A stretch of DNA of 64,000 nt from an uncultured Flavobacteriaceae bacterium. Its GTDB lineage: Bacteria; Bacteroidota; Bacteroidia; Flavobacteriales; Flavobacteriaceae. Position 1 is the stretch's first letter. The number at the start of each line of letters is the position of its first letter. This document shows, piece after piece, positions 1-64,000 of this stretch. The notes beneath the pieces were generated by a model, which searched no databases, was not told the origin of the DNA, and saw nothing but the letters and a program-made list of their open reading frames with translations. Location of the stretch: NCBI GenBank assembly GCA_938011315.1, contig CALLUG010000008.1, forward strand, positions 1 to 64,000, in the 5' to 3' direction. The translations under genes and the position numbers were made by a program.

Positions 1-35
1 AAAACAAGAGTAATCTTTTAAATTTCGATTATTAA

Positions 36-953
36 TTAAGCTGTTACTTTATTTTTTCTAATAAGGTGTTTATCTTGATTCCATTTTTCCATTGGCGTTA
101 CTCGTCCTAATAGTCCATGTAGCCTTCTATTATTGTAAAATTTCACGTAGCGTTTAAGTATTTGCTCTATTTCTCCAAAATATTGATAATCGAATCTTTT
201 GAATACTTCTTTTTTTAATATTCCGTGGTAGGCTTCGATATGTGCGTTCTCTTGTGGAGTCGCAATGTGTGTAAATTCTTGTTGCACACCTATCATACTT
301 AAATATTCACGTACTTTTATAGCTATAAATTGACTTCCATTATCACTTCTAATCACAACATTTTTAGGGTAGTCATAATTCTCTAAAAGCTGTGAAAGTA
401 ACTCTATAACGTGGTTTTGCTTGATATTGAAAGAGAAATAATCTTTCAATATTCTACGTGAATGGACATCAATAACAGAGAGTAGATAGGCGTTTTTACC
501 CACCCTAGGTATCCATACCATTTTTATATCCATTTCTAAGCATTCTAAGGGTCTAGAGGTTTTTACTTTTCTAAATTTTACAAATTTACGTCCAGAACCA
601 CTTCTATTTATTCTATCACCAAGCTTTAAGAGTCCTTCCTGCTGCATAATTCTGTATAACTTTTTATGATTGATTATATATCCGTCTCTTGTTAAATAAC
701 TAGTCATCAATCGATAGCCACAATCTATAAATTCGTGCTGTAAAATCTCTTTAATGGAAGCTACTACATCTTTTTGTAGCACAAACCCTTTGGTGTTATG
801 AAAAGTCCTTTTAGAGGGTATATTTCCTTTTTTACCACCACTAGGCTTTCTATAATAGCTACTTGACACAATACCAACCATTTTTATAATCTTACTCTTG
901 CTAATTTTGTGTTTTTTATACATAGCGTCTACTAAATCTTTCTTGGATCGCAC
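36..953 (-). CDS. IS3-family transposase OrfB (DDE integrase core)
   Basis: This 305-residue protein is the catalytic half of an IS3 transposase; it cuts and joins the element's ends. An N-terminal HTH_21-like region is followed by a retroviral-integrase-type core. The three catalytic acidic residues are visible: Asp in LEMDIKMVWI, Asp in VIRSDNGSQF, and Glu in ENAHIEAYHG. It lies in the -1 frame relative to orfA and overlaps it by 22 nt. It is therefore probably made mainly as an OrfAB fusion by ribosomal slippage, though the local ATG could give OrfB alone. The frame is intact, so the element may still be active. Confidence 0.9.
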   Translation of the reverse strand: MRSKKDLVDAMYKKHKISKSKIIKMVGIVSSSYYRKPSGGKKGNIPSKRTFHNTKGFVLQKDVVASIKEILQHEFIDCGYRLMTSYLTRDGYIINHKKLYRIMQQEGLLKLGDRINRSGSGRKFVKFRKVKTSRPLECLEMDIKMVWIPRVGKNAYLLSVIDVHSRRILKDYFSFNIKQNHVIELLSQLLENYDYPKNVVIRSDNGSQFIAIKVREYLSMIGVQQEFTHIATPQENAHIEAYHGILKKEVFKRFDYQYFGEIEQILKRYVKFYNNRRLHGLLGRVTPMEKWNQDKHLIRKNKVTA

Positions 954-1243
954 GTTCCAAACTTTTTTTTTAAAAGTTCGCGATGAACTTCAAGTTCTAT
1001 CTCTCTATCGCTTAGTAATTTTCTTAAAACACGATTCTCTTCTTCGGCTGCTTTTAATTCCTTGCTCTTAGAGTCATAGGTAACTTTTAAGCCTGCTTCA
1101 CCATTGCTCTCAAATTTCTTCTTCCAGTTATAGAAAGTTCCTGTACTCAAACTGTATTTTCGGCAAGCTTCAACAATGCCGATGTCTTCTGAAACAGATA
1201 GTATTTCTAACTTCTGTGCTAAACTCCACTTCTTGTATTTCAT
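932..1243 (-). CDS. IS3-family transposase OrfA (helix-turn-helix)
   Basis: OrfA, 103 residues, is the DNA-binding half of the IS3 transposase. The N-terminus (KKWSLAQKLEILSVSEDIG, then ACRKYSLSTGTFYNWKKKF) is a helix-turn-helix of the transposase_8 type that recognises the terminal repeats. Residues from about 60 to the end form a Leu/Glu-rich coiled coil (ELKAAEEENRVLRKLLSDRE), as in other OrfA proteins that multimerise. A run of nine A on the coding strand (T at 963-971 on the plus strand) just before the overlap is a typical -1 slippery site that would join OrfA to OrfB. Confidence 0.9.
   Translation of the reverse strand: MKYKKWSLAQKLEILSVSEDIGIVEACRKYSLSTGTFYNWKKKFESNGEAGLKVTYDSKSKELKAAEEENRVLRKLLSDREIELEVHRELLKKKFGTCDPRKI
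963..971 (-). promoter_or_regulatory. Probable -1 ribosomal frameshift site of the IS3 element
   Basis: Nine A residues followed by G on the coding strand lie inside the end of orfA, just upstream of the orfB start. orfB is in the -1 frame. Runs of the A6G type are the usual slippage site of IS3 elements; that slippage occurs here is inferred. Confidence 0.65.
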
Positions 1244-1296
1244 ATCTCAAATATATTTATTTGAAATTTAAAATATCACTCCGAATTAATAAGGGG

Positions 1297-1974
1297 CTAA
1301 ATTATTTTAGTAATCATATTCCAAATTATGACGGCCAATTTTCTTGCTGTAGCAGTAATTGCATACACTCTCCCTTTTCTAAAATTAATTCTATGAAAAA
1401 AACTTCTTAGAGGCGTACTGTCTTTTAAGTTTCCAATTGAGTTTGCGGCATTTCTTAGCGCTATTTTGAGCCTGCTACTTCCTTTTCCAATTTTGCTAGA
1501 TAGCACTTTACCACCGCTGACTTTGTTGTTGGGTGCGAGTCTAAACCAAGAGGTAAAGTCTTTTGCGGTCTTAAATTTCTTGATACCACCATGTCCAACT
1601 TAACTCATAATGTTAAGTACCGTATTATAGCTCATTCCTTCAATGGCAAGTAGATCTGTTCCCTTAAACATCTGATAAGATTTCAGGTTGATGTCAATAT
1701 TTTGAGGAGTGTTTTTATTGATGCGTTTATATGGTTTTTCATCGATATGGTGTTCTTTTTTTTCAGGGTCTTTACCTGTTATGTCGTCTAGTTTTTGATC
1801 AATTTGATCATCACATTCTTTTATTTTCTTTTGAATAAACTCGTAGGTGTCCAATTCGTCTTTAAGTGCATAGAGAAAGTCTTTAAGTCCATTACTATGT
1901 AGTGCTTTAGCTATTTCTTCTTCGCTTTTTTTACAGTTATAGTGGCTTGAGACTCGCTGAAGTTTCTGGGGCTA
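1297..1974 (-). pseudogene. Decayed IS110-family transposase, 5'-truncated with internal stop
   Basis: One reading frame on the minus strand runs from about 1974 to the stop at 1297 and is broken by an in-frame TAA at 1600-1602. The upstream part (LHSNGLKDFLYALK ... GTDLLAIEGMSYNTVLNIMS) and the part after the stop (VGHGGIKKFKTAKDFTSW, then RLAPNNKVSGGKVLSSK) are the linker and the C-terminal transposase_20 domain of IS110/IS116/IS902 transposases. The usual residue at the stop is Glu, so a single substitution explains it. The N-terminal RuvC-like catalytic half is missing: the frame meets unrelated sequence at about 1975, where a palindromic attC-like element begins. The gene is inactive. 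Confidence 0.85.
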
Positions 1975-1984
1975 TGGGGGATTG

Positions 1985-2117
1985 TAGGTAACGGTCTAGT
2001 ATAAGAAAAGTAGGGCAGTTGTAAGCAGTACTTTCTGTTTAGAACAGAACTTTCAACAACGATACTACATTTGGGTTTAGTACTAAACCGCTATTAATTT
2101 TATACAGTGTTAGTCAC
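1985..2117. repeat. attC-like imperfect palindrome A
   Basis: This element of about 130 bp folds on itself: the left arm (TAACGGTCTAGTATAAG, then AAAAGTAG at 2006-2013) pairs imperfectly with the right arm (GCTATT at 2090-2095, TTATAC, GTTAGTC). It has the same architecture as element B at 3830-3967: AAAAGTAG and GCTATT boxes lie 84 and 85 bp apart in the two copies, with GTATA/TATAC motifs just outside. The right outer box GTTAGTCAC (2109-2117) contains the stop codon of the STAS-like gene. Boxes of this kind are reminiscent of R and L boxes of integron attC sites; that identity is my inference. Confidence 0.6.
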
Positions 2118-2415
2118 TGACATTTTCTTGAATTGCACTTTGAATTCCAATTTTTATAATAGATTTCAAATCATCAGAAGCATTTACTACTTCAATATTT
2201 TCGAAAAATTTTTCTGCTCCTAAAGTCACATATAATTTTCCAAATATTTGTTTTGCACAAAAAGTTGCCATTGACCTAATTTTCTTTAAATCAAGCGAAA
2301 CTTTATTATCAGCTTTTAAATTTTCAGTGATTATTTTCAGTATTTTACCCCCTGACTCTTTTGTACTTATAATTGGACCAAAATCATCTAAATTTATATT
2401 TTTCATTATTTCCAA
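2110..2415 (-). CDS. STAS-like domain protein (DUF4325 type)
   Basis: This 101-residue soluble protein matches the pattern of the STAS-like DUF4325 family: a central strand VSLDLKKIRSM followed by the helix CAKQIFGKLYVTLGAEKF, equivalent to the hydrophobic strand plus FADELFGKLY-type helix of that family. STAS proteins serve as anti-anti-sigma or phospho-switch partners of GHKL kinases. Candidate phosphoacceptors near the strand end are Ser48 and Thr51, but no experimental site is known to me. It is the last gene of a three-gene operon, overlapping the ATPase gene upstream by 10 nt, which suggests coupled translation and a physical partnership. Its stop codon lies inside the GTGACTAAC box of element A. 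Confidence 0.65.
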   Translation of the reverse strand: MEIMKNINLDDFGPIISTKESGGKILKIITENLKADNKVSLDLKKIRSMATFCAKQIFGKLYVTLGAEKFFENIEVVNASDDLKSIIKIGIQSAIQENVSD

Positions 2416-3347
2416 TTTATTTTTATATCGTTAAATTTTTTATTGTCGTGACTTTCAATATTACTTAAAGTTACAGGATTTTTTAAAGGTAAGGACAAGT
2501 AAATAATTGTACCTTTCCAATATCCACATTTTTTTGCAAATTCTTTGCCAAAGTCATTTTTGTAATAAGCACCTTCTGAATATATGTGAAATCTTCCTTT
2601 AACTCTGTGAGCAATTTGATTCAAAATCCAAAGCCCATAACCCATATGATTTGTCATCTTTTTTGAAGTAACAAATTTTTCTACCGCTTTTTTTAATGTT
2701 GCAGGTCTATTAATTGAACTGTTTTCAAAAACTCTGTTGAGAGTTGTGATAATTCCATTTCCAGTATCTGCACAAGCAATCTCAATATGATTATCGTTAC
2801 CTTCCGCTACGAGAATAGAATTAGTATCATCAACTGCGTGTTCCCAAAAGTTTAAAAGTATTTCAGATAAACACAAAAATATCATAGAAACTACCTTATC
2901 ATTTTTTTTGTAATAATTTTCGATTTTTGGCAAAAATTCTGACTTCAAAAACTTGTCAGAATAGTCTTTTGAGCGCAATAATGCTTGTGGTGCAATAATG
3001 AACCTATCATCCACTCTTACTTTTAGGTTTTTATAATTTCTTTCCGTTAAATCTTTATTTGAAACAAATGAATGAATAAGTTTTGTGAAGCCGTATCTTT
3101 CCCATTCTTTTTCTATATAAGGATTTACGTATAAGTTTGGTTTTCTAAAGCAATTGTGTTTGTATGTATACTCGATAAATTTATAATTCAGTAATATACC
3201 AAGTAGTGATGTTTTTTTTACTTTTTGTAAATTTATTACAACATCAGGTACAAGTTTTTCTTCCATACTGAAAGCTTGTTCCAATGAATTTAAAAGTTCG
3301 TAGGTCGAATTTGGTTTTAGTATTTTAGGAAATTCAAATAATATCAT
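2406..3347 (-). CDS. GHKL-type ATP-binding protein (histidine-kinase-like/anti-sigma-like)
   Basis: The 313-residue protein carries a Bergerat-fold ATPase domain at about residues 140-295. The N-box is SEILLNFWEHA with Glu162, Asn166 and Glu169-His170; the G1 box is ADTGNGI with Asp194; the G2 box is GYGLWIL at 236. There is no DHp dimerisation domain and no obvious phospho-His, so it resembles SpoIIAB/RsbW-like or HATPase_c_5 proteins rather than a classical sensor kinase. Residues 1-95 look like a diverged STAS-like fold (DVVINLQKV ... YGFTKLIHSF). It overlaps the upstream membrane-protein gene by 4 nt (ATGA) and the downstream STAS-like gene by 10 nt. A partner-switch with the STAS-like protein is a reasonable inference; the target is unknown. 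Confidence 0.75.
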   Translation of the reverse strand: MILFEFPKILKPNSTYELLNSLEQAFSMEEKLVPDVVINLQKVKKTSLLGILLNYKFIEYTYKHNCFRKPNLYVNPYIEKEWERYGFTKLIHSFVSNKDLTERNYKNLKVRVDDRFIIAPQALLRSKDYSDKFLKSEFLPKIENYYKKNDKVVSMIFLCLSEILLNFWEHAVDDTNSILVAEGNDNHIEIACADTGNGIITTLNRVFENSSINRPATLKKAVEKFVTSKKMTNHMGYGLWILNQIAHRVKGRFHIYSEGAYYKNDFGKEFAKKCGYWKGTIIYLSLPLKNPVTLSNIESHDNKKFNDIKINWK

Positions 3348-3805
3348 TTATTAAAAGAAGATGATAGTTTGTCAAAAAACTTAATTTCGGTTGCATAATC
3401 TTTCTTTCTATAATCAGATGCAACTGTTTTAAAATAATCAGTTGTTTCGTACATCAATTTAAGTTCTTTTTTTTCAATATATATTTTATTAGAACTTATA
3501 TCTTTTTCTGTTTCTTGTATTGATTTTAAAAGATTTTCAGAATCATCTTTACCAACAAAAAAAGTCATTTTATCTAATTTTTGATAAATAGTCTCAAATA
3601 TTGAAATTCGCTTCTCTTCTTTAATTTTGAATGAGATTATTTTCTTGTCTTTATTTTTTAATCTATGTTGTGATATTATATTTATAATTGTAGTTATTAA
3701 GTTTATTGAAATAAATACTACTAAAGCAACAAGCAATTTGTTATTTAAAGCAATATCTTTTGAATAGCCTTCAATTAAATCTTTTAAAATTCCGAAATTG
3801 TTCAT
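3344..3805 (-). CDS. Small membrane protein of the GHKL/STAS operon, function unknown
   Basis: I do not recognise this 153-residue protein. One clear membrane segment lies at about residues 24-46 (KLLVALVVFISINLITTIIN), preceded by a short N-terminal tail and followed by a charged, Lys/Glu-rich cytoplasmic or periplasmic part of about 105 residues with helical character. It has no signal-peptide cleavage site. It is first in the operon and overlaps the ATPase gene by 4 nt, so it may be the membrane anchor or sensor of the system. Its upstream region begins directly with box GTTAGTCAC of element B, leaving only about 25 bp before the ATG, so the promoter must lie in or beyond that element. Confidence 0.6.
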   Translation of the reverse strand: MNNFGILKDLIEGYSKDIALNNKLLVALVVFISINLITTIINIISQHRLKNKDKKIISFKIKEEKRISIFETIYQKLDKMTFFVGKDDSENLLKSIQETEKDISSNKIYIEKKELKLMYETTDYFKTVASDYRKKDYATEIKFFDKLSSSFNK

Positions 3806-3829
3806 TTATGTTCTTCAGTTTTTTTGTTT

Positions 3830-3967
3830 GTGACTAACCTTGTTGTATATGAAAAGTAGTAGGTTGAAAATCTTCGTTTTTAAATTAAAAACAAAGATAT
3901 CAGAAAAGCGCGAAACTTATAGTTTAACTCTTAACTGCTATTTTTTATATACTTCTTTGCTGCCAGT
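3830..3967. repeat. attC-like imperfect palindrome B
   Basis: The second copy, in the same orientation as element A. The left arm GACTAACCTTGTTGTATATG plus AAAAGTAG (3852-3859) pairs imperfectly with the right arm GCTATTTTTTATATAC (from 3937) and CTTTGCTGCCAGT (3955-3967). Spacing between AAAAGTAG and GCTATT is 85 bp, against 84 in element A, while the loop sequences differ. The left outer box GTGACTAAC (3830-3838) is the perfect complement of GTTAGTCAC at the far end of the operon. That is what a cassette boundary would show before excision. No protein-coding signal was seen in it. Confidence 0.6.
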
Positions 3968-4059
3968 AGTGCTTTATTCTGTTATTCGTTTTTCATCATT
4001 CATTTTAGATGGGTTCTGTCTCGTGTCAAAAACATAATTTATTATTACTTAATTATCCA

Positions 4060-4272
4060 TTAGCCTGTATATAATTTAAAGTTTCCGTTTTTAAAATCCA
4101 ATTCAGACTTTTTAATTCTATTGATTAACTCCTCAAAAGTAAATGATTTTAAATCTAGATTGTATTCAATTTCTGTTTTCAGGGTATAATTTTCTAGTTT
4201 ATCAAAAAATATTTCATCCTTAATTTGAGCCAAGTATGTTATTAAATTGAGTTTTCTAGTTTGTAAATCCAC
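4060..4272 (-). CDS. Orphan antitoxin-like small protein
   Basis: This 70-residue protein resembles the small antitoxins that precede RelE/ParE toxins in Bacteroidetes. The N-terminus MDLQTRKLNLITYLAQI, a short Leu/Glu-rich middle, and the closing pattern FTFEELINRIKKSELDFKNG fit the usual 'T-EEF--RI--S--D--NG' ending. The resemblance is from memory of the family pattern, not a search. No toxin gene follows: downstream is attC-like element B. It may be a solitary antitoxin, a remnant, or a protein of another kind. It sits alone between boxes CTTTGCTGCCAGT (3955) and ACTGCCAACAAAG (4341), which are inverted relative to each other. Confidence 0.5.
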   Translation of the reverse strand: MDLQTRKLNLITYLAQIKDEIFFDKLENYTLKTEIEYNLDLKSFTFEELINRIKKSELDFKNGNFKLYTG

Positions 4273-4340
4273 GATTCAAGTATTTAATCAAAAATACAAT
4301 TTTTTACTTATTATTTAATTAATACGGTTTTTTTCGCATT

Positions 4341-4432
4341 ACTGCCAACAAAGTTACAGCAATACTAATTTATAGTTTCTTTTCAAAATCTCAATAAAAA
4401 TCATCACTATAAAACGATTTTTATTTAGTATT
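4341..4432. repeat. Nested inverted repeats C before scoA
   Basis: Box ACTGCCAACAAAG (4341-4353) is an 11/13 inverted match to CTTTGCTGCCAGT at 3955. Inside, AATACTAA (4361-4368) pairs with TTAGTATT (4425-4432), and AATAAAAATC (4393-4402) pairs perfectly with GATTTTTATT (4416-4425), giving an AT-rich hairpin of about 70 nt. It could be a degenerate third attC-like element, or a terminator or leader hairpin for scoA at 4456. It lacks the AAAAGTAG/GCTATT boxes of A and B. Confidence 0.4.
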
Positions 4433-4455
4433 TTTAAAACTTAAAACTAGAGCTA

Positions 4456-5154
4456 ATGATTAATAAAAAAATAGATACAGTCTCACAAGCATTACACGGT
4501 GTAGCCAATAATATGACCTTAATGCTTGGTGGTTTTGGACTGTGTGGTATCCCAGAAAATGCTATTGCCGAGTTAGTTAAGTTAGGAGTTAAGGGGCTAA
4601 CCTGTATCTCTAACAATGCAGGGGTAGATGATTTTGGTTTAGGTTTATTGCTCCAAAACCGACAGGTTAAAAAAATGATTTCTTCATATGTAGGAGAAAA
4701 TGATGAGTTTGAACGCCAAATGCTAAGTGGAGAACTAGATGTAGAACTACTACCACAAGGAACTTTAGCAGAACGTTGTAGAGCAGCACAAGCTGGTTTT
4801 CCTGCAATATACACCCCTGCTGGCTATGGTACTGAAGTTGCAGAAGGGAAAGAAACTAGAGATTTTGACGGAAAAATGTATGTTTTAGAACACGCCTTTA
4901 AAGCTGATTTTTCGTTTGTAAAAGCTTGGAAAGGCGATGAGGCAGGTAATTTAATCTTTAAAGGAACTGCAAGAAATTTTAACCCCAATATGTGTGGTGC
5001 AGCAAAAATAACAGTTGCCGAGGTCGAAGAGTTACTACCAGTAGGAGCTTTAGACCCCAATCAAATCCATATTCCAGGAATTTTTGTACAACGTATTTTT
5101 GAAGGAAAAACCTATGAAAAACGTATTGAACAACGTACCGTTAGACAAAAATAA
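4456..5154 (+). CDS. scoA: 3-oxoacid CoA-transferase subunit A
   Basis: Subunit A (232 residues) of a succinyl-CoA:3-ketoacid type CoA-transferase, which moves CoA between succinyl-CoA and acetoacetate or similar acids and so feeds ketone bodies or branched-chain products into central metabolism. The glycine-rich [15 protein letters not shown] near residue 25, [15 protein letters not shown] and [16 protein letters not shown] are hallmarks of the family, and the length is usual. The ATG at 4456 gives the expected N-terminus. The gene is followed after 44 bp by scoB in the same direction, so the two form an operon. It is the only clearly metabolic unit within the accessory region. Confidence 0.92.
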
Positions 5155-5198
5155 AACCCACAACCTTACGAGTTATAGCTCATAAAACAACACACATT

Positions 5199-5855
5199 AT
5201 GTTAGACAAAACAGGAATAGCAAAACGAATAGCAAAAGAGGTACAAGATGGTTACTACGTAAACTTGGGCATAGGCATCCCAACTCTAGTCGCAAATTTT
5301 GTTAGAAAAGATATAGACGTAGAATTTCAGAGTGAAAATGGTGTTTTAGGCATGGGCCCCTTCCCTATTGAAGGTGAGGAAGATGCCGACATTATTAATG
5401 CCGGAAAGCAAACCATAACCACCCTAGATGGAGCTAGTTTTTTTGACTCCTCATTAAGTTTTTCGATGATTAGAGGTAAGCATGTCAATCTAACCATTTT
5501 AGGAGCGATGGAAGTTTCCGAAAATGGAGATATCGCCAACTGGAAAATACCTGGCAAAATGATAAAAGGTATGGGGGGAGCCATGGATTTAGTAGCTAGT
5601 GCAGACAATATTATCGTTGCTATGATGCACACCAATAAACGAGGCGAATCCAAACTTTTAAAACGCTGTTCTTTGCCACTAACGGGCGTAAATTGTGTAA
5701 AAAAAATAGTAACAAATTTGGCAGTTTTACAAGTAACAAACAAGGGATTTAAACTCTTAGAACGTGCCCCTGGAGTTTCCGTAAACACCATTAAAAACGC
5801 TACTGAAGGCCACTTAATTGTCGAAGGCGATATTCCTGAAATGGTATTGGAGTAA
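5199..5855 (+). CDS. scoB: 3-oxoacid CoA-transferase subunit B
   Basis: Subunit B (218 residues) supplies the active-site glutamate that forms the enzyme-CoA thioester. It is visible in FQSENGVLGMGP at about residue 47. Further family signatures are GYYVNLGIGIPTLVANF at the N-terminus, GGAMDLVASA, and the C-terminal EGHLIVEGDIPEM. The length is normal. Together with scoA it makes the heterodimeric enzyme in the cytoplasm. Beyond the gene lies a T-rich run and then decayed sequence, with no further operon members. Confidence 0.92.
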   Translation: MLDKTGIAKRIAKEVQDGYYVNLGIGIPTLVANFVRKDIDVEFQSENGVLGMGPFPIEGEEDADIINAGKQTITTLDGASFFDSSLSFSMIRGKHVNLTILGAMEVSENGDIANWKIPGKMIKGMGGAMDLVASADNIIVAMMHTNKRGESKLLKRCSLPLTGVNCVKKIVTNLAVLQVTNKGFKLLERAPGVSVNTIKNATEGHLIVEGDIPEMVLE

Positions 5856-5905
5856 CGTTTTTTTTTTTGACTTTATGTAGTGTTATATCAATTGTTGTTC
5901 TTTTT

Positions 5906-6090
5906 ATGTTGCACTTTAAAATGCCAACAGCGGAGAAAATTTCAATCAGAGAAATAACGGGATTTGAGGAAAAAACAGATTCTCATTGAAACTGAAAAAT
6001 GGAAAGAAAAGGAATTTAGGAAATTTTAAAGACCAATTTGAATTAGTAAAAGTTCGTGAGTTATTTACTGAAATTGGAATAGCGAACTGA
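5906..6090 (+). pseudogene. Decayed small gene with a frameshift
   Basis: From ATG at 5906 the frame reads ...AEKISIREITGFEEKTDSH and stops. A neighbouring frame continues as SLKLKNGKKRNLGNFKDQF, then ELVKVRELFTEIGIAN, ending in TGA at 6088-6090. The two halves read like one protein C-terminus broken by a single indel near 5980. A pattern of a 'LKLKNGKKR' strand followed by 'ELxKLFTxIGI' is seen in small membrane-associated proteins of Bacteroidetes, but I cannot name the family. The N-terminal part is missing. It ends 12 bp before attC-like element D. Confidence 0.45.
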
Positions 6091-6101
6091 TTAAAAAAAC
6101 A

Positions 6102-6237
6102 GGTACAACAATGCATAAAAATAATTGCTCTGTTTTGGGCTTAACCAAAGGTTGTTGCAAGTTTATTACGTTTGATTTTCTTGCCGAAAATCTTGGCACG
6201 CAAACCCGCAACTATCTTTTTACGAGATTGCTACACC
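6102..6237. repeat. attC-like imperfect palindrome D
   Basis: An element of about 136 bp whose left arm (GGTACAACAATGCATAAAA, then ATAATTGC) pairs imperfectly with the right arm (GCAACTATCTTTTTACGAG, then ATTGCTACACC). The inner boxes (CATAAAAATA and CTATCTTTTTA) echo those of A and B, and its length is nearly the same. It directly follows the decayed gene at 5906-6090, as an attC site follows its cassette gene. The sequence between the arms is not coding. Confidence 0.45.
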
Positions 6238-6312
6238 AATTGTTACGTAAAATCAACTATAACTAACTTGAAATATAGTTTGTTTAGATGACATAGAAAA
6301 CCTAAACATTAC
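6235..6312 (+). repeat. MITE-like repeat, truncated diverged copy
   Basis: Begins ACCAATTGTTACGTAAAATC and continues with CTATAACTAACTTGAAATAT and AACCTAAACAT, matching the left half of the dispersed repeat best seen at 15797-15945. The right half is missing. Its first bases abut or overlap the end of element D. Confidence 0.5.
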
Positions 6313-6353
6313 ATTCATAAATAGACCGCTAAAACAATTGTACACTACTAATG

Positions 6354-6488
6354 CTAGTTGCTTCTATTTTCAAAATCTTCATTTTTTTTAATTTTTAATC
6401 GTCTAAAAATTAAGTAAACAATAAGAACAGCAAAAACAACCCACATAAGTAAATAAGCATTCAAAAAAAAAGAGGCTAAATTATCCAT
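6354..6488 (-). CDS. 44-residue single-pass membrane protein
   Basis: This small ORF starts inside the end of the YbjQ-like gene (ATGGATAA, 8-nt overlap including its stop), which is typical of coupled genes. It reads MDNLASFFLNAYLLMWVVFA, then VLIVYLIFRRLKIKKNEDFE: one membrane helix at about residues 10-28 followed by a basic then acidic tail. The positive charges after the helix predict a cytoplasmic C-terminus. I know no function. The tight overlap and clean membrane pattern argue that it is real; its partner is likely the YbjQ-like protein. Confidence 0.6.
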   Translation of the reverse strand: MDNLASFFLNAYLLMWVVFAVLIVYLIFRRLKIKKNEDFENRSN

Positions 6489-6798
6489 TTAACTTAACAG
6501 CAGTTCCGTAAGCCAAAATTTCTGAACAACCTTGCATTACCATCGATGTGGTTAAACGTACGTTTACAATAGCATCGGCACCCATACTTTGGGCGTCTTT
6601 AATCATTCTTTGCATTGCTTGTTCTCTGGAGTCTGCTTGTAGCTTAGTATATTCTTCAATTTCTCCTCCAACAATATTTTTTAATCCCGCAAAAATATCT
6701 CTCCCAATGTTGCGAGCCCTTACGGTACTGCCTCTTACGATTCCGAGAGTTTCAGTGATATCATGGTTTGAAACTTTTTCAGTTGTAGCTATTATCAT
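6481..6798 (-). CDS. YbjQ family (UPF0145) protein
   Basis: A complete 105-residue member of the YbjQ/UPF0145 family, annotated elsewhere as a putative heavy-metal-binding domain. The signature features are the start MIIATTEKV, the stretch ETLGIVRGSTVRARNIGRDI, the helix TKLQADSREQAMQRMIKDAQ, and the closing GADAIVNVRLTTSMV with GCSEILAYGTAVKL. Members form pentamers; their role is not settled. A small membrane protein gene overlaps its 3' end. No regulatory site was seen upstream except a MITE-like repeat 80 bp away. Confidence 0.88.
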   Translation of the reverse strand: MIIATTEKVSNHDITETLGIVRGSTVRARNIGRDIFAGLKNIVGGEIEEYTKLQADSREQAMQRMIKDAQSMGADAIVNVRLTTSMVMQGCSEILAYGTAVKLNG

Positions 6799-6877
6799 TT
6801 TATTTTTTTTTGATTAAATATCTGTAAACTTAAGCAAATAAAGTTATAAAAAAAAAGCAACAACTAGTCAATAGTTA

Positions 6878-7032
6878 TACTTATTGTTATTTAAAATAAG
6901 TTATAACTAATTTGAAACATACTGTGTTTAGATAACCTAAACATAGCCAGCCTTAGTTACGTTTGGGATTTATAGTAATATGTAGGGCACAATAGAAATG
7001 AATGATATGCTTATTTTGAGTCATAATTGGTG
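6878..7032 (+). repeat. MITE-like repeat, full-length copy
   Basis: Starts with TACTTATTGTTATTTAAAAT and ends with TTATTTTGAGTCATAATTGG and TGT, i.e. imperfect terminal inverted repeats. The centre holds ACCTAAACATAGC and CCTTAGTTACGTTTGGG, the inner hairpin of the family. It occupies most of the 334-bp space between the divergent ybjQ-like gene and aspS. Confidence 0.7.
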
Positions 7033-7106
7033 TTATTTAAGTTTCAGTGGTCAAACCTCGCTTATAGTTACACAAAAGTATTCTTTATAAAACCCAATAT
7101 CTTCCT

Positions 7107-7114
7107 TAAATTTG
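7107..7114 (+). promoter_or_regulatory. Possible -7 element of the aspS promoter
   Basis: TAAATTTG matches the Bacteroidetes -7 consensus TAnnTTTG and lies 18 bp before the chosen aspS ATG at 7133. No clear TTG -33 box was found at the right distance. Confidence 0.35.
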
Positions 7115-7132
7115 CAGTTCAATTTTATTAGC

Positions 7133-8881
7133 ATGTATAGAAGTCATCACTGTGGCGAATTAAGGGCTACAAATATAAATACCCAAGTTACACTTTCGGG
7201 GTGGGTACAAATTGTAAGAGATAAAGGGTTTATGGTGTATGTCGATTTACGTGATCGTTATGGCATTACGCAGCTTTATTTTGATACAGAACGCAGTTCT
7301 GAAGCGTTAATGCAGCAGGCTCAAAAGTTAGGCCGTGAGTTTGTTGTTCAAGTTACAGGAACGGTTATAGAACGTGCTTCAAAAAACCCAAATATTCCAA
7401 CAGGAGACATAGAGGTGTTGGTAAAAGAATTAAGCCTTTTAAATAAGGCTAAAACGCCTCCGTTTACTATTGAAGATCATACTGATGGAGGAGAGGAATT
7501 ACGTATGCAGTACCGTTATCTAGACATTCGCCGCACTCCAGTCAAAAACAACCTGATATTTAGACATAAAGTAACACAAGAGGTAAGAAATTACTTATCT
7601 AAAAATGAGTTTGTAGAAGTTGAAACCCCTTACCTTATAAAATCTACTCCAGAGGGAGCGCGTGATTTTGTTGTGCCTTCTAGGATGAACCAAGGGCAAT
7701 TTTATGCCTTACCACAGTCACCACAAACGTTTAAGCAGCTACTTATGGTTGGTGGCATGGATAAGTATTTTCAGATTGTAAAATGCTTTAGAGATGAAGA
7801 CTTAAGAGCAGATAGGCAACCAGAATTTACACAGATAGATTGCGAAATGGCTTTTGTAGAGCAAGAAGATATTTTAAATACTTTTGAAGGTTTAACACGG
7901 CACTTGTTGAAGACAATTAATGGCGTTGAAATAAAAGAATTTCCAAGAATGCTTTATGATGATGCCATGCGTTTATACGGAAACGACAAACCAGACATTA
8001 GGTTTGGTATGAAGTTTGGCGAATTAAATCAAGTCGCACAACACAAAGAGTTTAAGGTGTTTAATACAGCCGAGTTGGTGGTTGGAATTGCAGTGCCAGG
8101 AGGAAATCGCTATACCCGTAAGGAAATCGATCAGCTTATTGAGTGGGTAAAGCGCCCACAAGTAGGTGCTTTAGGGATGGTGTACTTGCGATGTCATGAT
8201 GATGGTAGGTTCAAATCGTCTGTAGATAAGTTTTACGATCAAGACGACTTGGCAAAGTGGGCCAAAATTACAGGAGCAAAAGCAGGGGATTTGGTTTGTG
8301 TACTTTCTGGAGACAAACATAAGGTAAGAGCACAGTTAAGTGCCTTGCGTATGGAGTTGGCAGAGCGTTTAGGCCTGCGCAAACCTAATGAGTTTGCACC
8401 GCTTTGGGTTATGGATTTTCCGCTTTTGGAATGGGATGAAGACACAGAACGCTATCATGCAATGCACCACCCATTTACTTCTGCAAAACCAGGACAGCTG
8501 GAGTTGTTAGCGCATAACCCTGCTGCAGTAAAGGCAAATGCCTACGACCTAGTGCTTAACGGAAACGAAATTGGAGGAGGATCTATTCGTATTCACGATA
8601 AAGAAACACAAGCTATTATGCTAAAATACTTAGGGTTTTCTGAACAAGAAGCAAAAGCACAATTTGGCTTTTTAATGGACGCTTTTGAATACGGTGCGCC
8701 ACCACATGGGGGAATTGCTTTTGGGTTAGATCGGTTAATCGCTATTTTGGGAGGTCAGGAAACTATTAGAGATTTTATTGCTTTTCCTAAAAATAACTCT
8801 GGAAGAGATGTAATGATAAACGCACCATCTCCTATTAATAATGCACAACTAGACGAACTAAACCTAAAGCTTAAGGCTTAA
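7133..8881 (+). CDS. aspS: Aspartyl-tRNA synthetase
   Basis: AspRS charges tRNA-Asp with aspartate. The 582-residue protein begins with the OB-fold anticodon-binding domain ([16 protein letters not shown], then [20 protein letters not shown]), followed by the class II catalytic core. Motif 2 is [20 protein letters not shown] and motif 3 is [15 protein letters not shown]. The bacterial GAD insertion domain lies between. I chose ATG at 7133 over the upstream TTG at 7112 because MYRSHxCGELR is the standard N-terminus and the upstream extension overlaps the candidate promoter. A small membrane-protein gene follows 6 bp later. Confidence 0.95.
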
Positions 8882-8887
8882 TTGTAT

Positions 8888-9124
8888 ATGAAATACCTAA
8901 TAGTCATCTTGTTTGTAGCAGCAGTAACGAGTATTATAATTGGTTATACCGTAACGCTTGGGTATTCTCAAAAATTGATTGGCGCTGGTGTTATAGGTAT
9001 TTTTTTTATAGTATTTCCTTTATTTTCTTATTACCGATGGAAAGGGAAAGATCTTAAGGACTATATGCTTACCAAAGAAAACTTAGACAAAATGCGAAAT
9101 CATAAACAAAATCACAAGGTTTAA
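8888..9124 (+). CDS. Small two-helix membrane protein
   Basis: A 78-residue protein with two membrane helices (about residues 2-22, YLIVILFVAAVTSIIIGYTV, and residues 32-50, IGAGVIGIFFIVFPLFSYY) and a basic, lysine-rich tail (KGKDLKDYMLTKENLDKMRN). I prefer ATG at 8888 to the TTG two codons upstream. It follows aspS by 6 bp and is very likely co-transcribed with it. The family is known to me only as uncharacterised small flavobacterial membrane proteins, and no function can be given. Confidence 0.65.
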   Translation: MKYLIVILFVAAVTSIIIGYTVTLGYSQKLIGAGVIGIFFIVFPLFSYYRWKGKDLKDYMLTKENLDKMRNHKQNHKV

Positions 9125-9218
9125 TACCAATTATAATTCAAAATAAGCCATATCATTCGTTTCTATTGCGTCTCTATATTCCAAGTGAGTTATATAGCTC
9201 ATTTTAAATAACATTGGT
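9125..9218 (-). repeat. MITE-like repeat, internally deleted copy in reverse
   Basis: On the minus strand this reads ACCAATGTTATTTAAAATGA ... TTGGAATATAGAGACGCAAT ... TTATTTTGAATTATAATTGG TA. The middle hairpin of full-length copies is gone, leaving 94 bp with both terminal repeats. It fills the gap between two convergent genes and touches the tadA stop codon. Confidence 0.65.
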
Positions 9219-9668
9219 TTAATTTAGGTTACGTTTTTCTATAAAAAAGCGTTTTAGTAATTGGGAGGCTTCTTTTGCCATAACACCTCCTGTAATGGTA
9301 GTTTTTGGATGTAGTTTTGTGCGCAAAGCAATGCAGCCACGGTCTTGGTCTCTTGCCCCATAAATAATATTAGAAATCTGACTCCAATACAAAGCACCAG
9401 CACACATTTGGCAAGGCTCTAGCGTTACATAAAGTGAGCATTTTTTTAAGTATTTGGCACCTAAAAAATTGGCTGCAGCAGTAATAGCTTGCATTTCGGC
9501 ATGTGCTGTTACATCGTTAAGTAATTCGGTTAGATTATGAGCTTTAGCTATAATTGTATTATCTATAACAATAACAGCACCTACAGGAATTTCCCCTTTA
9601 TCAAAAGCCGTTTGGGCTTCCTGCAAAGCCTTGGTCATAAAATAAGCATCATCAAACGGGTTTAGCAT
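9219..9668 (-). CDS. tadA: tRNA-specific adenosine deaminase
   Basis: A zinc-dependent nucleoside deaminase of the CDA fold, 149 residues. The catalytic signature is complete: HAEMQAI (Zn-binding His and proton-shuttle Glu) at about residue 57 and PCQMCAGAL (two Zn-binding Cys) at about residue 87. Bacterial TadA converts adenosine 34 to inosine in tRNA-Arg(ACG). That substrate tRNA is itself encoded in this window at 18742-18815, which supports the assignment over a free-base deaminase. It ends directly at a MITE-like repeat and is 15 bp downstream of the FKBP isomerase gene. Confidence 0.85.
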   Translation of the reverse strand: MLNPFDDAYFMTKALQEAQTAFDKGEIPVGAVIVIDNTIIAKAHNLTELLNDVTAHAEMQAITAAANFLGAKYLKKCSLYVTLEPCQMCAGALYWSQISNIIYGARDQDRGCIALRTKLHPKTTITGGVMAKEASQLLKRFFIEKRNLN

Positions 9669-9683
9669 AAATGATATAAAACA

Positions 9684-10358
9684 TTAATTTACTTCCAAAA
9701 TTTCAATTTCAAAAAATAAGGTTGCATTTGGCGGAATTGCATTTCCTGCACCTCGTTTTCCGTAGCCTAATTCAGAAGGAACTTTGATGAGTGCTTTAGT
9801 ACCAACGGGTAACTCCTGCAAGGCTTCATCCCAAGCTTTAATAACTCTACCCACACCAACCGTTATTGTTATCGGTTCGCCTCTATCTATAGAGCTATCA
9901 AACTTGGTTCCATCTTCCAAAAAACCAGCGTAATGTACTGTAGCTTTTTGCCCTTTCTTGGCAACTGCTCCAGTGCCCTTAACAAAGGTTTTTATACCTA
10001 ATCCAGAAGCTGTATAGCTGTGCCCAATATTCCAACGTTTTATTTTCCATTCGTTTATGGCTTCTTGTATAAATAGAATATCTGTAGCAGAAATTTTATT
10101 TTTTTTATCGCTAGCTAAAGTTATAAAATCACTTAATGTTGCTTTTGAGGTTAAATTGATGGTTCTAACTTTTTTGCCTTTAGAGAGTAAAAACGAAGCG
10201 GAACCGTCGGTAAATAAAGCACAATAATCTTTAAAGTTTTCATTATTATAACAGTACGTAAGATCATTTTTATCACGCTCGCATAGTTCGCATTGCGCAT
10301 TTGAAACGAAGTATAAACTTAAGCATAGCGTTATGGATAATATAATTTTTTTCTGCAT
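9684..10358 (-). CDS. Exported FKBP-type peptidyl-prolyl isomerase
   Basis: The 224-residue protein begins with a signal peptide (MQKKIILSITLCLSLYFVSNA, cleavage likely after SNA) so it works in the periplasm or at the envelope. Residues 20-115 form a lineage-specific N-terminal region with several Cys (CELCERDKNDLTYC). The C-terminal FKBP domain (residues 118-224) shows GQKATVHYAGFLEDGTKFDS, VIKAWDEALQELPVGTKA and GYGKRGAGNAIPPNATLFFE, including most of the proline-isomerase pocket. It helps fold exported proteins. It lies upstream of tadA in the same direction with a 15-bp gap. Confidence 0.88.
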   Translation of the reverse strand: MQKKIILSITLCLSLYFVSNAQCELCERDKNDLTYCYNNENFKDYCALFTDGSASFLLSKGKKVRTINLTSKATLSDFITLASDKKNKISATDILFIQEAINEWKIKRWNIGHSYTASGLGIKTFVKGTGAVAKKGQKATVHYAGFLEDGTKFDSSIDRGEPITITVGVGRVIKAWDEALQELPVGTKALIKVPSELGYGKRGAGNAIPPNATLFFEIEILEVN

Positions 10359-10390
10359 TGTTTTGTTGTTAAATGATTTTTGTTTGTTAC

Positions 10391-10444
10391 TACCAATTAT
10401 AACTCAAAATAAGCGATAGCATTCGTTTTGAATAACAATTGGTA
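10391..10444 (-). repeat. MITE-like repeat reduced to its two ends
   Basis: Only 54 bp, consisting of TACCAATTATAACTCAAAAT and TTTTGAATAACAATTGGTA with a few bases between. It is the smallest copy in the window and shows that the terminal repeats define the family. Confidence 0.65.
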
Positions 10445-10567
10445 TAAAAAATTGAACGGTCTTTCCTTTTTTGTTTTTTTATTAGTTAACGTGTTTATGA
10501 GTCATTTGTTGTATGTTTCACAGGCATTAAAGTTAGCAAATAAATTGCAGACTTTGGTAGGTATATT

Positions 10568-10587
10568 ATCGTTTAGTAATAAACGAT
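10568..10587. repeat. Perfect 8-bp hairpin
   Basis: ATCGTTTA-GTAA-TAAACGAT is a perfect inverted repeat in the 290-bp gap downstream of the SIMPL gene. There is no T-run, so a terminator role is doubtful. Confidence 0.35.
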
Positions 10588-10649
10588 GTAGGTTACAGTA
10601 GGCAGTACCTTTTATTGTCAGTGCTTTGCTGCACGCTGCATATATTTTT

Positions 10650-11360
10650 TTATTCAATTACGAATTTAACATTTACTTTAGCCGAAAACTTCATCTTTTC
10701 AAAATCAATTGTAATAGTTTCACTTGCACGATTTGCGTAAATACCTGGAGCCCCTTTTATTTGAATTCCGGCTACTCTGCCTTGTAGCTGACGTGCAATG
10801 GGTGCCGTTTCTAAATCAGAAACATAGAGTGCTTTTCCAATTTTTTGCTTTAACGGTGTCATCATATTTTCTGCATTTCGTTTTGCTTTCAAAATAGCTT
10901 TGGTTCTCAGCTCAAGTAATAATTGTTCAGACTTTGAGTATTCTGTTTTAGAAATGGATACATTAGAAATTTCTTCGCGTTCCAAACCTGCCATGACTTT
11001 TCCAACGGTTTGCGCATTTTTTAGAACTAAAAAAAATAGTTTTGATTTCAATATTTTTTGTCCAGAAAGAAAGTATTTTTTGAAGTTACTACTATGGTCT
11101 GCAAGCGATAATGAGGTTTCCAAATCGACACCCAAAGAGTTTAAAACCCTAAGCATGGACGCTTCTAATTCTTCTGTCGATTTTCGGTTCCGATTATCCT
11201 CTTCGTTTAGTATAATTCTCAGATAAATTTTATCTGGTATCACCAATGTGTCAACTTCTGCAATAGTTTCTAAATAAGCTTGATCGATAAAATTTTTAGT
11301 TTGAGAATGACCTTGAAAAGTCAAAAATCCAATAATAAGTAATGTTCCTATGGTTTTCAT
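10650..11360 (-). CDS. Exported SIMPL-domain (DUF541) protein
   Basis: A 236-residue protein with a signal peptide (MKTIGTLLIIGFLTFQGHS) and a SIMPL/DUF541 fold: the N-terminal strand-rich part (ETIAEVDTLVIPDKIYLRII), the helix TEELEASMLRVLNSLGVD and the long helix LRTKAILKAKRNAENMMTPL are typical. SIMPL proteins are periplasmic or surface proteins of poorly known role. I start at ATG 11360, since the upstream in-frame extension would hide the signal peptide. Residues near 190-205 read RQLQGRVAGIQIKGAPG, which looks like the plug signature of SusC/TonB proteins and is unusual here. Confidence 0.75.
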   Translation of the reverse strand: MKTIGTLLIIGFLTFQGHSQTKNFIDQAYLETIAEVDTLVIPDKIYLRIILNEEDNRNRKSTEELEASMLRVLNSLGVDLETSLSLADHSSNFKKYFLSGQKILKSKLFFLVLKNAQTVGKVMAGLEREEISNVSISKTEYSKSEQLLLELRTKAILKAKRNAENMMTPLKQKIGKALYVSDLETAPIARQLQGRVAGIQIKGAPGIYANRASETITIDFEKMKFSAKVNVKFVIE

Positions 11361-11503
11361 TTGCTTTAGTTTGGTTCGCTTTATGTGTATTAATATCATT
11401 ATTATTCAAGATAAGCTATATCGTATTGGACTCGCTAATTTAGTTTAATTTTTGCCATTCGCTTATTTTTTATTGAGGAAAGATTGAACTTTAGAAAAGC
11501 TAA

Positions 11504-11566
11504 TACCAAATTGTTTTTTAAAATGAGTTATAACTAAATTTGGAATATACTGCGTTTATATAAAAT
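11504..11566 (+). repeat. MITE-like repeat, left half
   Basis: TACCAAATTGTTTTTTAAAA, TGAGTTATAACTAAATTTGG and AATATACTGCGTTTATATAA match the left half of the repeat family. A weak reversed right-end fragment (ATTATTCAAGATAAGCTATA) lies about 100 bp to the left at 11401. Together they fill the 300-bp space between the SIMPL gene and ftsX, which holds no gene that I can see. Confidence 0.5.
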
Positions 11567-11660
11567 CTTTTTTATGGCAAAGGTTCGTCTTTTAGCAGGA
11601 TAATCACGCTGTGTCCATAAGTTTCACAAATAGATAAAGAGCAAGGCAGCTCAACGTTTT

Positions 11661-12539
11661 TTAATAATACAATTGGTTCGTTTTTAGGTTTAAAAAACGT
11701 CGTGTTGCAAAGAAAGTACTAAACCAAGCAATGAGTATCCCTAAAACAAAAACAACCGTAAATAAACCTATGGTTGTAATAGGGTTTGCTAAAAGGTGTA
11801 ATTCTGGGAATGTGGTATTAATGTAGTACAATACAACACCCATAGCGAGTAAGGCTATAAGGGCACCAACAATACTTAGTTTTATGTTACGCCATATAAA
11901 TGGTCGTCTTATAAACTGCTTTGTTGCGCCAACCATTTGCATGGTTTTAATAATAAACCGCTTTGAGTACACTGCTAGTCGAATAGAGCTGTTAATGAGC
12001 AATACAGCAATAATGGTAAATATGGCACTAATAATTAAAATCCAAAAACTGATACGTTTTACATTGCTATTCATGATGGTAACTAAGTCTTTGTCGTACT
12101 GTACATCGCTAACATATGTTTTATTGTATATGGTTTGCGAAATACTATCGATATAGGTTTCGGTAACATATTTGGCCTTAAAGCTTAGGTCTATGGAGTT
12201 TTGTAGGGGGTTATAACCTATATCGTCTATAAAGTCTTCGCCATATTCTGTTTTTAGTACATTGGCAGCTTCTTCTTTAGAAATAAATTTTGCGTCTTTG
12301 GCGTATGGAGATAGGACAAGGCTTTTTTGGAGCTGTTTAATTTCTACATCTTTGGCCGAGTCTTTAAAATAGATGCTTAGATGCACACGTTCTTTAAAAT
12401 TGTTAGAAATGGTATTGGCATTTAGTACGAGCATACCCAATAATCCTAGCAAAAAAAGCACCAAGGCAATACTTATTACTACCGAAAAGTAGGAAGAAAC
12501 TAATTGCTTTTTTTGATGTTTTTCAAAATATGAACTCAT
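11661..12539 (-). CDS. ftsX: Cell-division permease-like protein FtsX
   Basis: FtsX (292 residues) is the membrane half of the FtsEX complex, which couples division to activation of peptidoglycan hydrolases. Four membrane segments can be seen: about residues 20-42 (VVISIALVLFLLGLLGMLVL), 165-190, 215-238 and 255-280. A periplasmic loop follows the first (residues 43-160, with YFKDSAKDVEIKQLQKSLVL). The N-terminal cytoplasmic helix and the family pattern MQMVGATKQFIRRPFIWRNI are diagnostic. FtsE is not adjacent; the upstream ABC ATPase gene looks like a different subfamily. Confidence 0.85.
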   Translation of the reverse strand: MSSYFEKHQKKQLVSSYFSVVISIALVLFLLGLLGMLVLNANTISNNFKERVHLSIYFKDSAKDVEIKQLQKSLVLSPYAKDAKFISKEEAANVLKTEYGEDFIDDIGYNPLQNSIDLSFKAKYVTETYIDSISQTIYNKTYVSDVQYDKDLVTIMNSNVKRISFWILIISAIFTIIAVLLINSSIRLAVYSKRFIIKTMQMVGATKQFIRRPFIWRNIKLSIVGALIALLAMGVVLYYINTTFPELHLLANPITTIGLFTVVFVLGILIAWFSTFFATRRFLNLKTNQLYY

Positions 12540-12637
12540 ATTATAAATTATAATCTAGGTAAAAATAGTAAACTAATTGCAACAATACTCTTGTATAAAG
12601 AAAAAAAGTGTTTTACCTAAACCTTATTGCGTAATTG

Positions 12638-13555
12638 TTAAGCTCGTGTTACTTCCAAAAACACTTTTGTTTGTGCCTGAAGCGCTGTATTATGGTAAAA
12701 ACAAATGTCATGATTATCTAGTTTTGCTGTAATTAAATAATGAGTCCCTTTAAAGTACGATTGTTGTATTGTGACGCAATAATTAGATTGAGCGACTACC
12801 TGTAGGCAATGGGCATATACAATACCATAAGGGGCTATTGTATTAAACTCATCAAAAAAAGAGGCAATGAGTTTATGCTTAGGATGTTTAAATAGCTGCT
12901 CAGGGGTATTGTTTGCAATAATGGTACTGTTGTTTAAGACAACTAGCGTATCGGCGTAGCCTAGAACATCGTCTTTATCGTGAGTGGCAACAATACAGGT
13001 AATTTTTTTATCTTTTAGATAGCTAAAAAAATTACGCCTTAAGGATTGTTTTTTAAAGTTATCGATATGGCTAAAGGGCTCGTCTAGCAAAATTAATTCG
13101 GGCTGCCTTGCTATAGCTTTTGCCAAAGCAACGCGTTGTTTTTGTCCACCACTTAAAAGTTTTACTTTTGTTTTTGAAAACTTCGATAGTTCTACCACAT
13201 CTAAAAGCTCGGAGATGCGTTTTCTTTTTTGTTTAGGATCAGAATTAGACAAATACTTCCCTATATTTTCTTCAACCGTTGTATAGGGCATTAGGTTAAA
13301 TTCTTGAGCCACATATTTTATGTACTCCGACCCTGTTACCAAATTATATTTAGGGCCTAGAATTTGTTGATTTTCCCAAAAAATCTCGCCAGCATCTAAG
13401 TCATATTCCCCATATAGTAATTTTAAAAGCGTTGATTTTCCGCAGCCACTTTCCCCTATAATAGATATATATTCGCCACGTGAAGCTGTAAAGCTTACGT
13501 TTGTTAATACAGGAGTTTTAAAATACCCAAAGGATAGGTTTTTTACTTGTAACAT
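12638..13555 (-). CDS. ABC transporter ATP-binding protein
   Basis: A 305-residue ABC ATPase: Walker A GESGCGKSTLLKLL at about residue 35, signature LLSGGQKQRVALAKAIA, Walker B PELILLDEPFSHID, and switch His in ATHDKDDV. After the ATPase domain (about residue 220) comes an extra C-terminal region of about 85 residues resembling the regulatory domain of importer-type ATPases (iron/sulfate/molybdate class), here with several Cys/His. No permease gene lies nearby except ftsX, which is 98 bp downstream. It is too long for FtsE and has the extra domain, so I do not call it ftsE. Substrate unknown. Confidence 0.8.
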   Translation of the reverse strand: MLQVKNLSFGYFKTPVLTNVSFTASRGEYISIIGESGCGKSTLLKLLYGEYDLDAGEIFWENQQILGPKYNLVTGSEYIKYVAQEFNLMPYTTVEENIGKYLSNSDPKQKRKRISELLDVVELSKFSKTKVKLLSGGQKQRVALAKAIARQPELILLDEPFSHIDNFKKQSLRRNFFSYLKDKKITCIVATHDKDDVLGYADTLVVLNNSTIIANNTPEQLFKHPKHKLIASFFDEFNTIAPYGIVYAHCLQVVAQSNYCVTIQQSYFKGTHYLITAKLDNHDICFYHNTALQAQTKVFLEVTRA

Positions 13556-13586
13556 ACATACAACCTATGGCTAGCTCTTAGTTTTA

Positions 13587-15737
13587 CTATCCTTTTATGT
13601 TTTTGCTTATCGTGTTAGGTAATGTTTTAAAACCCATATTATATAGTGTGAAGCCAAAAATATCTGCCGCTTGCTCTATGGTTTTAGTTACGGAAGTCCC
13701 AGCACCGTGACCAGCATCAGTTTCAATTCTAATTAAGGTAGGGTTAGACCCAGACTGTTTACTTTGCAACTCTGCTGCAAATTTAAAACTATGGGCAGGG
13801 ACAACACGATCGTCGTGATCGCCAGTAGTGACCAATGTTGCAGGGTAACTAACGCCTTCTTTTACGTTATGCAAAGGGGAGTACCCTTTGAGGTAAGTGT
13901 ACATCGCTTTATTTTGCTCTGAAGTGCCATAATCGTAAGCCCAACCTGCCCCAGACGTAAAGGTATGGTAACGTAACATATCTAAAACACCTACTGCGGG
14001 TAGTGCCACTTTTGCTAAGTCTGGTCGTTGTGTCATTGTAGCTCCCACCAAAAGACCACCGTTAGAGCCACCTCTAATGGCTAGGTAGCTTGAAGAGGTG
14101 TACTTATTTTTGATTAAATAGTCGCCAGCAGCTATAAAGTCGTCAAATACATTTTGTTTTTTTAATTGCGTTCCTGCATCGTGCCACGCTTTTCCATATT
14201 CGCCTCCTCCACGGATATTAGCGACCGCATAAATACCTCCTTGCTCTAACCAAACGGCATTTGATGGACTAAATGAGGGCGTTATACTAATATTAAACCC
14301 ACCATAACCATATAGTATAGTTGGCGTTTTGCCGTTAAGTTGTAAGCCCTTTTTATGAGTAATAATCATAGGAATCTTGGTTCCATCCTTAGAGGTGTAG
14401 AAAATTTGTTTACTCTGGTAAGCATCAGGATTAAAATCGACATTAGGTTGTATATGTACGCTAGATGTTCCTGCCTTAGGGTTGTATTTAAAAATGGTAT
14501 TGGGGGTCTTGTAATTGGTGAAATTATAATATAACTCTTTAGCATCATTTTTGCCTCTTAAACCACTTATGCTTCCTAGTCCGGGGAGTGCGATTTCTCT
14601 TATAAGTTTTCCGTCATAATCATATTGTAACACTTTGGATACTGCATCTACCATATAGTTGGCAAAAATATAACCTCCTCCCGTAGAAGGGGAAAGAACA
14701 TGTTTAGTTTCAGGAATAACATCTACCCAATTTTCTGGACCCGGGTTAGAAGCATCTACGCTTACAACTTTTTGATTTGGTGCGTTTAGGTTTGTTAACA
14801 AATAGAGTTTACTCCCTTTGTTGTCAATAACATTGGTGTCGCTATTAACATCTCCCAATACGGTAATGATTTTGCTTTTTGGGTTTGAGAGGTCTTTCAT
14901 TAATAGCTTCGCACCAGAGGTAGAAATTTGAGGATAAATAAATAAATACTTACCATCGTCTGTAACCCTTGCAGAGACATAACGGTGTTTTTCCTCTGGT
15001 GTCCCTCCATAGACTAAAACATCTTCTTTTTGCTTTGTTTTTAGTTTATGATAGTACAATTTATGCTGATCCGTTTTTGCAGACAACTCACTTCCTTTAG
15101 GTTTGTCGTAGCTAGAATAATAAAATCCCTCATTGTTTTTCCATGAAATTCTAGTAAATTTAACATCTACCAGAGTATCTTCAATAATTTCCTTAGTTTC
15201 TGTGTCCATAACAATAACTTTTCTCCAATCACTCCCTCCTTCAGATATAGCGTAGGCTGCAATAGCTCCATTTTTAGAAAAAGTTACTTGTCCTAAAGAA
15301 ATTGTACCATCGCTACTAAAGGTATTTGGGTCGATAAAAACCTCCTCTTTGTCGCTATCAGAAGTTCTATATAATATAGATTGGTTTTGAAGTCCATCAT
15401 TCTTAAGAAAATAAGTGTAGTTTCCTTCTTTAAAAGGTGCACTTATTTTCTCAAAATCCCACATTTCTTTCAAGCGGTCTTTTAATTCTGTTCTATAAGG
15501 TATTTTGTCTAAATAATTGTATGTAGAAGTGTTTTGGGCTTTGACCCAGTTTGCCGTTTCTTCACTTTTATCGTCTTCTAACCAACGGTATGGATCACTA
15601 ACTTTTTCGCCAAAATAAGTATCTATTGTGCCTGTTTTCTTAGTTTCTGGATAAACCATTGTTTGTTCTTTTGTGTTTTGTTTTTGACATGAACTGATAA
15701 GAACTAATAAAAAAAGCGAACGTATTATTGTTTTCAT
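13587..15737 (-). CDS. Prolyl oligopeptidase family lipoprotein (S9A)
   Basis: A 716-residue serine peptidase that cleaves short peptides after proline. The N-terminus is a lipoprotein signal ([12 protein letters not shown], lipobox ISSC), so it is anchored to an envelope membrane. Residues about 30-75 carry [20 protein letters not shown] and [13 protein letters not shown], the classical POP start; a seven-bladed propeller follows. The catalytic triad is visible: Ser in [12 protein letters not shown], Asp in [13 protein letters not shown] and His in [11 protein letters not shown]. It is monocistronic; the upstream 293-bp gap to the divergent TonB-plug gene is filled mainly by a MITE-like repeat. 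Confidence 0.93.
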
Positions 15738-15796
15738 AAAATGATAGTTGTTATAATACTCAAATGTAATAAAAAAAACTAAAAAGCAGTTAATTA

Positions 15797-15945
15797 TACC
15801 AATTGTTATTTAAAATGAGTTATAACTAATTTGGAATATAGTGTGTTTAAATGACATAGAAAACCTAAATATAGCCTTAGTTACGTTTCGATTTTATGAT
15901 GATATACAAACGAATGATATGGTTTATTTTGAGTCATAATCGGTA
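15797..15945 (+). repeat. MITE-like repeat, reference full-length copy
   Basis: 149 bp with ends TACCAATTGTTATTTAAAAT and ATTTTGAGTCATAATCGGTA, which are imperfect inverted repeats of each other. Internal landmarks are GAGTTATAACTAATTTGGAA, ACATAGAAAACCTAAATATA and CGAATGATATGG. TA dinucleotides border the copy on both sides (ATTATACC and GGTATTA), compatible with a TA target duplication. It lies between two divergent genes. Confidence 0.75.
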
Positions 15946-16030
15946 TTACTTAGCAATTATAATATTATGTTAATTTAGTAGTGTAATCGTTTTATAAAGT
16001 GTAATTTTAAATTAATTAAATTCAATCTAG

Positions 16031-18517
16031 ATGAAACCAAAATACAATATTATAGTATTCTTATTATTATTAACCACCCCTACCCTACAATCTCAAAATA
16101 ACACAGTACCTAAAGAAACTGCTTTAGTACAATCCAAGCTATTTGACGATCCTTTTATAAAATTACTAACAAAAGGGTTTTTTGAACACAATGAGTTTAG
16201 TCCAACAGAGAAAACGTATGTACACACTAACAAAGATTTAATTTCTTCGGGGGAAGATATATGGTATAGTATTTATACTGTTTTAGGCAATGAGCAACAC
16301 TACTCTTTACTTAGTAAAAGTATTCATGTCGACTTGATTAGTCCAGACAATAAAGTAATCATTTCCCAGGTTCAAAAACTAGACAATGGAAGAGGCAATG
16401 GCTCTATAAAAATCCCAACAAATAGCCCTGCTGGATTATACACAATACGAGCTTATACAGATTGGATGCGTAATTTTGACAATATTTTCTTTTTTAGAAA
16501 AACAATAAAAGTGCTAAATGAAAAAACAAACTTTGCTAACAAAACTGAAACTAAAGAGGATATAGATTTGCAATTCTTCCCTGAGGGAGGTAACGCCGTT
16601 ATAGGAGTGACTAGCAAAATAGCTTTTAAGGCTATTGGTACAGATGGCAAAGGAAAACCTATTAGCGGAAAAGTATTAAATTCTAAAAATGAATTTATTA
16701 CAACAACGAATACGATACACAAGGGTTTAGGCTTTTTTTATTTAAAACCAAAAGCAAATGAAACCTATAGAGTTGTGCTAAACAATGGTACAGAATACAA
16801 CATAAACAATATAAAAAGTGAAGGCTATGTTTTTTCTGTTAATAATACAGATCAAGAAACTGTAAAAGTACGTGTAGAGGCAAGTCCTAACCTAAAAAAA
16901 AGACCGTTTTATGTGATTGGACATTTGCAAAATCAAAAATACTTTCAAGGAAAATTTGAGTTTCAAGGAAAGTCGGCAGTTACCTTTAATATTCCAAGAG
17001 CTATTTTCCCTAACGGAGTTGCAACCTTAACGCTTTTTGACCAAGACAAAAAACCTTGGAGTGAGCGTGTTCTCTTTGTAGGAAATAAGCAAGAGCTAAC
17101 TATAAGCACAAAAATAAATAGAAAACGATTTAAGGCTAGAGATAAAATAGCGTTAGACATACATATAACCGATAAAAAAGGGATGCCTATCTCTACAGAT
17201 TTATCTATAGCAATAACCGATCAAGAAAAATTTAATAAAAGTACAGCAGCTTCAAATATTTTGAGTTATATGTTATTGGAGTCTGAACTTAAAGGCCATA
17301 TAGAAGACCCAGGAATGTATTTTGAAAACCAAAATAAAACGACTAAATCTCGGCTAGATTTAGTCATGTTAACCCATGGTTGGAGACGATTTAACTGGCA
17401 AGAAACTCGTATGGAGTTTCACAAAAAACCAAAAAAACATCCCTTTTCTAAAGGTTTTACACTTTCAGGACTAGCCAAAAACCTATATGATACCCCATTA
17501 AAATATAAAACTCTAAACGTAACAGCAAAAACAAAGCACAACTCTAAGGTATACCCAGTAGTAACTAATGCAGACGGTCGTTTTGAAATAAATAACATTA
17601 GTGAAGCCGACTCTATTACGATGGATTTTGGTGCTTTTAAGCCAAATGGCGACCCAGTTGATGTTAAAGTGGTTTTAGATAAAAACAGTGGTTCTAGGCC
17701 ATCTGTAAATGAAAATTTGAAAAAGACACCTGTTTTCAATGGAGTTAAAGACGAAGCATACCTAGAGTTATATAAGCAAGAAAAGGAGGTCGATTCATTA
17801 TTTAATTTAGAAAACATAACGATACTCGACAAAATTGTAATAAAGAGTAAAAATAAAACAAAAGAACCAAAATCATACTCAAAACCTTCAACAAACGGTA
17901 TTAGAGGCGATGTTGTTGTTTATACAGAAGACAAACCTAATCAAACCATATTCGACCTATTAGTTAGAGTTGCTGGAGTTAGAGTTACTGGTTCTGGAAA
18001 CCCTCCTGATGTTAGAATTAGAGGAGGCGTTGGTAATTTTTCTGCAGAAACAGGTCCTTTATGGGTTTTTGATGGTGTTCCCGTAGATGCCTCTGCCATA
18101 GCAGCTATTGTTGGAAACGATGCCTCAAGAACTATCGAGCGCATAGAAGTTTTAAAAGGGCCAGGAGTTGCTGCTTATGGAGTGAGAGGCGCAGGAGGAG
18201 TAATCCTTTTATACTCCAGAGAGGGAAGGGGTTCTGTAGGATTCAATAATAAATTGACTTCTAAACATATTGTGTCTGGTTACTCTGGAGCCAAAGCGTT
18301 TTACGTCCCTAAATATGACGTTAAACTACCTAAACACAGTAAACCCGATTACCGTAGCACCTTATATTGGAATCATAATATTACCACAGATGCTAATGGA
18401 GATGCTTCTGTTATTTTTTATAACTCTGATTTGGCAAAAAAAATACAAATTTCTATAGAAGCACTCTCTAAAAATGGAACACCCGGAGCATACCTTAAAA
18501 GCTTTGGAAACGATTAA
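16031..18517 (+). CDS. TonB-plug domain surface protein without beta-barrel
   Basis: An 828-residue exported protein (signal peptide to about residue 21, YNIIVFLLLLTTPTLQSQ). Residues 55-160 resemble an MG2-type immunoglobulin-like domain of the alpha-2-macroglobulin family (EKTYVHTNKDLISSGEDIWY, SPAGLYTIRAYTDWMRN). Further Ig-like or carboxypeptidase-regulatory-like repeats follow (KFEFQGKS ... LSIAITDQEKF; FTLSGLAKNLYDTPLKYKT). A TonB receptor plug domain lies at about 630-740 (TIFDLLVRVAGVRVTG, RIRGGVGNF, LWVFDGVPVD, IERIEVLKGPGVAAYGVRG). No 22-strand barrel follows; the protein ends after about 90 residues. Such proteins recur in Bacteroidetes with unknown function. Confidence 0.8.
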   Translation: MKPKYNIIVFLLLLTTPTLQSQNNTVPKETALVQSKLFDDPFIKLLTKGFFEHNEFSPTEKTYVHTNKDLISSGEDIWYSIYTVLGNEQHYSLLSKSIHVDLISPDNKVIISQVQKLDNGRGNGSIKIPTNSPAGLYTIRAYTDWMRNFDNIFFFRKTIKVLNEKTNFANKTETKEDIDLQFFPEGGNAVIGVTSKIAFKAIGTDGKGKPISGKVLNSKNEFITTTNTIHKGLGFFYLKPKANETYRVVLNNGTEYNINNIKSEGYVFSVNNTDQETVKVRVEASPNLKKRPFYVIGHLQNQKYFQGKFEFQGKSAVTFNIPRAIFPNGVATLTLFDQDKKPWSERVLFVGNKQELTISTKINRKRFKARDKIALDIHITDKKGMPISTDLSIAITDQEKFNKSTAASNILSYMLLESELKGHIEDPGMYFENQNKTTKSRLDLVMLTHGWRRFNWQETRMEFHKKPKKHPFSKGFTLSGLAKNLYDTPLKYKTLNVTAKTKHNSKVYPVVTNADGRFEINNISEADSITMDFGAFKPNGDPVDVKVVLDKNSGSRPSVNENLKKTPVFNGVKDEAYLELYKQEKEVDSLFNLENITILDKIVIKSKNKTKEPKSYSKPSTNGIRGDVVVYTEDKPNQTIFDLLVRVAGVRVTGSGNPPDVRIRGGVGNFSAETGPLWVFDGVPVDASAIAAIVGNDASRTIERIEVLKGPGVAAYGVRGAGGVILLYSREGRGSVGFNNKLTSKHIVSGYSGAKAFYVPKYDVKLPKHSKPDYRSTLYWNHNITTDANGDASVIFYNSDLAKKIQISIEALSKNGTPGAYLKSFGND

Positions 18518-18528
18518 GCGCACAATAA

Positions 18529-18687
18529 TACCAAGTGTTATGTAAAATGAACTATAACTAATTTGGGATACAGTGTGTTTAGACAACACAGAAAACCTAA
18601 CATAACCTCGCGTTACGTTTAGGTTTTATAGTGATATATGAACGCAATAGAAACGAATGATATGGCTTATTTTGAGTAACAATTGTA
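18529..18687 (+). repeat. MITE-like repeat, full-length copy
   Basis: Ends TACCAAGTGTTATGTAAAAT and TATTTTGAGTAACAATTGTA; internal AACCTAACATAACC and GTTACGTTTAGGTTTTAT form the family hairpin. It sits 12 bp after the TonB-plug gene and before the tRNA-Arg terminator. Confidence 0.7.
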
Positions 18688-18701
18688 TAACTATCTTAAC
18701 A

Positions 18702-18734
18702 AAAAAAAGCCTCTGCAATTGCAGGGGCTTTTTT
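18702..18734. terminator. Bidirectional rho-independent terminator
   Basis: The stem GCCTCTGCAATTGCAGGGGC is flanked by eight A on the left and six T on the right, so it can stop transcripts from both sides: the tRNA-Arg transcript (minus) and the TonB-plug gene (plus). Confidence 0.85.
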
Positions 18735-18741
18735 AGTATTG

Positions 18742-18815
18742 TGACCTCGGCAGGATTCAAACCTGCAACCTCTTGAGCCGTAATCAAGTGCACTATTCAG
18801 TTATGCTACGAGGCC
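18742..18815 (-). tRNA. tRNA-Arg (anticodon ACG)
   Basis: On the minus strand a complete cloverleaf can be drawn. The acceptor GGCCTCG pairs with CGAGGTC with one G-T pair, the anticodon stem is CTTGA/TCAAG with loop TTACGGC, and the T arm is GCAGG-TTTGAAT-CCTGC. The anticodon is ACG, read CGN-type arginine codons after A34 is deaminated to inosine by TadA. CCA is not encoded. A strong terminator follows immediately. Confidence 0.93.
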
Positions 18816-18959
18816 ATTTTTGTGGCTGCAAATATATTTCATTTTGTAACAGCAGCAAAATAAATTTTTCATAATTAATATTTCACTTAAGTTTACGCTA
18901 GCATAATTGAGTATTTAACCATAAATAACTATATTGCAGTTCACTTAATTTTAAGTAAA

Positions 18960-20108
18960 ATGAAGGCAAAATTAACAATAATACTCATCATCCTGTTTAC
19001 AACCCTATCTGGGGCACAAACAATTTACAAAGAAATTAAATCCAATAAATTAGGAAAAATTAGGAAAGTAAAAATACAACTTCCTAGAAACTACGAGGAG
19101 AACGTAGAAAAAAAATATCCATTATTTATTGTTTTAGATGGGGATTATCTTTTTGAAATTGTTGCCGCAAATGTAGATTACTATTCGTATTGGAATGACA
19201 TGCCCGAAGCCATAGTAGTGGGGATAAACCAAATTGGGAGTCGCGATGAGGACACCTTTTATTCAGACCAAAATTATGTTCCCATTAAAACAGGAGCTGA
19301 GTTTTTTGAGTTTATTTCACAAGAAGTTCTAACCTACATTAATAAAACATACCGAACAGAAGATTTTAAGGTAATTGTTGGACATGGAGATACTGCAAAC
19401 TTTATTAATTATTACCTATTTAAGCCTAGACCATTGTTTCAGGCTTATATTGCTTTAAATCCAAAACTTATTACCTCTATGGCGGAGAATTTATACACCC
19501 GATTAAAACAGCTCGATACAAAACAATTTTATTATCTTTCTAGTGCTTCAGAAGACAAAAAATCTCTTAGAGAGGCAACAGAATCTTTAGATAAAACCCT
19601 AAGTACAATTCAAGGCGAAAATCTATCTTATAATTTTGATATGTTTGAAAATGCCACACACTACTCCGCACCGGCACAAGCCATGCCAAAAGCATTAGAT
19701 AATATTTTTAAAATTTATCAGCCCATAGGTAGAAAAGAATACAAAGAAAAAATATTAACTTACAATGGTTCTCCTACAGAATACCTTACTAAAAAATACG
19801 AAGACATCAAGACACTTTTTGGGATAGAAAAACAAATTTTAGTTAACGATTTTAAAGCAATTGCTTCTGCAATAGAAAAAAATGAGGATTTTGAAAGCTA
19901 TGAAGAGCTCTCAAAACTAGCACGTAAGCACCACCCTGGCACTGTATTAGGCTTATATTATTTAGGACGTTACCAAGAAGAAACGGGATCGCCAAAAAAA
20001 GCAATGCGTAGCTATCAATCTGGGTATATTATGGAAGAGATAGGAGGAATTACTAAAGATATTATGCTGCAAAAGGCAGAAGATATTAAAACAGATTTTG
20101 GCTACTAA
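18960..20108 (+). CDS. Exported esterase-fold protein lacking the catalytic serine
   Basis: A 382-residue protein with a signal peptide (MKAKLTIILIILFTTLSGAQ) and an esterase-D/ferric-enterochelin-esterase type alpha/beta-hydrolase domain: VKIQLPRNYEENVEKKYPLF, IVLDGDYLFE, AIVVGINQIGSRDEDTF. The nucleophile elbow, normally GHSxGG, reads VGHGDTANFI, so the catalytic Ser is replaced by Gly. The C-terminal 100 residues contain a tetratricopeptide-like helix pair (TVLGLYYLGRYQEETGSPKK). It may bind rather than cleave its ligand. It stands alone in front of radA (31-bp gap, same strand). Confidence 0.75.
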   Translation: MKAKLTIILIILFTTLSGAQTIYKEIKSNKLGKIRKVKIQLPRNYEENVEKKYPLFIVLDGDYLFEIVAANVDYYSYWNDMPEAIVVGINQIGSRDEDTFYSDQNYVPIKTGAEFFEFISQEVLTYINKTYRTEDFKVIVGHGDTANFINYYLFKPRPLFQAYIALNPKLITSMAENLYTRLKQLDTKQFYYLSSASEDKKSLREATESLDKTLSTIQGENLSYNFDMFENATHYSAPAQAMPKALDNIFKIYQPIGRKEYKEKILTYNGSPTEYLTKKYEDIKTLFGIEKQILVNDFKAIASAIEKNEDFESYEELSKLARKHHPGTVLGLYYLGRYQEETGSPKKAMRSYQSGYIMEEIGGITKDIMLQKAEDIKTDFGY

Positions 20109-20139
20109 CCCGAATTTACTTTAAGGTTGTAAAAAAAAT

Positions 20140-21501
20140 ATGGCGAAAGTAAAAACGACATTTTTCTGTCAGAGTTGTGCCAATCAATATTCAAAATGGC
20201 AAGGGCAATGCACATCTTGTAAAGCGTGGAATACCATTGTAGAAGAACTTGTGCAAACACCAGAAAAAAACGACTGGAAGGCACCAACAACACTAATGGT
20301 TAAGCAGGTTTCAAAACCATTACAACTTAAAGATATAGATAACACACACGAAAATCGAGTAAGTACTTTTGACACAGAACTTAACCGTGTTTTAGGTGGT
20401 GGCGTTGTATTGGGGTCTGTAACTCTTTTGGGAGGAGAGCCAGGTATAGGAAAAAGCACATTACTGCTTCAAGTATCATTAAAGCTACCCTATAAAGTGC
20501 TATACGTTTCTGGAGAAGAAAGCCAAAAGCAAATAAAAATGCGTGCAGAACGCATTAATCCAGAAAACGACAACTGTTACATTCTTACAGAAACAAAAAC
20601 ACAACATATCTTTAAGCAAATAGAAAGCTTAGAGCCAAATATTGTTATTATAGACTCTATTCAAACACTACATAGTGACTATATAGAAGCCTCTTCAGGA
20701 AGTATTTCGCAAATAAAACAATGTACAACAGAGCTCATAAAGTTTGCCAAAGAAACCGCAACACCTGTTTTACTAATAGGACATATAACTAAAGATGGTC
20801 ATATTGCAGGGCCAAAAATATTAGAACATATGGTCGATACCGTTTTGCAATTTGAAGGAGATCGCAATCATGTGTTTAGAATTTTACGTGCCCACAAAAA
20901 TCGCTTTGGATCTACCAATGAATTGGGTATTTACGAAATGTTAGGCTCAGGACTAAGAGAAGTCAACAACCCCTCTGAAATTTTAATTTCAAAAAAAAGC
21001 GAAACACTAAGTGGCAATGCCATAGCTGCCACCCTAGAAGGGGTGCGCCCACTAATGATAGAAGTACAAGCTCTAGTAAGCACCGCGGTTTATGGCACAC
21101 CACAGCGGAGTGCCACAGGATTTAACGCAAAGCGATTAAATATGCTCTTGGCAGTGTTAGAGAAACGAGCAGGATTTCGCCTAGCCACCAAAGATGTGTT
21201 TTTAAACATTACAGGAGGCATTACTGTCGATGACCCTGCAATAGACCTAGCCGTAATTGCAGCTATTTTATCATCTAACGAAGATGTGGCGTTACAAAAA
21301 GATTTTTGTTTTGCTGCAGAAATAGGCCTTTCTGGAGAAATAAGACCCGTACAAAAAGTAGAACAACGTATTTTGGAGGCTCAAAAACTAGGGTTCTCAA
21401 CCATATTTGTGTCTAAATACAACAAAATAGCTTTAAAAGACACCGCAATACAAATTAAGCTAATAGCTAAAATAGAAGACCTCATTAAGGTTTTGGTTTA
21501 A
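20140..21501 (+). CDS. radA: DNA repair protein RadA
   Basis: RadA (453 residues) is a RecA-like ATPase that drives branch migration in recombinational repair. Domains in order: a Cys4 zinc finger (CQSCANQYSKWQGQCTSCKA, residues 10-30); the RecA core with Walker A GGEPGIGKSTLLLQ at about residue 95 and Walker B NIVIIDSIQTLHSD; the RadA-specific HKNRFGSTNELG motif; and a Lon-protease-like C-terminal domain (GGITVDDPAIDLAVIAAILS). Length and all motifs are standard. Upstream is the pseudo-esterase, downstream ileS with a 70-bp gap. Confidence 0.95.
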   Translation: MAKVKTTFFCQSCANQYSKWQGQCTSCKAWNTIVEELVQTPEKNDWKAPTTLMVKQVSKPLQLKDIDNTHENRVSTFDTELNRVLGGGVVLGSVTLLGGEPGIGKSTLLLQVSLKLPYKVLYVSGEESQKQIKMRAERINPENDNCYILTETKTQHIFKQIESLEPNIVIIDSIQTLHSDYIEASSGSISQIKQCTTELIKFAKETATPVLLIGHITKDGHIAGPKILEHMVDTVLQFEGDRNHVFRILRAHKNRFGSTNELGIYEMLGSGLREVNNPSEILISKKSETLSGNAIAATLEGVRPLMIEVQALVSTAVYGTPQRSATGFNAKRLNMLLAVLEKRAGFRLATKDVFLNITGGITVDDPAIDLAVIAAILSSNEDVALQKDFCFAAEIGLSGEIRPVQKVEQRILEAQKLGFSTIFVSKYNKIALKDTAIQIKLIAKIEDLIKVLV

Positions 21502-21571
21502 ATTAATAGTTTTAAAGTCTAATTTTATCTAAAATCATTAATTTCGCATATTTACTAGAATTAATGAGATT

Positions 21572-24500
21572 ATGAGTACTAAATTTTCTGAATACAAAGG
21601 ACTTAACCTACCTCAAGTTGCTAAAGAAATAGCACGATACTGGGAAGAAAACACCATTTTTGAAAAAAGTGTATCTAGCCGAGAAGATAAACCACCCTAT
21701 GTGTTTTTTGAAGGGCCTCCATCCGCAAATGGATTGCCAGGAGTACACCATGTTTTAGCACGTTCTATAAAAGATATTTTTCCGCGTTACAAAACCATGA
21801 AAGGATTTCAGGTAAAACGTAAAGCGGGCTGGGATACACATGGACTACCCATAGAGCTTGGCGTAGAAAAAGAACTAGGAATTACAAAAGAAGATATAGG
21901 TAAAACTATTTCTATTGAAGCTTATAACGATGCCTGTAAAACTGCAGTAATGCGTTATACCGATGTGTGGAATGACCTTACCCAAAAAATGGGATATTGG
22001 GTCGATATGGACGACCCTTACGTAACCTACAAGTCCAAATACATGGAGAGCGTTTGGTGGTTACTAAAACAAATTTATAACAAAAAACTACTATACAAAG
22101 GCTATACCATACAGCCTTATTCGCCAAAAGCAGGAACAGGCTTGAGCTCTCATGAGCTAAACCAACCAGGGACTTACCAAGATGTTACAGACACAACGGT
22201 CGTTGCACAGTTTAAAGCAATACCACAATCGCTCCCAAAGTTTTTACAAAACCAAGGTCACATTTACTTTCTGGCATGGACAACAACCCCATGGACTCTA
22301 CCCAGTAATACAGCGCTAACAGTTGGACCAAAAATTGATTATGTATTAGTAAAAACCTATAACCAATACACTCATAGCTCAACACAAGTGATTTTAGCCA
22401 AGGCTTTGGTACAAAAACAATTTGCAGGAAAATACACACAAGTTGACAACGAATCCGAATTAAAAACTTACGCTGCATCAAGCAAAACAATCCCATTTTA
22501 TGTGACCGATAAAAGTTTTAAAGGGCAAGACTTAGTAGATATACGGTACGAACAGTTATTAAATTATGCACTACCTAGCAATAATCCGCAAGATGCTTTT
22601 CGTGTTATTAGTGGCGACTTTGTAACTACAGAAGACGGTACGGGTATTGTACATACAGCACCTACATTTGGTGCAGACGATGCCTTAGTCGCAAAACAAG
22701 CAATACCAGAAGTCCCTCCATTGTTGGTAAAAGATAAAAACAATAACTTAGTTCCCTTAGTAGACTTACAAGGACGATTTCGTCCGGAAATGAAAGAATT
22801 TGCGGGCAAGTATGTTAAAAACAATTATTATAACGATGAAGATGCCCCAGAGCGTTCTGTCGATGTAGAGCTTGCTATTAAACTAAAAGAAGAAAATAAA
22901 GCTTTTAAAGTAGAAAAATACAAACATAGCTATCCTAACTGTTGGCGTACAGACAAGCCCATTTTATACTACCCATTAGACTCTTGGTTTATAAAAGTAA
23001 CCGATATAAAAGAAACAATGCACGGACTTAATAAAACCATAAACTGGAAACCAGAGTCTACAGGGACAGGACGTTTTGGAAATTGGCTAGCCAATGCAAA
23101 CGACTGGAATTTATCGCGATCACGATACTGGGGAATTCCTCTACCCATTTGGAGAACCGAAGATGGCAAAGAAGAACTTTGTATCGGCTCTATTAAAGAA
23201 CTAAAAGCAGAAATGAAAAATGCTGTTGAAGCTGGGGTGCTAAAAGCAGATATCTTTGCCAATTTTGAAGTAGACAATATGTCTGAAGAAAATTACGATA
23301 AGGTTGATCTTCATAAAAATATAGTAGATCAAATTACCCTAATATCACCATCAGGAAAACCCATGACACGCGAAAGCGATTTAATCGATGTTTGGTTCGA
23401 CTCTGGCGCTATGCCCTACGCACAATGGCATTATCCGTTTGAAAACAAGTCACTAATTGACGACAATAAGGCCTTTCCAGCAGATTTTATTGCCGAAGGA
23501 GTAGATCAAACAAGAGGATGGTTTTATACGCTTCATGCCATTGCAACTATGGTATTTAACTCTGTAGCTTACAAAAATGTAGTTTCTAACGGTTTGGTGT
23601 TAGACAAAAACGGACAAAAAATGTCTAAACGTTTAGGGAACGCCACAGACCCCTTCAAAACCATAGAAACCTATGGACCAGACGCTACCCGATGGTATAT
23701 GATTGCTAACGCAAACCCTTGGGATAACCTAAAGTTTGATCTTGATGGTGTAGAGGAAGTTAAACGAAAATTTTTTGGAACACTATACAATACTTACTCT
23801 TTCTTTGTGCTTTATGCTAATATTGATAATTTTAGTTATAGTGAAGCAAACATTCCAACTAGTCAACGCCCAGAAATAGACCGTTGGATACTCTCAGAAT
23901 TAAACACATTAATTAAAAATGTAGATCTTTTTTATGCTCAATATGAGCCAACAAAAGCCGCTAGAGCAATTTCAGAGTTTACCCAAGAATATTTAAGCAA
24001 CTGGTACGTGCGCCTAAGCAGAAGACGTTTTTGGAAAGGCGATTACCAAAAAGACAAAATTTCGGCTTACCAAACCCTCTACACCTGTATGCTTTCTATA
24101 GCAAAATTGGCAGCCCCAATTGCTCCTTTCTTTATGGATAGACTGTATCTAGACTTAATAACAGTTACAAAAAAAGAAGCCTTTGAGAGTGTACATCTTG
24201 CTAGTTTCCCTGAGGTTATAGAGGATGTCATAGACAAGCATTTGGAACGAAAAATGAAAAACGCACAAACCATATCGTCACTAGTATTATCATTAAGAGC
24301 CAAAGAAAAAATTAAAGTAAGACAACCCCTTCAAAAAATTATGATTCCTGTAAATAGCACTTCACAAAAAGAAGACCTATTAGCAGTGTCAGACCTTATT
24401 AAAAACGAAGTCAACGTTAAAGAAATACTACTGCTAGATAATGATGCGTCAAACATTTTAGTAAAACAAATAAAACCTAATTTTAAAGCACTAGGGCCTC

Positions 24501-24982
24501 GATTTGGTAAGGATATGAAATTAATAGCTTCTGAAATACAGAAACTTACCACTGAGGATATTAAAAAATTTGAACAAAACGGAAAATTTAATATTAACTG
24601 TAACGAAAAAATTATTACATTACAGCCCGAAGATGTAGAAATTACATCGCAAGATATTGAAGGTTGGTTGGTCGCAAATGAAAATGATATAACCGTAGCT
24701 TTAGATGTTACAATAAATAACGATCTAAAACATGAAGGCATTGCGAGAGAACTAGTAAATCGAATTCAAAACTTACGAAAAGATTCGGGTTTTGAAGTTA
24801 CCGATAAAATACATGTTACGTTACAGACCAACACAGATATTGTAGCAGCTGTTACGACAAATGCAAATTATATAAAAGAAGAAACATTAACAGAAACCTT
24901 AGAAATTATAGATAAAGTAAACAATGGTATAGACATTGCTTTTGATGGTGTAACAACAAAATTGTTTATAGAAAAACATTAA
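21572..24982 (+). CDS. ileS: Isoleucyl-tRNA synthetase
   Basis: A 1136-residue class I synthetase that charges tRNA-Ile. The HIGH-type motif reads PSANGLPGVHHVLARSIKD near residue 50, and the KMSKS-type motif reads NGQKMSKRLGN near residue 690. The CP1 editing domain (TTPWTLPSNTALTVGP; GDFVTTEDGTGIVHTAPTFG) hydrolyses Val-tRNA-Ile. The long C-terminal part and lack of a terminal zinc-finger fit the IleS2-like or Bacteroidetes type. The adjacent DksA-like gene starts 4 bp after the stop and lspA follows, a common flavobacterial order (ileS - traR/dksA - lspA). Confidence 0.95.
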   Translation: MSTKFSEYKGLNLPQVAKEIARYWEENTIFEKSVSSREDKPPYVFFEGPPSANGLPGVHHVLARSIKDIFPRYKTMKGFQVKRKAGWDTHGLPIELGVEKELGITKEDIGKTISIEAYNDACKTAVMRYTDVWNDLTQKMGYWVDMDDPYVTYKSKYMESVWWLLKQIYNKKLLYKGYTIQPYSPKAGTGLSSHELNQPGTYQDVTDTTVVAQFKAIPQSLPKFLQNQGHIYFLAWTTTPWTLPSNTALTVGPKIDYVLVKTYNQYTHSSTQVILAKALVQKQFAGKYTQVDNESELKTYAASSKTIPFYVTDKSFKGQDLVDIRYEQLLNYALPSNNPQDAFRVISGDFVTTEDGTGIVHTAPTFGADDALVAKQAIPEVPPLLVKDKNNNLVPLVDLQGRFRPEMKEFAGKYVKNNYYNDEDAPERSVDVELAIKLKEENKAFKVEKYKHSYPNCWRTDKPILYYPLDSWFIKVTDIKETMHGLNKTINWKPESTGTGRFGNWLANANDWNLSRSRYWGIPLPIWRTEDGKEELCIGSIKELKAEMKNAVEAGVLKADIFANFEVDNMSEENYDKVDLHKNIVDQITLISPSGKPMTRESDLIDVWFDSGAMPYAQWHYPFENKSLIDDNKAFPADFIAEGVDQTRGWFYTLHAIATMVFNSVAYKNVVSNGLVLDKNGQKMSKRLGNATDPFKTIETYGPDATRWYMIANANPWDNLKFDLDGVEEVKRKFFGTLYNTYSFFVLYANIDNFSYSEANIPTSQRPEIDRWILSELNTLIKNVDLFYAQYEPTKAARAISEFTQEYLSNWYVRLSRRRFWKGDYQKDKISAYQTLYTCMLSIAKLAAPIAPFFMDRLYLDLITVTKKEAFESVHLASFPEVIEDVIDKHLERKMKNAQTISSLVLSLRAKEKIKVRQPLQKIMIPVNSTSQKEDLLAVSDLIKNEVNVKEILLLDNDASNILVKQIKPNFKALGPRFGKDMKLIASEIQKLTTEDIKKFEQNGKFNINCNEKIITLQPEDVEITSQDIEGWLVANENDITVALDVTINNDLKHEGIARELVNRIQNLRKDSGFEVTDKIHVTLQTNTDIVAAVTTNANYIKEETLTETLEIIDKVNNGIDIAFDGVTTKLFIEKH

Positions 24983-24986
24983 TATT

Positions 24987-25370
24987 ATGGCAGTAGAATC
25001 TAATAAAAACAGATATTCTGATGCAGATTTAGCAGAATTTAAGGCGATAATCCTAGAGAAAATAGAAAAAGCACAGCGAGATTTAGAGCTTATTAAAAGT
25101 GCTTATATGAACGACCATAACAATGGTACAGAAGACACTTCTCCTACATTTAAAGCCTTTGATGAAGGAAGTGCAGTTATGAGTAAAGAATCTAACTCGC
25201 AACTCGCAATACGTCAAGAAAAATTTATTCGTGATCTAAAAAATGCGCTAATCCGTATAGAAAATAAAACCTACGGTGTTTGTCGTGTAACAGGAAAACT
25301 TATTAATAAAAAACGCTTAGAATTAGTGCCTCACGCGACATTAAGTATTGAAGCAAAAAATATGCAGTAA
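24987..25370 (+). CDS. TraR/DksA family RNA-polymerase-binding-like protein
   Basis: A 127-residue protein with an N-terminal coiled coil (LAEFKAIILEKIEKAQRDLE ... QEKFIRDLKNALIRIENKTY) and a C-terminal region corresponding to the DksA zinc finger. The Cys4 finger is largely lost: YGVCRVTGKLINKKRLELVP then HATLSIEAKN keeps one Cys and a His. This degenerate finger is usual in the flavobacterial subfamily. DksA proteins act in the secondary channel of RNA polymerase; whether this one does is not known. It is 4 bp after ileS and certainly co-transcribed. Confidence 0.85.
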   Translation: MAVESNKNRYSDADLAEFKAIILEKIEKAQRDLELIKSAYMNDHNNGTEDTSPTFKAFDEGSAVMSKESNSQLAIRQEKFIRDLKNALIRIENKTYGVCRVTGKLINKKRLELVPHATLSIEAKNMQ

Positions 25371-25587
25371 TAGTTTTATTGTACTTTGAGTAAATAATAG
25401 CTGTAAAACTTTTGTTAGCCTAAGTTTAAATGCTAAATAAAAAATTATGTGTCAACATAAAAATAAAATTTTAGTGTTAATCTACCAGAAAAACAGGATA
25501 AAACATTTTATTTTCAATGGTTATTGGGAGTAGTATCAAATTAAGCACAATTCTTTTAATTTAATTAAACTTGAATCAAACAAATAG

Positions 25588-26205
25588 ATGTCATTAAAAA
25601 AAACCTTACTTCTCATTTTTTTGGTGCTATTAGTCGATCAAGTTTCTAAAATTTATATTAAAACACATTTCCAGTTACAAGAGCGTATTGAGGTTTTCAG
25701 TTGGTTTCAGGTCTTATTTGTCGAGAATGATGGTATGGCATGGGGGGCAAAGCTAAGTGACTTCGGCTCTTTTATTTCAGACAGAAATGCAAAAATCATA
25801 CTAACCAGCTTTAGACTTTTTGCAATAATTGGTATTGGTTATTGGCTAATAAAGTCTGTTATAAACAACACTTCAAAAATTTTAATCATAGCCGTAGCAC
25901 TAATTTTCTCGGGGGCATTAGGTAATATTATAGACTCTGTGTTTTACGGCATATGGTTTGGAAGTAGCTGGGGCGAAGTGGCATCGTTTTTACCTAAAGA
26001 AGGGGGCTATGAACACTTACTATTTGGCAACGTAGTAGATATGCTGCACTTTCCTATGTGGAGCGGAGTATTTCCTAATTGGGTGCCTGTTTGGGGAGGG
26101 CAAAGTTTTACGTTTTTTGAACCCGTTTTTAATATCGCAGACATGGCTATAACGAGCGGTGTTGGTATTTTAATTGTGTTTAATAAAAAAGCATTTGCCA
26201 AATAG
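25588..26205 (+). CDS. lspA: Lipoprotein signal peptidase (signal peptidase II)
   Basis: LspA cleaves signal peptides from prolipoproteins in the inner membrane. The 205-residue protein has four membrane helices, at about residues 4-20, 68-90, 98-115 and 175-198. The two catalytic aspartates can be placed: Asp in GALGNIIDSVFYG and Asp in VFNIADMAITSG. The loop between (GIWFGSSWGEVASFLPKEGG) is longer than in E. coli, as in other Bacteroidetes. It follows the ileS/DksA-like pair after a 217-bp gap in which no gene was seen. The window encodes several lipoproteins that would be its substrates. Confidence 0.92.
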   Translation: MSLKKTLLLIFLVLLVDQVSKIYIKTHFQLQERIEVFSWFQVLFVENDGMAWGAKLSDFGSFISDRNAKIILTSFRLFAIIGIGYWLIKSVINNTSKILIIAVALIFSGALGNIIDSVFYGIWFGSSWGEVASFLPKEGGYEHLLFGNVVDMLHFPMWSGVFPNWVPVWGGQSFTFFEPVFNIADMAITSGVGILIVFNKKAFAK

Positions 26206-26424
26206 TTTAAATACATTTTAAGCAATACATAGCTATGTTAAAACCAACAATAACAGATTATTTTAACAAAACAGAACAACAATTGTTATAATATCTTTTT
26301 TTACGACACACATTTTGCATAAAAAAATAGGCGCAAAATAATAAAAGCAAAATAAAATTTACTAAATTACAAACCTATTTATAACGTATAGCGCAATCTA
26401 AATATGTCCGATAGTTTTAAAAAT

Positions 26425-26449
26425 GGGTATATTAGGCATATATATACCC
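26425..26449. promoter_or_regulatory. Inverted repeat upstream of the 241-residue gene
   Basis: GGGTATA and TATACCC are separated by 11 bp, 40 bp before the start at 26489. It could be an operator or the end of an AT-rich spacer; no partner is known. Confidence 0.3.
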
Positions 26450-26488
26450 TAAATCTAAGCTAATGTTACGTTTATATAAGACTAAAGA

Positions 26489-27214
26489 ATGAAAAAGAAA
26501 TTAGAATCAGAACTAATAAGCATTGCCAACAGAATTCTCAAGCTAAAAGGAAAGGAAGATGTCTTAAAAATGTACGAAGAAGTTAGTGCATTACACGAAA
26601 AACTATCAGTCTTAAAATTTGCACACGAAAATTTTGAATCTAGCATAACGAGCGACGCTTCATTTTTTGGAATGTTAGACAAAGCCTTTAATAATACTGT
26701 TAGCGATAATATTGAAATTGAAGACAAAATATATGTCAATCTGGATGAGATAGAAGATGACGGAATAATAGAACCCGTTATGGAAAAGATAAAAGACATG
26801 GTCGCACAAATGCCACAAGAAACACAGCAAGTAGATAACATTATGGCTAGCATGTCGGTCAAGGAAGAGCCCAATAGTAATGATTTTGAAAGTATTACCG
26901 CAAATTTTAAAAACACCCCTATTTTTGAACCTATACAAGATTCAAAAATTAAGCAAAAAAAATCCTTAAACGATAAGCTTAAAAACGAAGCTTTTGCTAT
27001 TGGACTAAACGACAAATTAGCATTTGTAAAACATTTATTTAATAATAGTACAGAAGATTATGAGCGTGTTTTGTCTCAACTAAACACAGCTAGTAGCTAT
27101 ACGGAAGCTTCAAATTTAATTCAAGAAATTGTAAAACCAGACTATAACCACTGGATAAACAAAGACGAATACGAAGATCGATTTATGGAAATTATAGAAC
27201 GTAAATTTGCTTAA
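26489..27214 (+). CDS. Conserved hypothetical protein
   Basis: A 241-residue, acidic, soluble protein with no signal peptide. The N-terminal 60 residues form a helix-rich coiled-coil-like segment (LISIANRILKLKGKEDVLKM YEEVSALHEK), followed by a low-complexity linker. The C-terminal 85 residues (LNDKLKNEAFAIGLNDKLAF VKHLFNNSTEDYERVLSQLN) resemble a small helical domain often seen at the end of uncharacterised flavobacterial proteins. I can name no function. It is followed after 12 bp by rsmI and is likely co-transcribed. Confidence 0.65.
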   Translation: MKKKLESELISIANRILKLKGKEDVLKMYEEVSALHEKLSVLKFAHENFESSITSDASFFGMLDKAFNNTVSDNIEIEDKIYVNLDEIEDDGIIEPVMEKIKDMVAQMPQETQQVDNIMASMSVKEEPNSNDFESITANFKNTPIFEPIQDSKIKQKKSLNDKLKNEAFAIGLNDKLAFVKHLFNNSTEDYERVLSQLNTASSYTEASNLIQEIVKPDYNHWINKDEYEDRFMEIIERKFA

Positions 27215-27226
27215 AAACGATAGTAA

Positions 27227-27928
27227 ATGAGTAAACTTTACATTGTTCCTACTCCCATAGGCAACCTTAAAGACATGACGTTTAGGGCTGTTGAGGTATT
27301 GCAAGAGGTAGATTTAATTTTGGCAGAAGATACCAGAACTTCGGGTAAGTTACTAAAGCATTTCAAAATTAACACAAACTTACAGTCACACCATACCCAT
27401 AATGAGCACAAAACAATTGAAGCCCTAGTGCAAAAACTTAAAAACGATACCGCTATCGCATTAATTAGCGATGCAGGAACTCCTGCAATATCAGACCCCG
27501 GATTTTTACTAACTAGAGCTTGTGTAAAACACAATATTGAGGTAGATTGCCTACCCGGTGCAACAGCACTTATACCAGCATTGGTAAACTCTGGTTTACC
27601 AAACAATAGATTTGTGTTTGAAGGATTTTTGCCCGTAAAAAAAGGAAGACAAACCCGCTTACTGCTATTAGCACAAGAAAGTCGAACAATTATTTTTTAC
27701 GAATCTCCCCATAAACTTACCAAAACCCTAGCACACTTTTGCGAGTATTTTGGACAAGATAGGCAAATATCTATATCTAGAGAACTTACCAAACTATATG
27801 AAGAAACCATTAGAGGAACTGTAAAAGAACTCTTAGATCACTACACAAATACTCCCCCAAAAGGAGAAATTGTAATTGTAGTTGCAGGGAAAAACAAACT
27901 AAGCGGAAATGATAAACTAGACCTATAA
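27227..27928 (+). CDS. rsmI: 16S rRNA (cytidine-1402-2'-O)-methyltransferase
   Basis: RsmI methylates the ribose of C1402 in the decoding centre of 16S rRNA. The 233-residue protein is a tetrapyrrole-methylase-fold enzyme with the RsmI pattern YIVPTPIGNLKDMTFRAVEV, then ILAEDTRTSGKLLKHF, LISDAGTPAISDPG, and FYESPHKLTKTL with ISRELTKLYEE. All are standard and the length is typical for the Bacteroidetes form. It lies between the hypothetical gene (12 bp upstream) and a DNA glycosylase gene (14 bp downstream). Confidence 0.94.
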   Translation: MSKLYIVPTPIGNLKDMTFRAVEVLQEVDLILAEDTRTSGKLLKHFKINTNLQSHHTHNEHKTIEALVQKLKNDTAIALISDAGTPAISDPGFLLTRACVKHNIEVDCLPGATALIPALVNSGLPNNRFVFEGFLPVKKGRQTRLLLLAQESRTIIFYESPHKLTKTLAHFCEYFGQDRQISISRELTKLYEETIRGTVKELLDHYTNTPPKGEIVIVVAGKNKLSGNDKLDL

Positions 27929-27942
27929 TACAATTTTAATCT

Positions 27943-28521
27943 ATGGAAGAATTACTTATCGATATAAAACAATGCAGTATTTGTAAAGAACACTTACTAC
28001 TAGGTCCTCGCCCAGTAGCCGTAGCAGATCCAGAGTCTAAAATAATAATTATAGGACAAGCTCCGGGTACAAAAGTGCACGCCTCTGGCATTCCTTGGGA
28101 CGATGCAAGCGGGCGTCAACTCAGAAAATGGTTGGGAGTAACCAACGAGCAGTTTTATGACAAAAAAATGTTTGCCATCGTACCTATGGGTTTTTGCTAT
28201 CCTGGGAAAGGAAAAACAGGAGACCTCCCCCCACGACCAGAATGCGCGCCACAATGGCACGAACAACTCCTAAGCAAAATGCCTAAAGTAGAACTAGTAT
28301 TGCTCATTGGTATGTATGCACAAAATTATTATTTAAAAAAAGAAGCCAAACGTACACTCACAGAAACAGTTGCCAATTATAAAGCCTATTTGCCAAAATT
28401 TTTAACCCTACCACATCCATCACCACGTAATCGATTTTGGTTTACAAAAAACCCTTGGTTTGATACAGAAGTAATCCCAGAACTGCAAAAACGAGTTAAA
28501 GAAATGCTTCCCAATACATGA
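27943..28521 (+). CDS. Uracil-DNA glycosylase family protein
   Basis: A 192-residue UDG-superfamily protein likely to remove damaged bases from DNA. Motif 1 reads IIGQAPGTKVHASGIPWDDA with SGRQLRKWLG, and motif 2 reads TLPHPSPRNRFWF, with the catalytic-type His. Cys residues CSICKEH near the start may be the remains of an Fe-S site as in family 4. It lacks the four-Cys pattern of true family 4, so subfamily and substrate remain open. It is 14 bp after rsmI. Beyond it begins a 600-bp stretch without an intact gene. Confidence 0.82.
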   Translation: MEELLIDIKQCSICKEHLLLGPRPVAVADPESKIIIIGQAPGTKVHASGIPWDDASGRQLRKWLGVTNEQFYDKKMFAIVPMGFCYPGKGKTGDLPPRPECAPQWHEQLLSKMPKVELVLLIGMYAQNYYLKKEAKRTLTETVANYKAYLPKFLTLPHPSPRNRFWFTKNPWFDTEVIPELQKRVKEMLPNT

Positions 28522-28597
28522 AAATTCAAAAATAATTTTTCTCCCCTCAAAAATTAAGCATAATCATTACGATTAACTCAAAGACGTTTGCCTAAAA

Positions 28598-28667
28598 AAA
28601 TGGAAGGTATTGATACATAGACGCAATAGAAGCGAACAATACCGCTTATTTTGAGTAATAATTGGTA
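28598..28667 (+). repeat. MITE-like repeat, right half
   Basis: CATAGACGCAATAGAAGCGA, then CGCTTATTTTGAGTAATAAT and TGGTA match the right half of the family. The left half is missing, and the copy abuts the stop codon of a decayed gene on the minus strand. Confidence 0.6.
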
Positions 28668-28835
28668 TTAGTTTTCATATCCTTCAATTTCTATTTTTTC
28701 ACAACCAATTATAGTAAGGCACTGTAAAAAGAATGAAGCGCTAAAAGTACCTCAACTAATTTTGCTATCGATACTGGATTTTGTTCCTTCAATTCTCATT
28801 TGTTGAAGCATACTTACCAAATCCGAATTTGAAAA
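28668..28835 (-). pseudogene. Possible decayed gene remnant
   Basis: One minus-strand frame reads SDLVSMLQQMRIEGTKSSID ... SKIS, then an in-frame TGA (28752-28754), then GTFSASFFLQCLTIIGCEKI and EIEGYEN before TAA at 28668-28670. This looks like the C-terminus of a small protein with an internal stop. I cannot identify the family. The rest of the gap up to 29121 shows no gene, only AT-rich sequence. Confidence 0.35.
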
Positions 28836-29121
28836 TACCTCTACGAACCAATTCTAACTTTAGGAGTGGTTTGACTTTACCATTCCAATTCTAATACAAT
28901 TATAACTTTTATTTATTGTAGATTTGTATAATTATTTGCAAATACGCAAGCAATTAGGCGAAAATAAAAACATGCCACCTAATATCATCTACAAATAGCA
29001 GTGACTTTAACGTTTAATTAAAGTTAATTTTTTTATCTTTAAAGTCAATTAAAACACGAAAAATTAGCATGTTAATCCATTGTTATTTATACAAAAAACA
29101 CTAACATAACATATAAAAACG

Positions 29122-29688
29122 ATGTCATTAAAAACTAAAAATCCAGCATTATTATTAATCGATATGCAAGAAGGTTTTGATAATGAAGCACATTGGGGCG
29201 GCAATAGAAACAATAAAGATGCCGAAAAAAAAATAAAACATATTTTAGAAACGTGGCGAAAGTTACAACTACCCGTATTTCATATTATCCATAGCTCTCA
29301 AGACCCAAAGTCTCCTTTACACAAATCGCAACCTGGCTTTAAAATAAAAGATGAATTAAAACCTATAGATAGCGAACCTTTAATTATAAAACATGTAAAT
29401 AGTGCCTTTATAGGCACAAGCCTAAAAGAACAATTAACGACCCAAAACATACAAACATTAGTTATTGTAGGATTAACCACAAACCATTGTATCTCTACCA
29501 CAACAAGAATGGCAGGAAATTACGGATTTAATACAATACTAATCAGTGATGCTACTGCTACTTTTGATAGGAAAGGAGTTAATGGGGAGCTGTTTAGTGC
29601 CGATGTAATTCACAACACAACTCTAGCAAACCTAAGCGAAGAATTTGCGCAAATTTTAACCACACACACCTTACTAGAAACATTGTAA
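29122..29688 (+). CDS. Isochorismatase-family cysteine hydrolase
   Basis: A 188-residue cytoplasmic hydrolase of the isochorismatase/nicotinamidase fold. The triad is visible: Asp in ALLLIDMQEGF, Lys in IIKHVNSAFIGTSL, and Cys in LTTNHCISTTTRMA. Family members hydrolyse amides, ureas or isochorismate. The residues around the site do not let me choose, but closeness to nicotinamidase-like or peroxyureidoacrylate-like members is likely. It is monocistronic and convergent with the aspartyl-protease gene. Its upstream region (28836-29121) is AT-rich and shows no recognisable site. Confidence 0.88.
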   Translation: MSLKTKNPALLLIDMQEGFDNEAHWGGNRNNKDAEKKIKHILETWRKLQLPVFHIIHSSQDPKSPLHKSQPGFKIKDELKPIDSEPLIIKHVNSAFIGTSLKEQLTTQNIQTLVIVGLTTNHCISTTTRMAGNYGFNTILISDATATFDRKGVNGELFSADVIHNTTLANLSEEFAQILTTHTLLETL

Positions 29689-29703
29689 ACTATGTTAATA
29701 AAC

Positions 29704-30135
29704 CTAGCTTAGCAGGTATAAATATTTTTTATGATAATCTATAATAGCTTTTCCTTTTTTTAAAATATCCGCACCAATAATACCGTTAACAGCCACTGCA
29801 CCTTGAGTTGTTAATGCGGTATTTACATGTGTTAAGTCCAATAGGACTAAAGTCATTCGCTGTTGCTTCCATTTGCCAATAGTTATGATGTTTTTTTTAG
29901 ATATTTTGACTGGCATACTACTCGTACCAGCTCCACTAGCTTTAATTTCAGAGTCTTCAACAGTTAGCTCAAAAAATGATGCAAACTCAAAACCAACACA
30001 AGATGACGACGCTCCAGTATCTAGTATAAACCTCCCTTTAGCCCCATTTACAGTTGCCTTAATTTCAAAATGATTTGTTTTTATAAGCTTCAGCTTGATA
30101 GCAACATATCCTTTTTTGTATAGAAAATCTTTCAA
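29704..30135 (-). CDS. Retropepsin-like aspartyl protease
   Basis: A single-domain 143-residue protein with the retropepsin active-site pattern FILDTGASSSCVGFEF at about residue 38 and a flap followed by VNGIIGADILKKGKAIIDY, the second family motif (hydrophobic-hydrophobic-Gly). Such single-lobe proteins would act as homodimers. No signal peptide or membrane segment is visible, so it is probably cytoplasmic. Small clan AA proteases of this kind are common in Bacteroidetes and uncharacterised. The start at MKDFLYKKGYVAIKLKLIK precedes the first strand by only a few residues, as expected. Confidence 0.8.
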   Translation of the reverse strand: MKDFLYKKGYVAIKLKLIKTNHFEIKATVNGAKGRFILDTGASSSCVGFEFASFFELTVEDSEIKASGAGTSSMPVKISKKNIITIGKWKQQRMTLVLLDLTHVNTALTTQGAVAVNGIIGADILKKGKAIIDYHKKYLYLLS

Positions 30136-30186
30136 TGTACACTGTTTTATGCTTCAAATATAAGGTGCAAAGCTTATTTTTACACT

Positions 30187-30954
30187 ATGATAATTACAGA
30201 TACCCACACACACCTATACAGTGAAGCTTTTGATCAGGACAGAGATGCGATGATGCAACGCGCTATTGCCGCAGGAGTAAAACGTTTTTTTGTACCCGCT
30301 ATAGACTCAACGTACACAAAGGCAATGCTACAATTAAAAATAGATTATCCAGAATATGTATTTTTAATGGCAGGATTACATCCAACTCATGTAAAAAATA
30401 CGTTTAAAGACGAACTAAAACACGTACAAGAGGTGCTAAACAAGCATACTGTTGTGGCAGTAGGCGAAATAGGCATTGATTTGTACTGGGATAAAACAAC
30501 ATTAGGCATTCAACAAGATGCCTTTGTACACCAAATACAATTGGCAAAAAAGCATAAACTCCCTATCGTTATTCATTGTAGAGAGGCTTTTAATGAAGTA
30601 TTTGAAATATTAGAACAAGAACAAGGAAACGATTTGTTTGGTATTTTTCATTGCTTTACAGGAACTATAGCACAGGCACATAAAGCAATTTCGTACAATA
30701 TGGCACTAGGAATAGGAGGCGTTGTTACGTTTAAGAATGGGGATATCGATCAGTTTTTAAACACTATCGACCTTAAGCATATTGTTTTAGAAACCGATGC
30801 CCCCTATTTAGCTCCTGTTCCTTATAGAGGAAAACGCAACGAGAGTTGCTACATTGCTAATGTGCTAAAAAAAATGTCTGATATTTATACTATTTCAGAA
30901 GAAAAAATTGCCGAAATTACCACTCAAAATTCAAAAACCATATTTGGGATATAA
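30187..30954 (+). CDS. TatD-family metal-dependent deoxyribonuclease
   Basis: A 255-residue TIM-barrel metallo-hydrolase. Metal ligands can be placed in DTHTHLYSEAFDQDRD (two His), VAVGEIGIDLYWD (Glu), VIHCREAF (His), FHCFTGT (His) and ETDAPYLAPV (Asp). Members are 3'-5' exonucleases or D-amino-acyl-tRNA deacylase-like enzymes; in flavobacteria this gene is usually called tatD or ycfH-like. It overlaps nothing but lies 2 bp before the asparaginase gene, so the two are an operon. Confidence 0.92.
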   Translation: MIITDTHTHLYSEAFDQDRDAMMQRAIAAGVKRFFVPAIDSTYTKAMLQLKIDYPEYVFLMAGLHPTHVKNTFKDELKHVQEVLNKHTVVAVGEIGIDLYWDKTTLGIQQDAFVHQIQLAKKHKLPIVIHCREAFNEVFEILEQEQGNDLFGIFHCFTGTIAQAHKAISYNMALGIGGVVTFKNGDIDQFLNTIDLKHIVLETDAPYLAPVPYRGKRNESCYIANVLKKMSDIYTISEEKIAEITTQNSKTIFGI

Positions 30955-30956
30955 GC

Positions 30957-31982
30957 ATGAGTAAGCCAACAATTTTACTAATATACACAGGAGGAACCAT
31001 AGGAATGGCAAAAGACCCTAAAACAGGGAACTTACGCGCTTTTAATTTTGACAACTTATTAACAAAAATTCCTGAGTTAAACCTATTAGATTGTCAAATT
31101 ACTACAGTTTCTATTCAAGCTCCTATAGATTCTTCAAATATGACACCTAATCATTGGGTTGAAATTGCAGAACTCATTGAACATCATTATGAGCGTTGCG
31201 ATGGCTTTGTGGTGCTACACGGTAGCGATACAATGAGCTATACCGCCTCTGCTTTAAGTTTTATGCTAGAAAACTTAACAAAGCCCATAATTTTTACAGG
31301 GTCACAACTTCCTATAGGCGACCTAAGAACCGATGCTAAAGAAAACCTAATAACCTCTATACAAATAGCCGCCTTACAGCAAAAAGACACTGCCGTAGTA
31401 CAGGAAGTGGCTATTTATTTTGAATACAAACTATACCGAGCTAACCGCACAACAAAAATTAATGCTGAACATTTTGAAGCCTTTACATCCCTTAATTATC
31501 CTGCTTTAATAACCTCTGGCGTACACCTAAACATAAATTATGAAGCACTTTTTAAACCTAAATTAACACAAAAATTAAACATCCATAAAACACTAAACAC
31601 CAATGTTACGATTGTAAAATTATTTCCAGGCATTTCAAAACCCATTATAACAGCCTTATTCTCTTTACCACACTTAGAGGGTATTATACTAGAAACATTT
31701 GGAGCTGGAAATGCCATAACCAACAAGTGGTTTATTGAGCTACTACAAGCCACACTACAAAGAGGGGTACATATTGTAAATGTTACACAATGCCTACAAG
31801 GACATGTTATTATGGGACAATATGAAACAAGTACACAATTAAAAAAAATAGGCCTTATTTCGGGACATAATATCACTACAGAAGCAGCCGTTACAAAGTT
31901 AATGTACCTGTTAAGCAAAACAAATACACCAAATGAGTTTAGGATTGCTTACGAAACCTCGCTAAGAGGGGAGTTAAGTTAA
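30957..31982 (+). CDS. Type I (cytoplasmic) L-asparaginase
   Basis: The 341-residue enzyme hydrolyses L-asparagine to aspartate and ammonia. Both conserved threonine motifs are present: ILLIYTGGTIGMAKDPKTG at the N-terminus and DGFVVLHGSDTMSYTASAL at about residue 85, with Lys in RTDAKENLI. There is no signal peptide, so it is the cytoplasmic type I form. It is co-transcribed with the tatD-like gene (2-bp gap). The next gene downstream is tRNA-Ser. Confidence 0.9.
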   Translation: MSKPTILLIYTGGTIGMAKDPKTGNLRAFNFDNLLTKIPELNLLDCQITTVSIQAPIDSSNMTPNHWVEIAELIEHHYERCDGFVVLHGSDTMSYTASALSFMLENLTKPIIFTGSQLPIGDLRTDAKENLITSIQIAALQQKDTAVVQEVAIYFEYKLYRANRTTKINAEHFEAFTSLNYPALITSGVHLNINYEALFKPKLTQKLNIHKTLNTNVTIVKLFPGISKPIITALFSLPHLEGIILETFGAGNAITNKWFIELLQATLQRGVHIVNVTQCLQGHVIMGQYETSTQLKKIGLISGHNITTEAAVTKLMYLLSKTNTPNEFRIAYETSLRGELS

Positions 31983-32060
31983 AATTAACAGACAAAGTTT
32001 TATAGTTCAAGTTTTTTTTTGTTATTTCCCCATCCGTAAAAAAAGACTAATTTATGCCTT

Positions 32061-32148
32061 AGAGAGGTGGCCGAGTGGTCGAAGGCGCACGCCTGGAAAG
32101 TGTGTATACGCCAAAAGCGTATCGAGGGTTCGAATCCCTTCCTCTCTG
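32061..32148 (+). tRNA. tRNA-Ser (anticodon GGA)
   Basis: A class II tRNA with a long variable arm (TATACG-CCAAAA-CGTAT). The acceptor AGAGAGG pairs with CCTCTCT, the D-arm contains GGCCGAGTGG, the anticodon stem is CACGC/GTGTG with loop CTGGAAA (anticodon GGA), and the T-arm is GAGGG-TTCGAAT-CCCTT. CCA is not encoded. It lies just before the ExbB gene, and part of it is translatable by accident. Confidence 0.95.
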
Positions 32149-32225
32149 CAATAAAAATTTTAACACATAAATTAGTTTTTTTTTATATCTTTAACCCTTT
32201 AATTAATAAAATAAGAATTAATAAC

Positions 32226-32990
32226 ATGAAAAGATTATTTTCTATTCTAACCGTTGCTTTTTTCATGGCAATAGGATCAGTAAACGCTGCAACAGTTAAC
32301 TTAAACGCAACTGCTAGCACAGTAATGACCGCAGTACAAGATGATGTACCGTCTGTTACATTTCATCAAGAACTAAAAAATAGATTTCTCGAAGGAGGGC
32401 CTACGTTTATGGGTATTGTATTGTTATGTTTAATTCTAGGATTAGCAATTGCTATAGAAAGAATTATCTTTTTAAACCTATCGACAACAAATTCCAAAAA
32501 ACTAACTGAAAGTGTGCAAGATGCACTCGCTTCTGGAGGTGTTGAAGCAGCAAAAGAAGTTTGTAGAAATACAAAAGGCCCTGTAGCATCTATTTTTTAT
32601 CAAGGATTAGACAGAGCTACAGAAGATATTGACGCCGCCGAGAAAGCTGTTGTAGCTTATGGTGGTGTGCAAATGGGACAGTTAGAAAAAAATGTGTCAT
32701 GGATTTCTTTATTTATAGCCCTAGCACCAATGCTTGGTTTTATGGGAACGGTAATTGGAATGATACAAGCATTTGATAAAATTGAAGCTGCAGGAGGTAT
32801 GGATGCATCCTTAGTTGCAGGAGGTATCAAGGTCGCACTTTTAACAACCGTATTTGGTTTGGTTGTAGCAATTATACTTCAGATATTTTACAATTATATT
32901 ATTGCAAAAATTGATAGTATCGTTAACGATATGGAAGATGCGTCTATTTCTTTAATGGACATCTTGGTCGATCACAAAAATAATAACTAA
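32226..32990 (+). CDS. MotA/TolQ/ExbB proton channel family protein
   Basis: A 254-residue inner-membrane protein, the proton-channel subunit of an ExbB-ExbD energy-transduction complex that powers TonB-dependent outer-membrane transport. I place the start at ATG 32226, where a hydrophobic N-terminal segment begins (MKRLFSILTVAFFMAIGSVN); an upstream frame runs through tRNA-Ser and is not used. Three membrane helices are seen, at about residues 60-80, 157-178 and 197-225. The family motif ALAPMLGFMGTVIGMIQAF and the polar residues of LVAGGIKVALLTTVFGLVVA are typical. It heads a four-gene operon. Confidence 0.9.
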   Translation: MKRLFSILTVAFFMAIGSVNAATVNLNATASTVMTAVQDDVPSVTFHQELKNRFLEGGPTFMGIVLLCLILGLAIAIERIIFLNLSTTNSKKLTESVQDALASGGVEAAKEVCRNTKGPVASIFYQGLDRATEDIDAAEKAVVAYGGVQMGQLEKNVSWISLFIALAPMLGFMGTVIGMIQAFDKIEAAGGMDASLVAGGIKVALLTTVFGLVVAIILQIFYNYIIAKIDSIVNDMEDASISLMDILVDHKNNN

Positions 32991-33005
32991 ACACACAACA
33001 TTATT

Positions 33006-33434
33006 ATGTTATATAAAGTAGTTAAGTATTTAGCTTTAGCCTTAGCCCTAATTGCCGTAGTTTTTGGGGTAATGATCATGGCAAAAACTAAAGAAGAATT
33101 GAGTATCAACGGTGCTTTGTTAGACAATATGTTGACTGTAACCTATATTGTATTATTGTTAATATTAGCACTAGTTGTAATTTACGTTGTAGTAAACGTG
33201 TTTTCTAGTAAACAAGCAATGATGAGCACACTAAAAGGTCTTGGTGCTTTTTTACTAGTCGCTATTATTGCCTATGCTTTAGCAGACGGTTCTCCCTCTG
33301 TAAAAGGCGGAGAAACATTTTCGGGCGGAACCACCAAAATGGTTAATACAGGCTTATATCTTTTTTATGGATTAGCGATTATAGCCATTGGTTCTATGGT
33401 TTGGTCTGGAATAACTAAAATGATTAAAAAATAA
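33006..33434 (+). CDS. Membrane protein between ExbB and ExbD genes
   Basis: A 142-residue protein with four hydrophobic helices (about residues 7-27, 40-62, 74-92 and 113-135) and little soluble sequence. It begins 15 bp after exbB and ends 9 bp before the first exbD-like gene, an arrangement common in flavobacterial ExbBD operons. It is not an ExbB or ExbD homologue by its residues. I take it as an accessory subunit of the complex; function unknown. Confidence 0.7.
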   Translation: MLYKVVKYLALALALIAVVFGVMIMAKTKEELSINGALLDNMLTVTYIVLLLILALVVIYVVVNVFSSKQAMMSTLKGLGAFLLVAIIAYALADGSPSVKGGETFSGGTTKMVNTGLYLFYGLAIIAIGSMVWSGITKMIKK

Positions 33435-33443
33435 TGTACTCAT

Positions 33444-34067
33444 ATGGCTAGAAGAGGAACACCAGAAGTAAATGCAGGCTCTATGGCAGATATTGCGTTT
33501 TTACTATTAATCTTTTTTTTGGTAACAACAGATATTGCAACAGACTCTGGGTTAAATAGGAAATTACCTAGAATAGAAGAAGAGCCGCCGACGCCCCCTG
33601 TAATTAAAGAGAGAAATGTTTTTAAAATTATAGTCAGTAAAAATAATGAACTCTTAGTAGAAGATGATAGGATGGATATTGCAGATTTGAGACAAGCTGC
33701 AATAGATTTTATAGACAATGGTGCTGGTATAGGCAATACAGGCCAGCCGTGCAACTATTGTAAAGGCAAAAAAGATGAAGCATCCTCAGTACACCCTGAT
33801 AAGGCCATTATTTCTTTAGAAAACGAAAGAGGCACTAGTTATGAAACTTACATTTCTATCCAAAATGAATTAATTGCGGCCTACAATCATTTAAGGAATA
33901 TAAGATCTCAGGATTTGTATGGCGTCTCATTTGTAGAAATGCAAGAAAAGTATAAGGATGCTGGACGATACGGCATTACAGATGAAGAAAAAGAAAAAAT
34001 GAAAGAAAAGATTGAGAGTATTAAAAAAGAATACCCACAATTGCTGTCTGAAATTGTAGACAAATAA
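33444..34067 (+). CDS. ExbD/TolR family protein with a CxxC insert
   Basis: A 207-residue biopolymer transporter of the ExbD/TolR type: a short cytoplasmic N-terminus, one membrane helix with the conserved Asp (GSMADIAFLLLIFFLVTTDI, Asp at about residue 15) and a periplasmic domain. The periplasmic part is longer than usual and carries an insert with a Cys pair (TGQPCNYCKGKKDEASSVHP) and a long charged C-terminal helix (TDEEKEKMKEKIESIKKEYP). The CxxC could form a disulfide in the periplasm. It pairs with ExbB and a second ExbD in the same operon. Confidence 0.88.
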   Translation: MARRGTPEVNAGSMADIAFLLLIFFLVTTDIATDSGLNRKLPRIEEEPPTPPVIKERNVFKIIVSKNNELLVEDDRMDIADLRQAAIDFIDNGAGIGNTGQPCNYCKGKKDEASSVHPDKAIISLENERGTSYETYISIQNELIAAYNHLRNIRSQDLYGVSFVEMQEKYKDAGRYGITDEEKEKMKEKIESIKKEYPQLLSEIVDK

Positions 34068-34090
34068 TTTTTTTTAAAAACAAAATAGTT

Positions 34091-34573
34091 ATGTCAAAAT
34101 TTAAAAAGAAAAAAGATGGAGGACTACCACCTGTAAATACTGCAGCACTTCCTGATATTGTTTTTATGCTATTATTTTTCTTTATGGTGGCTACAGTAAT
34201 TAAAGAAGATCAGCTTAAAATACAAAATGTCATTCCCTTTGCAGATCAAATTGAAAAACTAGATAAAAAAAATCCAGTAAGCTATATTTATATTGGTAAA
34301 CCTAGCGACAATTATAAAAATCAATTTGGTAGCGAAGCTCGAATTCAGCTAAATGATCAATTTGCAGATGTCAATGAAGTAGGGCGATTTGTAAATATTG
34401 AACGCTCACTTTTAAGAGAAGAACTTATTCCTTATCTAACCATAGCTCTAAAAGTAGATAGAGAGTCTAAAATGGGTATTGTTAATGATGTAAAAGAAGA
34501 ACTTCGAAAAGTAAATGCCCTGAAAGTTAATTATACCACAAAAAAAGGAGAGTACACTAAAAATGATCGCTAA
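34091..34573 (+). CDS. ExbD/TolR family protein (second copy)
   Basis: A 160-residue ExbD/TolR protein. The membrane helix has the conserved Asp (LPDIVFMLLFFFMVATVIKE), followed by a regular periplasmic domain ending in NDVKEELRKVNALKVNYTTK. It lacks the CxxC insert of the preceding copy. Having two different ExbD proteins is usual in Bacteroidetes; they may form a heteromer with ExbB. A strong terminator closes the operon about 45 bp downstream. Confidence 0.9.
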   Translation: MSKFKKKKDGGLPPVNTAALPDIVFMLLFFFMVATVIKEDQLKIQNVIPFADQIEKLDKKNPVSYIYIGKPSDNYKNQFGSEARIQLNDQFADVNEVGRFVNIERSLLREELIPYLTIALKVDRESKMGIVNDVKEELRKVNALKVNYTTKKGEYTKNDR

Positions 34574-34615
34574 TTAAAACGTATATAACAGCAATTATAG
34601 TACAAATCAAAACAT

Positions 34616-34653
34616 AAAAAACCTCATTATAAATTATATAATGAGGTTTTTTT
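34616..34653 (+). terminator. Rho-independent terminator of the ExbBD operon
   Basis: AACCTCATTAT and ATAATGAGGTT form an 11-bp stem with a short AT loop, followed by a run of seven T. The A-run on the other side would also let it work for minus-strand transcripts. Confidence 0.85.
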
Positions 34654-34723
34654 GTTAAGCATCTATTTTTCATCAATCCTTCTAAATTGGAATATATCAA
34701 ACTCATTATAAGTTTGCTATTAA

Positions 34724-34890
34724 TATCAATTGCTATTTAAAATGAGTTATAACTAATTTGGAATATAGTGTATTTAGGATGACATAAAAAGCCTAAACAT
34801 AGCCTTAGTCGTTTAGGTTTTATATTGATTTAGATAGATATAGACGCAATACAAACGAATGATATGTCTTGTTTTGAGTTATAATTGGTA
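34724..34890 (+). repeat. MITE-like repeat, full-length copy
   Basis: Ends TATCAATTGCTATTTAAAAT and GTTTTGAGTTATAATTGGTA; the centre holds GCCTAAACATAGCC and CGTTTAGGTTTTAT. It fills the gap between the convergent ExbD and NifU-like genes and is the last copy I found before the end of the window. Confidence 0.7.
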
Positions 34891-34927
34891 TAACTGCAAA
34901 GAAAAACAGTACGCAACCAAAATTGTT

Positions 34928-35167
34928 TTAATCTATATTAATAACTTCTTCAATTTGTGGTGCGTATTTTTTAATAGTCATCTCTACACCAGATTTTAAG
35001 GTCATTTGGTTAACACTACAACTCACACAGGCTCCTTGTAATTGTACTTTAACAAGCTTATCGTTCTCGATGCTTATGAGAGAAATATCGCCACCATCAC
35101 TTTGTAAAAAAGGTCTAATTTCTTCTAGAGCTTTTTCTACATTATTTCTAATTTCTTCTGAAGTCAT
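34928..35167 (-). CDS. NifU-like C-terminal domain Fe-S scaffold protein
   Basis: A 79-residue protein made only of the NifU C-terminal domain: EKALEEIRPFLQSDGGDISL, then LQGACVSCSVNQMTLKSGVE. The CxxC (ACVSCS) carries or transfers a [4Fe-4S] cluster between two subunits. I start at ATG 35167 (MTSEEIRNN) rather than further upstream. It is translated just after mrp (5-bp gap), and the two make an Fe-S cluster carrier pair in the cytoplasm. Confidence 0.9.
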   Translation of the reverse strand: MTSEEIRNNVEKALEEIRPFLQSDGGDISLISIENDKLVKVQLQGACVSCSVNQMTLKSGVEMTIKKYAPQIEEVINID

Positions 35168-35172
35168 ACATG

Positions 35173-36303
35173 TTATTTTACAGCCGAGCAACCAGCCATT
35201 GTTGTAATTTTTATTGCTTCTGTTGGAGGCAAATCGTTATTGCGCTTTACCGTTTCCTGAACAATATTTTGTGTTATTTTTTTGAAAATCGTTTTAGAAA
35301 TGCTTTCGGTTTGCAAAGCTGCCGGACGTCCTACATCGCCCGCTTCTCTAATGCTTTGTATAATAGGCAATTCGCCCAAAAAAGGAACCTTCAAATCTTC
35401 AGATAAATTTTTAGCTCCTTCTTGTCCAAAAATATAGTACTTATTGTTAGGAAGCTCTTCTGGAGTAAAATAAGCCATGTTTTCTATAATACCTAATACA
35501 GGAACATTAATACTCTCTTGCCTAAACATTGCCACACCTTTTTTTGCGTCTGCTAAAGCTACATGCTGTGGCGTACTTACAATTACCGCACCTGTAATTG
35601 GTAACGATTGCATAATGCTCAAATGGATATCGCCTGTACCAGGAGGTAAGTCAATTAGCATAAAATCTAACTCTCCCCAGTGTGCATCAAAAATCATTTG
35701 GTTTAGTGCTTTTGCTGCCATTGGACCACGCCATACGACTGCTTGGTCCGGTTGTGTAAAAAACCCTATAGATAGCACCTTTACACCGTAGTTTTCTACA
35801 GGTTTCATTTTAGATTTCCCATCTACAGTTACAGCAAGTGGTCGTTCGTTTGCAACATCAAACATAATTGGGATTGAGGGCCCATAAATATCGGCATCTA
35901 AGACCCCAACCTTAAAACCCATAGCGGCCAAGCTAATAGCTAGATTGGCTGTTACTGTAGATTTTCCAACACCACCTTTGCCAGATGCTACAGCAATAAC
36001 AGTATTAATTCCAGGGATGTGCTTTCCCTTAATAACGTTTGCTTTTGGTGCTGGTGCTTCAATCTTTAAATTTACTTTTACTTGTGCTTTATCATAAACC
36101 TTATCGTGAATAACTTTAATAATATCTACTTCTACTCGTTTTTTTGCTTGTAAACTTGGGTTATTGATTGTAATATCGACAATAACCTCGTCGCCAAACG
36201 TAATTACATTTTTTACCGCACCACTTTCAATCATATTTTGTCCCTCACCAGGAACAGTAATTGTTTGTAATGCTTTTAGTATCGTTTCTTTATTAATTTT
36301 CAT
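35173..36303 (-). CDS. mrp: Mrp/NBP35-type Fe-S cluster carrier ATPase
   Basis: A 376-residue P-loop ATPase that ferries Fe-S clusters to apo-enzymes. An N-terminal DUF59/MIP18 domain (residues 1-90, ITVPGEGQNMIESGAVKNVI) is followed by the ParA/MinD-like core. Walker A deviates in the usual Mrp way, VASGKGGVGKSTVTANL; DADIYGPSIPIMF and LPPGTGDIHLSIMQSLP are diagnostic. The two cluster-binding Cys of the CxxC type are not seen in the classical place (EIENMAYFTPEEL), but a Cys occurs near the C-terminus. It is followed by the NifU-like gene. Confidence 0.9.
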   Translation of the reverse strand: MKINKETILKALQTITVPGEGQNMIESGAVKNVITFGDEVIVDITINNPSLQAKKRVEVDIIKVIHDKVYDKAQVKVNLKIEAPAPKANVIKGKHIPGINTVIAVASGKGGVGKSTVTANLAISLAAMGFKVGVLDADIYGPSIPIMFDVANERPLAVTVDGKSKMKPVENYGVKVLSIGFFTQPDQAVVWRGPMAAKALNQMIFDAHWGELDFMLIDLPPGTGDIHLSIMQSLPITGAVIVSTPQHVALADAKKGVAMFRQESINVPVLGIIENMAYFTPEELPNNKYYIFGQEGAKNLSEDLKVPFLGELPIIQSIREAGDVGRPAALQTESISKTIFKKITQNIVQETVKRNNDLPPTEAIKITTMAGCSAVK

Positions 36304-36374
36304 TGAGGTATTTATTAAACGCTGTAATGTTTTGTTAAAAACAGAATGTCAATAATTTAGATTTATTCTAAGGG

Positions 36375-36382
36375 CAAATATA
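36375..36382 (-). promoter_or_regulatory. Probable -7 element of the mrp promoter
   Basis: TATATTTG on the minus strand fits TAnnTTTG and lies about 72 bp before the mrp start. No TTG box was found at the expected distance. Confidence 0.35.
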
Positions 36383-36434
36383 CAGTGAATTTGTGTAATT
36401 ATTAATTAGAATTTAATAATGATTTGTTAAGGAT

Positions 36435-36764
36435 TTACAATGCTTTAGATGGGTCCCAGTAATGCTGACTCATATCTTGAATTTGATTGTCAATAATTGT
36501 AATTCCTTCACTTTCTAGTAGCTGTTGCATTAGGTTTGTACCCTCAAAATGATGTTTTCCTGTTAGAAGTCCTTTTTTGTTAACCACTCGGTGTGCTGGA
36601 ACATCTTTGCCGTGCGAGGCATTCATGGCATATCCTACCATACGAGCACTCTTTGCTGCGCCTAGGTATGTGGCAATGGCTCCATAGCTAGTTACTTTGC
36701 CATAGGGAATTAAACGTGCCACGTCATACACTTTATCAAAAAAGCTATTGGTTTCTGGTTTCAT
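36435..36764 (-). CDS. Alkyltransferase-like (ATL) protein
   Basis: A 109-residue protein of the MGMT C-terminal fold (FDKVYDVARLIPYGKVTSYG, LGAAKSARMVGYAMN). The active-site PCHR of O6-alkylguanine transferases is replaced by DVPAHRVVN, so the alkyl-accepting Cys is Ala. ATL proteins bind alkylated DNA and hand the lesion to nucleotide-excision repair instead of repairing it directly. It is the last gene of a three-gene operon, overlapping the LysE-like gene by 4 nt. Confidence 0.88.
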   Translation of the reverse strand: MKPETNSFFDKVYDVARLIPYGKVTSYGAIATYLGAAKSARMVGYAMNASHGKDVPAHRVVNKKGLLTGKHHFEGTNLMQQLLESEGITIIDNQIQDMSQHYWDPSKAL

Positions 36765-37396
36765 TGCAAAACGTTTTTTAGGATACTAATAAAGGTAATG
36801 ATAGAAATAATACCTGTAATACTGCCTATAAGATAATTCATGTTTTTTTGTGAGGTAAAATTTTTAGTTTTAACTTTTTCAAAAAAGACCATATACATGT
36901 ATAGCATCGCAAAGGTTCCACTAAAGGCCCCTAGGACATAGGTGGTAATAGTTGCTTGGCTAAACGTTAAAATATTGAAAGAGGCTAAACTAATACCCAT
37001 ATAGGCTTGATAAGGTATTGGAAACATATTTATGGATGACATAAATAACCCCAAAAAAAATCTACTTTTTTTACTTCTTACAGTTGTATCTAGATCTGGT
37101 TTCAGTCGCCTTTTGGCAATAAAAAGATAGTAAATTGTAATTAGAACAAAGATGACTAAAGCAACTCGCTTTAATGTTTCAATACTACTGGGGTGGTTGC
37201 TTAAATATCTTGCAAAGATTAAAGCAATATAGGCCTGTAAAGCAACAATTATACAAACACCTACGGAAAACATAAGCCCACGAGAGTAACCTTCTTTTAG
37301 GCTTATTTTTGCCGCAGACATGTTTAATAAACCCGGAGGTACAACACCTACTAGCGAAACTACAAAACCAACAAAAAAGACGAGAGTGCTATTCAA
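36761..37396 (-). CDS. LysE-family translocator
   Basis: A 211-residue membrane protein with six helices, of the LysE/RhtB exporter type (GFVVSLVGVVPPGLLNMSAA, KISLKEGYSRGLMFSVGVCI). These proteins export amino acids or other small molecules. The helix-loop start PPGLLNM corresponds to the family's conserved PGP...N region. It overlaps trmB by 4 nt upstream and the ATL gene by 4 nt downstream, so it is translationally coupled in the middle of the operon. Substrate unknown. Confidence 0.8.
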   Translation of the reverse strand: MNSTLVFFVGFVVSLVGVVPPGLLNMSAAKISLKEGYSRGLMFSVGVCIIVALQAYIALIFARYLSNHPSSIETLKRVALVIFVLITIYYLFIAKRRLKPDLDTTVRSKKSRFFLGLFMSSINMFPIPYQAYMGISLASFNILTFSQATITTYVLGAFSGTFAMLYMYMVFFEKVKTKNFTSQKNMNYLIGSITGIISIITFISILKNVLQ

Positions 37397-38073
37397 TAGT
37401 TTTTAATTTTAAACTTAATATACGTAATTGCTTTATTGTGTTCTAAATATTGGTTTTCATAATAGGTTTGTATCTCAGTAACTTCACTTGGGCTACCTTC
37501 TTGCCTATAAATATCGTGATTGGCATATAATACATCGTGTCCTTCGCCGTGTAGTAAGCCTAATGTGTACCCATGCATAAACTCGCTATCGGTTTTTAGG
37601 TTAACAGTGCCTTCGGGTTTTAGTATGCTACGGTACCGTTGTAAAAATGCCGTATTAGTCATACGGTGTTTTGTCCGTTTATATTTTATTTGTGGATCGG
37701 GAAAGGTAATCCAAATTTCATCTACTTCGCTGGTAGCAAACAACGATTGTATTAGCTCAATTTGAGCTCTAATAAACGCTACATTAGTCATTTTGTCGTT
37801 TGAAGCGGTTTTAGCTCCTCTCCAAAAACGAGCACCTTTGGTATCGATACCAATAAAGTTTTTGTTTGGATAGCGTTTTGCTAGACCAATAGTATACTCG
37901 CCTTTGCCACAACCCAGCTCCAAAACTAAAGGATTATTGTTTTTAAAAAACAGTTTATTCCAGTTCCCTTTTAAGGGGTATGCTTCCTCTACTAATTCCG
38001 ACCGCAAGGGTTGAAATACGTGGTTAAACGTGTTGTTTTCTTTAAATCGTTTTAGTTTATTTTTACTTCCCAC
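37393..38073 (-). CDS. trmB: tRNA (guanine-N7-)-methyltransferase
   Basis: TrmB (226 residues) makes m7G46 in the variable loop of tRNAs using S-adenosylmethionine. SAM-binding motif I reads VLELGCGKGEYTIGLAKRYP at about residue 50; the following FIGIDTKGARFWRGAKTA and the tRNA-binding ITFPDPQIKYKRTKHRM are diagnostic. It is the first gene of the trmB - lysE-like - ATL operon. Upstream is a 270-bp AT-rich gap without a gene. Confidence 0.93.
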   Translation of the reverse strand: MGSKNKLKRFKENNTFNHVFQPLRSELVEEAYPLKGNWNKLFFKNNNPLVLELGCGKGEYTIGLAKRYPNKNFIGIDTKGARFWRGAKTASNDKMTNVAFIRAQIELIQSLFATSEVDEIWITFPDPQIKYKRTKHRMTNTAFLQRYRSILKPEGTVNLKTDSEFMHGYTLGLLHGEGHDVLYANHDIYRQEGSPSEVTEIQTYYENQYLEHNKAITYIKFKIKNY

Positions 38074-38344
38074 TAGGTGCTATAAATTTTGATGTAAAAT
38101 TAAAAAAAGAAATTGGCTTATCTTTAGTTTTTAATATTGAAGTGCTTAAACTTTTTTTTACAAAAATAAACTGCTCACTACATCGCTAGAGTTTTATATG
38201 TATAATTTTGAAAAACAAATTGTTGCGCATTAATTACTATATAAACAGACACGCAGAGCTTGCGCAGAAAGATAATAAATTACTCCTCTTGCTTAAGCTA
38301 AGGCTGAAGGTTAATGGTTGGACTAAAAAAGTACTTGCCAAGCG

Positions 38345-40009
38345 TTAACTAACTCTAGCGTTTTTTATGACCCGCTCAACGCGTTGTGCAAAAAAGGCTA
38401 AATACAAAAAACAAGCTACAGCAACCCAGTACGAATTATGAATTCCTATAACATCGGCAAGTTTGCCTTGTAATGGCGGAATAATAGCGCCACCCAAAAT
38501 CATCATAATTAAAAATGCAGACCCTTGGGAAGTATATTTCCCTAAGCCCTTAATACTTAATGCAAAAATACTAGGCCACATAATAGAGCAAAACAGTCCG
38601 CCACTTAAAAAAGCATATAAGGCTAAAGTGCCGTTAGCAAATAGCCCAATGAGGACAGCAAGGACACCTAGTAATCCAAATATTTTGAGGGTTAGTGCAG
38701 GTTTATCTTTTCCCATAAAAAAAGCAGCTATTTGCAGTGCTACACACAACGCAAATAAAAACAAGTTTTTTACATAAAACCCAGAAATGTAATTTACAAA
38801 AAGAATTACGCCAAAGGCACTATAAGGCACCAAAATATAAAGCCACGTCTTTAGCTTGTTTGAGGGGTTAAATACAGCAATGGCACCGGCCCATCTTCCA
38901 ATCATTAAACCACCCCAGTACATAGAAATTAAAGGAGCAATCTCCGTATCGCTCATTGCTTTTAAGCCTATTGGATTTAGCTTAACCCCGTTAACTGTTT
39001 TGCTAACAAACTTTAATAGCTCCCCTAAGTTACTTTGTATAGTTACCTCTACTCCTACGTAGGTAAAAATAGCAAGCATCCCTAAGATTAATTGAGGATA
39101 GCGCATAGCGCCCCAACCTGCCGTTTTCTTTTTTGCCATTGTATTAGCAAATAGGAGTGTGCCAACCACAATGACTAAACTTAGTAGAGTTAAATTTAAA
39201 ATAAAACGATCACTAGGAATTTCATTTTTGTATTGATTAAAAATTAAATAAAAACAAACAATAAGCAAAAGTGTCATTACAGTAAGTGCTGCAACGGCTT
39301 TTGGTGCTTTAATAATTGTAGCGTCTGTTTTTGCCTGAGGCAATGTTTTAGAACAATAAAAAAGGACTGCTGCTAATAAAAATAAACCTCCAACAGCAAG
39401 ATAAAGATATTGTATGGTAGATAACTGTATTGCACCACTAGTAATTAAGGCCTCTAGCTCAGGGCCAGACTTAGGCGTAGATCCAAATAAAATAAGCGCA
39501 ACCACAATAGGCCCTATGGTAGTCCCAAAAGAATTAATACCTCCAGCTAGGTTTAGACGATGCGCCCCTTTTTCTGGATTTCCTAAGGCTATAGCAAAAG
39601 GGTTTGCCGCCGTTTGTTGGATAGAAAAGCCCAGACCAACAACAAACAATGCAACTAATACATAGTAAAAAACATTTGAATCTCCAGGAGCCGCACCCGC
39701 TATTGCAGGAAACATAACTACTGCACCTATGGCACTCAATAACAAGCCGTATATAATACCGTTTTTATACCCCCAAGCATTCATAATGTCTTTCCCGTTA
39801 GTATTGGAGCTTATAAACAAAACTAAAGCACCAAAATAGTAAGCACCATAAAAAGCAAAATCTACTAGTTGCGATTGAAACTGATCGATTGCAAAATACG
39901 TTTTACAAAACGGAATAAATACGCCGTTGGAAGCTGCAATAAATCCCCAAAAGAAAAATACGGTAACAAGAGTAGATAGTGCTTGTTTATAATTTTTTTG
40001 TTCTGCCAT
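38345..40009 (-). CDS. Sugar MFS transporter (FucP-like)
   Basis: A 554-residue major facilitator superfamily permease of the sugar:H+ symporter group to which FucP and glucose/galactose transporters belong. The N-terminus is characteristic ([40 protein letters not shown]), as is [20 protein letters not shown]. At 554 residues it is longer than FucP (about 440); a longer central part (about residues 225-330) with additional hydrophobic helices accounts for this. It is monocistronic and has no sugar-metabolism gene beside it, so the substrate cannot be inferred. Confidence 0.85.
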
Positions 40010-40347
40010 TAGTATTGTTTTTGTTTAGCTTAATTATAAATTTTTAAAGTATTGAAATATACAAATTTTGCAACCAATATATTAAAATGATTTGAGCAAG
40101 GTAAACTAAGTATCATAAAAACCCTGTTAAATATTAGTCTCTGTAACCAAAAAAACTATTGTGTAGTCCATTATATTTGGTTTTTTCTCACAGCCAAATA
40201 TAAAGCTTCTAAAAGTCAAAAACACGCATACTACCAATGCTCTAAAAATAGTATCTTGTACACAAAAACCTAAGCAAAATAACGAAAATTTGCATTACGC
40301 TAGATTGAGGGGGTATGAAAGGCATTAATCAATTATAAACACGGTAG
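40010..40347. other. Intergenic space between MFS transporter and dprA
   Basis: I see no gene, RNA or repeat of either family here; only AT-rich sequence with stop codons in all frames. Confidence 0.5.
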
Positions 40348-41448
40348 CTAGGACACTTCAAATTGCTTTCCTGCTAGAGGGTTAACCACTCCTTTAAGTT
40401 CTAGATTTAATAATATTGAAGCAACCTTGTATGTGGGCAAATTACAGTTTAGAGCAATATAATCTAGTAGCGTTTTGCCATTATCTTTTAGATAATTAAA
40501 AATCAATGTTTCCTCTGGGTCTAAGGTTACAAATAGCGTTTTTTGTATTGGTTTTTTATCTTGTTTTAGTTGCCAATTCAAAATATAAGGTACATCCTCG
40601 GGTTGAGAAAGCAAATGTGCTTTTTGGTATTTAATTAAGTTATTGCAGCCTATACTTTGGGCATCTGTTATCCTGCCTGGAATTGCAAATACCTCTCTAT
40701 TGTAGGAACTAGCAATGTCGGCAGTAACTAAGCTGCCTCCCTTTTGGGCAGATTCTACAACTATAGTTGCTTCGCTTAGTCCTGCAATAATTCTATTTCG
40801 TTTTAAAAAATTTTTTCTATTAAAGTCTGAGCTACTCCAAAAATCTGTAAAAAATCCGCCATAATTTTCTATAGCAGACACATATTTTTTGTGAGCCTTA
40901 GGGTAAATTTGGTTTAGCCCATGCGCCAAACAGCCTATGGTTTGTAAATTGTGCTTTAGGGCAGCCTTTTGTGCTGTAATGTCGGTCCCATAAGCAAACC
41001 CAGAGATGATAATTGGGTTGTATATGGCTAAGGTTTCGATAAGTCGTTCGCAATTAGCAATGCCCTGGGTTGTAATTTTCCTAGCACCAACAATACTTAT
41101 TATACGTTGGTTTTTGAGTGTAATATTTCCCGATTGAAATAATAAAACAGGACCATCAATACAATGCTTTAAACGTTCAGGATAATCATTGTCTGTAAAA
41201 TAGTGGTACTTAATTTTTTTGTGTGTTATAAACTTTAGTTCATCCTCTGCGGCTCTCAAATGATGCGCCCCGTACAAATCGCTAATCATAGCATGTCCTA
41301 TGCCATCGATTTTAAGTAGCTTATTTGGTTTTTCTTTTAAAACACCCTCGGCAGAACCACAGTGATTAATTAATTTTTTTGCTGTAATATCGCCTATTTT
41401 AGATACATTTTGAAGTGCTAAAACATAAAGAAGATCTGTATCTGTCAT
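40348..41448 (-). CDS. dprA: DNA-processing protein DprA
   Basis: DprA (366 residues from ATG 41448, MTDTDLLYVLALQNV) loads RecA onto incoming single-stranded DNA during natural transformation. A helix-hairpin-helix-like N-terminus (SKIGDITAKKLINHCG) precedes the Rossmann-fold core: IVGARKITTQGIANCE, IISGFAYGTDITAQKAALKH, then GGSLVTADIASSYNREVFAI PGR. The C-terminal winged helix is present (ETLIFNYLKDNGKTLLDYIA). It is divergent from the HU/SPOR gene, a common flavobacterial arrangement. Confidence 0.92.
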   Translation of the reverse strand: MTDTDLLYVLALQNVSKIGDITAKKLINHCGSAEGVLKEKPNKLLKIDGIGHAMISDLYGAHHLRAAEDELKFITHKKIKYHYFTDNDYPERLKHCIDGPVLLFQSGNITLKNQRIISIVGARKITTQGIANCERLIETLAIYNPIIISGFAYGTDITAQKAALKHNLQTIGCLAHGLNQIYPKAHKKYVSAIENYGGFFTDFWSSSDFNRKNFLKRNRIIAGLSEATIVVESAQKGGSLVTADIASSYNREVFAIPGRITDAQSIGCNNLIKYQKAHLLSQPEDVPYILNWQLKQDKKPIQKTLFVTLDPEETLIFNYLKDNGKTLLDYIALNCNLPTYKVASILLNLELKGVVNPLAGKQFEVS

Positions 41449-41552
41449 TTTTATAAATCTGATTTTCAAACCACAAGAAACTAAAAAAAACTGTTAATAA
41501 ATAATCTACTCATAGTATTTTTAAAGTTTTATTTTATTTTATTTTTGAACCA

Positions 41553-42491
41553 ATGCAATTACAAAATTACATAAGCGACTTACTATACCAATACGAATGT
41601 GTTGTTGTTCCTGAGTTTGGAGCATTTTTAGCACAGCCCAGCTCTGCTAAGCTCAATAAAGATGCAAGCACTTTTTTTCCGCCAAAAAAAATGTTAGTCT
41701 TTAACGAACAATTAAAAACCAACGACGGTCTTTTGGCAAACTATATTACTGCTACCGAAAACGTACCTTACCACGTTGCCGTAAAAAAAATAGCTTTGCA
41801 AGTCACGTTTTTTAAATCTTGCCTAGCACAAGGCGACACGTTAGTGTTTAATGCTATTGGCGCACTAAAATTAACCAGCGAAGGAAAATTGCAATTTACA
41901 CCATCAAATGAGTTAAATTATTTTAAAAATGCATTTGGCTTATCTAAGTTTGTATCTCCCAATATAACTCGAGAGGTTTTAAAGACTGAGGTAGAACACA
42001 TAGAAGCTGCAGTACCAATAGCAATTACGACAGAAAAACGTAAGTCTAGACCATTTTTGAAATATGCCGCTTTTGCCCTAGTGTTTTTAGCTCTCGGTGG
42101 GCTTATAGGGTCTAACTATTATGTTTACCAAATAGAAAGCAATAACCAAATAGCACAAGAAGAAGCCAATAAGGTAATTGCCGATAGAGTACAACAAGCC
42201 ACATTTGTAATTGCAAACCCACTACCAGAGGCAATACTAAATGTTACAAAACAAAGTGGTAACTTTCATCTAGTTGCAGGAGCGTTTAGAGTAGAAGCAA
42301 ATAGCGATAAAAAGCTAAAACAACTTCAAAAAATTGGATTTAATGCTCGAAAAATTGGAAAGAACAAATACGGTCTTCATCAAGTTGTTTATTCTAGTTA
42401 CGACACTAGAGACGAAGCACAACGCGAATTGTATAAAATACGACGTAGCATAAACAAAAGTGCTTGGCTACTGGTTAAAAACCTTAACTAA
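41553..42491 (+). CDS. HU (CCDC81-like) and SPOR domain protein
   Basis: A 312-residue inner-membrane protein. Residues 1-130 contain two small HU/CCDC81-like domains (QLQNYISDLLYQYECVVVPE, NYITATENVPYHVAVKKI). A membrane helix follows at about 168-190 (LKYAAFALVFLALGGLIGSN). The periplasmic C-terminus (residues 232-310, NFHLVAGAFRVEANSDKKLK, AWLLVKNLN) is a SPOR domain that binds denuded peptidoglycan at division sites. It thus links a cytoplasmic DNA-or-protein-binding domain to the septal wall. This architecture is specific to Bacteroidetes. It is divergent to dprA. Confidence 0.82.
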   Translation: MQLQNYISDLLYQYECVVVPEFGAFLAQPSSAKLNKDASTFFPPKKMLVFNEQLKTNDGLLANYITATENVPYHVAVKKIALQVTFFKSCLAQGDTLVFNAIGALKLTSEGKLQFTPSNELNYFKNAFGLSKFVSPNITREVLKTEVEHIEAAVPIAITTEKRKSRPFLKYAAFALVFLALGGLIGSNYYVYQIESNNQIAQEEANKVIADRVQQATFVIANPLPEAILNVTKQSGNFHLVAGAFRVEANSDKKLKQLQKIGFNARKIGKNKYGLHQVVYSSYDTRDEAQRELYKIRRSINKSAWLLVKNLN

Positions 42492-42517
42492 GCTCTTTTT
42501 ACATTTTTATAAAAACT

Positions 42518-42525
42518 TACCTTTG
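42518..42525 (+). promoter_or_regulatory. Probable -7 element of the thioesterase promoter
   Basis: TACCTTTG fits TAnnTTTG and lies 49 bp before the thioesterase start. A convincing TTG box was not found. Confidence 0.4.
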
Positions 42526-42573
42526 TTTTTATAAACACCTTAACACGATTAAGGGTTTTAAACACTATTTTTT

Positions 42574-43089
42574 ATGTCAATAAAATATCCTAGAGACTCA
42601 AAAAGCATTATGACCGACTTGGTTTTGCCGAGCGAAACAAACCCAATAAACAACCTATTTGGAGGAGAGTTATTAGCACGAATGGATCGTGCTGCAAGTA
42701 TTGCAGCACGCCGACACTCCAGACGCATTGTAGTTACTGCATCTGTAAACCACGTGGCTTTTAACCGTGCTATCCCTTTAGGAAGTGTAGTAACGGTAGA
42801 GGCCAAAGTGTCCCGAGCGTTTAAAACCTCTATGGAGGTATATATCGATGTCTGGATTGAAGATCGTGAATCTGGAGAATGTATTAAGGCCAATGAAGCC
42901 ATTTATACCTTTGTTGCTGTAGATGAAAGCGGACGACCTGTAAAAGTGCCAGAGCTAAAACCTGAAACAGAGGAAGAAACCCTAAGGTTTGATGGTGCTT
43001 TGCGCCGTAAACAATTGAGCTTAGTTCTCGCAGGAAAAATGAAACCCAACGATGCCACAGAGCTAAAAGCCCTATTTTTTAAAGACTAA
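42574..43089 (+). CDS. Acyl-CoA thioesterase (hotdog fold)
   Basis: A 171-residue hotdog-fold enzyme that hydrolyses acyl-CoA to free acid and CoA. The N-terminal pattern VLPSETNPINNLFGGELLAR with MDRAASIAARRHSRR and VTASVNHVAFNRAIPLGSVV corresponds to the cytosolic acyl-CoA thioesterase/BFIT group; the catalytic acid region is FGGELLARMDRA. It is monocistronic, with a -7 element upstream and a 301-bp gap after it that contains only the purD promoter region. Confidence 0.88.
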   Translation: MSIKYPRDSKSIMTDLVLPSETNPINNLFGGELLARMDRAASIAARRHSRRIVVTASVNHVAFNRAIPLGSVVTVEAKVSRAFKTSMEVYIDVWIEDRESGECIKANEAIYTFVAVDESGRPVKVPELKPETEEETLRFDGALRRKQLSLVLAGKMKPNDATELKALFFKD

Positions 43090-43363
43090 GAGCTTAGGTA
43101 AAGCCCTTACAACATACACGACGATAGAGAGATACAGAAAGTGTTGGTCTTATCGAACTAATGTGTTTTTTAGATATAAATAGAGTTTATTGTTCATTTT
43201 TTTGTTTACCATCAACAAACACAAACGATTAGCTAAACGGTTTTAGCATTTAACCTTAATCTTGCAAACTCAAGGGGGCCGTATTAATTACAGCGGCATA
43301 ACGCTTAAAAATTAGAACTAATATGTTTTTCTGAAATAATTATTTTTTAAGCATAAAAGCAAT

Positions 43364-43371
43364 TATTTTTG
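43364..43371 (+). promoter_or_regulatory. Probable -7 element of the purD promoter
   Basis: TATTTTTG fits TAnnTTTG and lies 19 bp before the purD start. The rest of the 301-bp gap from 43090 shows no gene or repeat. Confidence 0.4.
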
Positions 43372-43390
43372 TGCGAAACAGTATTTCGTT

Positions 43391-44662
43391 ATGAATATTC
43401 TAATTCTTGGCTCTGGTGGTAGAGAGCATGCTTTTGCTTGGAAAATTGCCCAAAGTCCTTTATGCAACAACCTGTTTGTAGCTCCTGGAAACTCTGGCAC
43501 AGCCACAGTTGCTGAAAATGTAAACCTCAGTGTAACTCATTTTTCAGACATTAAAACCTTTGTACTAGATAAAAAAATAACTATGGTTATTGTAGGGCCA
43601 GAAGATCCCTTGGTACAAGGTATTCACGACTATTTTTTGAACGATGAAGCCCTAAAAAATATTGCCATTATAGGCCCACAAAAAGCGGCGGCAACACTAG
43701 AGGGCAGTAAAGCGTTTGCTAAAGCGTTTTTGCACAAACATAATATCCCAACGGCAGCCTACCAAAGTTTTAATAAAGATACTATAGCAGAGGCTTATGT
43801 ATTTTTAGAACACCTAAACCCTCCTTATGTACTTAAAGCAGATGGTCTAGCAGCAGGAAAAGGGGTTGTTATTTTAGATAACTTACACGATGCTAAAACT
43901 GAGCTGAAAGCCATGCTACTCAATTCAAAATTTGGAACAGCAAGTGATACGGTGGTCATTGAAGAATTTTTAGACGGTATAGAGCTTAGCTGCTTTGTAC
44001 TTACCGATGGCAATAATTACAAAATACTCCCAACAGCAAAAGATTATAAACGTATTGGCGAAGGCGACACCGGGTTAAATACAGGAGGTATGGGTGCTAT
44101 ATCTCCAGTTCCGTTTGCAGACGATGCTTTTATGTCTAAAATAGAACAGCAAATTGTAGCACCAACAATAAAGGGGCTTCAAAACGACAACTTGCCTTAC
44201 AAAGGCTTTTTATTTATTGGCTTAATAAAAGTTGGCGACCAACCCAAAGTTATAGAGTACAATGTGCGTATGGGAGACCCTGAAACCGAAGTTGTATTGC
44301 CACGTTTAAACACAGATCTTGTACAACTATTTAAAGCCGTAGCAGAACAAAAACTAGACACTATAACTCTAGACATAGATAAGCGTGCAGCAGCAACAGT
44401 AATGCTCGTTTCTGGAGGTTACCCAGAGGCTTACGAAAAAGAGAAAGAAATTGTAGGCATAGAAACCATATCAAAATCGATAGTATTTCATGCTGGAGCA
44501 AAACTACAAAACACAAAGGTTGTAACTTCTGGAGGTCGCGTTATGGCAATAACTTCTTACGGAGATACTTATCAAGATGCCATAAAAAAATCTTACCAAT
44601 CTATAGAAAAACTAAAGTTTGATAAGATGTATTATCGTAAAGATATTGGCTTTGACTTATAA
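43391..44662 (+). CDS. purD: Phosphoribosylamine-glycine ligase
   Basis: PurD (423 residues) joins phosphoribosylamine and glycine with ATP, the second step of purine synthesis. It is an ATP-grasp enzyme: the N-terminal domain begins NILILGSGGREHAFAWKIAQ; the ATP-binding part contains YVLKADGLAAGKGVVIL and EEFLDGIELSCFVLTDG; RMGDPETEVVLPRL is diagnostic, as is the C-terminal GGYPEAYEKE. In flavobacteria it is followed, as here, by DUF6341, DUF6427, DUF4254 and a glycosyltransferase; the next gene is convergent with it and overlaps its end by 6 bp. Confidence 0.95.
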   Translation: MNILILGSGGREHAFAWKIAQSPLCNNLFVAPGNSGTATVAENVNLSVTHFSDIKTFVLDKKITMVIVGPEDPLVQGIHDYFLNDEALKNIAIIGPQKAAATLEGSKAFAKAFLHKHNIPTAAYQSFNKDTIAEAYVFLEHLNPPYVLKADGLAAGKGVVILDNLHDAKTELKAMLLNSKFGTASDTVVIEEFLDGIELSCFVLTDGNNYKILPTAKDYKRIGEGDTGLNTGGMGAISPVPFADDAFMSKIEQQIVAPTIKGLQNDNLPYKGFLFIGLIKVGDQPKVIEYNVRMGDPETEVVLPRLNTDLVQLFKAVAEQKLDTITLDIDKRAAATVMLVSGGYPEAYEKEKEIVGIETISKSIVFHAGAKLQNTKVVTSGGRVMAITSYGDTYQDAIKKSYQSIEKLKFDKMYYRKDIGFDL

Positions 44663-44884
44663 GTAGGAATGAGAAGAAATGCTTTTATCCTCTTCGTCAG
44701 TATCATTGTATTTTTTTAGTTGAATCATCCAGTAAGTAAATGCTACAAGACCAATAATTATAAACACAAACGAAATTAAATTAGCCCCCCACCAGTTGTA
44801 TAATTCTAGTAGTTTTAAGGCATCAAATGGTGCAAAAAAAACATTTACAAACAAATCTTGAATTGCATAAAATAAATCTTTCAT
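44657..44884 (-). CDS. DUF6341 family small membrane protein
   Basis: A 75-residue protein starting at ATG 44884 (MKDLFYAIQDLFVNVFFAPF). It has one clear membrane helix (ISFVFIIIGLVAFTYWMIQ) and an acidic tail. Members of this family have been mislabelled 'uracil phosphoribosyltransferase' in some genomes, but the protein is far too small for that. It overlaps the 3' end of purD by 6 bp in convergent fashion and is divergent from DUF6427. The position between purD and DUF6427 is conserved in flavobacteria; function unknown. Confidence 0.72.
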   Translation of the reverse strand: MKDLFYAIQDLFVNVFFAPFDALKLLELYNWWGANLISFVFIIIGLVAFTYWMIQLKKYNDTDEEDKSISSHSYL

Positions 44885-44908
44885 TGGTAAACTCTTATAT
44901 TTAGAGCA

Positions 44909-44938
44909 CAAATATACAAACTCTTTAAATGATAACAA
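44909..44938 (-). promoter_or_regulatory. Promoter of the DUF6341 gene
   Basis: On the minus strand, TTG (44936-44938), 19 bp, then TATATTTG (44909-44916): a full match to the Bacteroidetes -33/-7 pattern. The -33 box lies inside the start of the divergent DUF6427 gene. Confidence 0.65.
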
Positions 44939-45852
44939 GTTTTTTTCGCACATCAAAACCCATTCACTTTGTAATACTACTAGCCTATTTGCTTATATTA
45001 TTTGTTAGTACTAGATTATCCGTTTTAATTCAGCAATTTAATTTTATAGCAGTTCTAACGGAATTATTTCTGTGCTTACTACTATTAAGTTCTGTTTTTA
45101 TGTTAGATTTTTTTTCCAGAAAAAATGACTTAACGCAAAAAAACAGCTATAAAGTTTTAATTTTCACATTGCTACTGGGTGTTTTTCCAATCGTTTTTAA
45201 AGTTGATAATGTACTTATTGCTAATTTTTTTATTTTACTCTCATTTAGACGGACCATCAGCATTAGAAACGGATTAACTGTAAAGAAAAAATTGCTAGAT
45301 GCTTCGTTTTGGGTGGGCATTGCTGCGTTATTTTATTTTTGGAGCTTATTGTTTTTTTTAGTTATTATAGCAGCTTTACTACTTTATGCCGTAAATGATA
45401 TAAAAAATTGGATTATCCCTTTTGTGGGTTTACTTTGCGTTGTTGCATTTACTGTAAGTTATTCACTCTTAACCAACAATAAGATCTCGGAATTACACGA
45501 CCATATACAATCTATAAGCTTAGATCTTAGTGCCTATAATATAACAAAATTAATTATAGCAATTACTATTGTAACATCCTTAAGTTTATGGGCTTTGTTT
45601 TTTTATATTAATAATTTAAAAACTATTGTTAGGGCAAAAAAACCAGGCTTTTTATTGGTGATTATTGCTATGCTTGTGAGTGGGGTTATTATTATTATAG
45701 CACCAAACAAAAATGGTAGTGAGTTTATTTTTGGTTTTGCTTTCTTATCAATTATTATTACAAACTATTTAGAAACAGTTAAAGAGCGATGGTTTGCAGA
45801 ACTGTTTGTTTGGATTTTACTTATAACCCCTATAACTTACATTTTGCTATAA
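44929..45852 (+). CDS. DUF6427 family membrane protein
   Basis: A 307-residue integral membrane protein with about nine hydrophobic helices and short loops (HFVILLAYLLILFVSTRLSV, SFWVGIAALFYFWSLLFFLV, FLLVIIAMLVSGVIIIIAPN). It begins MITSFFRTSKPIHFV and contains the conserved ANFFILLSFRRTISIRNG loop of the family. Function unknown; the general shape recalls polysaccharide or O-antigen ligase/transport proteins, but this is only an impression. It precedes DUF4254 and a GT9 glycosyltransferase on the same strand, so a role in surface glycan assembly is possible. Confidence 0.75.
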   Translation: MITSFFRTSKPIHFVILLAYLLILFVSTRLSVLIQQFNFIAVLTELFLCLLLLSSVFMLDFFSRKNDLTQKNSYKVLIFTLLLGVFPIVFKVDNVLIANFFILLSFRRTISIRNGLTVKKKLLDASFWVGIAALFYFWSLLFFLVIIAALLLYAVNDIKNWIIPFVGLLCVVAFTVSYSLLTNNKISELHDHIQSISLDLSAYNITKLIIAITIVTSLSLWALFFYINNLKTIVRAKKPGFLLVIIAMLVSGVIIIIAPNKNGSEFIFGFAFLSIIITNYLETVKERWFAELFVWILLITPITYILL

Positions 45853-45895
45853 TAATTAATAAAATACATGTGTTTAAAATCCGAATATTTAAAAG

Positions 45896-45903
45896 TATAT
45901 TTG
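45896..45903 (+). promoter_or_regulatory. Probable -7 element upstream of the DUF4254 gene
   Basis: TATATTTG, 20 bp before the DUF4254 start; no clear -33 TTG. Confidence 0.4.
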
Positions 45904-45922
45904 CCATATAAACATTCACTTT

Positions 45923-46531
45923 ATGTTCGCAAAAAATGCTAACACTCTTTTTCAAGACGTTATAAAAACATACCATATTGCAAATACTGTAGAACAAGCC
46001 TTTATAAACAATTATGACAAGCACACGCACTTAATAGAGCATTTACTTTATAGAAAATGTTGGATAGATACTGTGCAATGGCATTATGAAGATGACATTA
46101 GAGACCCTCAAATAAACCCTGTTGAGGCCTTAAGCTTAAAACGCAAAATAGATGCTTCTAACCAAGATCGTACAAATATGGTGGAGTATATTGATAGCTA
46201 TTTTCTTGAGAAATACAAACATATTACAGCACTACCAGATGCCAAAATCAACTCTGAAAGTCCTGCATGGGCCATTGATCGCTTGTCTATTTTGGCCTTA
46301 AAAATTTACCATATGAACGAAGAAGTAGAGCGTAGCGATGCCTCTGAAGCTCATATTAAAGCCTGTCAAGAAAAATTAGACATCCTCCTAGAGCAGCAAA
46401 TCGACTTGAGTAAAGCTATAGACGATTTATTATACGATATAGAGCATGGCAGGAAGTATATGAAGGTTTATAAGCAAATGAAGATGTATAACGATAATGA
46501 GCTAAACCCTGTATTGCGTTCTCAAAAATAA
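45923..46531 (+). CDS. DUF4254 domain protein
   Basis: A 202-residue, all-helical, soluble protein matching DUF4254: IKTYHIANTVEQAFIN, HLIEHLLYRKCWIDTVQWHY with EDDIRDPQINPVEALSLKRK and IDASNQDRTNMVEYIDSYF. Function unknown. The gene lies 25 bp before the GT9 glycosyltransferase gene, as in many flavobacteria, so the product probably assists in a glycan pathway. Confidence 0.8.
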   Translation: MFAKNANTLFQDVIKTYHIANTVEQAFINNYDKHTHLIEHLLYRKCWIDTVQWHYEDDIRDPQINPVEALSLKRKIDASNQDRTNMVEYIDSYFLEKYKHITALPDAKINSESPAWAIDRLSILALKIYHMNEEVERSDASEAHIKACQEKLDILLEQQIDLSKAIDDLLYDIEHGRKYMKVYKQMKMYNDNELNPVLRSQK

Positions 46532-46555
46532 TACCTCATCTTTTCTATTTATTGA

Positions 46556-47584
46556 GTGTCAAAATTACCAAAACACATACTCGTAATTCGCCTATCTGCT
46601 ATGGGAGACGTAGCAATGGCAGTTCCTATACTAAAAGCATTTACAAAACAATATCCTAATGTAAAACTAACCGTCCTTACACAAGCATTCTTTAGTCCCT
46701 TTTTTCAGGATTTACAACAAATAACGGTTTACCCTGCCGATATAAGAAATAAACATAAAGGTCTAAAAGGTCTCTATAAATTATCCAAAATAATAGCAAC
46801 ATTAGACATCGATGCTGTAGCCGACTTACATAATGTAATACGTAGTAATGTTTTAAAATTCCTATTACCTAAACTAAAATTTATACAAATAAACAAAGGT
46901 CGAAAAGAAAAAAAAGCACTAATAAAAGGACAGTGCTTTGCGCCCCTTAAAACAACTCACAAGCGCTACGCTGATGTTTTTGAATCCTTAGGGTTTTCTA
47001 TAAATTTAAGCAAACCTACATTTCCTAAGCCCAAATCTTTAAATAACAAAATACTTAAGCTTATAGGGGAACCGCACACCACTTACATTGGTATTGCGCC
47101 GTTCGCCGCACACGAAAGTAAAATGTATCCCTTGGATGTTATGGAACTTGTTATTTCTGAATTATCTAAAACATATACAATACTCCTTTTTGGAGGCGGA
47201 GCACAAGAAATCGCTACTTTAAGCACTTTTGAAAACAAATACTCCAATACAATTAATACCGCAGGAAAACTGAACTTAAAGGAAGAGTTAGCCATTATTT
47301 CTAATTTAAGTCTTATGCTATCTATGGATTCTGCAAACGCACACATTGCGGCAATGCTAGGAGTAAAAGTTGTTAGTATTTGGGGGGTGACACACCCCTA
47401 TGCAGGGTTTTCGCCATTTAATCAACCTGAGCATTACGCCTTAATTGCTGACAGGCTAAAATATCCTAAAATACCAAGCTCTATCTATGGAAATAAATAT
47501 CCAAAACACTATAAAGAAGCAGCTGGGAGTATTGCTCCAAAAACTGTTATAGCAAAAGTTAAAGCTGTTTTAGAACGCCCTTAA
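46556..47584 (+). CDS. Glycosyltransferase family 9 (heptosyltransferase-like)
   Basis: A 342-residue GT-B glycosyltransferase of family 9, the ADP-heptose:LPS heptosyltransferase type. It starts with GTG at 46556; the N-terminus LPKHILVIRLSAMGDVAMAV with PILKAFTKQYPNVKLTVLTQ is diagnostic, and the nucleotide-sugar site is in LLFGGGAQEI and SMDSANAHIAAMLGVKVVSI with WGVTHPYAGF. It adds a sugar to the lipopolysaccharide core or another surface glycan. It forms an operon with DUF4254 and is convergent with sufD. Confidence 0.88.
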   Translation: MSKLPKHILVIRLSAMGDVAMAVPILKAFTKQYPNVKLTVLTQAFFSPFFQDLQQITVYPADIRNKHKGLKGLYKLSKIIATLDIDAVADLHNVIRSNVLKFLLPKLKFIQINKGRKEKKALIKGQCFAPLKTTHKRYADVFESLGFSINLSKPTFPKPKSLNNKILKLIGEPHTTYIGIAPFAAHESKMYPLDVMELVISELSKTYTILLFGGGAQEIATLSTFENKYSNTINTAGKLNLKEELAIISNLSLMLSMDSANAHIAAMLGVKVVSIWGVTHPYAGFSPFNQPEHYALIADRLKYPKIPSSIYGNKYPKHYKEAAGSIAPKTVIAKVKAVLERP

Positions 47585-47680
47585 ATGCGTCGTAAATACG
47601 AATTTACTATATTTTATATTAAATAATTGACTGCAAATACAGTAACGGTCTTAATTTACAGTTTATAATTCATTATGACA

Positions 47681-48994
47681 TTAAATATCAAACCCGATAC
47701 TAACTCCTAACTTGGTTGCTATAATGTTATTAATTCTGTTTTTGAGTTCTTTAATTTTCACAGAACCTAGTACATTATTGCTAAAGGCGTACATTAATAA
47801 GGCTTTTGCTTCTTTCTCTGCTATCCCTCTAGATCTCATATAAAACATAGCACTCTCATCTAGTTGTCCAATAGTACAACCGTGAGAACATTTTACATCG
47901 TCTGCAAAAATTTCTAGTTGAGGCTTTGTATTTATGGAGGCTTTGTCACTTAATAAGATGTTATTGTTAGATTGAAAAGCGTTTGTTTTTTGTGCTTCTT
48001 TTTCGACAATAACTTTACCGTTAAACACCCCTGTAGATCTATCCGAAAAAATTCCTTTATAGTCTTGATGGCTTTCACAATTTGGTTCGATATGGTGTAC
48101 TAGTGTATTGTGATCGACATGTTGTTTGTCTTTAATAATAGTAATTCCTTTTAGTATGGAATCGATATGCTCTCCATTTTGGAAAAAATTAAGGTTATTA
48201 CGCGTTAGTTTTCCTCCAAACGAAAACGTATGTACAGATACAATACTATTGTCGTGCTGATTTGCAAAGGTATTGTCTATTAGAGATGCATTTAAGTTGT
48301 CGTTTTGTATTTTATAATAATCGACTATAGCACGCTTGTCTGCAAAAATTTCTGTAACACTGTTTGTTAACACAGCATTATCGGTTAGACTTTGGTGGCG
48401 TTCAATAATTTGTACATGCGAATTTTCATCTACAACTACTAAGTTGCGAGGTTGCGTTATTGTTGCGGCTTCATTGCCTGTAGAAAAATAAACAATTTGG
48501 ATTGGTTTTTCTACCAATTTGTTTTTGGGGATATGGATATAAGCACCTTCATTGGTAAATGCCGTGTTTAGTGAGGTTAAGCTGTCTTGTACGGCTACTT
48601 TATTAAAATAATTTTCGATAACAGCTTTGTACTTTGGTTTTGTTAATGCAGCAGACATTAAACAGATATCCATTGGTCCATGTGTGGTTTGCGATAAGTG
48701 AGATGAATAAACGCCGTCGATAAACACAATTTTAAAAGTTTCGATATCATCAATAAAATAATGTTTAATATCTTTATACTCAACCATGTGTTCTTTGTTA
48801 GAAAACACGCTATAGTCATGGTTTAAGATAGCGTTGAGCGATGTGTATTTCCAAGCTTCTTCTTTTTTGGATGGAAATCCTTTATTCTCGAATGTTTTTA
48901 TGGCTTCGTTCCTAATATCATGTATGCAATCGTTGGCATCAACTCCATTTTCGAAGGCTAAAAATGAGGATACTAATTTATCTTTTAAGTCCAT
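47681..48994 (-). CDS. sufD: Fe-S cluster assembly protein SufD
   Basis: SufD (437 residues) is the non-catalytic partner of SufB in the SufBC2D scaffold. The beta-helix core ends with the family motif GRIxxxKAxLLM-like region, here RGIAEKEAKALLMYAFSNNV, preceded by DDVKCSHGCTIGQLDESAMF YMRSRG. SufD's critical His is in DVKCSHGCT. It is the last gene of the suf cluster; the cysteine desulfurase (sufS) that normally follows is not in this window after it. Confidence 0.93.
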   Translation of the reverse strand: MDLKDKLVSSFLAFENGVDANDCIHDIRNEAIKTFENKGFPSKKEEAWKYTSLNAILNHDYSVFSNKEHMVEYKDIKHYFIDDIETFKIVFIDGVYSSHLSQTTHGPMDICLMSAALTKPKYKAVIENYFNKVAVQDSLTSLNTAFTNEGAYIHIPKNKLVEKPIQIVYFSTGNEAATITQPRNLVVVDENSHVQIIERHQSLTDNAVLTNSVTEIFADKRAIVDYYKIQNDNLNASLIDNTFANQHDNSIVSVHTFSFGGKLTRNNLNFFQNGEHIDSILKGITIIKDKQHVDHNTLVHHIEPNCESHQDYKGIFSDRSTGVFNGKVIVEKEAQKTNAFQSNNNILLSDKASINTKPQLEIFADDVKCSHGCTIGQLDESAMFYMRSRGIAEKEAKALLMYAFSNNVLGSVKIKELKNRINNIIATKLGVSIGFDI

Positions 48995-49034
48995 GTGTTT
49001 TTTAACTACTTTTGTTACTAATACCTAGTTACCG

Positions 49035-49787
49035 CTATGCGTTTGCTTCTTGTTTAATCCAATCGTATCCTTTTTCTTCTAACTGGTGAGCTAGCTCTTT
49101 ACCGCCCGATTTTACAATCTTACCGTTGTATAGTACGTGCACAAAATCTGGAACAATATAGTCTAACAACCGCTGGTAGTGGGTAATTACAACAACGGCA
49201 TTCGTTTTAGATTTCAATTTATTAACGCCATTAGCTACAATACGAAGGGCATCAATATCCAATCCTGAATCTGTTTCATCAAGAATAGCAAGTTTTGGTT
49301 CTAGCATTGCCATCTGAAAGATTTCGTTACGTTTTTTTTCGCCTCCAGAAAACCCTTCATTAAGTGAACGAGATAGGAACTTGCGATCTATCTCTAATAA
49401 TTCTGCTTTTTCACGAATCATTTTAAGCATATCCTTGGCAGGCATATCCTTTAGTCCTTTTGCCTTACGTGTTTCGTTTATTGCTGTTTTAATAAAATTA
49501 GTTACTGATACGCCTGGAATTTCCACTGGATATTGAAAAGATAGAAAAATACCTTTGTGCGCTCGCTCTTCGGCAGCCAACTCGTCAAGGTTTTGGTTAT
49601 CTAGGATGATATCTCCTTTTTCTACCTCATAGTCTTCTTTTCCTGCAATGACAGAGGCTAAAGTACTTTTTCCAGAGCCATTTGGTCCCATAATGGCATG
49701 GACTTCTCCTGCGTTTACTTCTAGGTTAATTCCTTTAAGAATTTCTTTGCCTTCAACACTTGCGTGCAAATCTTTAATTAGTAACAT
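49035..49787 (-). CDS. sufC: Fe-S cluster assembly ATPase SufC
   Basis: A 250-residue ABC-type ATPase that drives the conformational change of SufBD. Walker A is GPNGSGKSTLASVI, the signature is FSGGEKKRNEIFQMAML, Walker B is PKLAILDETDSGLD, and the switch is VITHYQR. These are typical for SufC. It lies 40 bp upstream of sufD and 15 bp downstream of the metallo-beta-lactamase-fold gene. Confidence 0.94.
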   Translation of the reverse strand: MLLIKDLHASVEGKEILKGINLEVNAGEVHAIMGPNGSGKSTLASVIAGKEDYEVEKGDIILDNQNLDELAAEERAHKGIFLSFQYPVEIPGVSVTNFIKTAINETRKAKGLKDMPAKDMLKMIREKAELLEIDRKFLSRSLNEGFSGGEKKRNEIFQMAMLEPKLAILDETDSGLDIDALRIVANGVNKLKSKTNAVVVITHYQRLLDYIVPDFVHVLYNGKIVKSGGKELAHQLEEKGYDWIKQEANA

Positions 49788-49802
49788 AAATAGGGTTTAT
49801 AC

Positions 49803-50681
49803 TTAGTGTATGGTTTTATTCTTTAATAATTCTTGTAATTTTTTATAATCTTTTGGACTATGCTGAATGATTACAATTGCATTTTTTTGTTTTGCAAAAG
49901 TTTCAAAAGCCTCCATGCTTGCTCTAGTTTGTTCAAAGTTATAGTTAAAACTTGGTGAGATTTTATTTTGACGATTTTCTTGAAAGTGGTATAAATCTCC
50001 TGTTAGTAATATTGGACGTTTTAAACCTAAGTCTATATACAACGATTGATGCCCTATGGTATGTCCAGGCGTGTACTTAATGACAACACTACCATCTCCA
50101 AAAACATCGTAATCGCCTTTTAGTTTTTCTACTTTTGTTAATTCTGAAACTGCAAGTCCTAAAGCAGCATTGTCTTTGTTGGTAATAAACTCATATTCGT
50201 TAGCTTGAACGAGCCATGTTGCATTTTTAAAATAATTTGCTGTTCCTGTATGATCAAAATGACTATGTGATAGGGCTATATAATCAAAATCATCGTAACT
50301 TAATTGTAGTGTTTTTAGTTGGTTAACAAGAGAGTCCTGCCTAGATAAAGTAAACGTGCCATCGCCCGGTGTAATAGGGGTTTTACCTATGGCTTCTGGT
50401 AAGCCTGTATCCCAAATTAAACGTTTGCCGGTAGGATGGTGTGTTATAATGTATGTAGGATCTACAAAGGCTTTGCTTTGTCCTTTATAAAGATGTAGGC
50501 TATCGGAAAATGCTTCAAGTCGGTTTACTTTTATCTGACCTGAGTTAAACATTTGTAAGCTTACACTAGGGCTAGTCTTTGCGTCTTTACTAACAGTTGT
50601 TCCACCTTGTTGCTTACAGCTAGTTACTAGCCATATACTCAAGGTTGTAATTATTATTTTTTTTGCAATTGTTAAGGACAT
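49803..50681 (-). CDS. Metallo-beta-lactamase-fold lipoprotein (AHL-lactonase-like)
   Basis: A 292-residue zinc hydrolase with a lipoprotein signal (IWLVTSCKQQ, lipobox VTSC), so it is anchored in the envelope. The zinc-binding HxHxDH is ALSHSHFDHTGTA, with further His in YTPGHTIGHQSLY, Asp in LLTGDLYHF and His near the end (VIIQHSPKDY). The pattern is that of N-acyl-homoserine-lactonase-like members. Its place between sufB and sufC is not standard. It may be an insertion into the suf operon or may serve an unrelated lactonase role. Confidence 0.85.
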   Translation of the reverse strand: MSLTIAKKIIITTLSIWLVTSCKQQGGTTVSKDAKTSPSVSLQMFNSGQIKVNRLEAFSDSLHLYKGQSKAFVDPTYIITHHPTGKRLIWDTGLPEAIGKTPITPGDGTFTLSRQDSLVNQLKTLQLSYDDFDYIALSHSHFDHTGTANYFKNATWLVQANEYEFITNKDNAALGLAVSELTKVEKLKGDYDVFGDGSVVIKYTPGHTIGHQSLYIDLGLKRPILLTGDLYHFQENRQNKISPSFNYNFEQTRASMEAFETFAKQKNAIVIIQHSPKDYKKLQELLKNKTIH

Positions 50682-50688
50682 TTATTTC

Positions 50689-51069
50689 CTATTTTATAGT
50701 ATTACCTGCAATTTCTTTTGGTTTAAAAACACTTAAAACTTCTTTTATCTGCACATTAAAGGGCCAACCTTTTTCGTTTTCGGCTTTGGGTGTAATTTCT
50801 CCACGAACTTGAACTTTAATCATATCGGTAGCTTCTTTTTTGTATTTCTCTACGAGTTTGTTTAGTTCATGCATTTTTGCATCTACGATAACATTATAAA
50901 CTTGTTTGCTGGTTTGTAATACTGCTACATTGTCGTGATAAATAAAATTGCCTTCTACAACAGTGGTCTTTTGGTTAGCCGTATTTGGATTTTCTGTACC
51001 TGAGTTTGATTCTTTTTTACAGCTTACAAATAGGGTGATGCTTAATAAGATGATAGTTATTTTTTTCAT
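50689..51069 (-). CDS. Small lipoprotein of unknown function
   Basis: A 126-residue protein with a lipoprotein signal (TIILLSITLFVSCKKESNSG, lipobox FVSC). The mature part is Thr/Asn-rich at first, then a compact domain (YNVIVDAKMHELNKLVEKYK, DMIKVQVRGEITPKAENEKG) resembling small OB-fold-like lipoproteins of Bacteroidetes of the NlpE-like type. I cannot name it. It is located 10 bp downstream of sufB and 7 bp before the metallo-hydrolase gene, so all are in one operon. Confidence 0.7.
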   Translation of the reverse strand: MKKITIILLSITLFVSCKKESNSGTENPNTANQKTTVVEGNFIYHDNVAVLQTSKQVYNVIVDAKMHELNKLVEKYKKEATDMIKVQVRGEITPKAENEKGWPFNVQIKEVLSVFKPKEIAGNTIK

Positions 51070-51078
51070 AATACATTG

Positions 51079-52527
51079 TTATCCTACAGATCCTTCTAAA
51101 CTTATTTCTAACAATTTTTGTGCTTCCACAGCAAACTCCATAGGCAGCTTGTTTAAGACCTCTTTACTAAAACCATTTACAATTAATGCGATAGCTTTTT
51201 CGGTATCAATACCTCGTTGGTTACAGTAAAAAATTTGATCTTCACCAATTTTACTTGTGGTTGCTTCGTGTTCTATCTGTGCCGATTTATTTTTGGTTTC
51301 TATATATGGAAATGTATGTGCTCCACACTCGTTACCCATTAGTAAGCTATCGCACTGTGAAAAGTTACGAGCATTTTCTGCTCTAGCGTTTACTTGCACT
51401 AATCCTCGGTAACTATTTTGTGATTTTCCTGCAGAAATTCCCTTGGAAATAATTGTGGATTTTGTGTTTTTCCCTAGGTGGATCATTTTTGTACCTGTAT
51501 CGGCTTGCTGGTAATTATTTGTTACTGCAATAGAATAAAACTCACCAACAGAGTTATTTCCTTTTAGCACGCAAGAAGGGTATTTCCAAGTAACGGCACT
51601 TCCTGTTTCTACTTGAGTCCATGATATTTTTGCATTGGTTTCGCATAGCCCTCTTTTGGTTACAAAATTATAAACTCCTCCTTTGCCTTGAGCATTGCCC
51701 GGAAACCAGTTTTGTACGGTACTGTATTTTATTTCAGCATCGTCAAGCGCGATTAATTCGACTACGGCGGCGTGTAGTTGGTTTTCGTCACGACTTGGTG
51801 CGGTACAGCCTTCTAGGTAAGACACGTAGCTCCCTTGATCTGCAATAACGAGTGTACGCTCAAACTGCCCTGTTCCTGCTTGGTTAATTCTAAAGTAAGT
51901 TGATAATTCCATAGGGCATTTAACCCCTTTTGGAATATAGCAAAAAGAACCATCACTAAATACGGCACTGTTTAGGGCTGCATAAAAATTATCTTTTTGT
52001 GGCACAACGCTACCAAGGTATTTTTTTACAAGTTCAGGATGCTCTTTTATTGCTTCAGAAATACTCATAAACAAAATACCTTTTTCGGCTAAAGTTTTCT
52101 TAAAGGTTGTAGCTACAGATACGGAGTCTACTACAACATCCATAGCAATATTGTTCATCCGTTTTTGTTCGCCTACAGAGATGCCTAATTTTTTATACAT
52201 TGCAAGTAAGTCTGGATCAACATCATCTAAAGTTTTGTTGGGATCTACAGCTACTGGGGCAGAATAATATGCTATGGCTTGAAAATCTGGTTTTTCGTAG
52301 TTAACGTTGGCCCAGTCTGGCTCTTCCATAGCTTGCCAAATTCTAAAGGCTTCTAATCGCCACTGTGTCATCCACTCGGGTTCTTCTTTCTTTTTAGAAA
52401 TGGCTTTAACAATATCCTCATTTAGTCCTACAGGAAAAGTTTCAGATTCTATATCTGTATAAAAACCATATTCGTATTGTTTGGTTTTTAATTCTTCTCT
52501 TAAATCGTCTTCTGTATATTTACTCAT
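51079..52527 (-). CDS. sufB: Fe-S cluster assembly scaffold SufB
   Basis: SufB (482 residues) is the scaffold on which Suf Fe-S clusters are built. The family pattern is clear: [60 protein letters not shown], then [20 protein letters not shown] with the active Cys in QCDS and [19 protein letters not shown]. The length is standard. It is preceded by sufA (44-bp gap) and followed by two genes that do not belong to a usual suf operon, then sufC and sufD. Confidence 0.95.
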
Positions 52528-52571
52528 CTTTATACAATATCACGCCGTTAACAATCTGATGTTTTTTTAAT

Positions 52572-52901
52572 CTATAATGAAAAACTTTCGCCACAACCAC
52601 AGGTGCGATTAGCATTGGGGTTATTAAATACAAAACCTGCTCCGTTTAATCCTCCGGAATACTCTAGTGTTGTGCCAATAAGATATAAGAAGCTTTTTTT
52701 GTCGACTATAATTTTTACTCCGTTATCTTCAAAAACTTTGTCTTCTGTTTGTTGTTGGTTATCAAATTTCAAATCGTATGATAAGCCAGAGCAACCTCCA
52801 CTTTTTACACCTACTCTAATATAGTCGTTTTGTGGGCTAAATCCCTCTTCTGCCATAAGTGCTACAACTTTTGTTTTTGCTGCTTCAGAAACTTTAATCA
52901 T
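52572..52901 (-). CDS. sufA: HesB/IscA-family Fe-S assembly protein
   Basis: A 109-residue A-type carrier that transfers Fe-S clusters. Three conserved Cys are present: SGGCSGLSYDL and the C-terminal CGCGESF. It is the first gene of the suf cluster in flavobacteria. The gene symbol is by context; it could equally be named iscA. A full promoter lies about 100 bp upstream. Confidence 0.9.
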   Translation of the reverse strand: MIKVSEAAKTKVVALMAEEGFSPQNDYIRVGVKSGGCSGLSYDLKFDNQQQTEDKVFEDNGVKIIVDKKSFLYLIGTTLEYSGGLNGAGFVFNNPNANRTCGCGESFSL

Positions 52902-52998
52902 TTATTGCTACATTATAGTTTACAAGACTTTTAGAAAATGACTTCTTATGTTTTTACTATCCTTAATCGTTTATTAAAAAGCTTTTCTAAGCTAGATG

Positions 52999-53028
52999 CA
53001 AATATACAACATAAGTAGGGTTTAGCAA
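52999..53028 (-). promoter_or_regulatory. Promoter of the suf operon
   Basis: On the minus strand TTG (53026-53028), 19 bp, TATATTTG (52999-53006): a full -33/-7 match. It leaves a 5' untranslated leader of about 90 nt in front of sufA, in which no strong regulatory hairpin was recognised. The 53029-53217 stretch holds no gene. Confidence 0.7.
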
Positions 53029-53217
53029 TACAACCTAACATGATATGATTACAAATAGCGTACAATTTTAAGGTTTTGAATTTTAACGGCTATACTCTTG
53101 TTTATTTTATTGTTAATAGAGTAAGAGTACATCTGGCTATGCGCAAGTTTACTTTTATGAATTTATAGATGCAATTGCACAATCGTTTTGTTGAGTTAGG
53201 GCTATTGCGACGCTTGT

Positions 53218-54147
53218 TTACACAAATTTTTGACGCTCTACCATATAAGTAGTCAACACCTTATTAAAGCCTTGATTAATGTCTGCTTCAACGTATTTAA
53301 TTTTATACTGACCACATTTTAATCGAATTGTATTAAAATACGTACTTACTGCGGTTTTGTAATTGGTTTTAATATTTTCGGCATATAAGTCAATATGATC
53401 GCCTGTTTCTAAATCTAAAAAGCGTTTTGGCTTATTGTCAAAATTGAAAAGAAATTCTTTTTGCTTATCGAATACATGAAACAAAACAACTTCATGTTTG
53501 TTATGCTTTAAATGGCGTAATGCTTCAAACATCTTATCATCGCTAACTGTTGTTTGAAACATATCGGTAAATAAAAACACTAAGGATCGTCTATGTAGTT
53601 TTTCGGCAATTTGGTGTAAGTATTCGTAGGTTTGAGTTTGTTTGTTTTTAGGCTTAGACTTTCCTGTATGTTCAAGCTGATTTAACAGCATATTATGGTG
53701 GCGGTCGCTTCCTTTTTCTGGGGCATAGTAATCATAAGAATCACTGTATATACTTAATCCTACAGCATCGCGTTGTTTTTTTAAAATCCGCATTAAACAA
53801 GCGGAAGCTAGTACTGAGAACCCGATTTTGTTTAGGGACTTTATGCTTAGAGTATTAACTTTTGGATATTGCATAGATCCACTGTTATCTATAATAAGAT
53901 GGCAGCGCAAGTTCGTTTCTTCGTCATAACGCTTAGTGTATAGCTTGTCTGTTTTAGCAAATAGTTTCCAATCAATATGGCGTGTACTCTCGCCTTGATT
54001 GTATATTTTATGCTCTGCAAACTCTGCTGAAAATCCATGAAAAGGACTTTTATGCATTCCTGAAATAAAACCCTCTACAACTTGTTTTGCGAGCAGTTCT
54101 AGGTGCTTAAATCCAGAGGCTTTTTGTAATTCATTTTCTAAATTCAT
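53218..54147 (-). CDS. DUF58 domain protein
   Basis: A 309-residue DUF58 protein, of the von-Willebrand-factor-A-like class found beside MoxR ATPases. It shows the family start GFISGMHKSPFHGFSAEFAE with GESTRHIDWKLFAKTDKLYT KRYDEETNLRCHLIIDNSGS; the MIDAS motif is DNSGSM. Such proteins are linked to stress tolerance and the Bat proteins of aerotolerance. No MoxR or Bat genes are adjacent here. A strong terminator of trxA lies just upstream. Confidence 0.88.
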   Translation of the reverse strand: MNLENELQKASGFKHLELLAKQVVEGFISGMHKSPFHGFSAEFAEHKIYNQGESTRHIDWKLFAKTDKLYTKRYDEETNLRCHLIIDNSGSMQYPKVNTLSIKSLNKIGFSVLASACLMRILKKQRDAVGLSIYSDSYDYYAPEKGSDRHHNMLLNQLEHTGKSKPKNKQTQTYEYLHQIAEKLHRRSLVFLFTDMFQTTVSDDKMFEALRHLKHNKHEVVLFHVFDKQKEFLFNFDNKPKRFLDLETGDHIDLYAENIKTNYKTAVSTYFNTIRLKCGQYKIKYVEADINQGFNKVLTTYMVERQKFV

Positions 54148-54225
54148 AATTTATTAGGTTTCATTTAGTGTAAAATGAAGTATCTTGACAATGAGGTTAG
54201 CATACTATTGTTAAAAGCTCTAAAA

Positions 54226-54262
54226 TAAAAAAGGTTTGACATAATGCCAAACCTTTTTTATT
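54226..54262 (-). terminator. Rho-independent terminator downstream of trxA
   Basis: GGTTTG and CAAACC form a stem with loop ACATAATGC, bordered by six A on the left and six T on the right. On the minus strand it ends the trxA transcript before the DUF58 gene. Confidence 0.85.
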
Positions 54263-54280
54263 TGTAGCAGTTTCAATGTA

Positions 54281-54598
54281 TTATAATATGCTATTGATTG
54301 CATCTTCATATACATTTTTTGGTACGACACCTACTTGGCGTCCTACAACTTCGCCATTTTGGAAGACTAAAACTGTTGGGATGTTACGTACACCATACTT
54401 GCTAGCAAATTCTTGATTTGCATCAACATCTATTTTACCAACAATAGCTTTACCTTCAAACTCATTGCTAATTTCTTCTATTATTGGACCAACCATTCTG
54501 CACGGGCCACACCAAGCAGCCCAAAAATCTACCAATACTGGTTTATCGCTTTTCAATACGGTTTCTTCGAACGTCGCATCTGTAATCTCTAATGCCAT
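54281..54598 (-). CDS. trxA: Thioredoxin
   Basis: A 105-residue thioredoxin with redox-active WCGPC in DFWAAWCGPCRMVGPIIEEI, cis-Pro in YGVRNIPTVLVFQNGEV, and the standard C-terminus. It reduces disulfides in cytoplasmic enzymes. It is monocistronic and followed by its own terminator; the 330-bp upstream gap shows no gene. Confidence 0.95.
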   Translation of the reverse strand: MALEITDATFEETVLKSDKPVLVDFWAAWCGPCRMVGPIIEEISNEFEGKAIVGKIDVDANQEFASKYGVRNIPTVLVFQNGEVVGRQVGVVPKNVYEDAINSIL

Positions 54599-54835
54599 AA
54601 TATTTTAGTTTAATTTTAATACACAATATTAGTCATAAAAAAAAAATAAATCTTACATGTAGTGCATCTGTTTTGCTTATGGTTACATTATGTTATCTTA
54701 TAGTTTTTAAGCAAAGTGTTTTAACTTGGTGTTAATTAGACTAAAGTTGTCTTCTTTTTTATGTTATAACATTATAAGTTACTAAAATCCTCGCAGACTT
54801 TCTATCTATAATTTATTTGTTAACTTTAAGGCTTA

Positions 54836-54905
54836 AACGGGTAACTAATACTACACAACAGGATTGTAATAGAAAAGAGTCATACCCGTTAGGCATCACT
54901 CTTTT
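54836..54905. promoter_or_regulatory. Two mutually exclusive hairpins downstream of sucC
   Basis: AACGGGTA (54836-54843) can pair with TACCCGTT (54883-54890), both 8 of 8. Alternatively, AAAAGAGT (54873-54880) can pair with ACTCTTTT (54898-54905), also 8 of 8, with a T/A-rich tail on either strand. The two stems share the strand around 54883-54890. On the minus strand they lie just after the sucC stop and may terminate or regulate its transcript. Switch behaviour is inferred only. Confidence 0.4.
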
Positions 54906-54928
54906 TATTACGCCTATATTAAAAATAG

Positions 54929-56122
54929 CTAGTTTTTTAAAACAGCTTGCACTTTGTCTGCTGCTTCTTGAAACTCTACGGCGCTCTGCACGTCTAATCC
55001 AGAATTGTCAATAAGTTTTTTTGCAATATCGGCATTGGTTCCTTGTAAACGTACAATAATAGGCACGTTTATATTTTTCATGTTTTTGTAGGCATCAATA
55101 ACACCTTGTGCTACGCGATCACAGCGCACAATACCTCCAAAAATATTAATTAAAATTGCTTTTACGGCAGGGTCTTTTAGTATAATTTTAAAGGCAGCTT
55201 CTACGCGAGCAGCATCTGCTGTACCGCCTACATCTAGAAAGTTAGCTGGTTCTCCTCCAGCTTGTTTAATTAAATCCATTGTTGCCATAGCTAATCCTGC
55301 TCCATTAACCATACAACCTACATTTCCATCTAAGTCCACATAGTTTAGACCTAGTTCTCCTGCTTCAACTTCAATAGCATTTTCTTCCCTAATATCTCTT
55401 AGGTCTAAATAATCTTTATGGCGGTACAATGCGTTATCATCGATAGTCACTTTAGCATCTACTGCCATTATTTTGTTATCACTGGTTTTTAATACTGGAT
55501 TAATTTCAAACAATGACGAATCGGATTTTACATAAGCTGTATATAGAGCCATGACAAACTTTGTCATTTCTTTAAACGCCAATCCAGACAAGCCTAAATT
55601 AAAAGCGACGCGACGTGCCTGAAATGCTAGTAAGCCTGTTGCTGGATCTACCTCTTCTGTAAAGATTAAATGAGGTGTTTTTTCTGCTACAGTTTCAATA
55701 TCCATTCCTCCTTCTGTAGAGTACATTATCATGTTTTTTCCTGTACCACGATTTAGCAATACAGACATATAAAACTCACTTGTTTCACTCTCCCCTGGAT
55801 AATACACATCTTCGGCTACTAGTACTTGGTGTACTCGCTTTCCTTGAGCAGAAGTTTGAGGTGTTACCAAATCCATACCTATAATGGTATCTGCAATACG
55901 TTCTACTTCTTGTAAGTTTTTAGCAAGTTTTACTCCACCGCCTTTTCCGCGACCTCCAGCATGAACTTGTGCTTTTATAACATGCCAACTGGTTCCAGTT
56001 TCAGAGGTTAATGTTTTTGCAGCTGCTACTGCTTCTTGAGGCGTTTGTGCTACAATACCTCGTTGGATACGTACACCAAAACTGCTTAGTATTTCTTTAC
56101 CTTGATATTCGTGTAGATTCAT
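54929..56122 (-). CDS. sucC: Succinyl-CoA synthetase (ADP-forming) beta subunit
   Basis: SucC (397 residues) makes succinate and ATP (or GTP) from succinyl-CoA in the citric-acid cycle. ATP-grasp features: MNLHEYQGKEILSSFGVRIQ, HVIKAQVHAGGRGKGGGVKL, and FLDVGGTADAARVEAAFKI with ILINIFGGIVRCDRVAQGVI DAYKN. The sucD gene is not in this window. A full promoter lies directly upstream. Confidence 0.95.
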   Translation of the reverse strand: MNLHEYQGKEILSSFGVRIQRGIVAQTPQEAVAAAKTLTSETGTSWHVIKAQVHAGGRGKGGGVKLAKNLQEVERIADTIIGMDLVTPQTSAQGKRVHQVLVAEDVYYPGESETSEFYMSVLLNRGTGKNMIMYSTEGGMDIETVAEKTPHLIFTEEVDPATGLLAFQARRVAFNLGLSGLAFKEMTKFVMALYTAYVKSDSSLFEINPVLKTSDNKIMAVDAKVTIDDNALYRHKDYLDLRDIREENAIEVEAGELGLNYVDLDGNVGCMVNGAGLAMATMDLIKQAGGEPANFLDVGGTADAARVEAAFKIILKDPAVKAILINIFGGIVRCDRVAQGVIDAYKNMKNINVPIIVRLQGTNADIAKKLIDNSGLDVQSAVEFQEAADKVQAVLKN

Positions 56123-56149
56123 ATTTTTTACAAATTATTTTTCGCTCCG

Positions 56150-56180
56150 CAAATGTAACCATAGTTCAACTTTTAACCAA
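56150..56180 (-). promoter_or_regulatory. Promoter of sucC
   Basis: On the minus strand TTG (56178-56180), 20 bp, TACATTTG (56150-56157). It lies 28-58 bp before the sucC start, leaving a short leader. The remaining gap (56181-56622) shows no gene, RNA or repeat. Confidence 0.65.
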
Positions 56181-56622
56181 TAATTTTAAATTGTAAAAGA
56201 GGTTTGTTGTTATACAATTAAACATTTGTAGAATATTGTTTTGTTTTAGACTGAAATACAACTAGTACATTACAAAAGCACCTAGCACACATATTAAAAC
56301 TTATTACTATGGACTACAAAGTCTTAATTAAGCACGGTAAAAACCTACACAAGTCTTATTTATATTTATGATTCGCATAAAATTGAAGCACATTATAGAT
56401 GTTAGATTCTATGTTTAATAATGATAACTAATTTAATTTCTCAATATCATCCTACCGAGGCTTTATAGTACATCAATTAAAACTCTTTTAGAAATCAAAC
56501 ACTATTATCTTAAAGTTTATATGTTTAAATAATTATGTGAGCTTTAGTAGGATTGTTTTAAAATACTTAACTGCATCCATATCAGATATATGACTCATAA
56601 TTTATTTCACTTTTAATGCTAT

Positions 56623-59091
56623 TTATAATGTAATATTTGTAATGCCTTGTGCCCTAAAAATTTTAGCTAGCTGTTGCACATGTGGTTTTAGTAATGTGGT
56701 ATTGTCGTTATCTAACGCGAATTGAAACGATGTTCTTTGGTAATATTTCCCTTTAAACTCACTTACAGGATATCTTACATCTGTTTTTATAATTTTAATT
56801 TCTATACTGTCTTGATAACCTGATGTTTTTGCTGATTTTGAACGAAACGTATTTAAGTCTTTTGACTTTGAAAACACAAACGTATTTTGAATCTCTTTTT
56901 TTGAAAATGCAGAAATCATACGTTCAATAGCGGATAAAGAGATGGGGGTAAATCTTTGATAAAGTTCATCTTCACTTATAGCATACTCTCCATGTTCTGA
57001 AACTGTAATAGTAATACGTCGTTTATTATCTTTTTTTAGTTCTCCTTCTGTTAGTGTATAAGTCCCTATGGGTATTGTAATTGGGTCTGAATCATCTAAT
57101 AAATCTAGTGCATTATGTTCTGAAGTATTATAAGGAAAAGCAAACGTGGATTTTATTTCTTCGGGGGTTAACTTATTAGAAACTTTATAATACGATGTCC
57201 CATCATATAAAATTTTAACGTAAGGAAGAAGGGGCGAAATAGGGAATTTTAAATCTTTTTTGTCAGTTTTTGATAGAGAATAAATAAGCATTTGTCTTAA
57301 TTCCATCCACAAATCGTTCATTATCTTTTTATCCTTTTTTGATTTCTTTATAAAGTGTGGTTTTTGGTAACGTAAAGTCTCGTATCTATCATATTTCTTC
57401 AAGAATTCTTCTCTAGTATTTACTGTTGTTTTAGAGTTCTTATTTTTAGTAATGGTTTTTAACGTTCCGTTTTTAATAATCTCCTTTTTGGATTTTGCAG
57501 AAGGAATTGGTGCCAAAGGATTAAGTTGATGTGCGTGTTTATTTTGTTCGGAAATGCTTTCGTACAAACGCTTGCCTTGATAATATAAAACCTTTAGGGC
57601 TGAATTATCTAACCTGTCCCCTTCAAGAAACTGGTGTAGTTGTTTAGTATATGTTTTTGACAAGGCTTTATACTCGTTAATTTTGACATTTTTGTAAGCT
57701 CTATTAAATCCCTTTTTTGTAAAAAGACTTACTTGGTATGCTTGAGGGAATTTTTTACTTCGAGCATTTTTATGAATAAAACTGCTAGTATAATACTCAA
57801 TATCACTATATAATAAGGTGTTTAATTTTGAATTGTCAATAACTTTTGTGTCCAACCATAAGGCATAATTAACTTTGTTTTTCCATAAATTGTAGGTGTC
57901 TTTGGTAGGAGTTTTAGGCTGTACGTTTTCTAAGTCATTAGCAGGTATTACTATTTCTTGAGGAGGTTTTGAAACAGACTTTCTTTGTGTGTCTGACATT
58001 ATATTGTGATAAATAACACAAGCTCGTTCATACTTGTTGTGATTAATGACATTTGTTTTTTTATATGTTACAATAAATGCTTTATATTCTTCCATTAATT
58101 CTTGAGAAGCTTCTTTCTGTGAATTTTGTTGTGTTTTTCCTGCATTAGTTTTGGTCAATATAGTATTGTCCACGCTACTCAAGGTTTTTTCTACAACAAG
58201 CGTATTGCTAAAGCCATATAGGGTTATTGCTAATAAGGGTAAAAGGACTAAACTCCGTAATACCATTGTACTTTTTGATGTTTGTGTTTTCATAACTGTA
58301 AATCGTTTTTTGATTGATGAATAATTGATGGTACTTACTAATTGTTGTTTTGGCTTTTTCGAAGAAAATTCTAACAAAAGTTGTTGATAAAAGCTCACTT
58401 TTGCTCCTTTATTTAAAACCCCTTGGTCTGCTAAAAATTCGTGGTTAAGTTTAATAGCACGTTTTGTGATATACAACAACGGATTAAACCATAAAACAAC
58501 TTGTAAACTCTGTATAATCAAAATATCTATGCTATGCCTTTGTCTTGCATGGGTTTGCTCATGCCAAAGCACCTCTTTTGGAATTTGATTGGTTTCAAAC
58601 TTTTGTTTATTAAAAAAGATATAATTTAAAAACGTATAAGGTAATGTGTCTTCTTGTAATAAAACGCTTGTATAATTTAGAATCTTATATTTTGGATTGG
58701 TTTTAATTTTATGTTTAATCTGGTATAAATTCACAATAAACTTTAGTCCAAAAATAAGAACGCCAAAACCGTATATACTCCATAGTAGTATTTGCCAATA
58801 ACTTAATTTTATTACTAAAAAACTAGAAGGAGTTTGAGCTATATTAGAACTATAGGACTTTGCATTGGGTACGCTAGTTATTAATGTTTCTGTTACTATT
58901 TTGTTCGTGTCAATTGGTACTAATTCTACATAGGTTGTAAACGTAATTAACGGAACACCTATGGCCAAAGCTATAGCTCCTAGCAGATAAAACCGCTTAA
59001 AGAAATGCACGCTCTCTTGTTCTAAAAACAGTTTGTAAAACGCCAAAAAAATGCTTAAAATGGCTGTGAATTTTAACACATAGAGCAGCAT
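56623..59091 (-). CDS. BlaR1-type M56 membrane metallopeptidase
   Basis: An 822-residue sensor-protease that probably cleaves the BlaI-type repressor when a signal arrives. Residues 1-125 hold membrane helices (YVLKFTAILSIFLAFYKLFL); the M56 zinc protease domain contains HEQTHARQ at about 177 and the third ligand in LNHEFLADQG at about 216. Another helix follows at about 273-293. The remaining ~530 residues are a large periplasmic region rich in Lys/Ser/Thr with no penicillin-binding (DD-peptidase-like) sensor domain in view. Bacteroidetes proteins of this kind therefore sense something other than beta-lactams. It is 2 bp downstream of the repressor gene. Confidence 0.85.
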   Translation of the reverse strand: MLLYVLKFTAILSIFLAFYKLFLEQESVHFFKRFYLLGAIALAIGVPLITFTTYVELVPIDTNKIVTETLITSVPNAKSYSSNIAQTPSSFLVIKLSYWQILLWSIYGFGVLIFGLKFIVNLYQIKHKIKTNPKYKILNYTSVLLQEDTLPYTFLNYIFFNKQKFETNQIPKEVLWHEQTHARQRHSIDILIIQSLQVVLWFNPLLYITKRAIKLNHEFLADQGVLNKGAKVSFYQQLLLEFSSKKPKQQLVSTINYSSIKKRFTVMKTQTSKSTMVLRSLVLLPLLAITLYGFSNTLVVEKTLSSVDNTILTKTNAGKTQQNSQKEASQELMEEYKAFIVTYKKTNVINHNKYERACVIYHNIMSDTQRKSVSKPPQEIVIPANDLENVQPKTPTKDTYNLWKNKVNYALWLDTKVIDNSKLNTLLYSDIEYYTSSFIHKNARSKKFPQAYQVSLFTKKGFNRAYKNVKINEYKALSKTYTKQLHQFLEGDRLDNSALKVLYYQGKRLYESISEQNKHAHQLNPLAPIPSAKSKKEIIKNGTLKTITKNKNSKTTVNTREEFLKKYDRYETLRYQKPHFIKKSKKDKKIMNDLWMELRQMLIYSLSKTDKKDLKFPISPLLPYVKILYDGTSYYKVSNKLTPEEIKSTFAFPYNTSEHNALDLLDDSDPITIPIGTYTLTEGELKKDNKRRITITVSEHGEYAISEDELYQRFTPISLSAIERMISAFSKKEIQNTFVFSKSKDLNTFRSKSAKTSGYQDSIEIKIIKTDVRYPVSEFKGKYYQRTSFQFALDNDNTTLLKPHVQQLAKIFRAQGITNITL

Positions 59092-59093
59092 AG

Positions 59094-59459
59094 TTATCTG
59101 TTTTTTATCTGTTTATCTATCAAGTCTCTTAGGTCTTGTAATTCTTCTTTACTCAAATTGGTACTTTCTGTAAAAAAGGAAGCAAACTGTGGGGCACTAT
59201 TGTCAAAAAAACGCTGAATAAGCCCTTTTACATGCTTAGAAAAATAATCTTTTTTCCTAACCAAAGGGTAATATTCTCTTGATTTTCCATAAAGGGTGTA
59301 CGCCACAAAACCTTTATTTATCATCCGCTTTAAAAGTGTTGCTACTGTTGTGGTTGCTGGTTTAGGCTTAGAGTAGCTATTAAGAATATCTTTCATAAAA
59401 GCTTTTTCTAACTTCCATAAGTGCTGCATTAAGTGTTCTTCTGCTTTAGATAGATGCAT
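59094..59459 (-). CDS. BlaI/MecI/CopY-family repressor
   Basis: A 121-residue winged-helix repressor: LSKAEEHLMQHLWKLEKAFM, SKPKPATTTVATLLKRMINK, GFVAYTLYGKSREYYPLV. Its C-terminal helices dimerise. It is co-transcribed with, and probably cleaved through, the M56 protein directly downstream, and is likely to repress its own promoter via the dyads upstream (59461-59523). Confidence 0.92.
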   Translation of the reverse strand: MHLSKAEEHLMQHLWKLEKAFMKDILNSYSKPKPATTTVATLLKRMINKGFVAYTLYGKSREYYPLVRKKDYFSKHVKGLIQRFFDNSAPQFASFFTESTNLSKEELQDLRDLIDKQIKNR

Positions 59460-59460
59460 G

Positions 59461-59523
59461 TTCTACAATATTAGATTTAACTCTACAAATATAGAGCAAA
59501 AATATTATTCTACAAACATAGAG
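59461..59523. promoter_or_regulatory. Operator with three dyads and promoter of the BlaI/BlaR1 pair
   Basis: Three 16-bp dyads lie in a row: TTCTACAATATTAGAT (59461-59476), CTCTACAAATATAGAG (59481-59496, arms perfect) and TTCTACAAACATAGAG (59508-59523). On the minus strand the promoter is TTG (59513-59515, inside the third dyad), 19 bp, TATATTTG (59486-59493, inside the second). Repressor binding to the dyads would therefore block the promoter. Confidence 0.65.
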
Positions 59524-59548
59524 CTAATTAAACTATGTTAAAGTTTAT

Positions 59549-61420
59549 CTAAGATGCTTTAGTTGTGTTAATCGCAGTCGTATTGAGCCAATGTAAACAA
59601 TCCTGAAAATTATTAAAAATATGATTGTTGGGAATTAAATCTGGAATGATATCAATACGTTCCATCATATAGCGAGGCTGTTTTAGGACACCCACTAATA
59701 AAACATGTTTATTAGATTTTTTTAAATCAATCATAACATCTTCTAATGCGTATAAACCCGACTGGTCTATGTATCGCATCTTGTCCATACGGATAATAAT
59801 TTGAGTTGCTGTTGCAGGAATTTGATTTATAATTTGTTGGAAACTACTTGTAGAGCCAAAAAACAAAGGCCCCTCAATGTGTTTAATAAACACTTTTTCT
59901 TTTAAGTCGGTAGGGAAATTAATTTCGTCTGTCCAAGCCTCTTCTTTCAAAGCCTTCACATTAGATTGTGACCCTGTTAAATCGCCTATTTTTTTCATAA
60001 ATAACAACGAGGCCATCACTAAACCAATTCCCACGGCATAAACTAAATTCCAAAATGTAGATAACAGCAATACTGTAATCATAATTATAACCTCAGAGTT
60101 TAGTTTTAATGGGCCAAAGCCTAAATCTTTTGGTAAACTAGAAATTGCTTTTAAGCCTTTGTAATCGATAACTCCAATGCCCACGGTAATTAAAATTCCC
60201 GCCAAGACTGCTGCTGGTATTTTTGAGGCGATGGAGCTTAGTCCTAAAAAAATGATTAGCAACACAATACCGGCAATCATTCCCGAACGTCTTGTTTTCC
60301 CTCCAGACTTAATATTTACAACGGTACGGATAGTCGCTCCAGCGCCCGGAATACCTCCAAAGATTGCCGCAATACTATTACCTATACCTTGCCCTATTAG
60401 TTCTTTGTTAGGGCTATGCTTCGTTTTGGTCATATTATCTGCAACAACGCTTGTTAGCAACGAATCTATAGCGCCTAATAATGCTAGTGTTAATGCCGTA
60501 AGAATATAGGGGCTTATTGCTTTAAAATTAAACGCTGTAAAAATTTCCCATTTAGGAATTGGTATGCCTCCTGGTATTTTTTCTATAGGAATATAATTTA
60601 GATTTAAACCATAAGCAATAGCAGACATAAAAACTAAAGCAACTAGAGTACTTGGTACGGCTTTAGTTAGTTTTTTAAATCCATAAATAATACAAATAGT
60701 ACCTAAAGCCAAAATGAGTTCAAGCCAGTTCACGTTTTTTAAGGCTCTTGGTAATATTTTTAGTGTCCCTAGCGTTCCTGAGCTACTTTTTGAGGCTAGT
60801 GTCTTGGACTCAGTGTATATGGCTTGTTCTGTAATATTAGGAAATCGCTGAGCAGCTTGTTTCAAGTTGTCCACAACAAGTAAGTCGTCTCCTGTTTCTT
60901 CTTCCAGTAGTGTTTCTAAAATAAGTGCTTTTGCTTGTGGTACAAACTGCTCCACAAATTGTTTATCTTCTTTTGGGTAATATCCAACAGAGGGCAAAAT
61001 TTGGGTAATTAAGATAATAAGCCCTATAGCAGTCATAAAACCAGATACTACGGGGTAGGGAATAAAACGAATGTATTTGCCAAGTCCTACTAAGCCAAAA
61101 GCAACTTGCATTAATCCTGCTAGTAAAAACACGGTCAGTATTGCAGGTAGTGCTTTGCTCAAATCTCCTTTATTTGCCGCTACAATTCCTGCTATAACTA
61201 CCATACTAACGGCGGTCATTGGAGCCGTAGGGCCAGATATTTGCGTATTTGTTCCTCCAAAAAGCGAGGCAAAAAAACTAATAAAAACGGCACCAAAAAT
61301 ACCTGCAGTTGGTCCTAAGCCAGAAGATACTCCAAAGGCCAATGCCAAAGGCAGTGCTACAATACCGGAGGTAAGCCCTCCAAAGGCATCGCCTTTAAGG
61401 TTTGAAAACAAATGCTTCAT
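59549..61420 (-). CDS. SulP-family anion transporter with STAS domain
   Basis: A 623-residue SLC26/SulP permease. The membrane core (residues 1-440) shows GDAFGGLTSGIVALPLALAF, NTQISGPTAPMTAVSMVV, and GGIPGAGATIRTVVNIKSGG. Residues 500-600 form a cytoplasmic STAS domain (GPLFFGSTSSFQQIINQIPA, IIRMDKMRYIDQSGLYALED). Substrate may be sulfate, bicarbonate or another anion. It is the last gene of the cluster SulP - carbonic anhydrase - DUF2490 - SulP, which favours bicarbonate. Confidence 0.88.
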   Translation of the reverse strand: MKHLFSNLKGDAFGGLTSGIVALPLALAFGVSSGLGPTAGIFGAVFISFFASLFGGTNTQISGPTAPMTAVSMVVIAGIVAANKGDLSKALPAILTVFLLAGLMQVAFGLVGLGKYIRFIPYPVVSGFMTAIGLIILITQILPSVGYYPKEDKQFVEQFVPQAKALILETLLEEETGDDLLVVDNLKQAAQRFPNITEQAIYTESKTLASKSSSGTLGTLKILPRALKNVNWLELILALGTICIIYGFKKLTKAVPSTLVALVFMSAIAYGLNLNYIPIEKIPGGIPIPKWEIFTAFNFKAISPYILTALTLALLGAIDSLLTSVVADNMTKTKHSPNKELIGQGIGNSIAAIFGGIPGAGATIRTVVNIKSGGKTRRSGMIAGIVLLIIFLGLSSIASKIPAAVLAGILITVGIGVIDYKGLKAISSLPKDLGFGPLKLNSEVIIMITVLLLSTFWNLVYAVGIGLVMASLLFMKKIGDLTGSQSNVKALKEEAWTDEINFPTDLKEKVFIKHIEGPLFFGSTSSFQQIINQIPATATQIIIRMDKMRYIDQSGLYALEDVMIDLKKSNKHVLLVGVLKQPRYMMERIDIIPDLIPNNHIFNNFQDCLHWLNTTAINTTKAS

Positions 61421-61506
61421 ATTTAAAACAAATTTAAGTCAACCATAAAAATACTCTTATTTTTTAAGACGCTTACATCTGTAATGTGCTATTATACCTA
61501 AGCATA

Positions 61507-62196
61507 CTAAAAGTTAACAAATGCTATAATATTTAGTTGATCTCTACTCGAGGTTTCAAAAAATTGATTAAGATATCCTAACTCAAACCTAATGTTTTTT
61601 GTTAACTTATAGCCTAACCCCCCATAAACTCTATTACGGTCAAATATAGAGGTTTCGGTATTTAAAAATATTTCGTTGTATGCCGAGAGGTATAGTTTTC
61701 TTTTATCTAAAGCATTTTCGTCAACTTGTTTTTTCCCTAAAGGAATATTGACCCCTAAAAAGTAACGAAATCGCAATCTAAAATCGCTTTCCACAAAGCG
61801 CTGCTCAAAACGATATCTGTGACTTAAGGAAATGCCTGCATATTTTTGTTTTGTAGTAAATTGCTGAAAAATTCGATGTTCATTCACAGATTCTTTTTCG
61901 TTGGTATCACCTATGAAGTTTCTGGACAAAATATAGCCATAACCGAGCAAAAGATTATTATTGTTTTCGGTAAGATTGTATCCCAATCCTGTTCGCAACA
62001 ACAATTGCTCGAGATCTCCTATAGCATCAAAGTTTCTGTATTGTACTTCATTATGAATATTCCATCCTTTTTCTAATTGTTTGCTTCCTATATAAATTAG
62101 CCAATTTCCAAAATCACTTTCTTGACTTGTTATTTTAGAAAAAGGTAGCACCAACATTAGTGTTAGTACTACCCATTGTATTTTTTTTATAAACAT
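61507..62196 (-). CDS. DUF2490 outer-membrane protein
   Basis: A 229-residue protein with a signal peptide (QWVVLTLMLVLPFSKITSQE). The mature part has alternating polar and hydrophobic residues ending in Phe (NIRFELGYLNQFF ... IIAFVNF), the signature of a beta-barrel. It contains NIHNEVQYRNFDAIGDLEQL and LYLSAYNEIFLNTETSIFDR, typical of DUF2490. It is 3 bp downstream of the carbonic anhydrase gene and co-transcribed. It may provide an outer-membrane pore for the same pathway; this is inferred from position only. Confidence 0.82.
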   Translation of the reverse strand: MFIKKIQWVVLTLMLVLPFSKITSQESDFGNWLIYIGSKQLEKGWNIHNEVQYRNFDAIGDLEQLLLRTGLGYNLTENNNNLLLGYGYILSRNFIGDTNEKESVNEHRIFQQFTTKQKYAGISLSHRYRFEQRFVESDFRLRFRYFLGVNIPLGKKQVDENALDKRKLYLSAYNEIFLNTETSIFDRNRVYGGLGYKLTKNIRFELGYLNQFFETSSRDQLNIIAFVNF

Positions 62197-62199
62197 AGT

Positions 62200-62829
62200 T
62201 TATTCATAAAAATTAACAGCACCTGTATGTATGTCATACATTCCGCCAATAATATTTATCTCACCGTTGTTTTTCATCTCTGCAAGGACTTCGCTTTCGC
62301 TCATAATTTTATCGATTGATAGCTCGACGTTTTTCTTTGCAACAGCATTAACAAAATCTATATTTTTAGAGTTTCTTAGAGTTTTATCTTCCGGACTAGT
62401 AACCGCTGTTACGGCAGGTTTTATTTTCCCTAACATTGCGGTAAGATTTCCTAATTTCGCATCATCGCAGGCGCCTTTAACAGCACCACAGGCGGTATGG
62501 CCTAAGACTACAATAATTTTGGTTCCTGCAAGTTTTGAAGCAAACTCCATGCTACCTAAAATATCTTGGTTTATAAAATTGCCTGCAATACGGATACTAA
62601 ATACGTCTCCAATACCTTGATCAAAAATTAACTCCGCAGAAACTCTAGAGTCGATGCAATGCAAAACTGTAGCAAAAGGGTACTGCCCGCTACTCGTATC
62701 TTTTACTTGCTCTAGCAAATCTCTATTTGCTGCTTTGTTATCTTGAAATCTTCGGTTGCCTTCTTTTAAAAGTTGAAGTGCGCTTTGTGGTGTAATTTGT
62801 GCTTGTGTTGCTTTTGTATGTGCTTTCAT
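62200..62829 (-). CDS. Beta-class carbonic anhydrase
   Basis: A 209-residue zinc enzyme interconverting CO2 and bicarbonate. The zinc ligands are visible: Cys and Asp-Arg pair in LHCIDSRVSAELIFDQGIGD, then His and Cys in VVLGHTACGAVKGACDDAKL. There is no signal peptide, so it is cytoplasmic. It is flanked by two SulP transporter genes, upstream (39-bp gap) and downstream via a DUF2490 gene, so bicarbonate taken up would be converted to CO2, or vice versa, for carboxylases. Confidence 0.92.
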   Translation of the reverse strand: MKAHTKATQAQITPQSALQLLKEGNRRFQDNKAANRDLLEQVKDTSSGQYPFATVLHCIDSRVSAELIFDQGIGDVFSIRIAGNFINQDILGSMEFASKLAGTKIIVVLGHTACGAVKGACDDAKLGNLTAMLGKIKPAVTAVTSPEDKTLRNSKNIDFVNAVAKKNVELSIDKIMSESEVLAEMKNNGEINIIGGMYDIHTGAVNFYE

Positions 62830-62868
62830 AATGTTTATTTTGTTTGTTAATATATTGCAATTACTGTA

Positions 62869-64000
62869 CTAATTTGTTTTTGGAGTAAGGTTAAAAAACT
62901 CAATATAACTTGGTGGATTTTCTATAATACCACGTTCGGAAATTAATTTTATATCAATACTACGCTCTTTGGCTTTAAAAGCAAAGTCTTCTAGAATTTC
63001 GATAATATCAAAATCTAAAAATCTAGTTTTTCTTACATCCAACTCCAAGTAGGTTCCTTTTGGTAAGTTGTCTAATTGTTTGAGTATAGCCCCTTTATTA
63101 AAAAAAGTAACTTCTTCTGCTAAAGTCATTTTTAGTTTGTGGGTTTCGTTGCTCTTGTCTTCAATATGTAAAAAGTGAGAGTTTTGATAGCTTTTTATTA
63201 ATATAATCACGACCCCTACTGCAAGTCCTAAGCTAATACCTATCAATAAATCTGTAAGTACAATTCCGGCTACAGTTACTACAAATGGAATAAATTGTTT
63301 CCAGCCTAGTTGGTACATTTTTTTAAACAAGCCTGGTTTGGCTAGTTTATAGCCTACAACGAGTAAGATAGCAGCCAAAACAGATAGCGGAATCATATTG
63401 AGTAGTGTAGGGATTAAAATAATAGAAATGAGTAGTAAAAATCCATGAATTATAGCAGACATTTTACTTCTTCCTCCAGATTGAATATTAGCCGAACTCC
63501 TAACAATAACTTGCGTTATGGGTAAGCCTCCAATTAACCCCGATAGGATATTACCTGTTCCTTGCGCAAGTAGCTCTCTATTGGTTGGTGTTACATTTTT
63601 GTGAGGGTCTAGCTTATCTGTTGCCTCTACACACAGTAAGGTTTCTAAGCTTGCTACCAAAGCAATGGTAAACGCAATAATCCAAATATCTGGATTAGTA
63701 ATTGCCGAGAAATTTGGCAAACTAAATTGATTAAAAAACGATGCAGCGCTATCGGGTACGGGAACACTTACTAAATGAGATTTGCTTATCGATAAAACAT
63801 CGTGAGATTTTGTGATTACATAAAACACAATACCAATAACAACAGCAACCAAAGGCCCTTGTACTAGCTTAAAAATACGTCCTTTTTTGGACAGTACTTT
63901 ATCCCATAACAATAAGATTGCTAAACCAACGACACCTATTAGCATAGAGCCAGGTTTAATATAATTAATGGTATTTATTAACTCCGAAAATGTATTTTCG
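62869..64000 (-). CDS. SulP-family anion transporter, cut by the window end
   Basis: The frame is open to the last base, so this is the C-terminal 377 or so residues of a longer SulP permease. Family motifs are visible: LLCVEATDKLDPHKNVTPTN with RELLAQGTGNILSGLIGGLP ITQVIVRSSANIQSGGRSKM. A short STAS-like C-terminus follows (GTYLELDVRKTRFLDFDIIE). The N-terminal helices lie beyond the window. Its position upstream of a carbonic anhydrase gene suggests bicarbonate transport of the BicA type. Confidence 0.85.
   Translation of the reverse strand, partial: ENTFSELINTINYIKPGSMLIGVVGLAILLLWDKVLSKKGRIFKLVQGPLVAVVIGIVFYVITKSHDVLSISKSHLVSVPVPDSAASFFNQFSLPNFSAITNPDIWIIAFTIALVASLETLLCVEATDKLDPHKNVTPTNRELLAQGTGNILSGLIGGLPITQVIVRSSANIQSGGRSKMSAIIHGFLLLISIILIPTLLNMIPLSVLAAILLVVGYKLAKPGLFKKMYQLGWKQFIPFVVTVAGIVLTDLLIGISLGLAVGVVIILIKSYQNSHFLHIEDKSNETHKLKMTLAEEVTFFNKGAILKQLDNLPKGTYLELDVRKTRFLDFDIIEILEDFAFKAKERSIDIKLISERGIIENPPSYIEFFNLTPKTN

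Follow-up and report, generated by a model that had tools for sequence, protein, structure and literature searches.

attC-like hairpins and predicted gene cassettes of an integron-like system in Bacteroidota

Results

Two hairpin elements, A and B, in a 64,000-nucleotide stretch of an uncultured Flavobacteriaceae genome (the window) are very probably attC-type recombination sites, and the operon between them an integron-type gene cassette, in an integron-like system of Bacteroidota. This system is apparently run by a recombinase without the part normally used to recognize integron enzymes.

Element A (positions 1979 to 2122, plus strand) is an attC-like hairpin at the 3' end of a three-gene operon, identified by its fold, its boxes, and scores of 126 bits with R1, which has A itself among its seven training rows, and 95.4 bits with R2. 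Its left-box AAC ends at 1992 and its right-box GTT starts at 2109. Element B (3825 to 3969, plus strand), an attC-like hairpin at the 3' end of a gene for a 70-aa protein, was identified by its boxes and R2 (89.3 bits); its left box ends at 3838, and in its right box, at 3959, GTT has become GCT. R2 also detected a third element of the same family, reversed, at 6096 to 6243 on the minus strand (63.8 bits). The first-pass annotation had described a nearly equal spacing of AAAAGTAG and GCTATT in the two elements. With AAAAGTAG starting at 2006 (A) and 3852 (B), and GCTATT at 2090 and 3937, we indeed measured 84 and 85 from start to start. The suggested folding check gave z scores against shuffles of -2.6 (plus strand) and -2.7 (minus strand) for A, and a weaker result for B (-1.9 and -1.3, with 11 of 200 shuffles folding equally well on the plus strand). 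A search of the genome with element A recovered other copies only piecewise, and a short exact pattern gave 6 matches versus 5 for its reversed control; in both cases, a covariance model was used instead. The initial observation of A and B is confirmed as real, and it is more extensive than described.

The operon lies on the minus strand and encodes a STAS-like DUF4325 protein (101 aa, 2110 to 2415; PF14213, E = 5.9e-9, above the cut-off), a histidine-kinase-like ATPase (HATPase; 313 aa, 2406 to 3347; PF02518, E = 3.5e-6, above the cut-off), and a 153-aa protein (3344 to 3805) without a Pfam match above the cut-off. The small 70-aa protein (4060 to 4272, minus strand) had been called antitoxin-like, a label that proved unsupported: it has no Pfam match above the cut-off, the best being DUF1040 (E = 0.026, below its cut-off). 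PADLOC gave nothing convincing for the four cassette genes of the window (best E = 0.0044).

The boxes that face each other across the operon, GTTAGTCAC (from 2109) and GTGACTAAC (to 3838), pair at 9 of 9 positions, in agreement with the perfect complementarity claimed for them; past position 9, they mismatch once, form a G.T wobble at box position 11, and match at three further positions. No such match exists between the two boxes of A, as had been noticed, nor between those of B. The lone 70-aa gene is likewise bounded by complementary boxes (from 3959 and to 4349), with 11 matches in the first 14 positions rather than the 11 of 13 reported before, and again with a G.T wobble at position 11. 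Beyond the box ending at 4349, there is no hairpin and nothing recognizable. Since the hairpin is part of the mobile unit, the boundaries first drawn (2118 to 3829 and 3968 to 4340) are replaced by approximately 1992 to 3837 for predicted cassette 1 (hairpin A and the HATPase/STAS-like operon, minus strand) and 3838 to 4348 for predicted cassette 2 (hairpin B and the 70-aa gene, minus strand). A search of 397 genomes of the family found the window HATPase in the window only, so that same-cassette comparison was impossible and we used the repeated cassettes of other arrays (16 families) instead; the predicted ends of cassette 1 were put within AAC by analogy with these.

A and B are members of a family of attC-like hairpins. 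In the window's taxonomic family, 101 of 120 genomes carry an element at E ≤ 1e-6 and 104 of 120 at E ≤ 0.1, per-genome counts from the genome-wide searches being lower bounds, with at most 25 or 10 element candidates scored in each genome. One relative has 90 elements in 77 kb in a single orientation, and one-way arrays comprise 90/90, 60/60, 53/53, and 48/48 elements in one orientation. The alignments used the best 150 of 230 matches (A2), the best 150 of 168 (A3), and the best 150 of 153 (A5), and 412 element rows became 406 once overlaps were taken out. GTT, with which the classical R-box consensus GTTRRRY begins, occupied its expected position in 387 of the 406 elements, and AAC was found in 383; past GTT, the R box varies from cassette to cassette. 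We then compared facing boxes in 343 cassettes (one strand, gap ≤4 kb). Agreement at box positions 4 to 9 was 87 to 94%, versus 26 to 51% for shuffled boxes, and positions 4 to 12 gave 2391 matches out of 3087, versus 1155 ± 29 (maximum, 1259) in 1000 within-contig shuffles. The complementarity therefore exceeds chance and the rule holds in 343 cassettes; it was repeated in 42 cassettes from genomes outside model building. Furthermore, 16 families of cassettes at least 95% identical at different places switch identity inside AACG, on both sides, which is the classical G^TT crossover position. As in classical integrons, each cassette supplies both outer-box halves, with the crossover at the GTT core, and cassettes follow one another in direct orientation, gene then site.

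The stem of the element covaries in the alignments (A4 was left out of the pair counts). The folded strand opposite the genes forms a stem of 18 bp, in which one G.T wobble is nearly invariant; once a cassette is closed, its outer boxes pair along ∼14 positions, where a second wobble is conserved. By folding energy, the better-folding strand is the one opposite the genes in 372 of the 406 elements. Separately, in some element copies the spacers were unpaired, and one base might be extrahelical. Elements lie mostly at gene 3' ends: in 371 segments with a gap of 60 to 4000 bases, the longest ORF was antiparallel to the element in 297 and ran in the other direction in 54. Altogether, the cassette logic of the first-pass annotation is supported, since it is borne out by facing-box complementarity, one-way arrays, gene polarity, and repeated cassettes with exact boundaries.

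Many arrays adjoin a tyrosine recombinase of roughly 270 to 400 aa and an attI-like site. All eight array integrases tested with the IntI model were below its cut-off (183 to 213 bits versus 265) and matched it in two stretches. They are without the IntI-specific insert, the aligned gap being ∼43 residues shorter than that of IntI4 (24 versus 67); insert length was read for 23 of 26 integrase (INT) rows, whereas no IntI row gave a length and the IntI value comes from the IntI4 alignment. The top-scoring NCBIfam model was NF040815, with five of the eight reaching its 220-bit cut-off and three at 201 to 214 bits. Long forms of the integrase carry an extra N-terminal domain, whose best Pfam match had an E value of 0.098 and best PDB sequence match 0.97; fold comparison pointed to an XPB-DRD/HARP-like fold at Z < 8, a level possibly meaning mere common arrangement. 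An attI-like box partner was present at 17 of 18 integrases, 26 to 111 bp from the gene in 16 (by position). In this site, AAC is followed by a palindrome centered ∼17 bp further on, which was found in 13 of 17 sites versus 3% of random segments. In a scan of named genomes, elements occurred at 22 of 80 integrase loci, and at 19 of these they lay exclusively downstream of the integrase and on the other strand; many of the 58 loci without an element are distant relatives or are truncated at the end of a contig. In most of 18 cases examined, integrase and cassette genes point the same way.

The cassettes in the window had been described as a CALIN-like cluster without an integrase. PF00589 indeed found none on the window's contig, but the same draft genome contains an integrase with an attI-like site on contig C49. 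This tyrosine recombinase, of the kind for which a genome search had been advised, is below the IntI cut-off; its frame is open over 378 codons but gives 329 aa from the first ATG, which leaves its start ambiguous. The window probably holds a two-cassette remnant apart from the integrase gene.

Ordinary attC cassettes captured and maintained by a classical IntI at another site, and now stranded as a CALIN, would also show the GTT core, crossover position, and opposite-strand bias of classical attC sites. In part of a published account (PMC9892861), an attC site of Polaribacter phage P12002L, which holds elements of the A/B family, worked with IntI1. Against this, elements and IntI did not co-occur (29 genomes with both, 91 with elements only, 57 with IntI only, and 119 with neither; OR 0.67, p 0.15), where IntI means 86 genomes matching at 1e-60, 85 of them over the cut-off. 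None of these 86 genomes is from the window's family, yet 25 of 30 genomes of this family in the IntI-searched set carry elements. R2 found no match (E ≤ 1) at 12 IntI loci, taken from 13 sources (L101 and L121 being one gene), six of which span only ∼3.6 kb, and an attI-like site lies at the array integrase instead. We consider such stranding very unlikely.

It is less probable still that the adjoining integrase is incidental and that cassette movement is due to XerC/XerD of the host or to some other recombinase. The fixed place of the integrase, with its nearby attI-like box, and its specific co-occurrence with the elements speak against this, even though the window's genome encodes recombinases of the XerC and XerD types, to which the array integrase is related. 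In 296 phylum genomes, 71 had element and integrase, 49 only the element, 23 only the integrase, and 153 neither (OR 9.6); the corresponding numbers for 120 family genomes, with integrases called at 235 bits, were 83, 21, 2, and 14. Some findings count against the system as proposed: the 21 of 104 element-bearing family genomes without an integrase at this threshold include G059, the sole same-genus genome, and arrays in G072:C54, G108:C2, and G116:C23 had no such integrase within the stretch. The 58 integrase loci without an element, the 54 segments of opposite polarity, the ambiguous start of the integrase on C49, and, in the window, the altered GTT of B and the absence of anything recognizable past 4349 weigh on the same side. 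Finally, that the hairpins represent MITE/REP-like elements, ends of IS200/IS605-type transposons, terminators, or structured RNAs placed between genes by chance is hardly credible despite their imperfect palindromes and position at gene 3' ends, as such repeats would carry no cassette-specific box pairing with a box beyond the gene and would not exchange inside AACG, and Rfam gave no match (E ≤ 1) in window positions 1 to 7000.

Discussion

On sequence grounds, the system described here is not a classical IntI integron, since its integrase is without the IntI-specific insert and below the IntI cut-off. We infer that cassettes of the A/B family recombine. A cassette would consist of one gene, or a few in a short operon, with a hairpin site behind, and would bring along the two halves of its own outer box. 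Its strand opposite the genes would fold into the stem, and a tyrosine recombinase of the array-linked family might bind this folded strand and cut within AACG, at the classical G^TT position. The cut strand would then be joined to the double-stranded attI-like site beside the recombinase's own gene or, alternatively, to the site of another cassette.

IntI groups with the array integrases and may be either nested among them or their sister. In tree tests, for which four near-copies had been removed from 11 IntI rows (two loci yielded no row), holding the 26 INT rows together without IntI was rejected (p 0.008), also without G289, which has no element in its stretch, and G153 (p 0.0006). For the subset of 22 rows whose stretch contains an element, such a grouping was rejected at p 6e-11, but this subset splits rows clearly belonging together. 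When four other related recombinases were admitted, a tree with IntI, G289, and G153 outside was not rejected (p 0.26). A broader reading, possible but doubtful, is that an older integron lineage exists without the IntI-specific (I2) domain, of which classical IntI integrons are one derived branch, that the G.T wobbles conserved in the stem and in the outer box determine strand choice, and that the XPB-DRD/HARP-like N-terminal domain of long integrases helps to read folded single-stranded DNA. If so, recombination of a folded cassette strand would predate the I2 domain and would not need it. Gain of an I2-like domain has been suggested, in part of one paper (PMC4792948), to have allowed single-stranded site recombination; integrases that apparently manage without this domain and group with IntI make the question of origin testable.

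In the journal literature, preprints aside, we found no description of this integron-like system. In part of its text, the IntegronFinder 2.0 survey states that Bacteroidetes had only In0 before and then one complete integron, in Salinibacter ruber, besides integrons in Chlorobi and Ignavibacteriae (PMC9024848). The portion at hand of a paper on taxon-specific attC models does not mention Bacteroidetes (PMC8352920), and a review, in the section at hand, counts Bacteroidota among integron-bearing phyla (PMC8618304). As given in part of a further paper, IntI is recognized by PF00589 plus an IntI-specific profile (PMC9668308), which would explain why the system went unnoticed. It is present in many Bacteroidota genomes, with up to 90 elements in single arrays, and offers a large reservoir of cassette genes for future searches.

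Among known systems, XerA-like recombinases (NF040815, "site-specific tyrosine recombinase/integron integrase") provide the best NCBIfam model for the array integrases, although three of eight fall short of its cut-off. We know of no cassette arrays described for the NF040815 family. The CALIN of phage P12002L, for which two sites are given as ordinary attC in part of the published text (PMC9892861), resembles our arrays in that R2 finds nine elements in the phage at 28 to 39.5 kb; among eight facing-box pairs, five agree at 5 or 6 positions between box positions 4 and 9, one with the position-11 wobble, but the remaining three match at 2 of 6 only, and the attC2 of that paper could not be placed on any of our matches. 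With classical integrons (IntI, attI, attC), especially large chromosomal arrays, the system shares one-way arrays, GTT-core outer boxes, the place of crossover, the order of gene then site, better folding of the opposite strand, and a site adjoining the integrase gene. It differs from them in an integrase without the IntI-specific insert and below the IntI cut-off, the extra N-terminal domain of the long forms, a site family unmatched at the 12 IntI loci, a long stem that covaries and conserves a G.T wobble, and an integrase that in most of the 18 cases runs with the cassette genes.

Cassette structure in the window

The window carries a small remnant of a far larger integron-like system of Bacteroidota that has its own integrase group and its own site family. 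The first-pass annotation had described two attC-like elements, A (1985-2117) and B (3830-3967), flanking a three-gene operon, and direct reading and measurement showed that both are present with the spacings claimed for them. We place A at 1979-2122 and B at 3825-3969, both on the + strand. The hairpin fold scored z -2.6 (+ strand) and -2.7 (- strand) for A, and z -1.9 and -1.3, respectively, for B. The operon lies on the - strand and encodes a 153-aa protein with no assigned function, a histidine-kinase-like ATPase, which was absent from all other genomes among 397 of the family, and a STAS-like DUF4325 protein. Since the cassette genes are on the - strand, hairpin A is located 3' of the operon and hairpin B 3' of the 70-aa gene.

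In an integron, the outer boxes at the two ends of a cassette are expected to pair with each other, whereas the two boxes flanking one hairpin are not. The boxes facing each other across the operon (2109 and 3838) agreed at 9/9 positions; past a single mismatch, position 11 is a G.T wobble, and three further matches follow. Those across the 70-aa gene (3959 and 4349) agreed at 11/14 positions, with the wobble likewise at position 11. The GTT of element B is changed to GCT, and no hairpin follows the box at 4349.

A family of hairpin sites in one-way arrays

We built a covariance model (R1) from the seven complete element copies in the window's genome. In these copies, 88% of stem cells were paired versus 79% after shuffling, and the covariation score was 0.275 versus 0.146, a value reached in 0/500 shuffles. 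Of 120 family genomes, 104 had an R1 match at E<=0.1, and 101 of these also passed E<=1e-6. Fetched stretches totalling 464 kb gave 230 R1 matches, 150 of which served to build R2, the model used for arrays. After overlap removal, R2 yielded 406 elements, distributed over 22 contigs from 13 genomes, among them 90 elements on a single strand over 77 kb (G068) and one-way arrays with 60/60 (G101), 53/53 (G014), and 48/48 (G112) elements on the same strand. Tandem runs of numerous near-identical short cassettes were seen in G101 (L064-L065) and G112 (L087 and L093); some of these, of ∼160 to 450 bases, are probably gene-less.

R2 also identified a third element in the window (6096-6243, - strand), reversed relative to A and B and downstream of two + strand ORFs (4456-5154 and 5199-5855). 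At 28973-29113 (- strand), R1 gave a weak match (30.2 bits, E 0.0019) where R2 was silent at E<=0.01. Transposase-type ORFs (rve, HTH_Tnp_1) occupy 36-1854 (- strand), followed by short ORFs without a Pfam match that adjoin element A and presumably resemble an IS110-type remnant. With two + and one - elements, the window's contig is not an intact array, and neither is contig C7 of the same genome (one + and one -). As elements lie close to contig ends (C19, C42, C49, and others) in this draft genome, its array was probably split up by assembly.

Facing boxes, repeated cassettes, and proposed strand choice

Across 343 cassettes, facing boxes agreed at 94, 94, 91, 90, 90, and 87% for positions 4-9, versus 28-57% for the two boxes of one element and 26-51% after shuffling. 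Over positions 4-12, there were 2391/3087 matches versus 1155 ± 29 (maximum, 1259) in 1000 within-contig shuffles. The search did not impose this agreement, because the boxes fall outside the model's base pairs. The rule was repeated in nine genomes outside model building, one of them from the window's family (n = 42; 81-95% versus 25-54% for one element), and position 11 was a G.T pair in 279/343 cassettes. We found 16 families of cassettes at least 95% identical at differing places, each consisting of repeats inside one genome. The repeats have the hairpin, inner box, gene, and far box in common, while the neighbouring box differs and identity drops past the far box; on both sides the switch falls inside AACG. 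One cassette, 89% alike, is common to G068 and G314. The longest ORF was antiparallel to the element in 297/371 segments (parallel in 54, none in 20), with stop codons a median of 3 nt from the element edge. Together, the facing boxes, repeated cassettes, arrays, and gene polarity bear out the gene-cassette reading first proposed for the operon. A set of 110 cassette genes from two arrays included matches to 58 Pfam families (E<=1e-5); the 25 families listed had one or two genes apiece and included Imm7, WapI, EcoO109I, ParD, KAP NTPase, and HerA-like.

The strand opposite the genes folded better in 372/406 elements (4 equal), with a mean energy of -20.1 versus -17.7 kcal/mol. In three alignments fitted to the structure, stem covariation was 0.60-0.70, compared with 0.15-0.16 after shuffling and no more than 0.13 after sliding; one stem pair amid freely varying pairs was kept as G.T (146/148, 143/150, and 59/61 rows). 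Because a G.T pair becomes a C.A mismatch in the complementary strand, we infer that such wobbles may help select the strand.

An array-associated tyrosine recombinase

Arrays in G014, G101, G068, G087, G056 (two), G021, G112, G108 (C3), G072 (C50), and G061 have tyrosine recombinases past their gene-5' end, and the recombinase of the window's genome is at C49:746-1864. The array stretches fetched for G072:C54, G108:C2, and G116:C23 contained none. A second, distinct tyrosine recombinase gene sits inside a cassette array (G014:C1:2765999-2766475, - strand, in L062). Among family genomes, integrases scoring at least 235 bits on A6, a profile for the array recombinase, occurred in 83/104 element-bearing and 2/16 element-less genomes; G059, of the window's genus, has elements but no integrase at this threshold. 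Over 296 phylum genomes, elements co-occurred with A6-type integrases (71/49/23/153, p 8e-17) and showed no association with the classical integrase IntI (29/91/57/119, p 0.15). IntI exceeded its curated cut-off in 85 of these 296 broad-phylum genomes, and 0 of 86 matching genomes came from the window's family. In G157 and G173, which have both integrase kinds, the arrays are at the A6-type one; in G173, a further single element lies on the contig that carries IntI, ∼45 kb away from that gene. R2 found no match (E<=1) at 12 IntI loci (161.6 kb, 13 overlapping sources) versus 61 matches beside A6-type integrases of other genomes, where 12 of the 13 stretches were positive. Among 80 integrase loci of named genomes (Seonamhaeicola, Winogradskyella, Algibacter, Zunongwangia, Flavobacterium, Algoriphagus, and others), 22 had elements and 58 had none; the elements were only downstream on the opposite strand at 19 and only upstream on the same strand at 3. 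Integrase-core relatives in metagenome assemblies labelled archaea, Spirochaetota, or other phyla (L182, L190, L197, and others), one Spirochaetota-labelled relative having an element close by, may be binning errors.

An attI-like partner for the nearest cassette's inner box (at least 5/7 matches) was present at 17/18 integrases, the exception being G157; in 16/18, a distance of 26-111 bp separated it from the integrase gene. In G101, two putative transposase-like ORFs separate box and integrase. A palindrome (at least 9/11) followed AAC at 13/17 sites, compared with a rate of 3% among 4800 random segments. The box and palindrome of the window's genome occupy C49:691-733.

Relationship to classical integrons

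Catalytic motifs are conserved in array integrases. The IntI model scored all 8 tested at 183-213 bits (cut-off, 265), in two stretches separated in the alignment by 24 residues versus 67 in IntI4. AlphaFold2 gave a tyrosine recombinase fold (pLDDT 81) nearest to XerA, IntI4, and an archaeal Xer. In long forms, the N-terminal 75 residues (pLDDT 89) resembled the XPB damage-recognition domain (Z 7.7; 56 residues superposed at 1.5 Å), and their likeness to SMARCAL1 HARP was weaker (Z 4.6; 48 residues at 1.6 Å). We regard these predicted similarities as a lead only.

In a 50-row tree with few outgroups and IntI rows solely from Bacteroidota in the broad sense, 26 A6-type integrases, 7 IntI, and 4 others grouped apart from XerC and XerD (99/98). 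All IntI rows fell into a single clade (100/100) with a long stem (0.93); the rows closest to it were INT_G289 (97/94) and INT_G153, for neither of which array linkage is known. A group of the 26 A6-type rows excluding IntI was rejected (p 0.008), but placing IntI, G289, and G153 outside all remaining rows was not rejected (p 0.26). Thus, IntI belongs with the A6-type group and may be nested in it or sister to it.

A literature search (preprints outside its coverage) returned no description of this integron-like system in the text retrieved. Published studies report only In0, and later one complete integron, from Bacteroidetes proper (PMC9024848), list Bacteroidota among integron-bearing phyla (PMC8618304), detect IntI with two profiles (PMC9668308), and propose an I2-like domain as the enabling step (PMC4792948). 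Polaribacter phage P12002L (lytic; L234) carries nine family elements adjoining DNA methyltransferase genes (28-39.5 kb), found with R2; of the eight facing-box pairs, five have 5-6 matches over 6 positions and three have 2. Its attC2, not identified among these nine elements, was recombined by IntI1, with no recombinants from the top strand (PMC9892861), so it may be that attC function has already been seen for members of this site family.

Membership among classical IntI systems fails on a defining feature that was tested. Crossover in classical integrons occurs at G^TT, the same position as the AACG switch of these cassettes, and the proposal that the system would work like an integron stands on sequence grounds.
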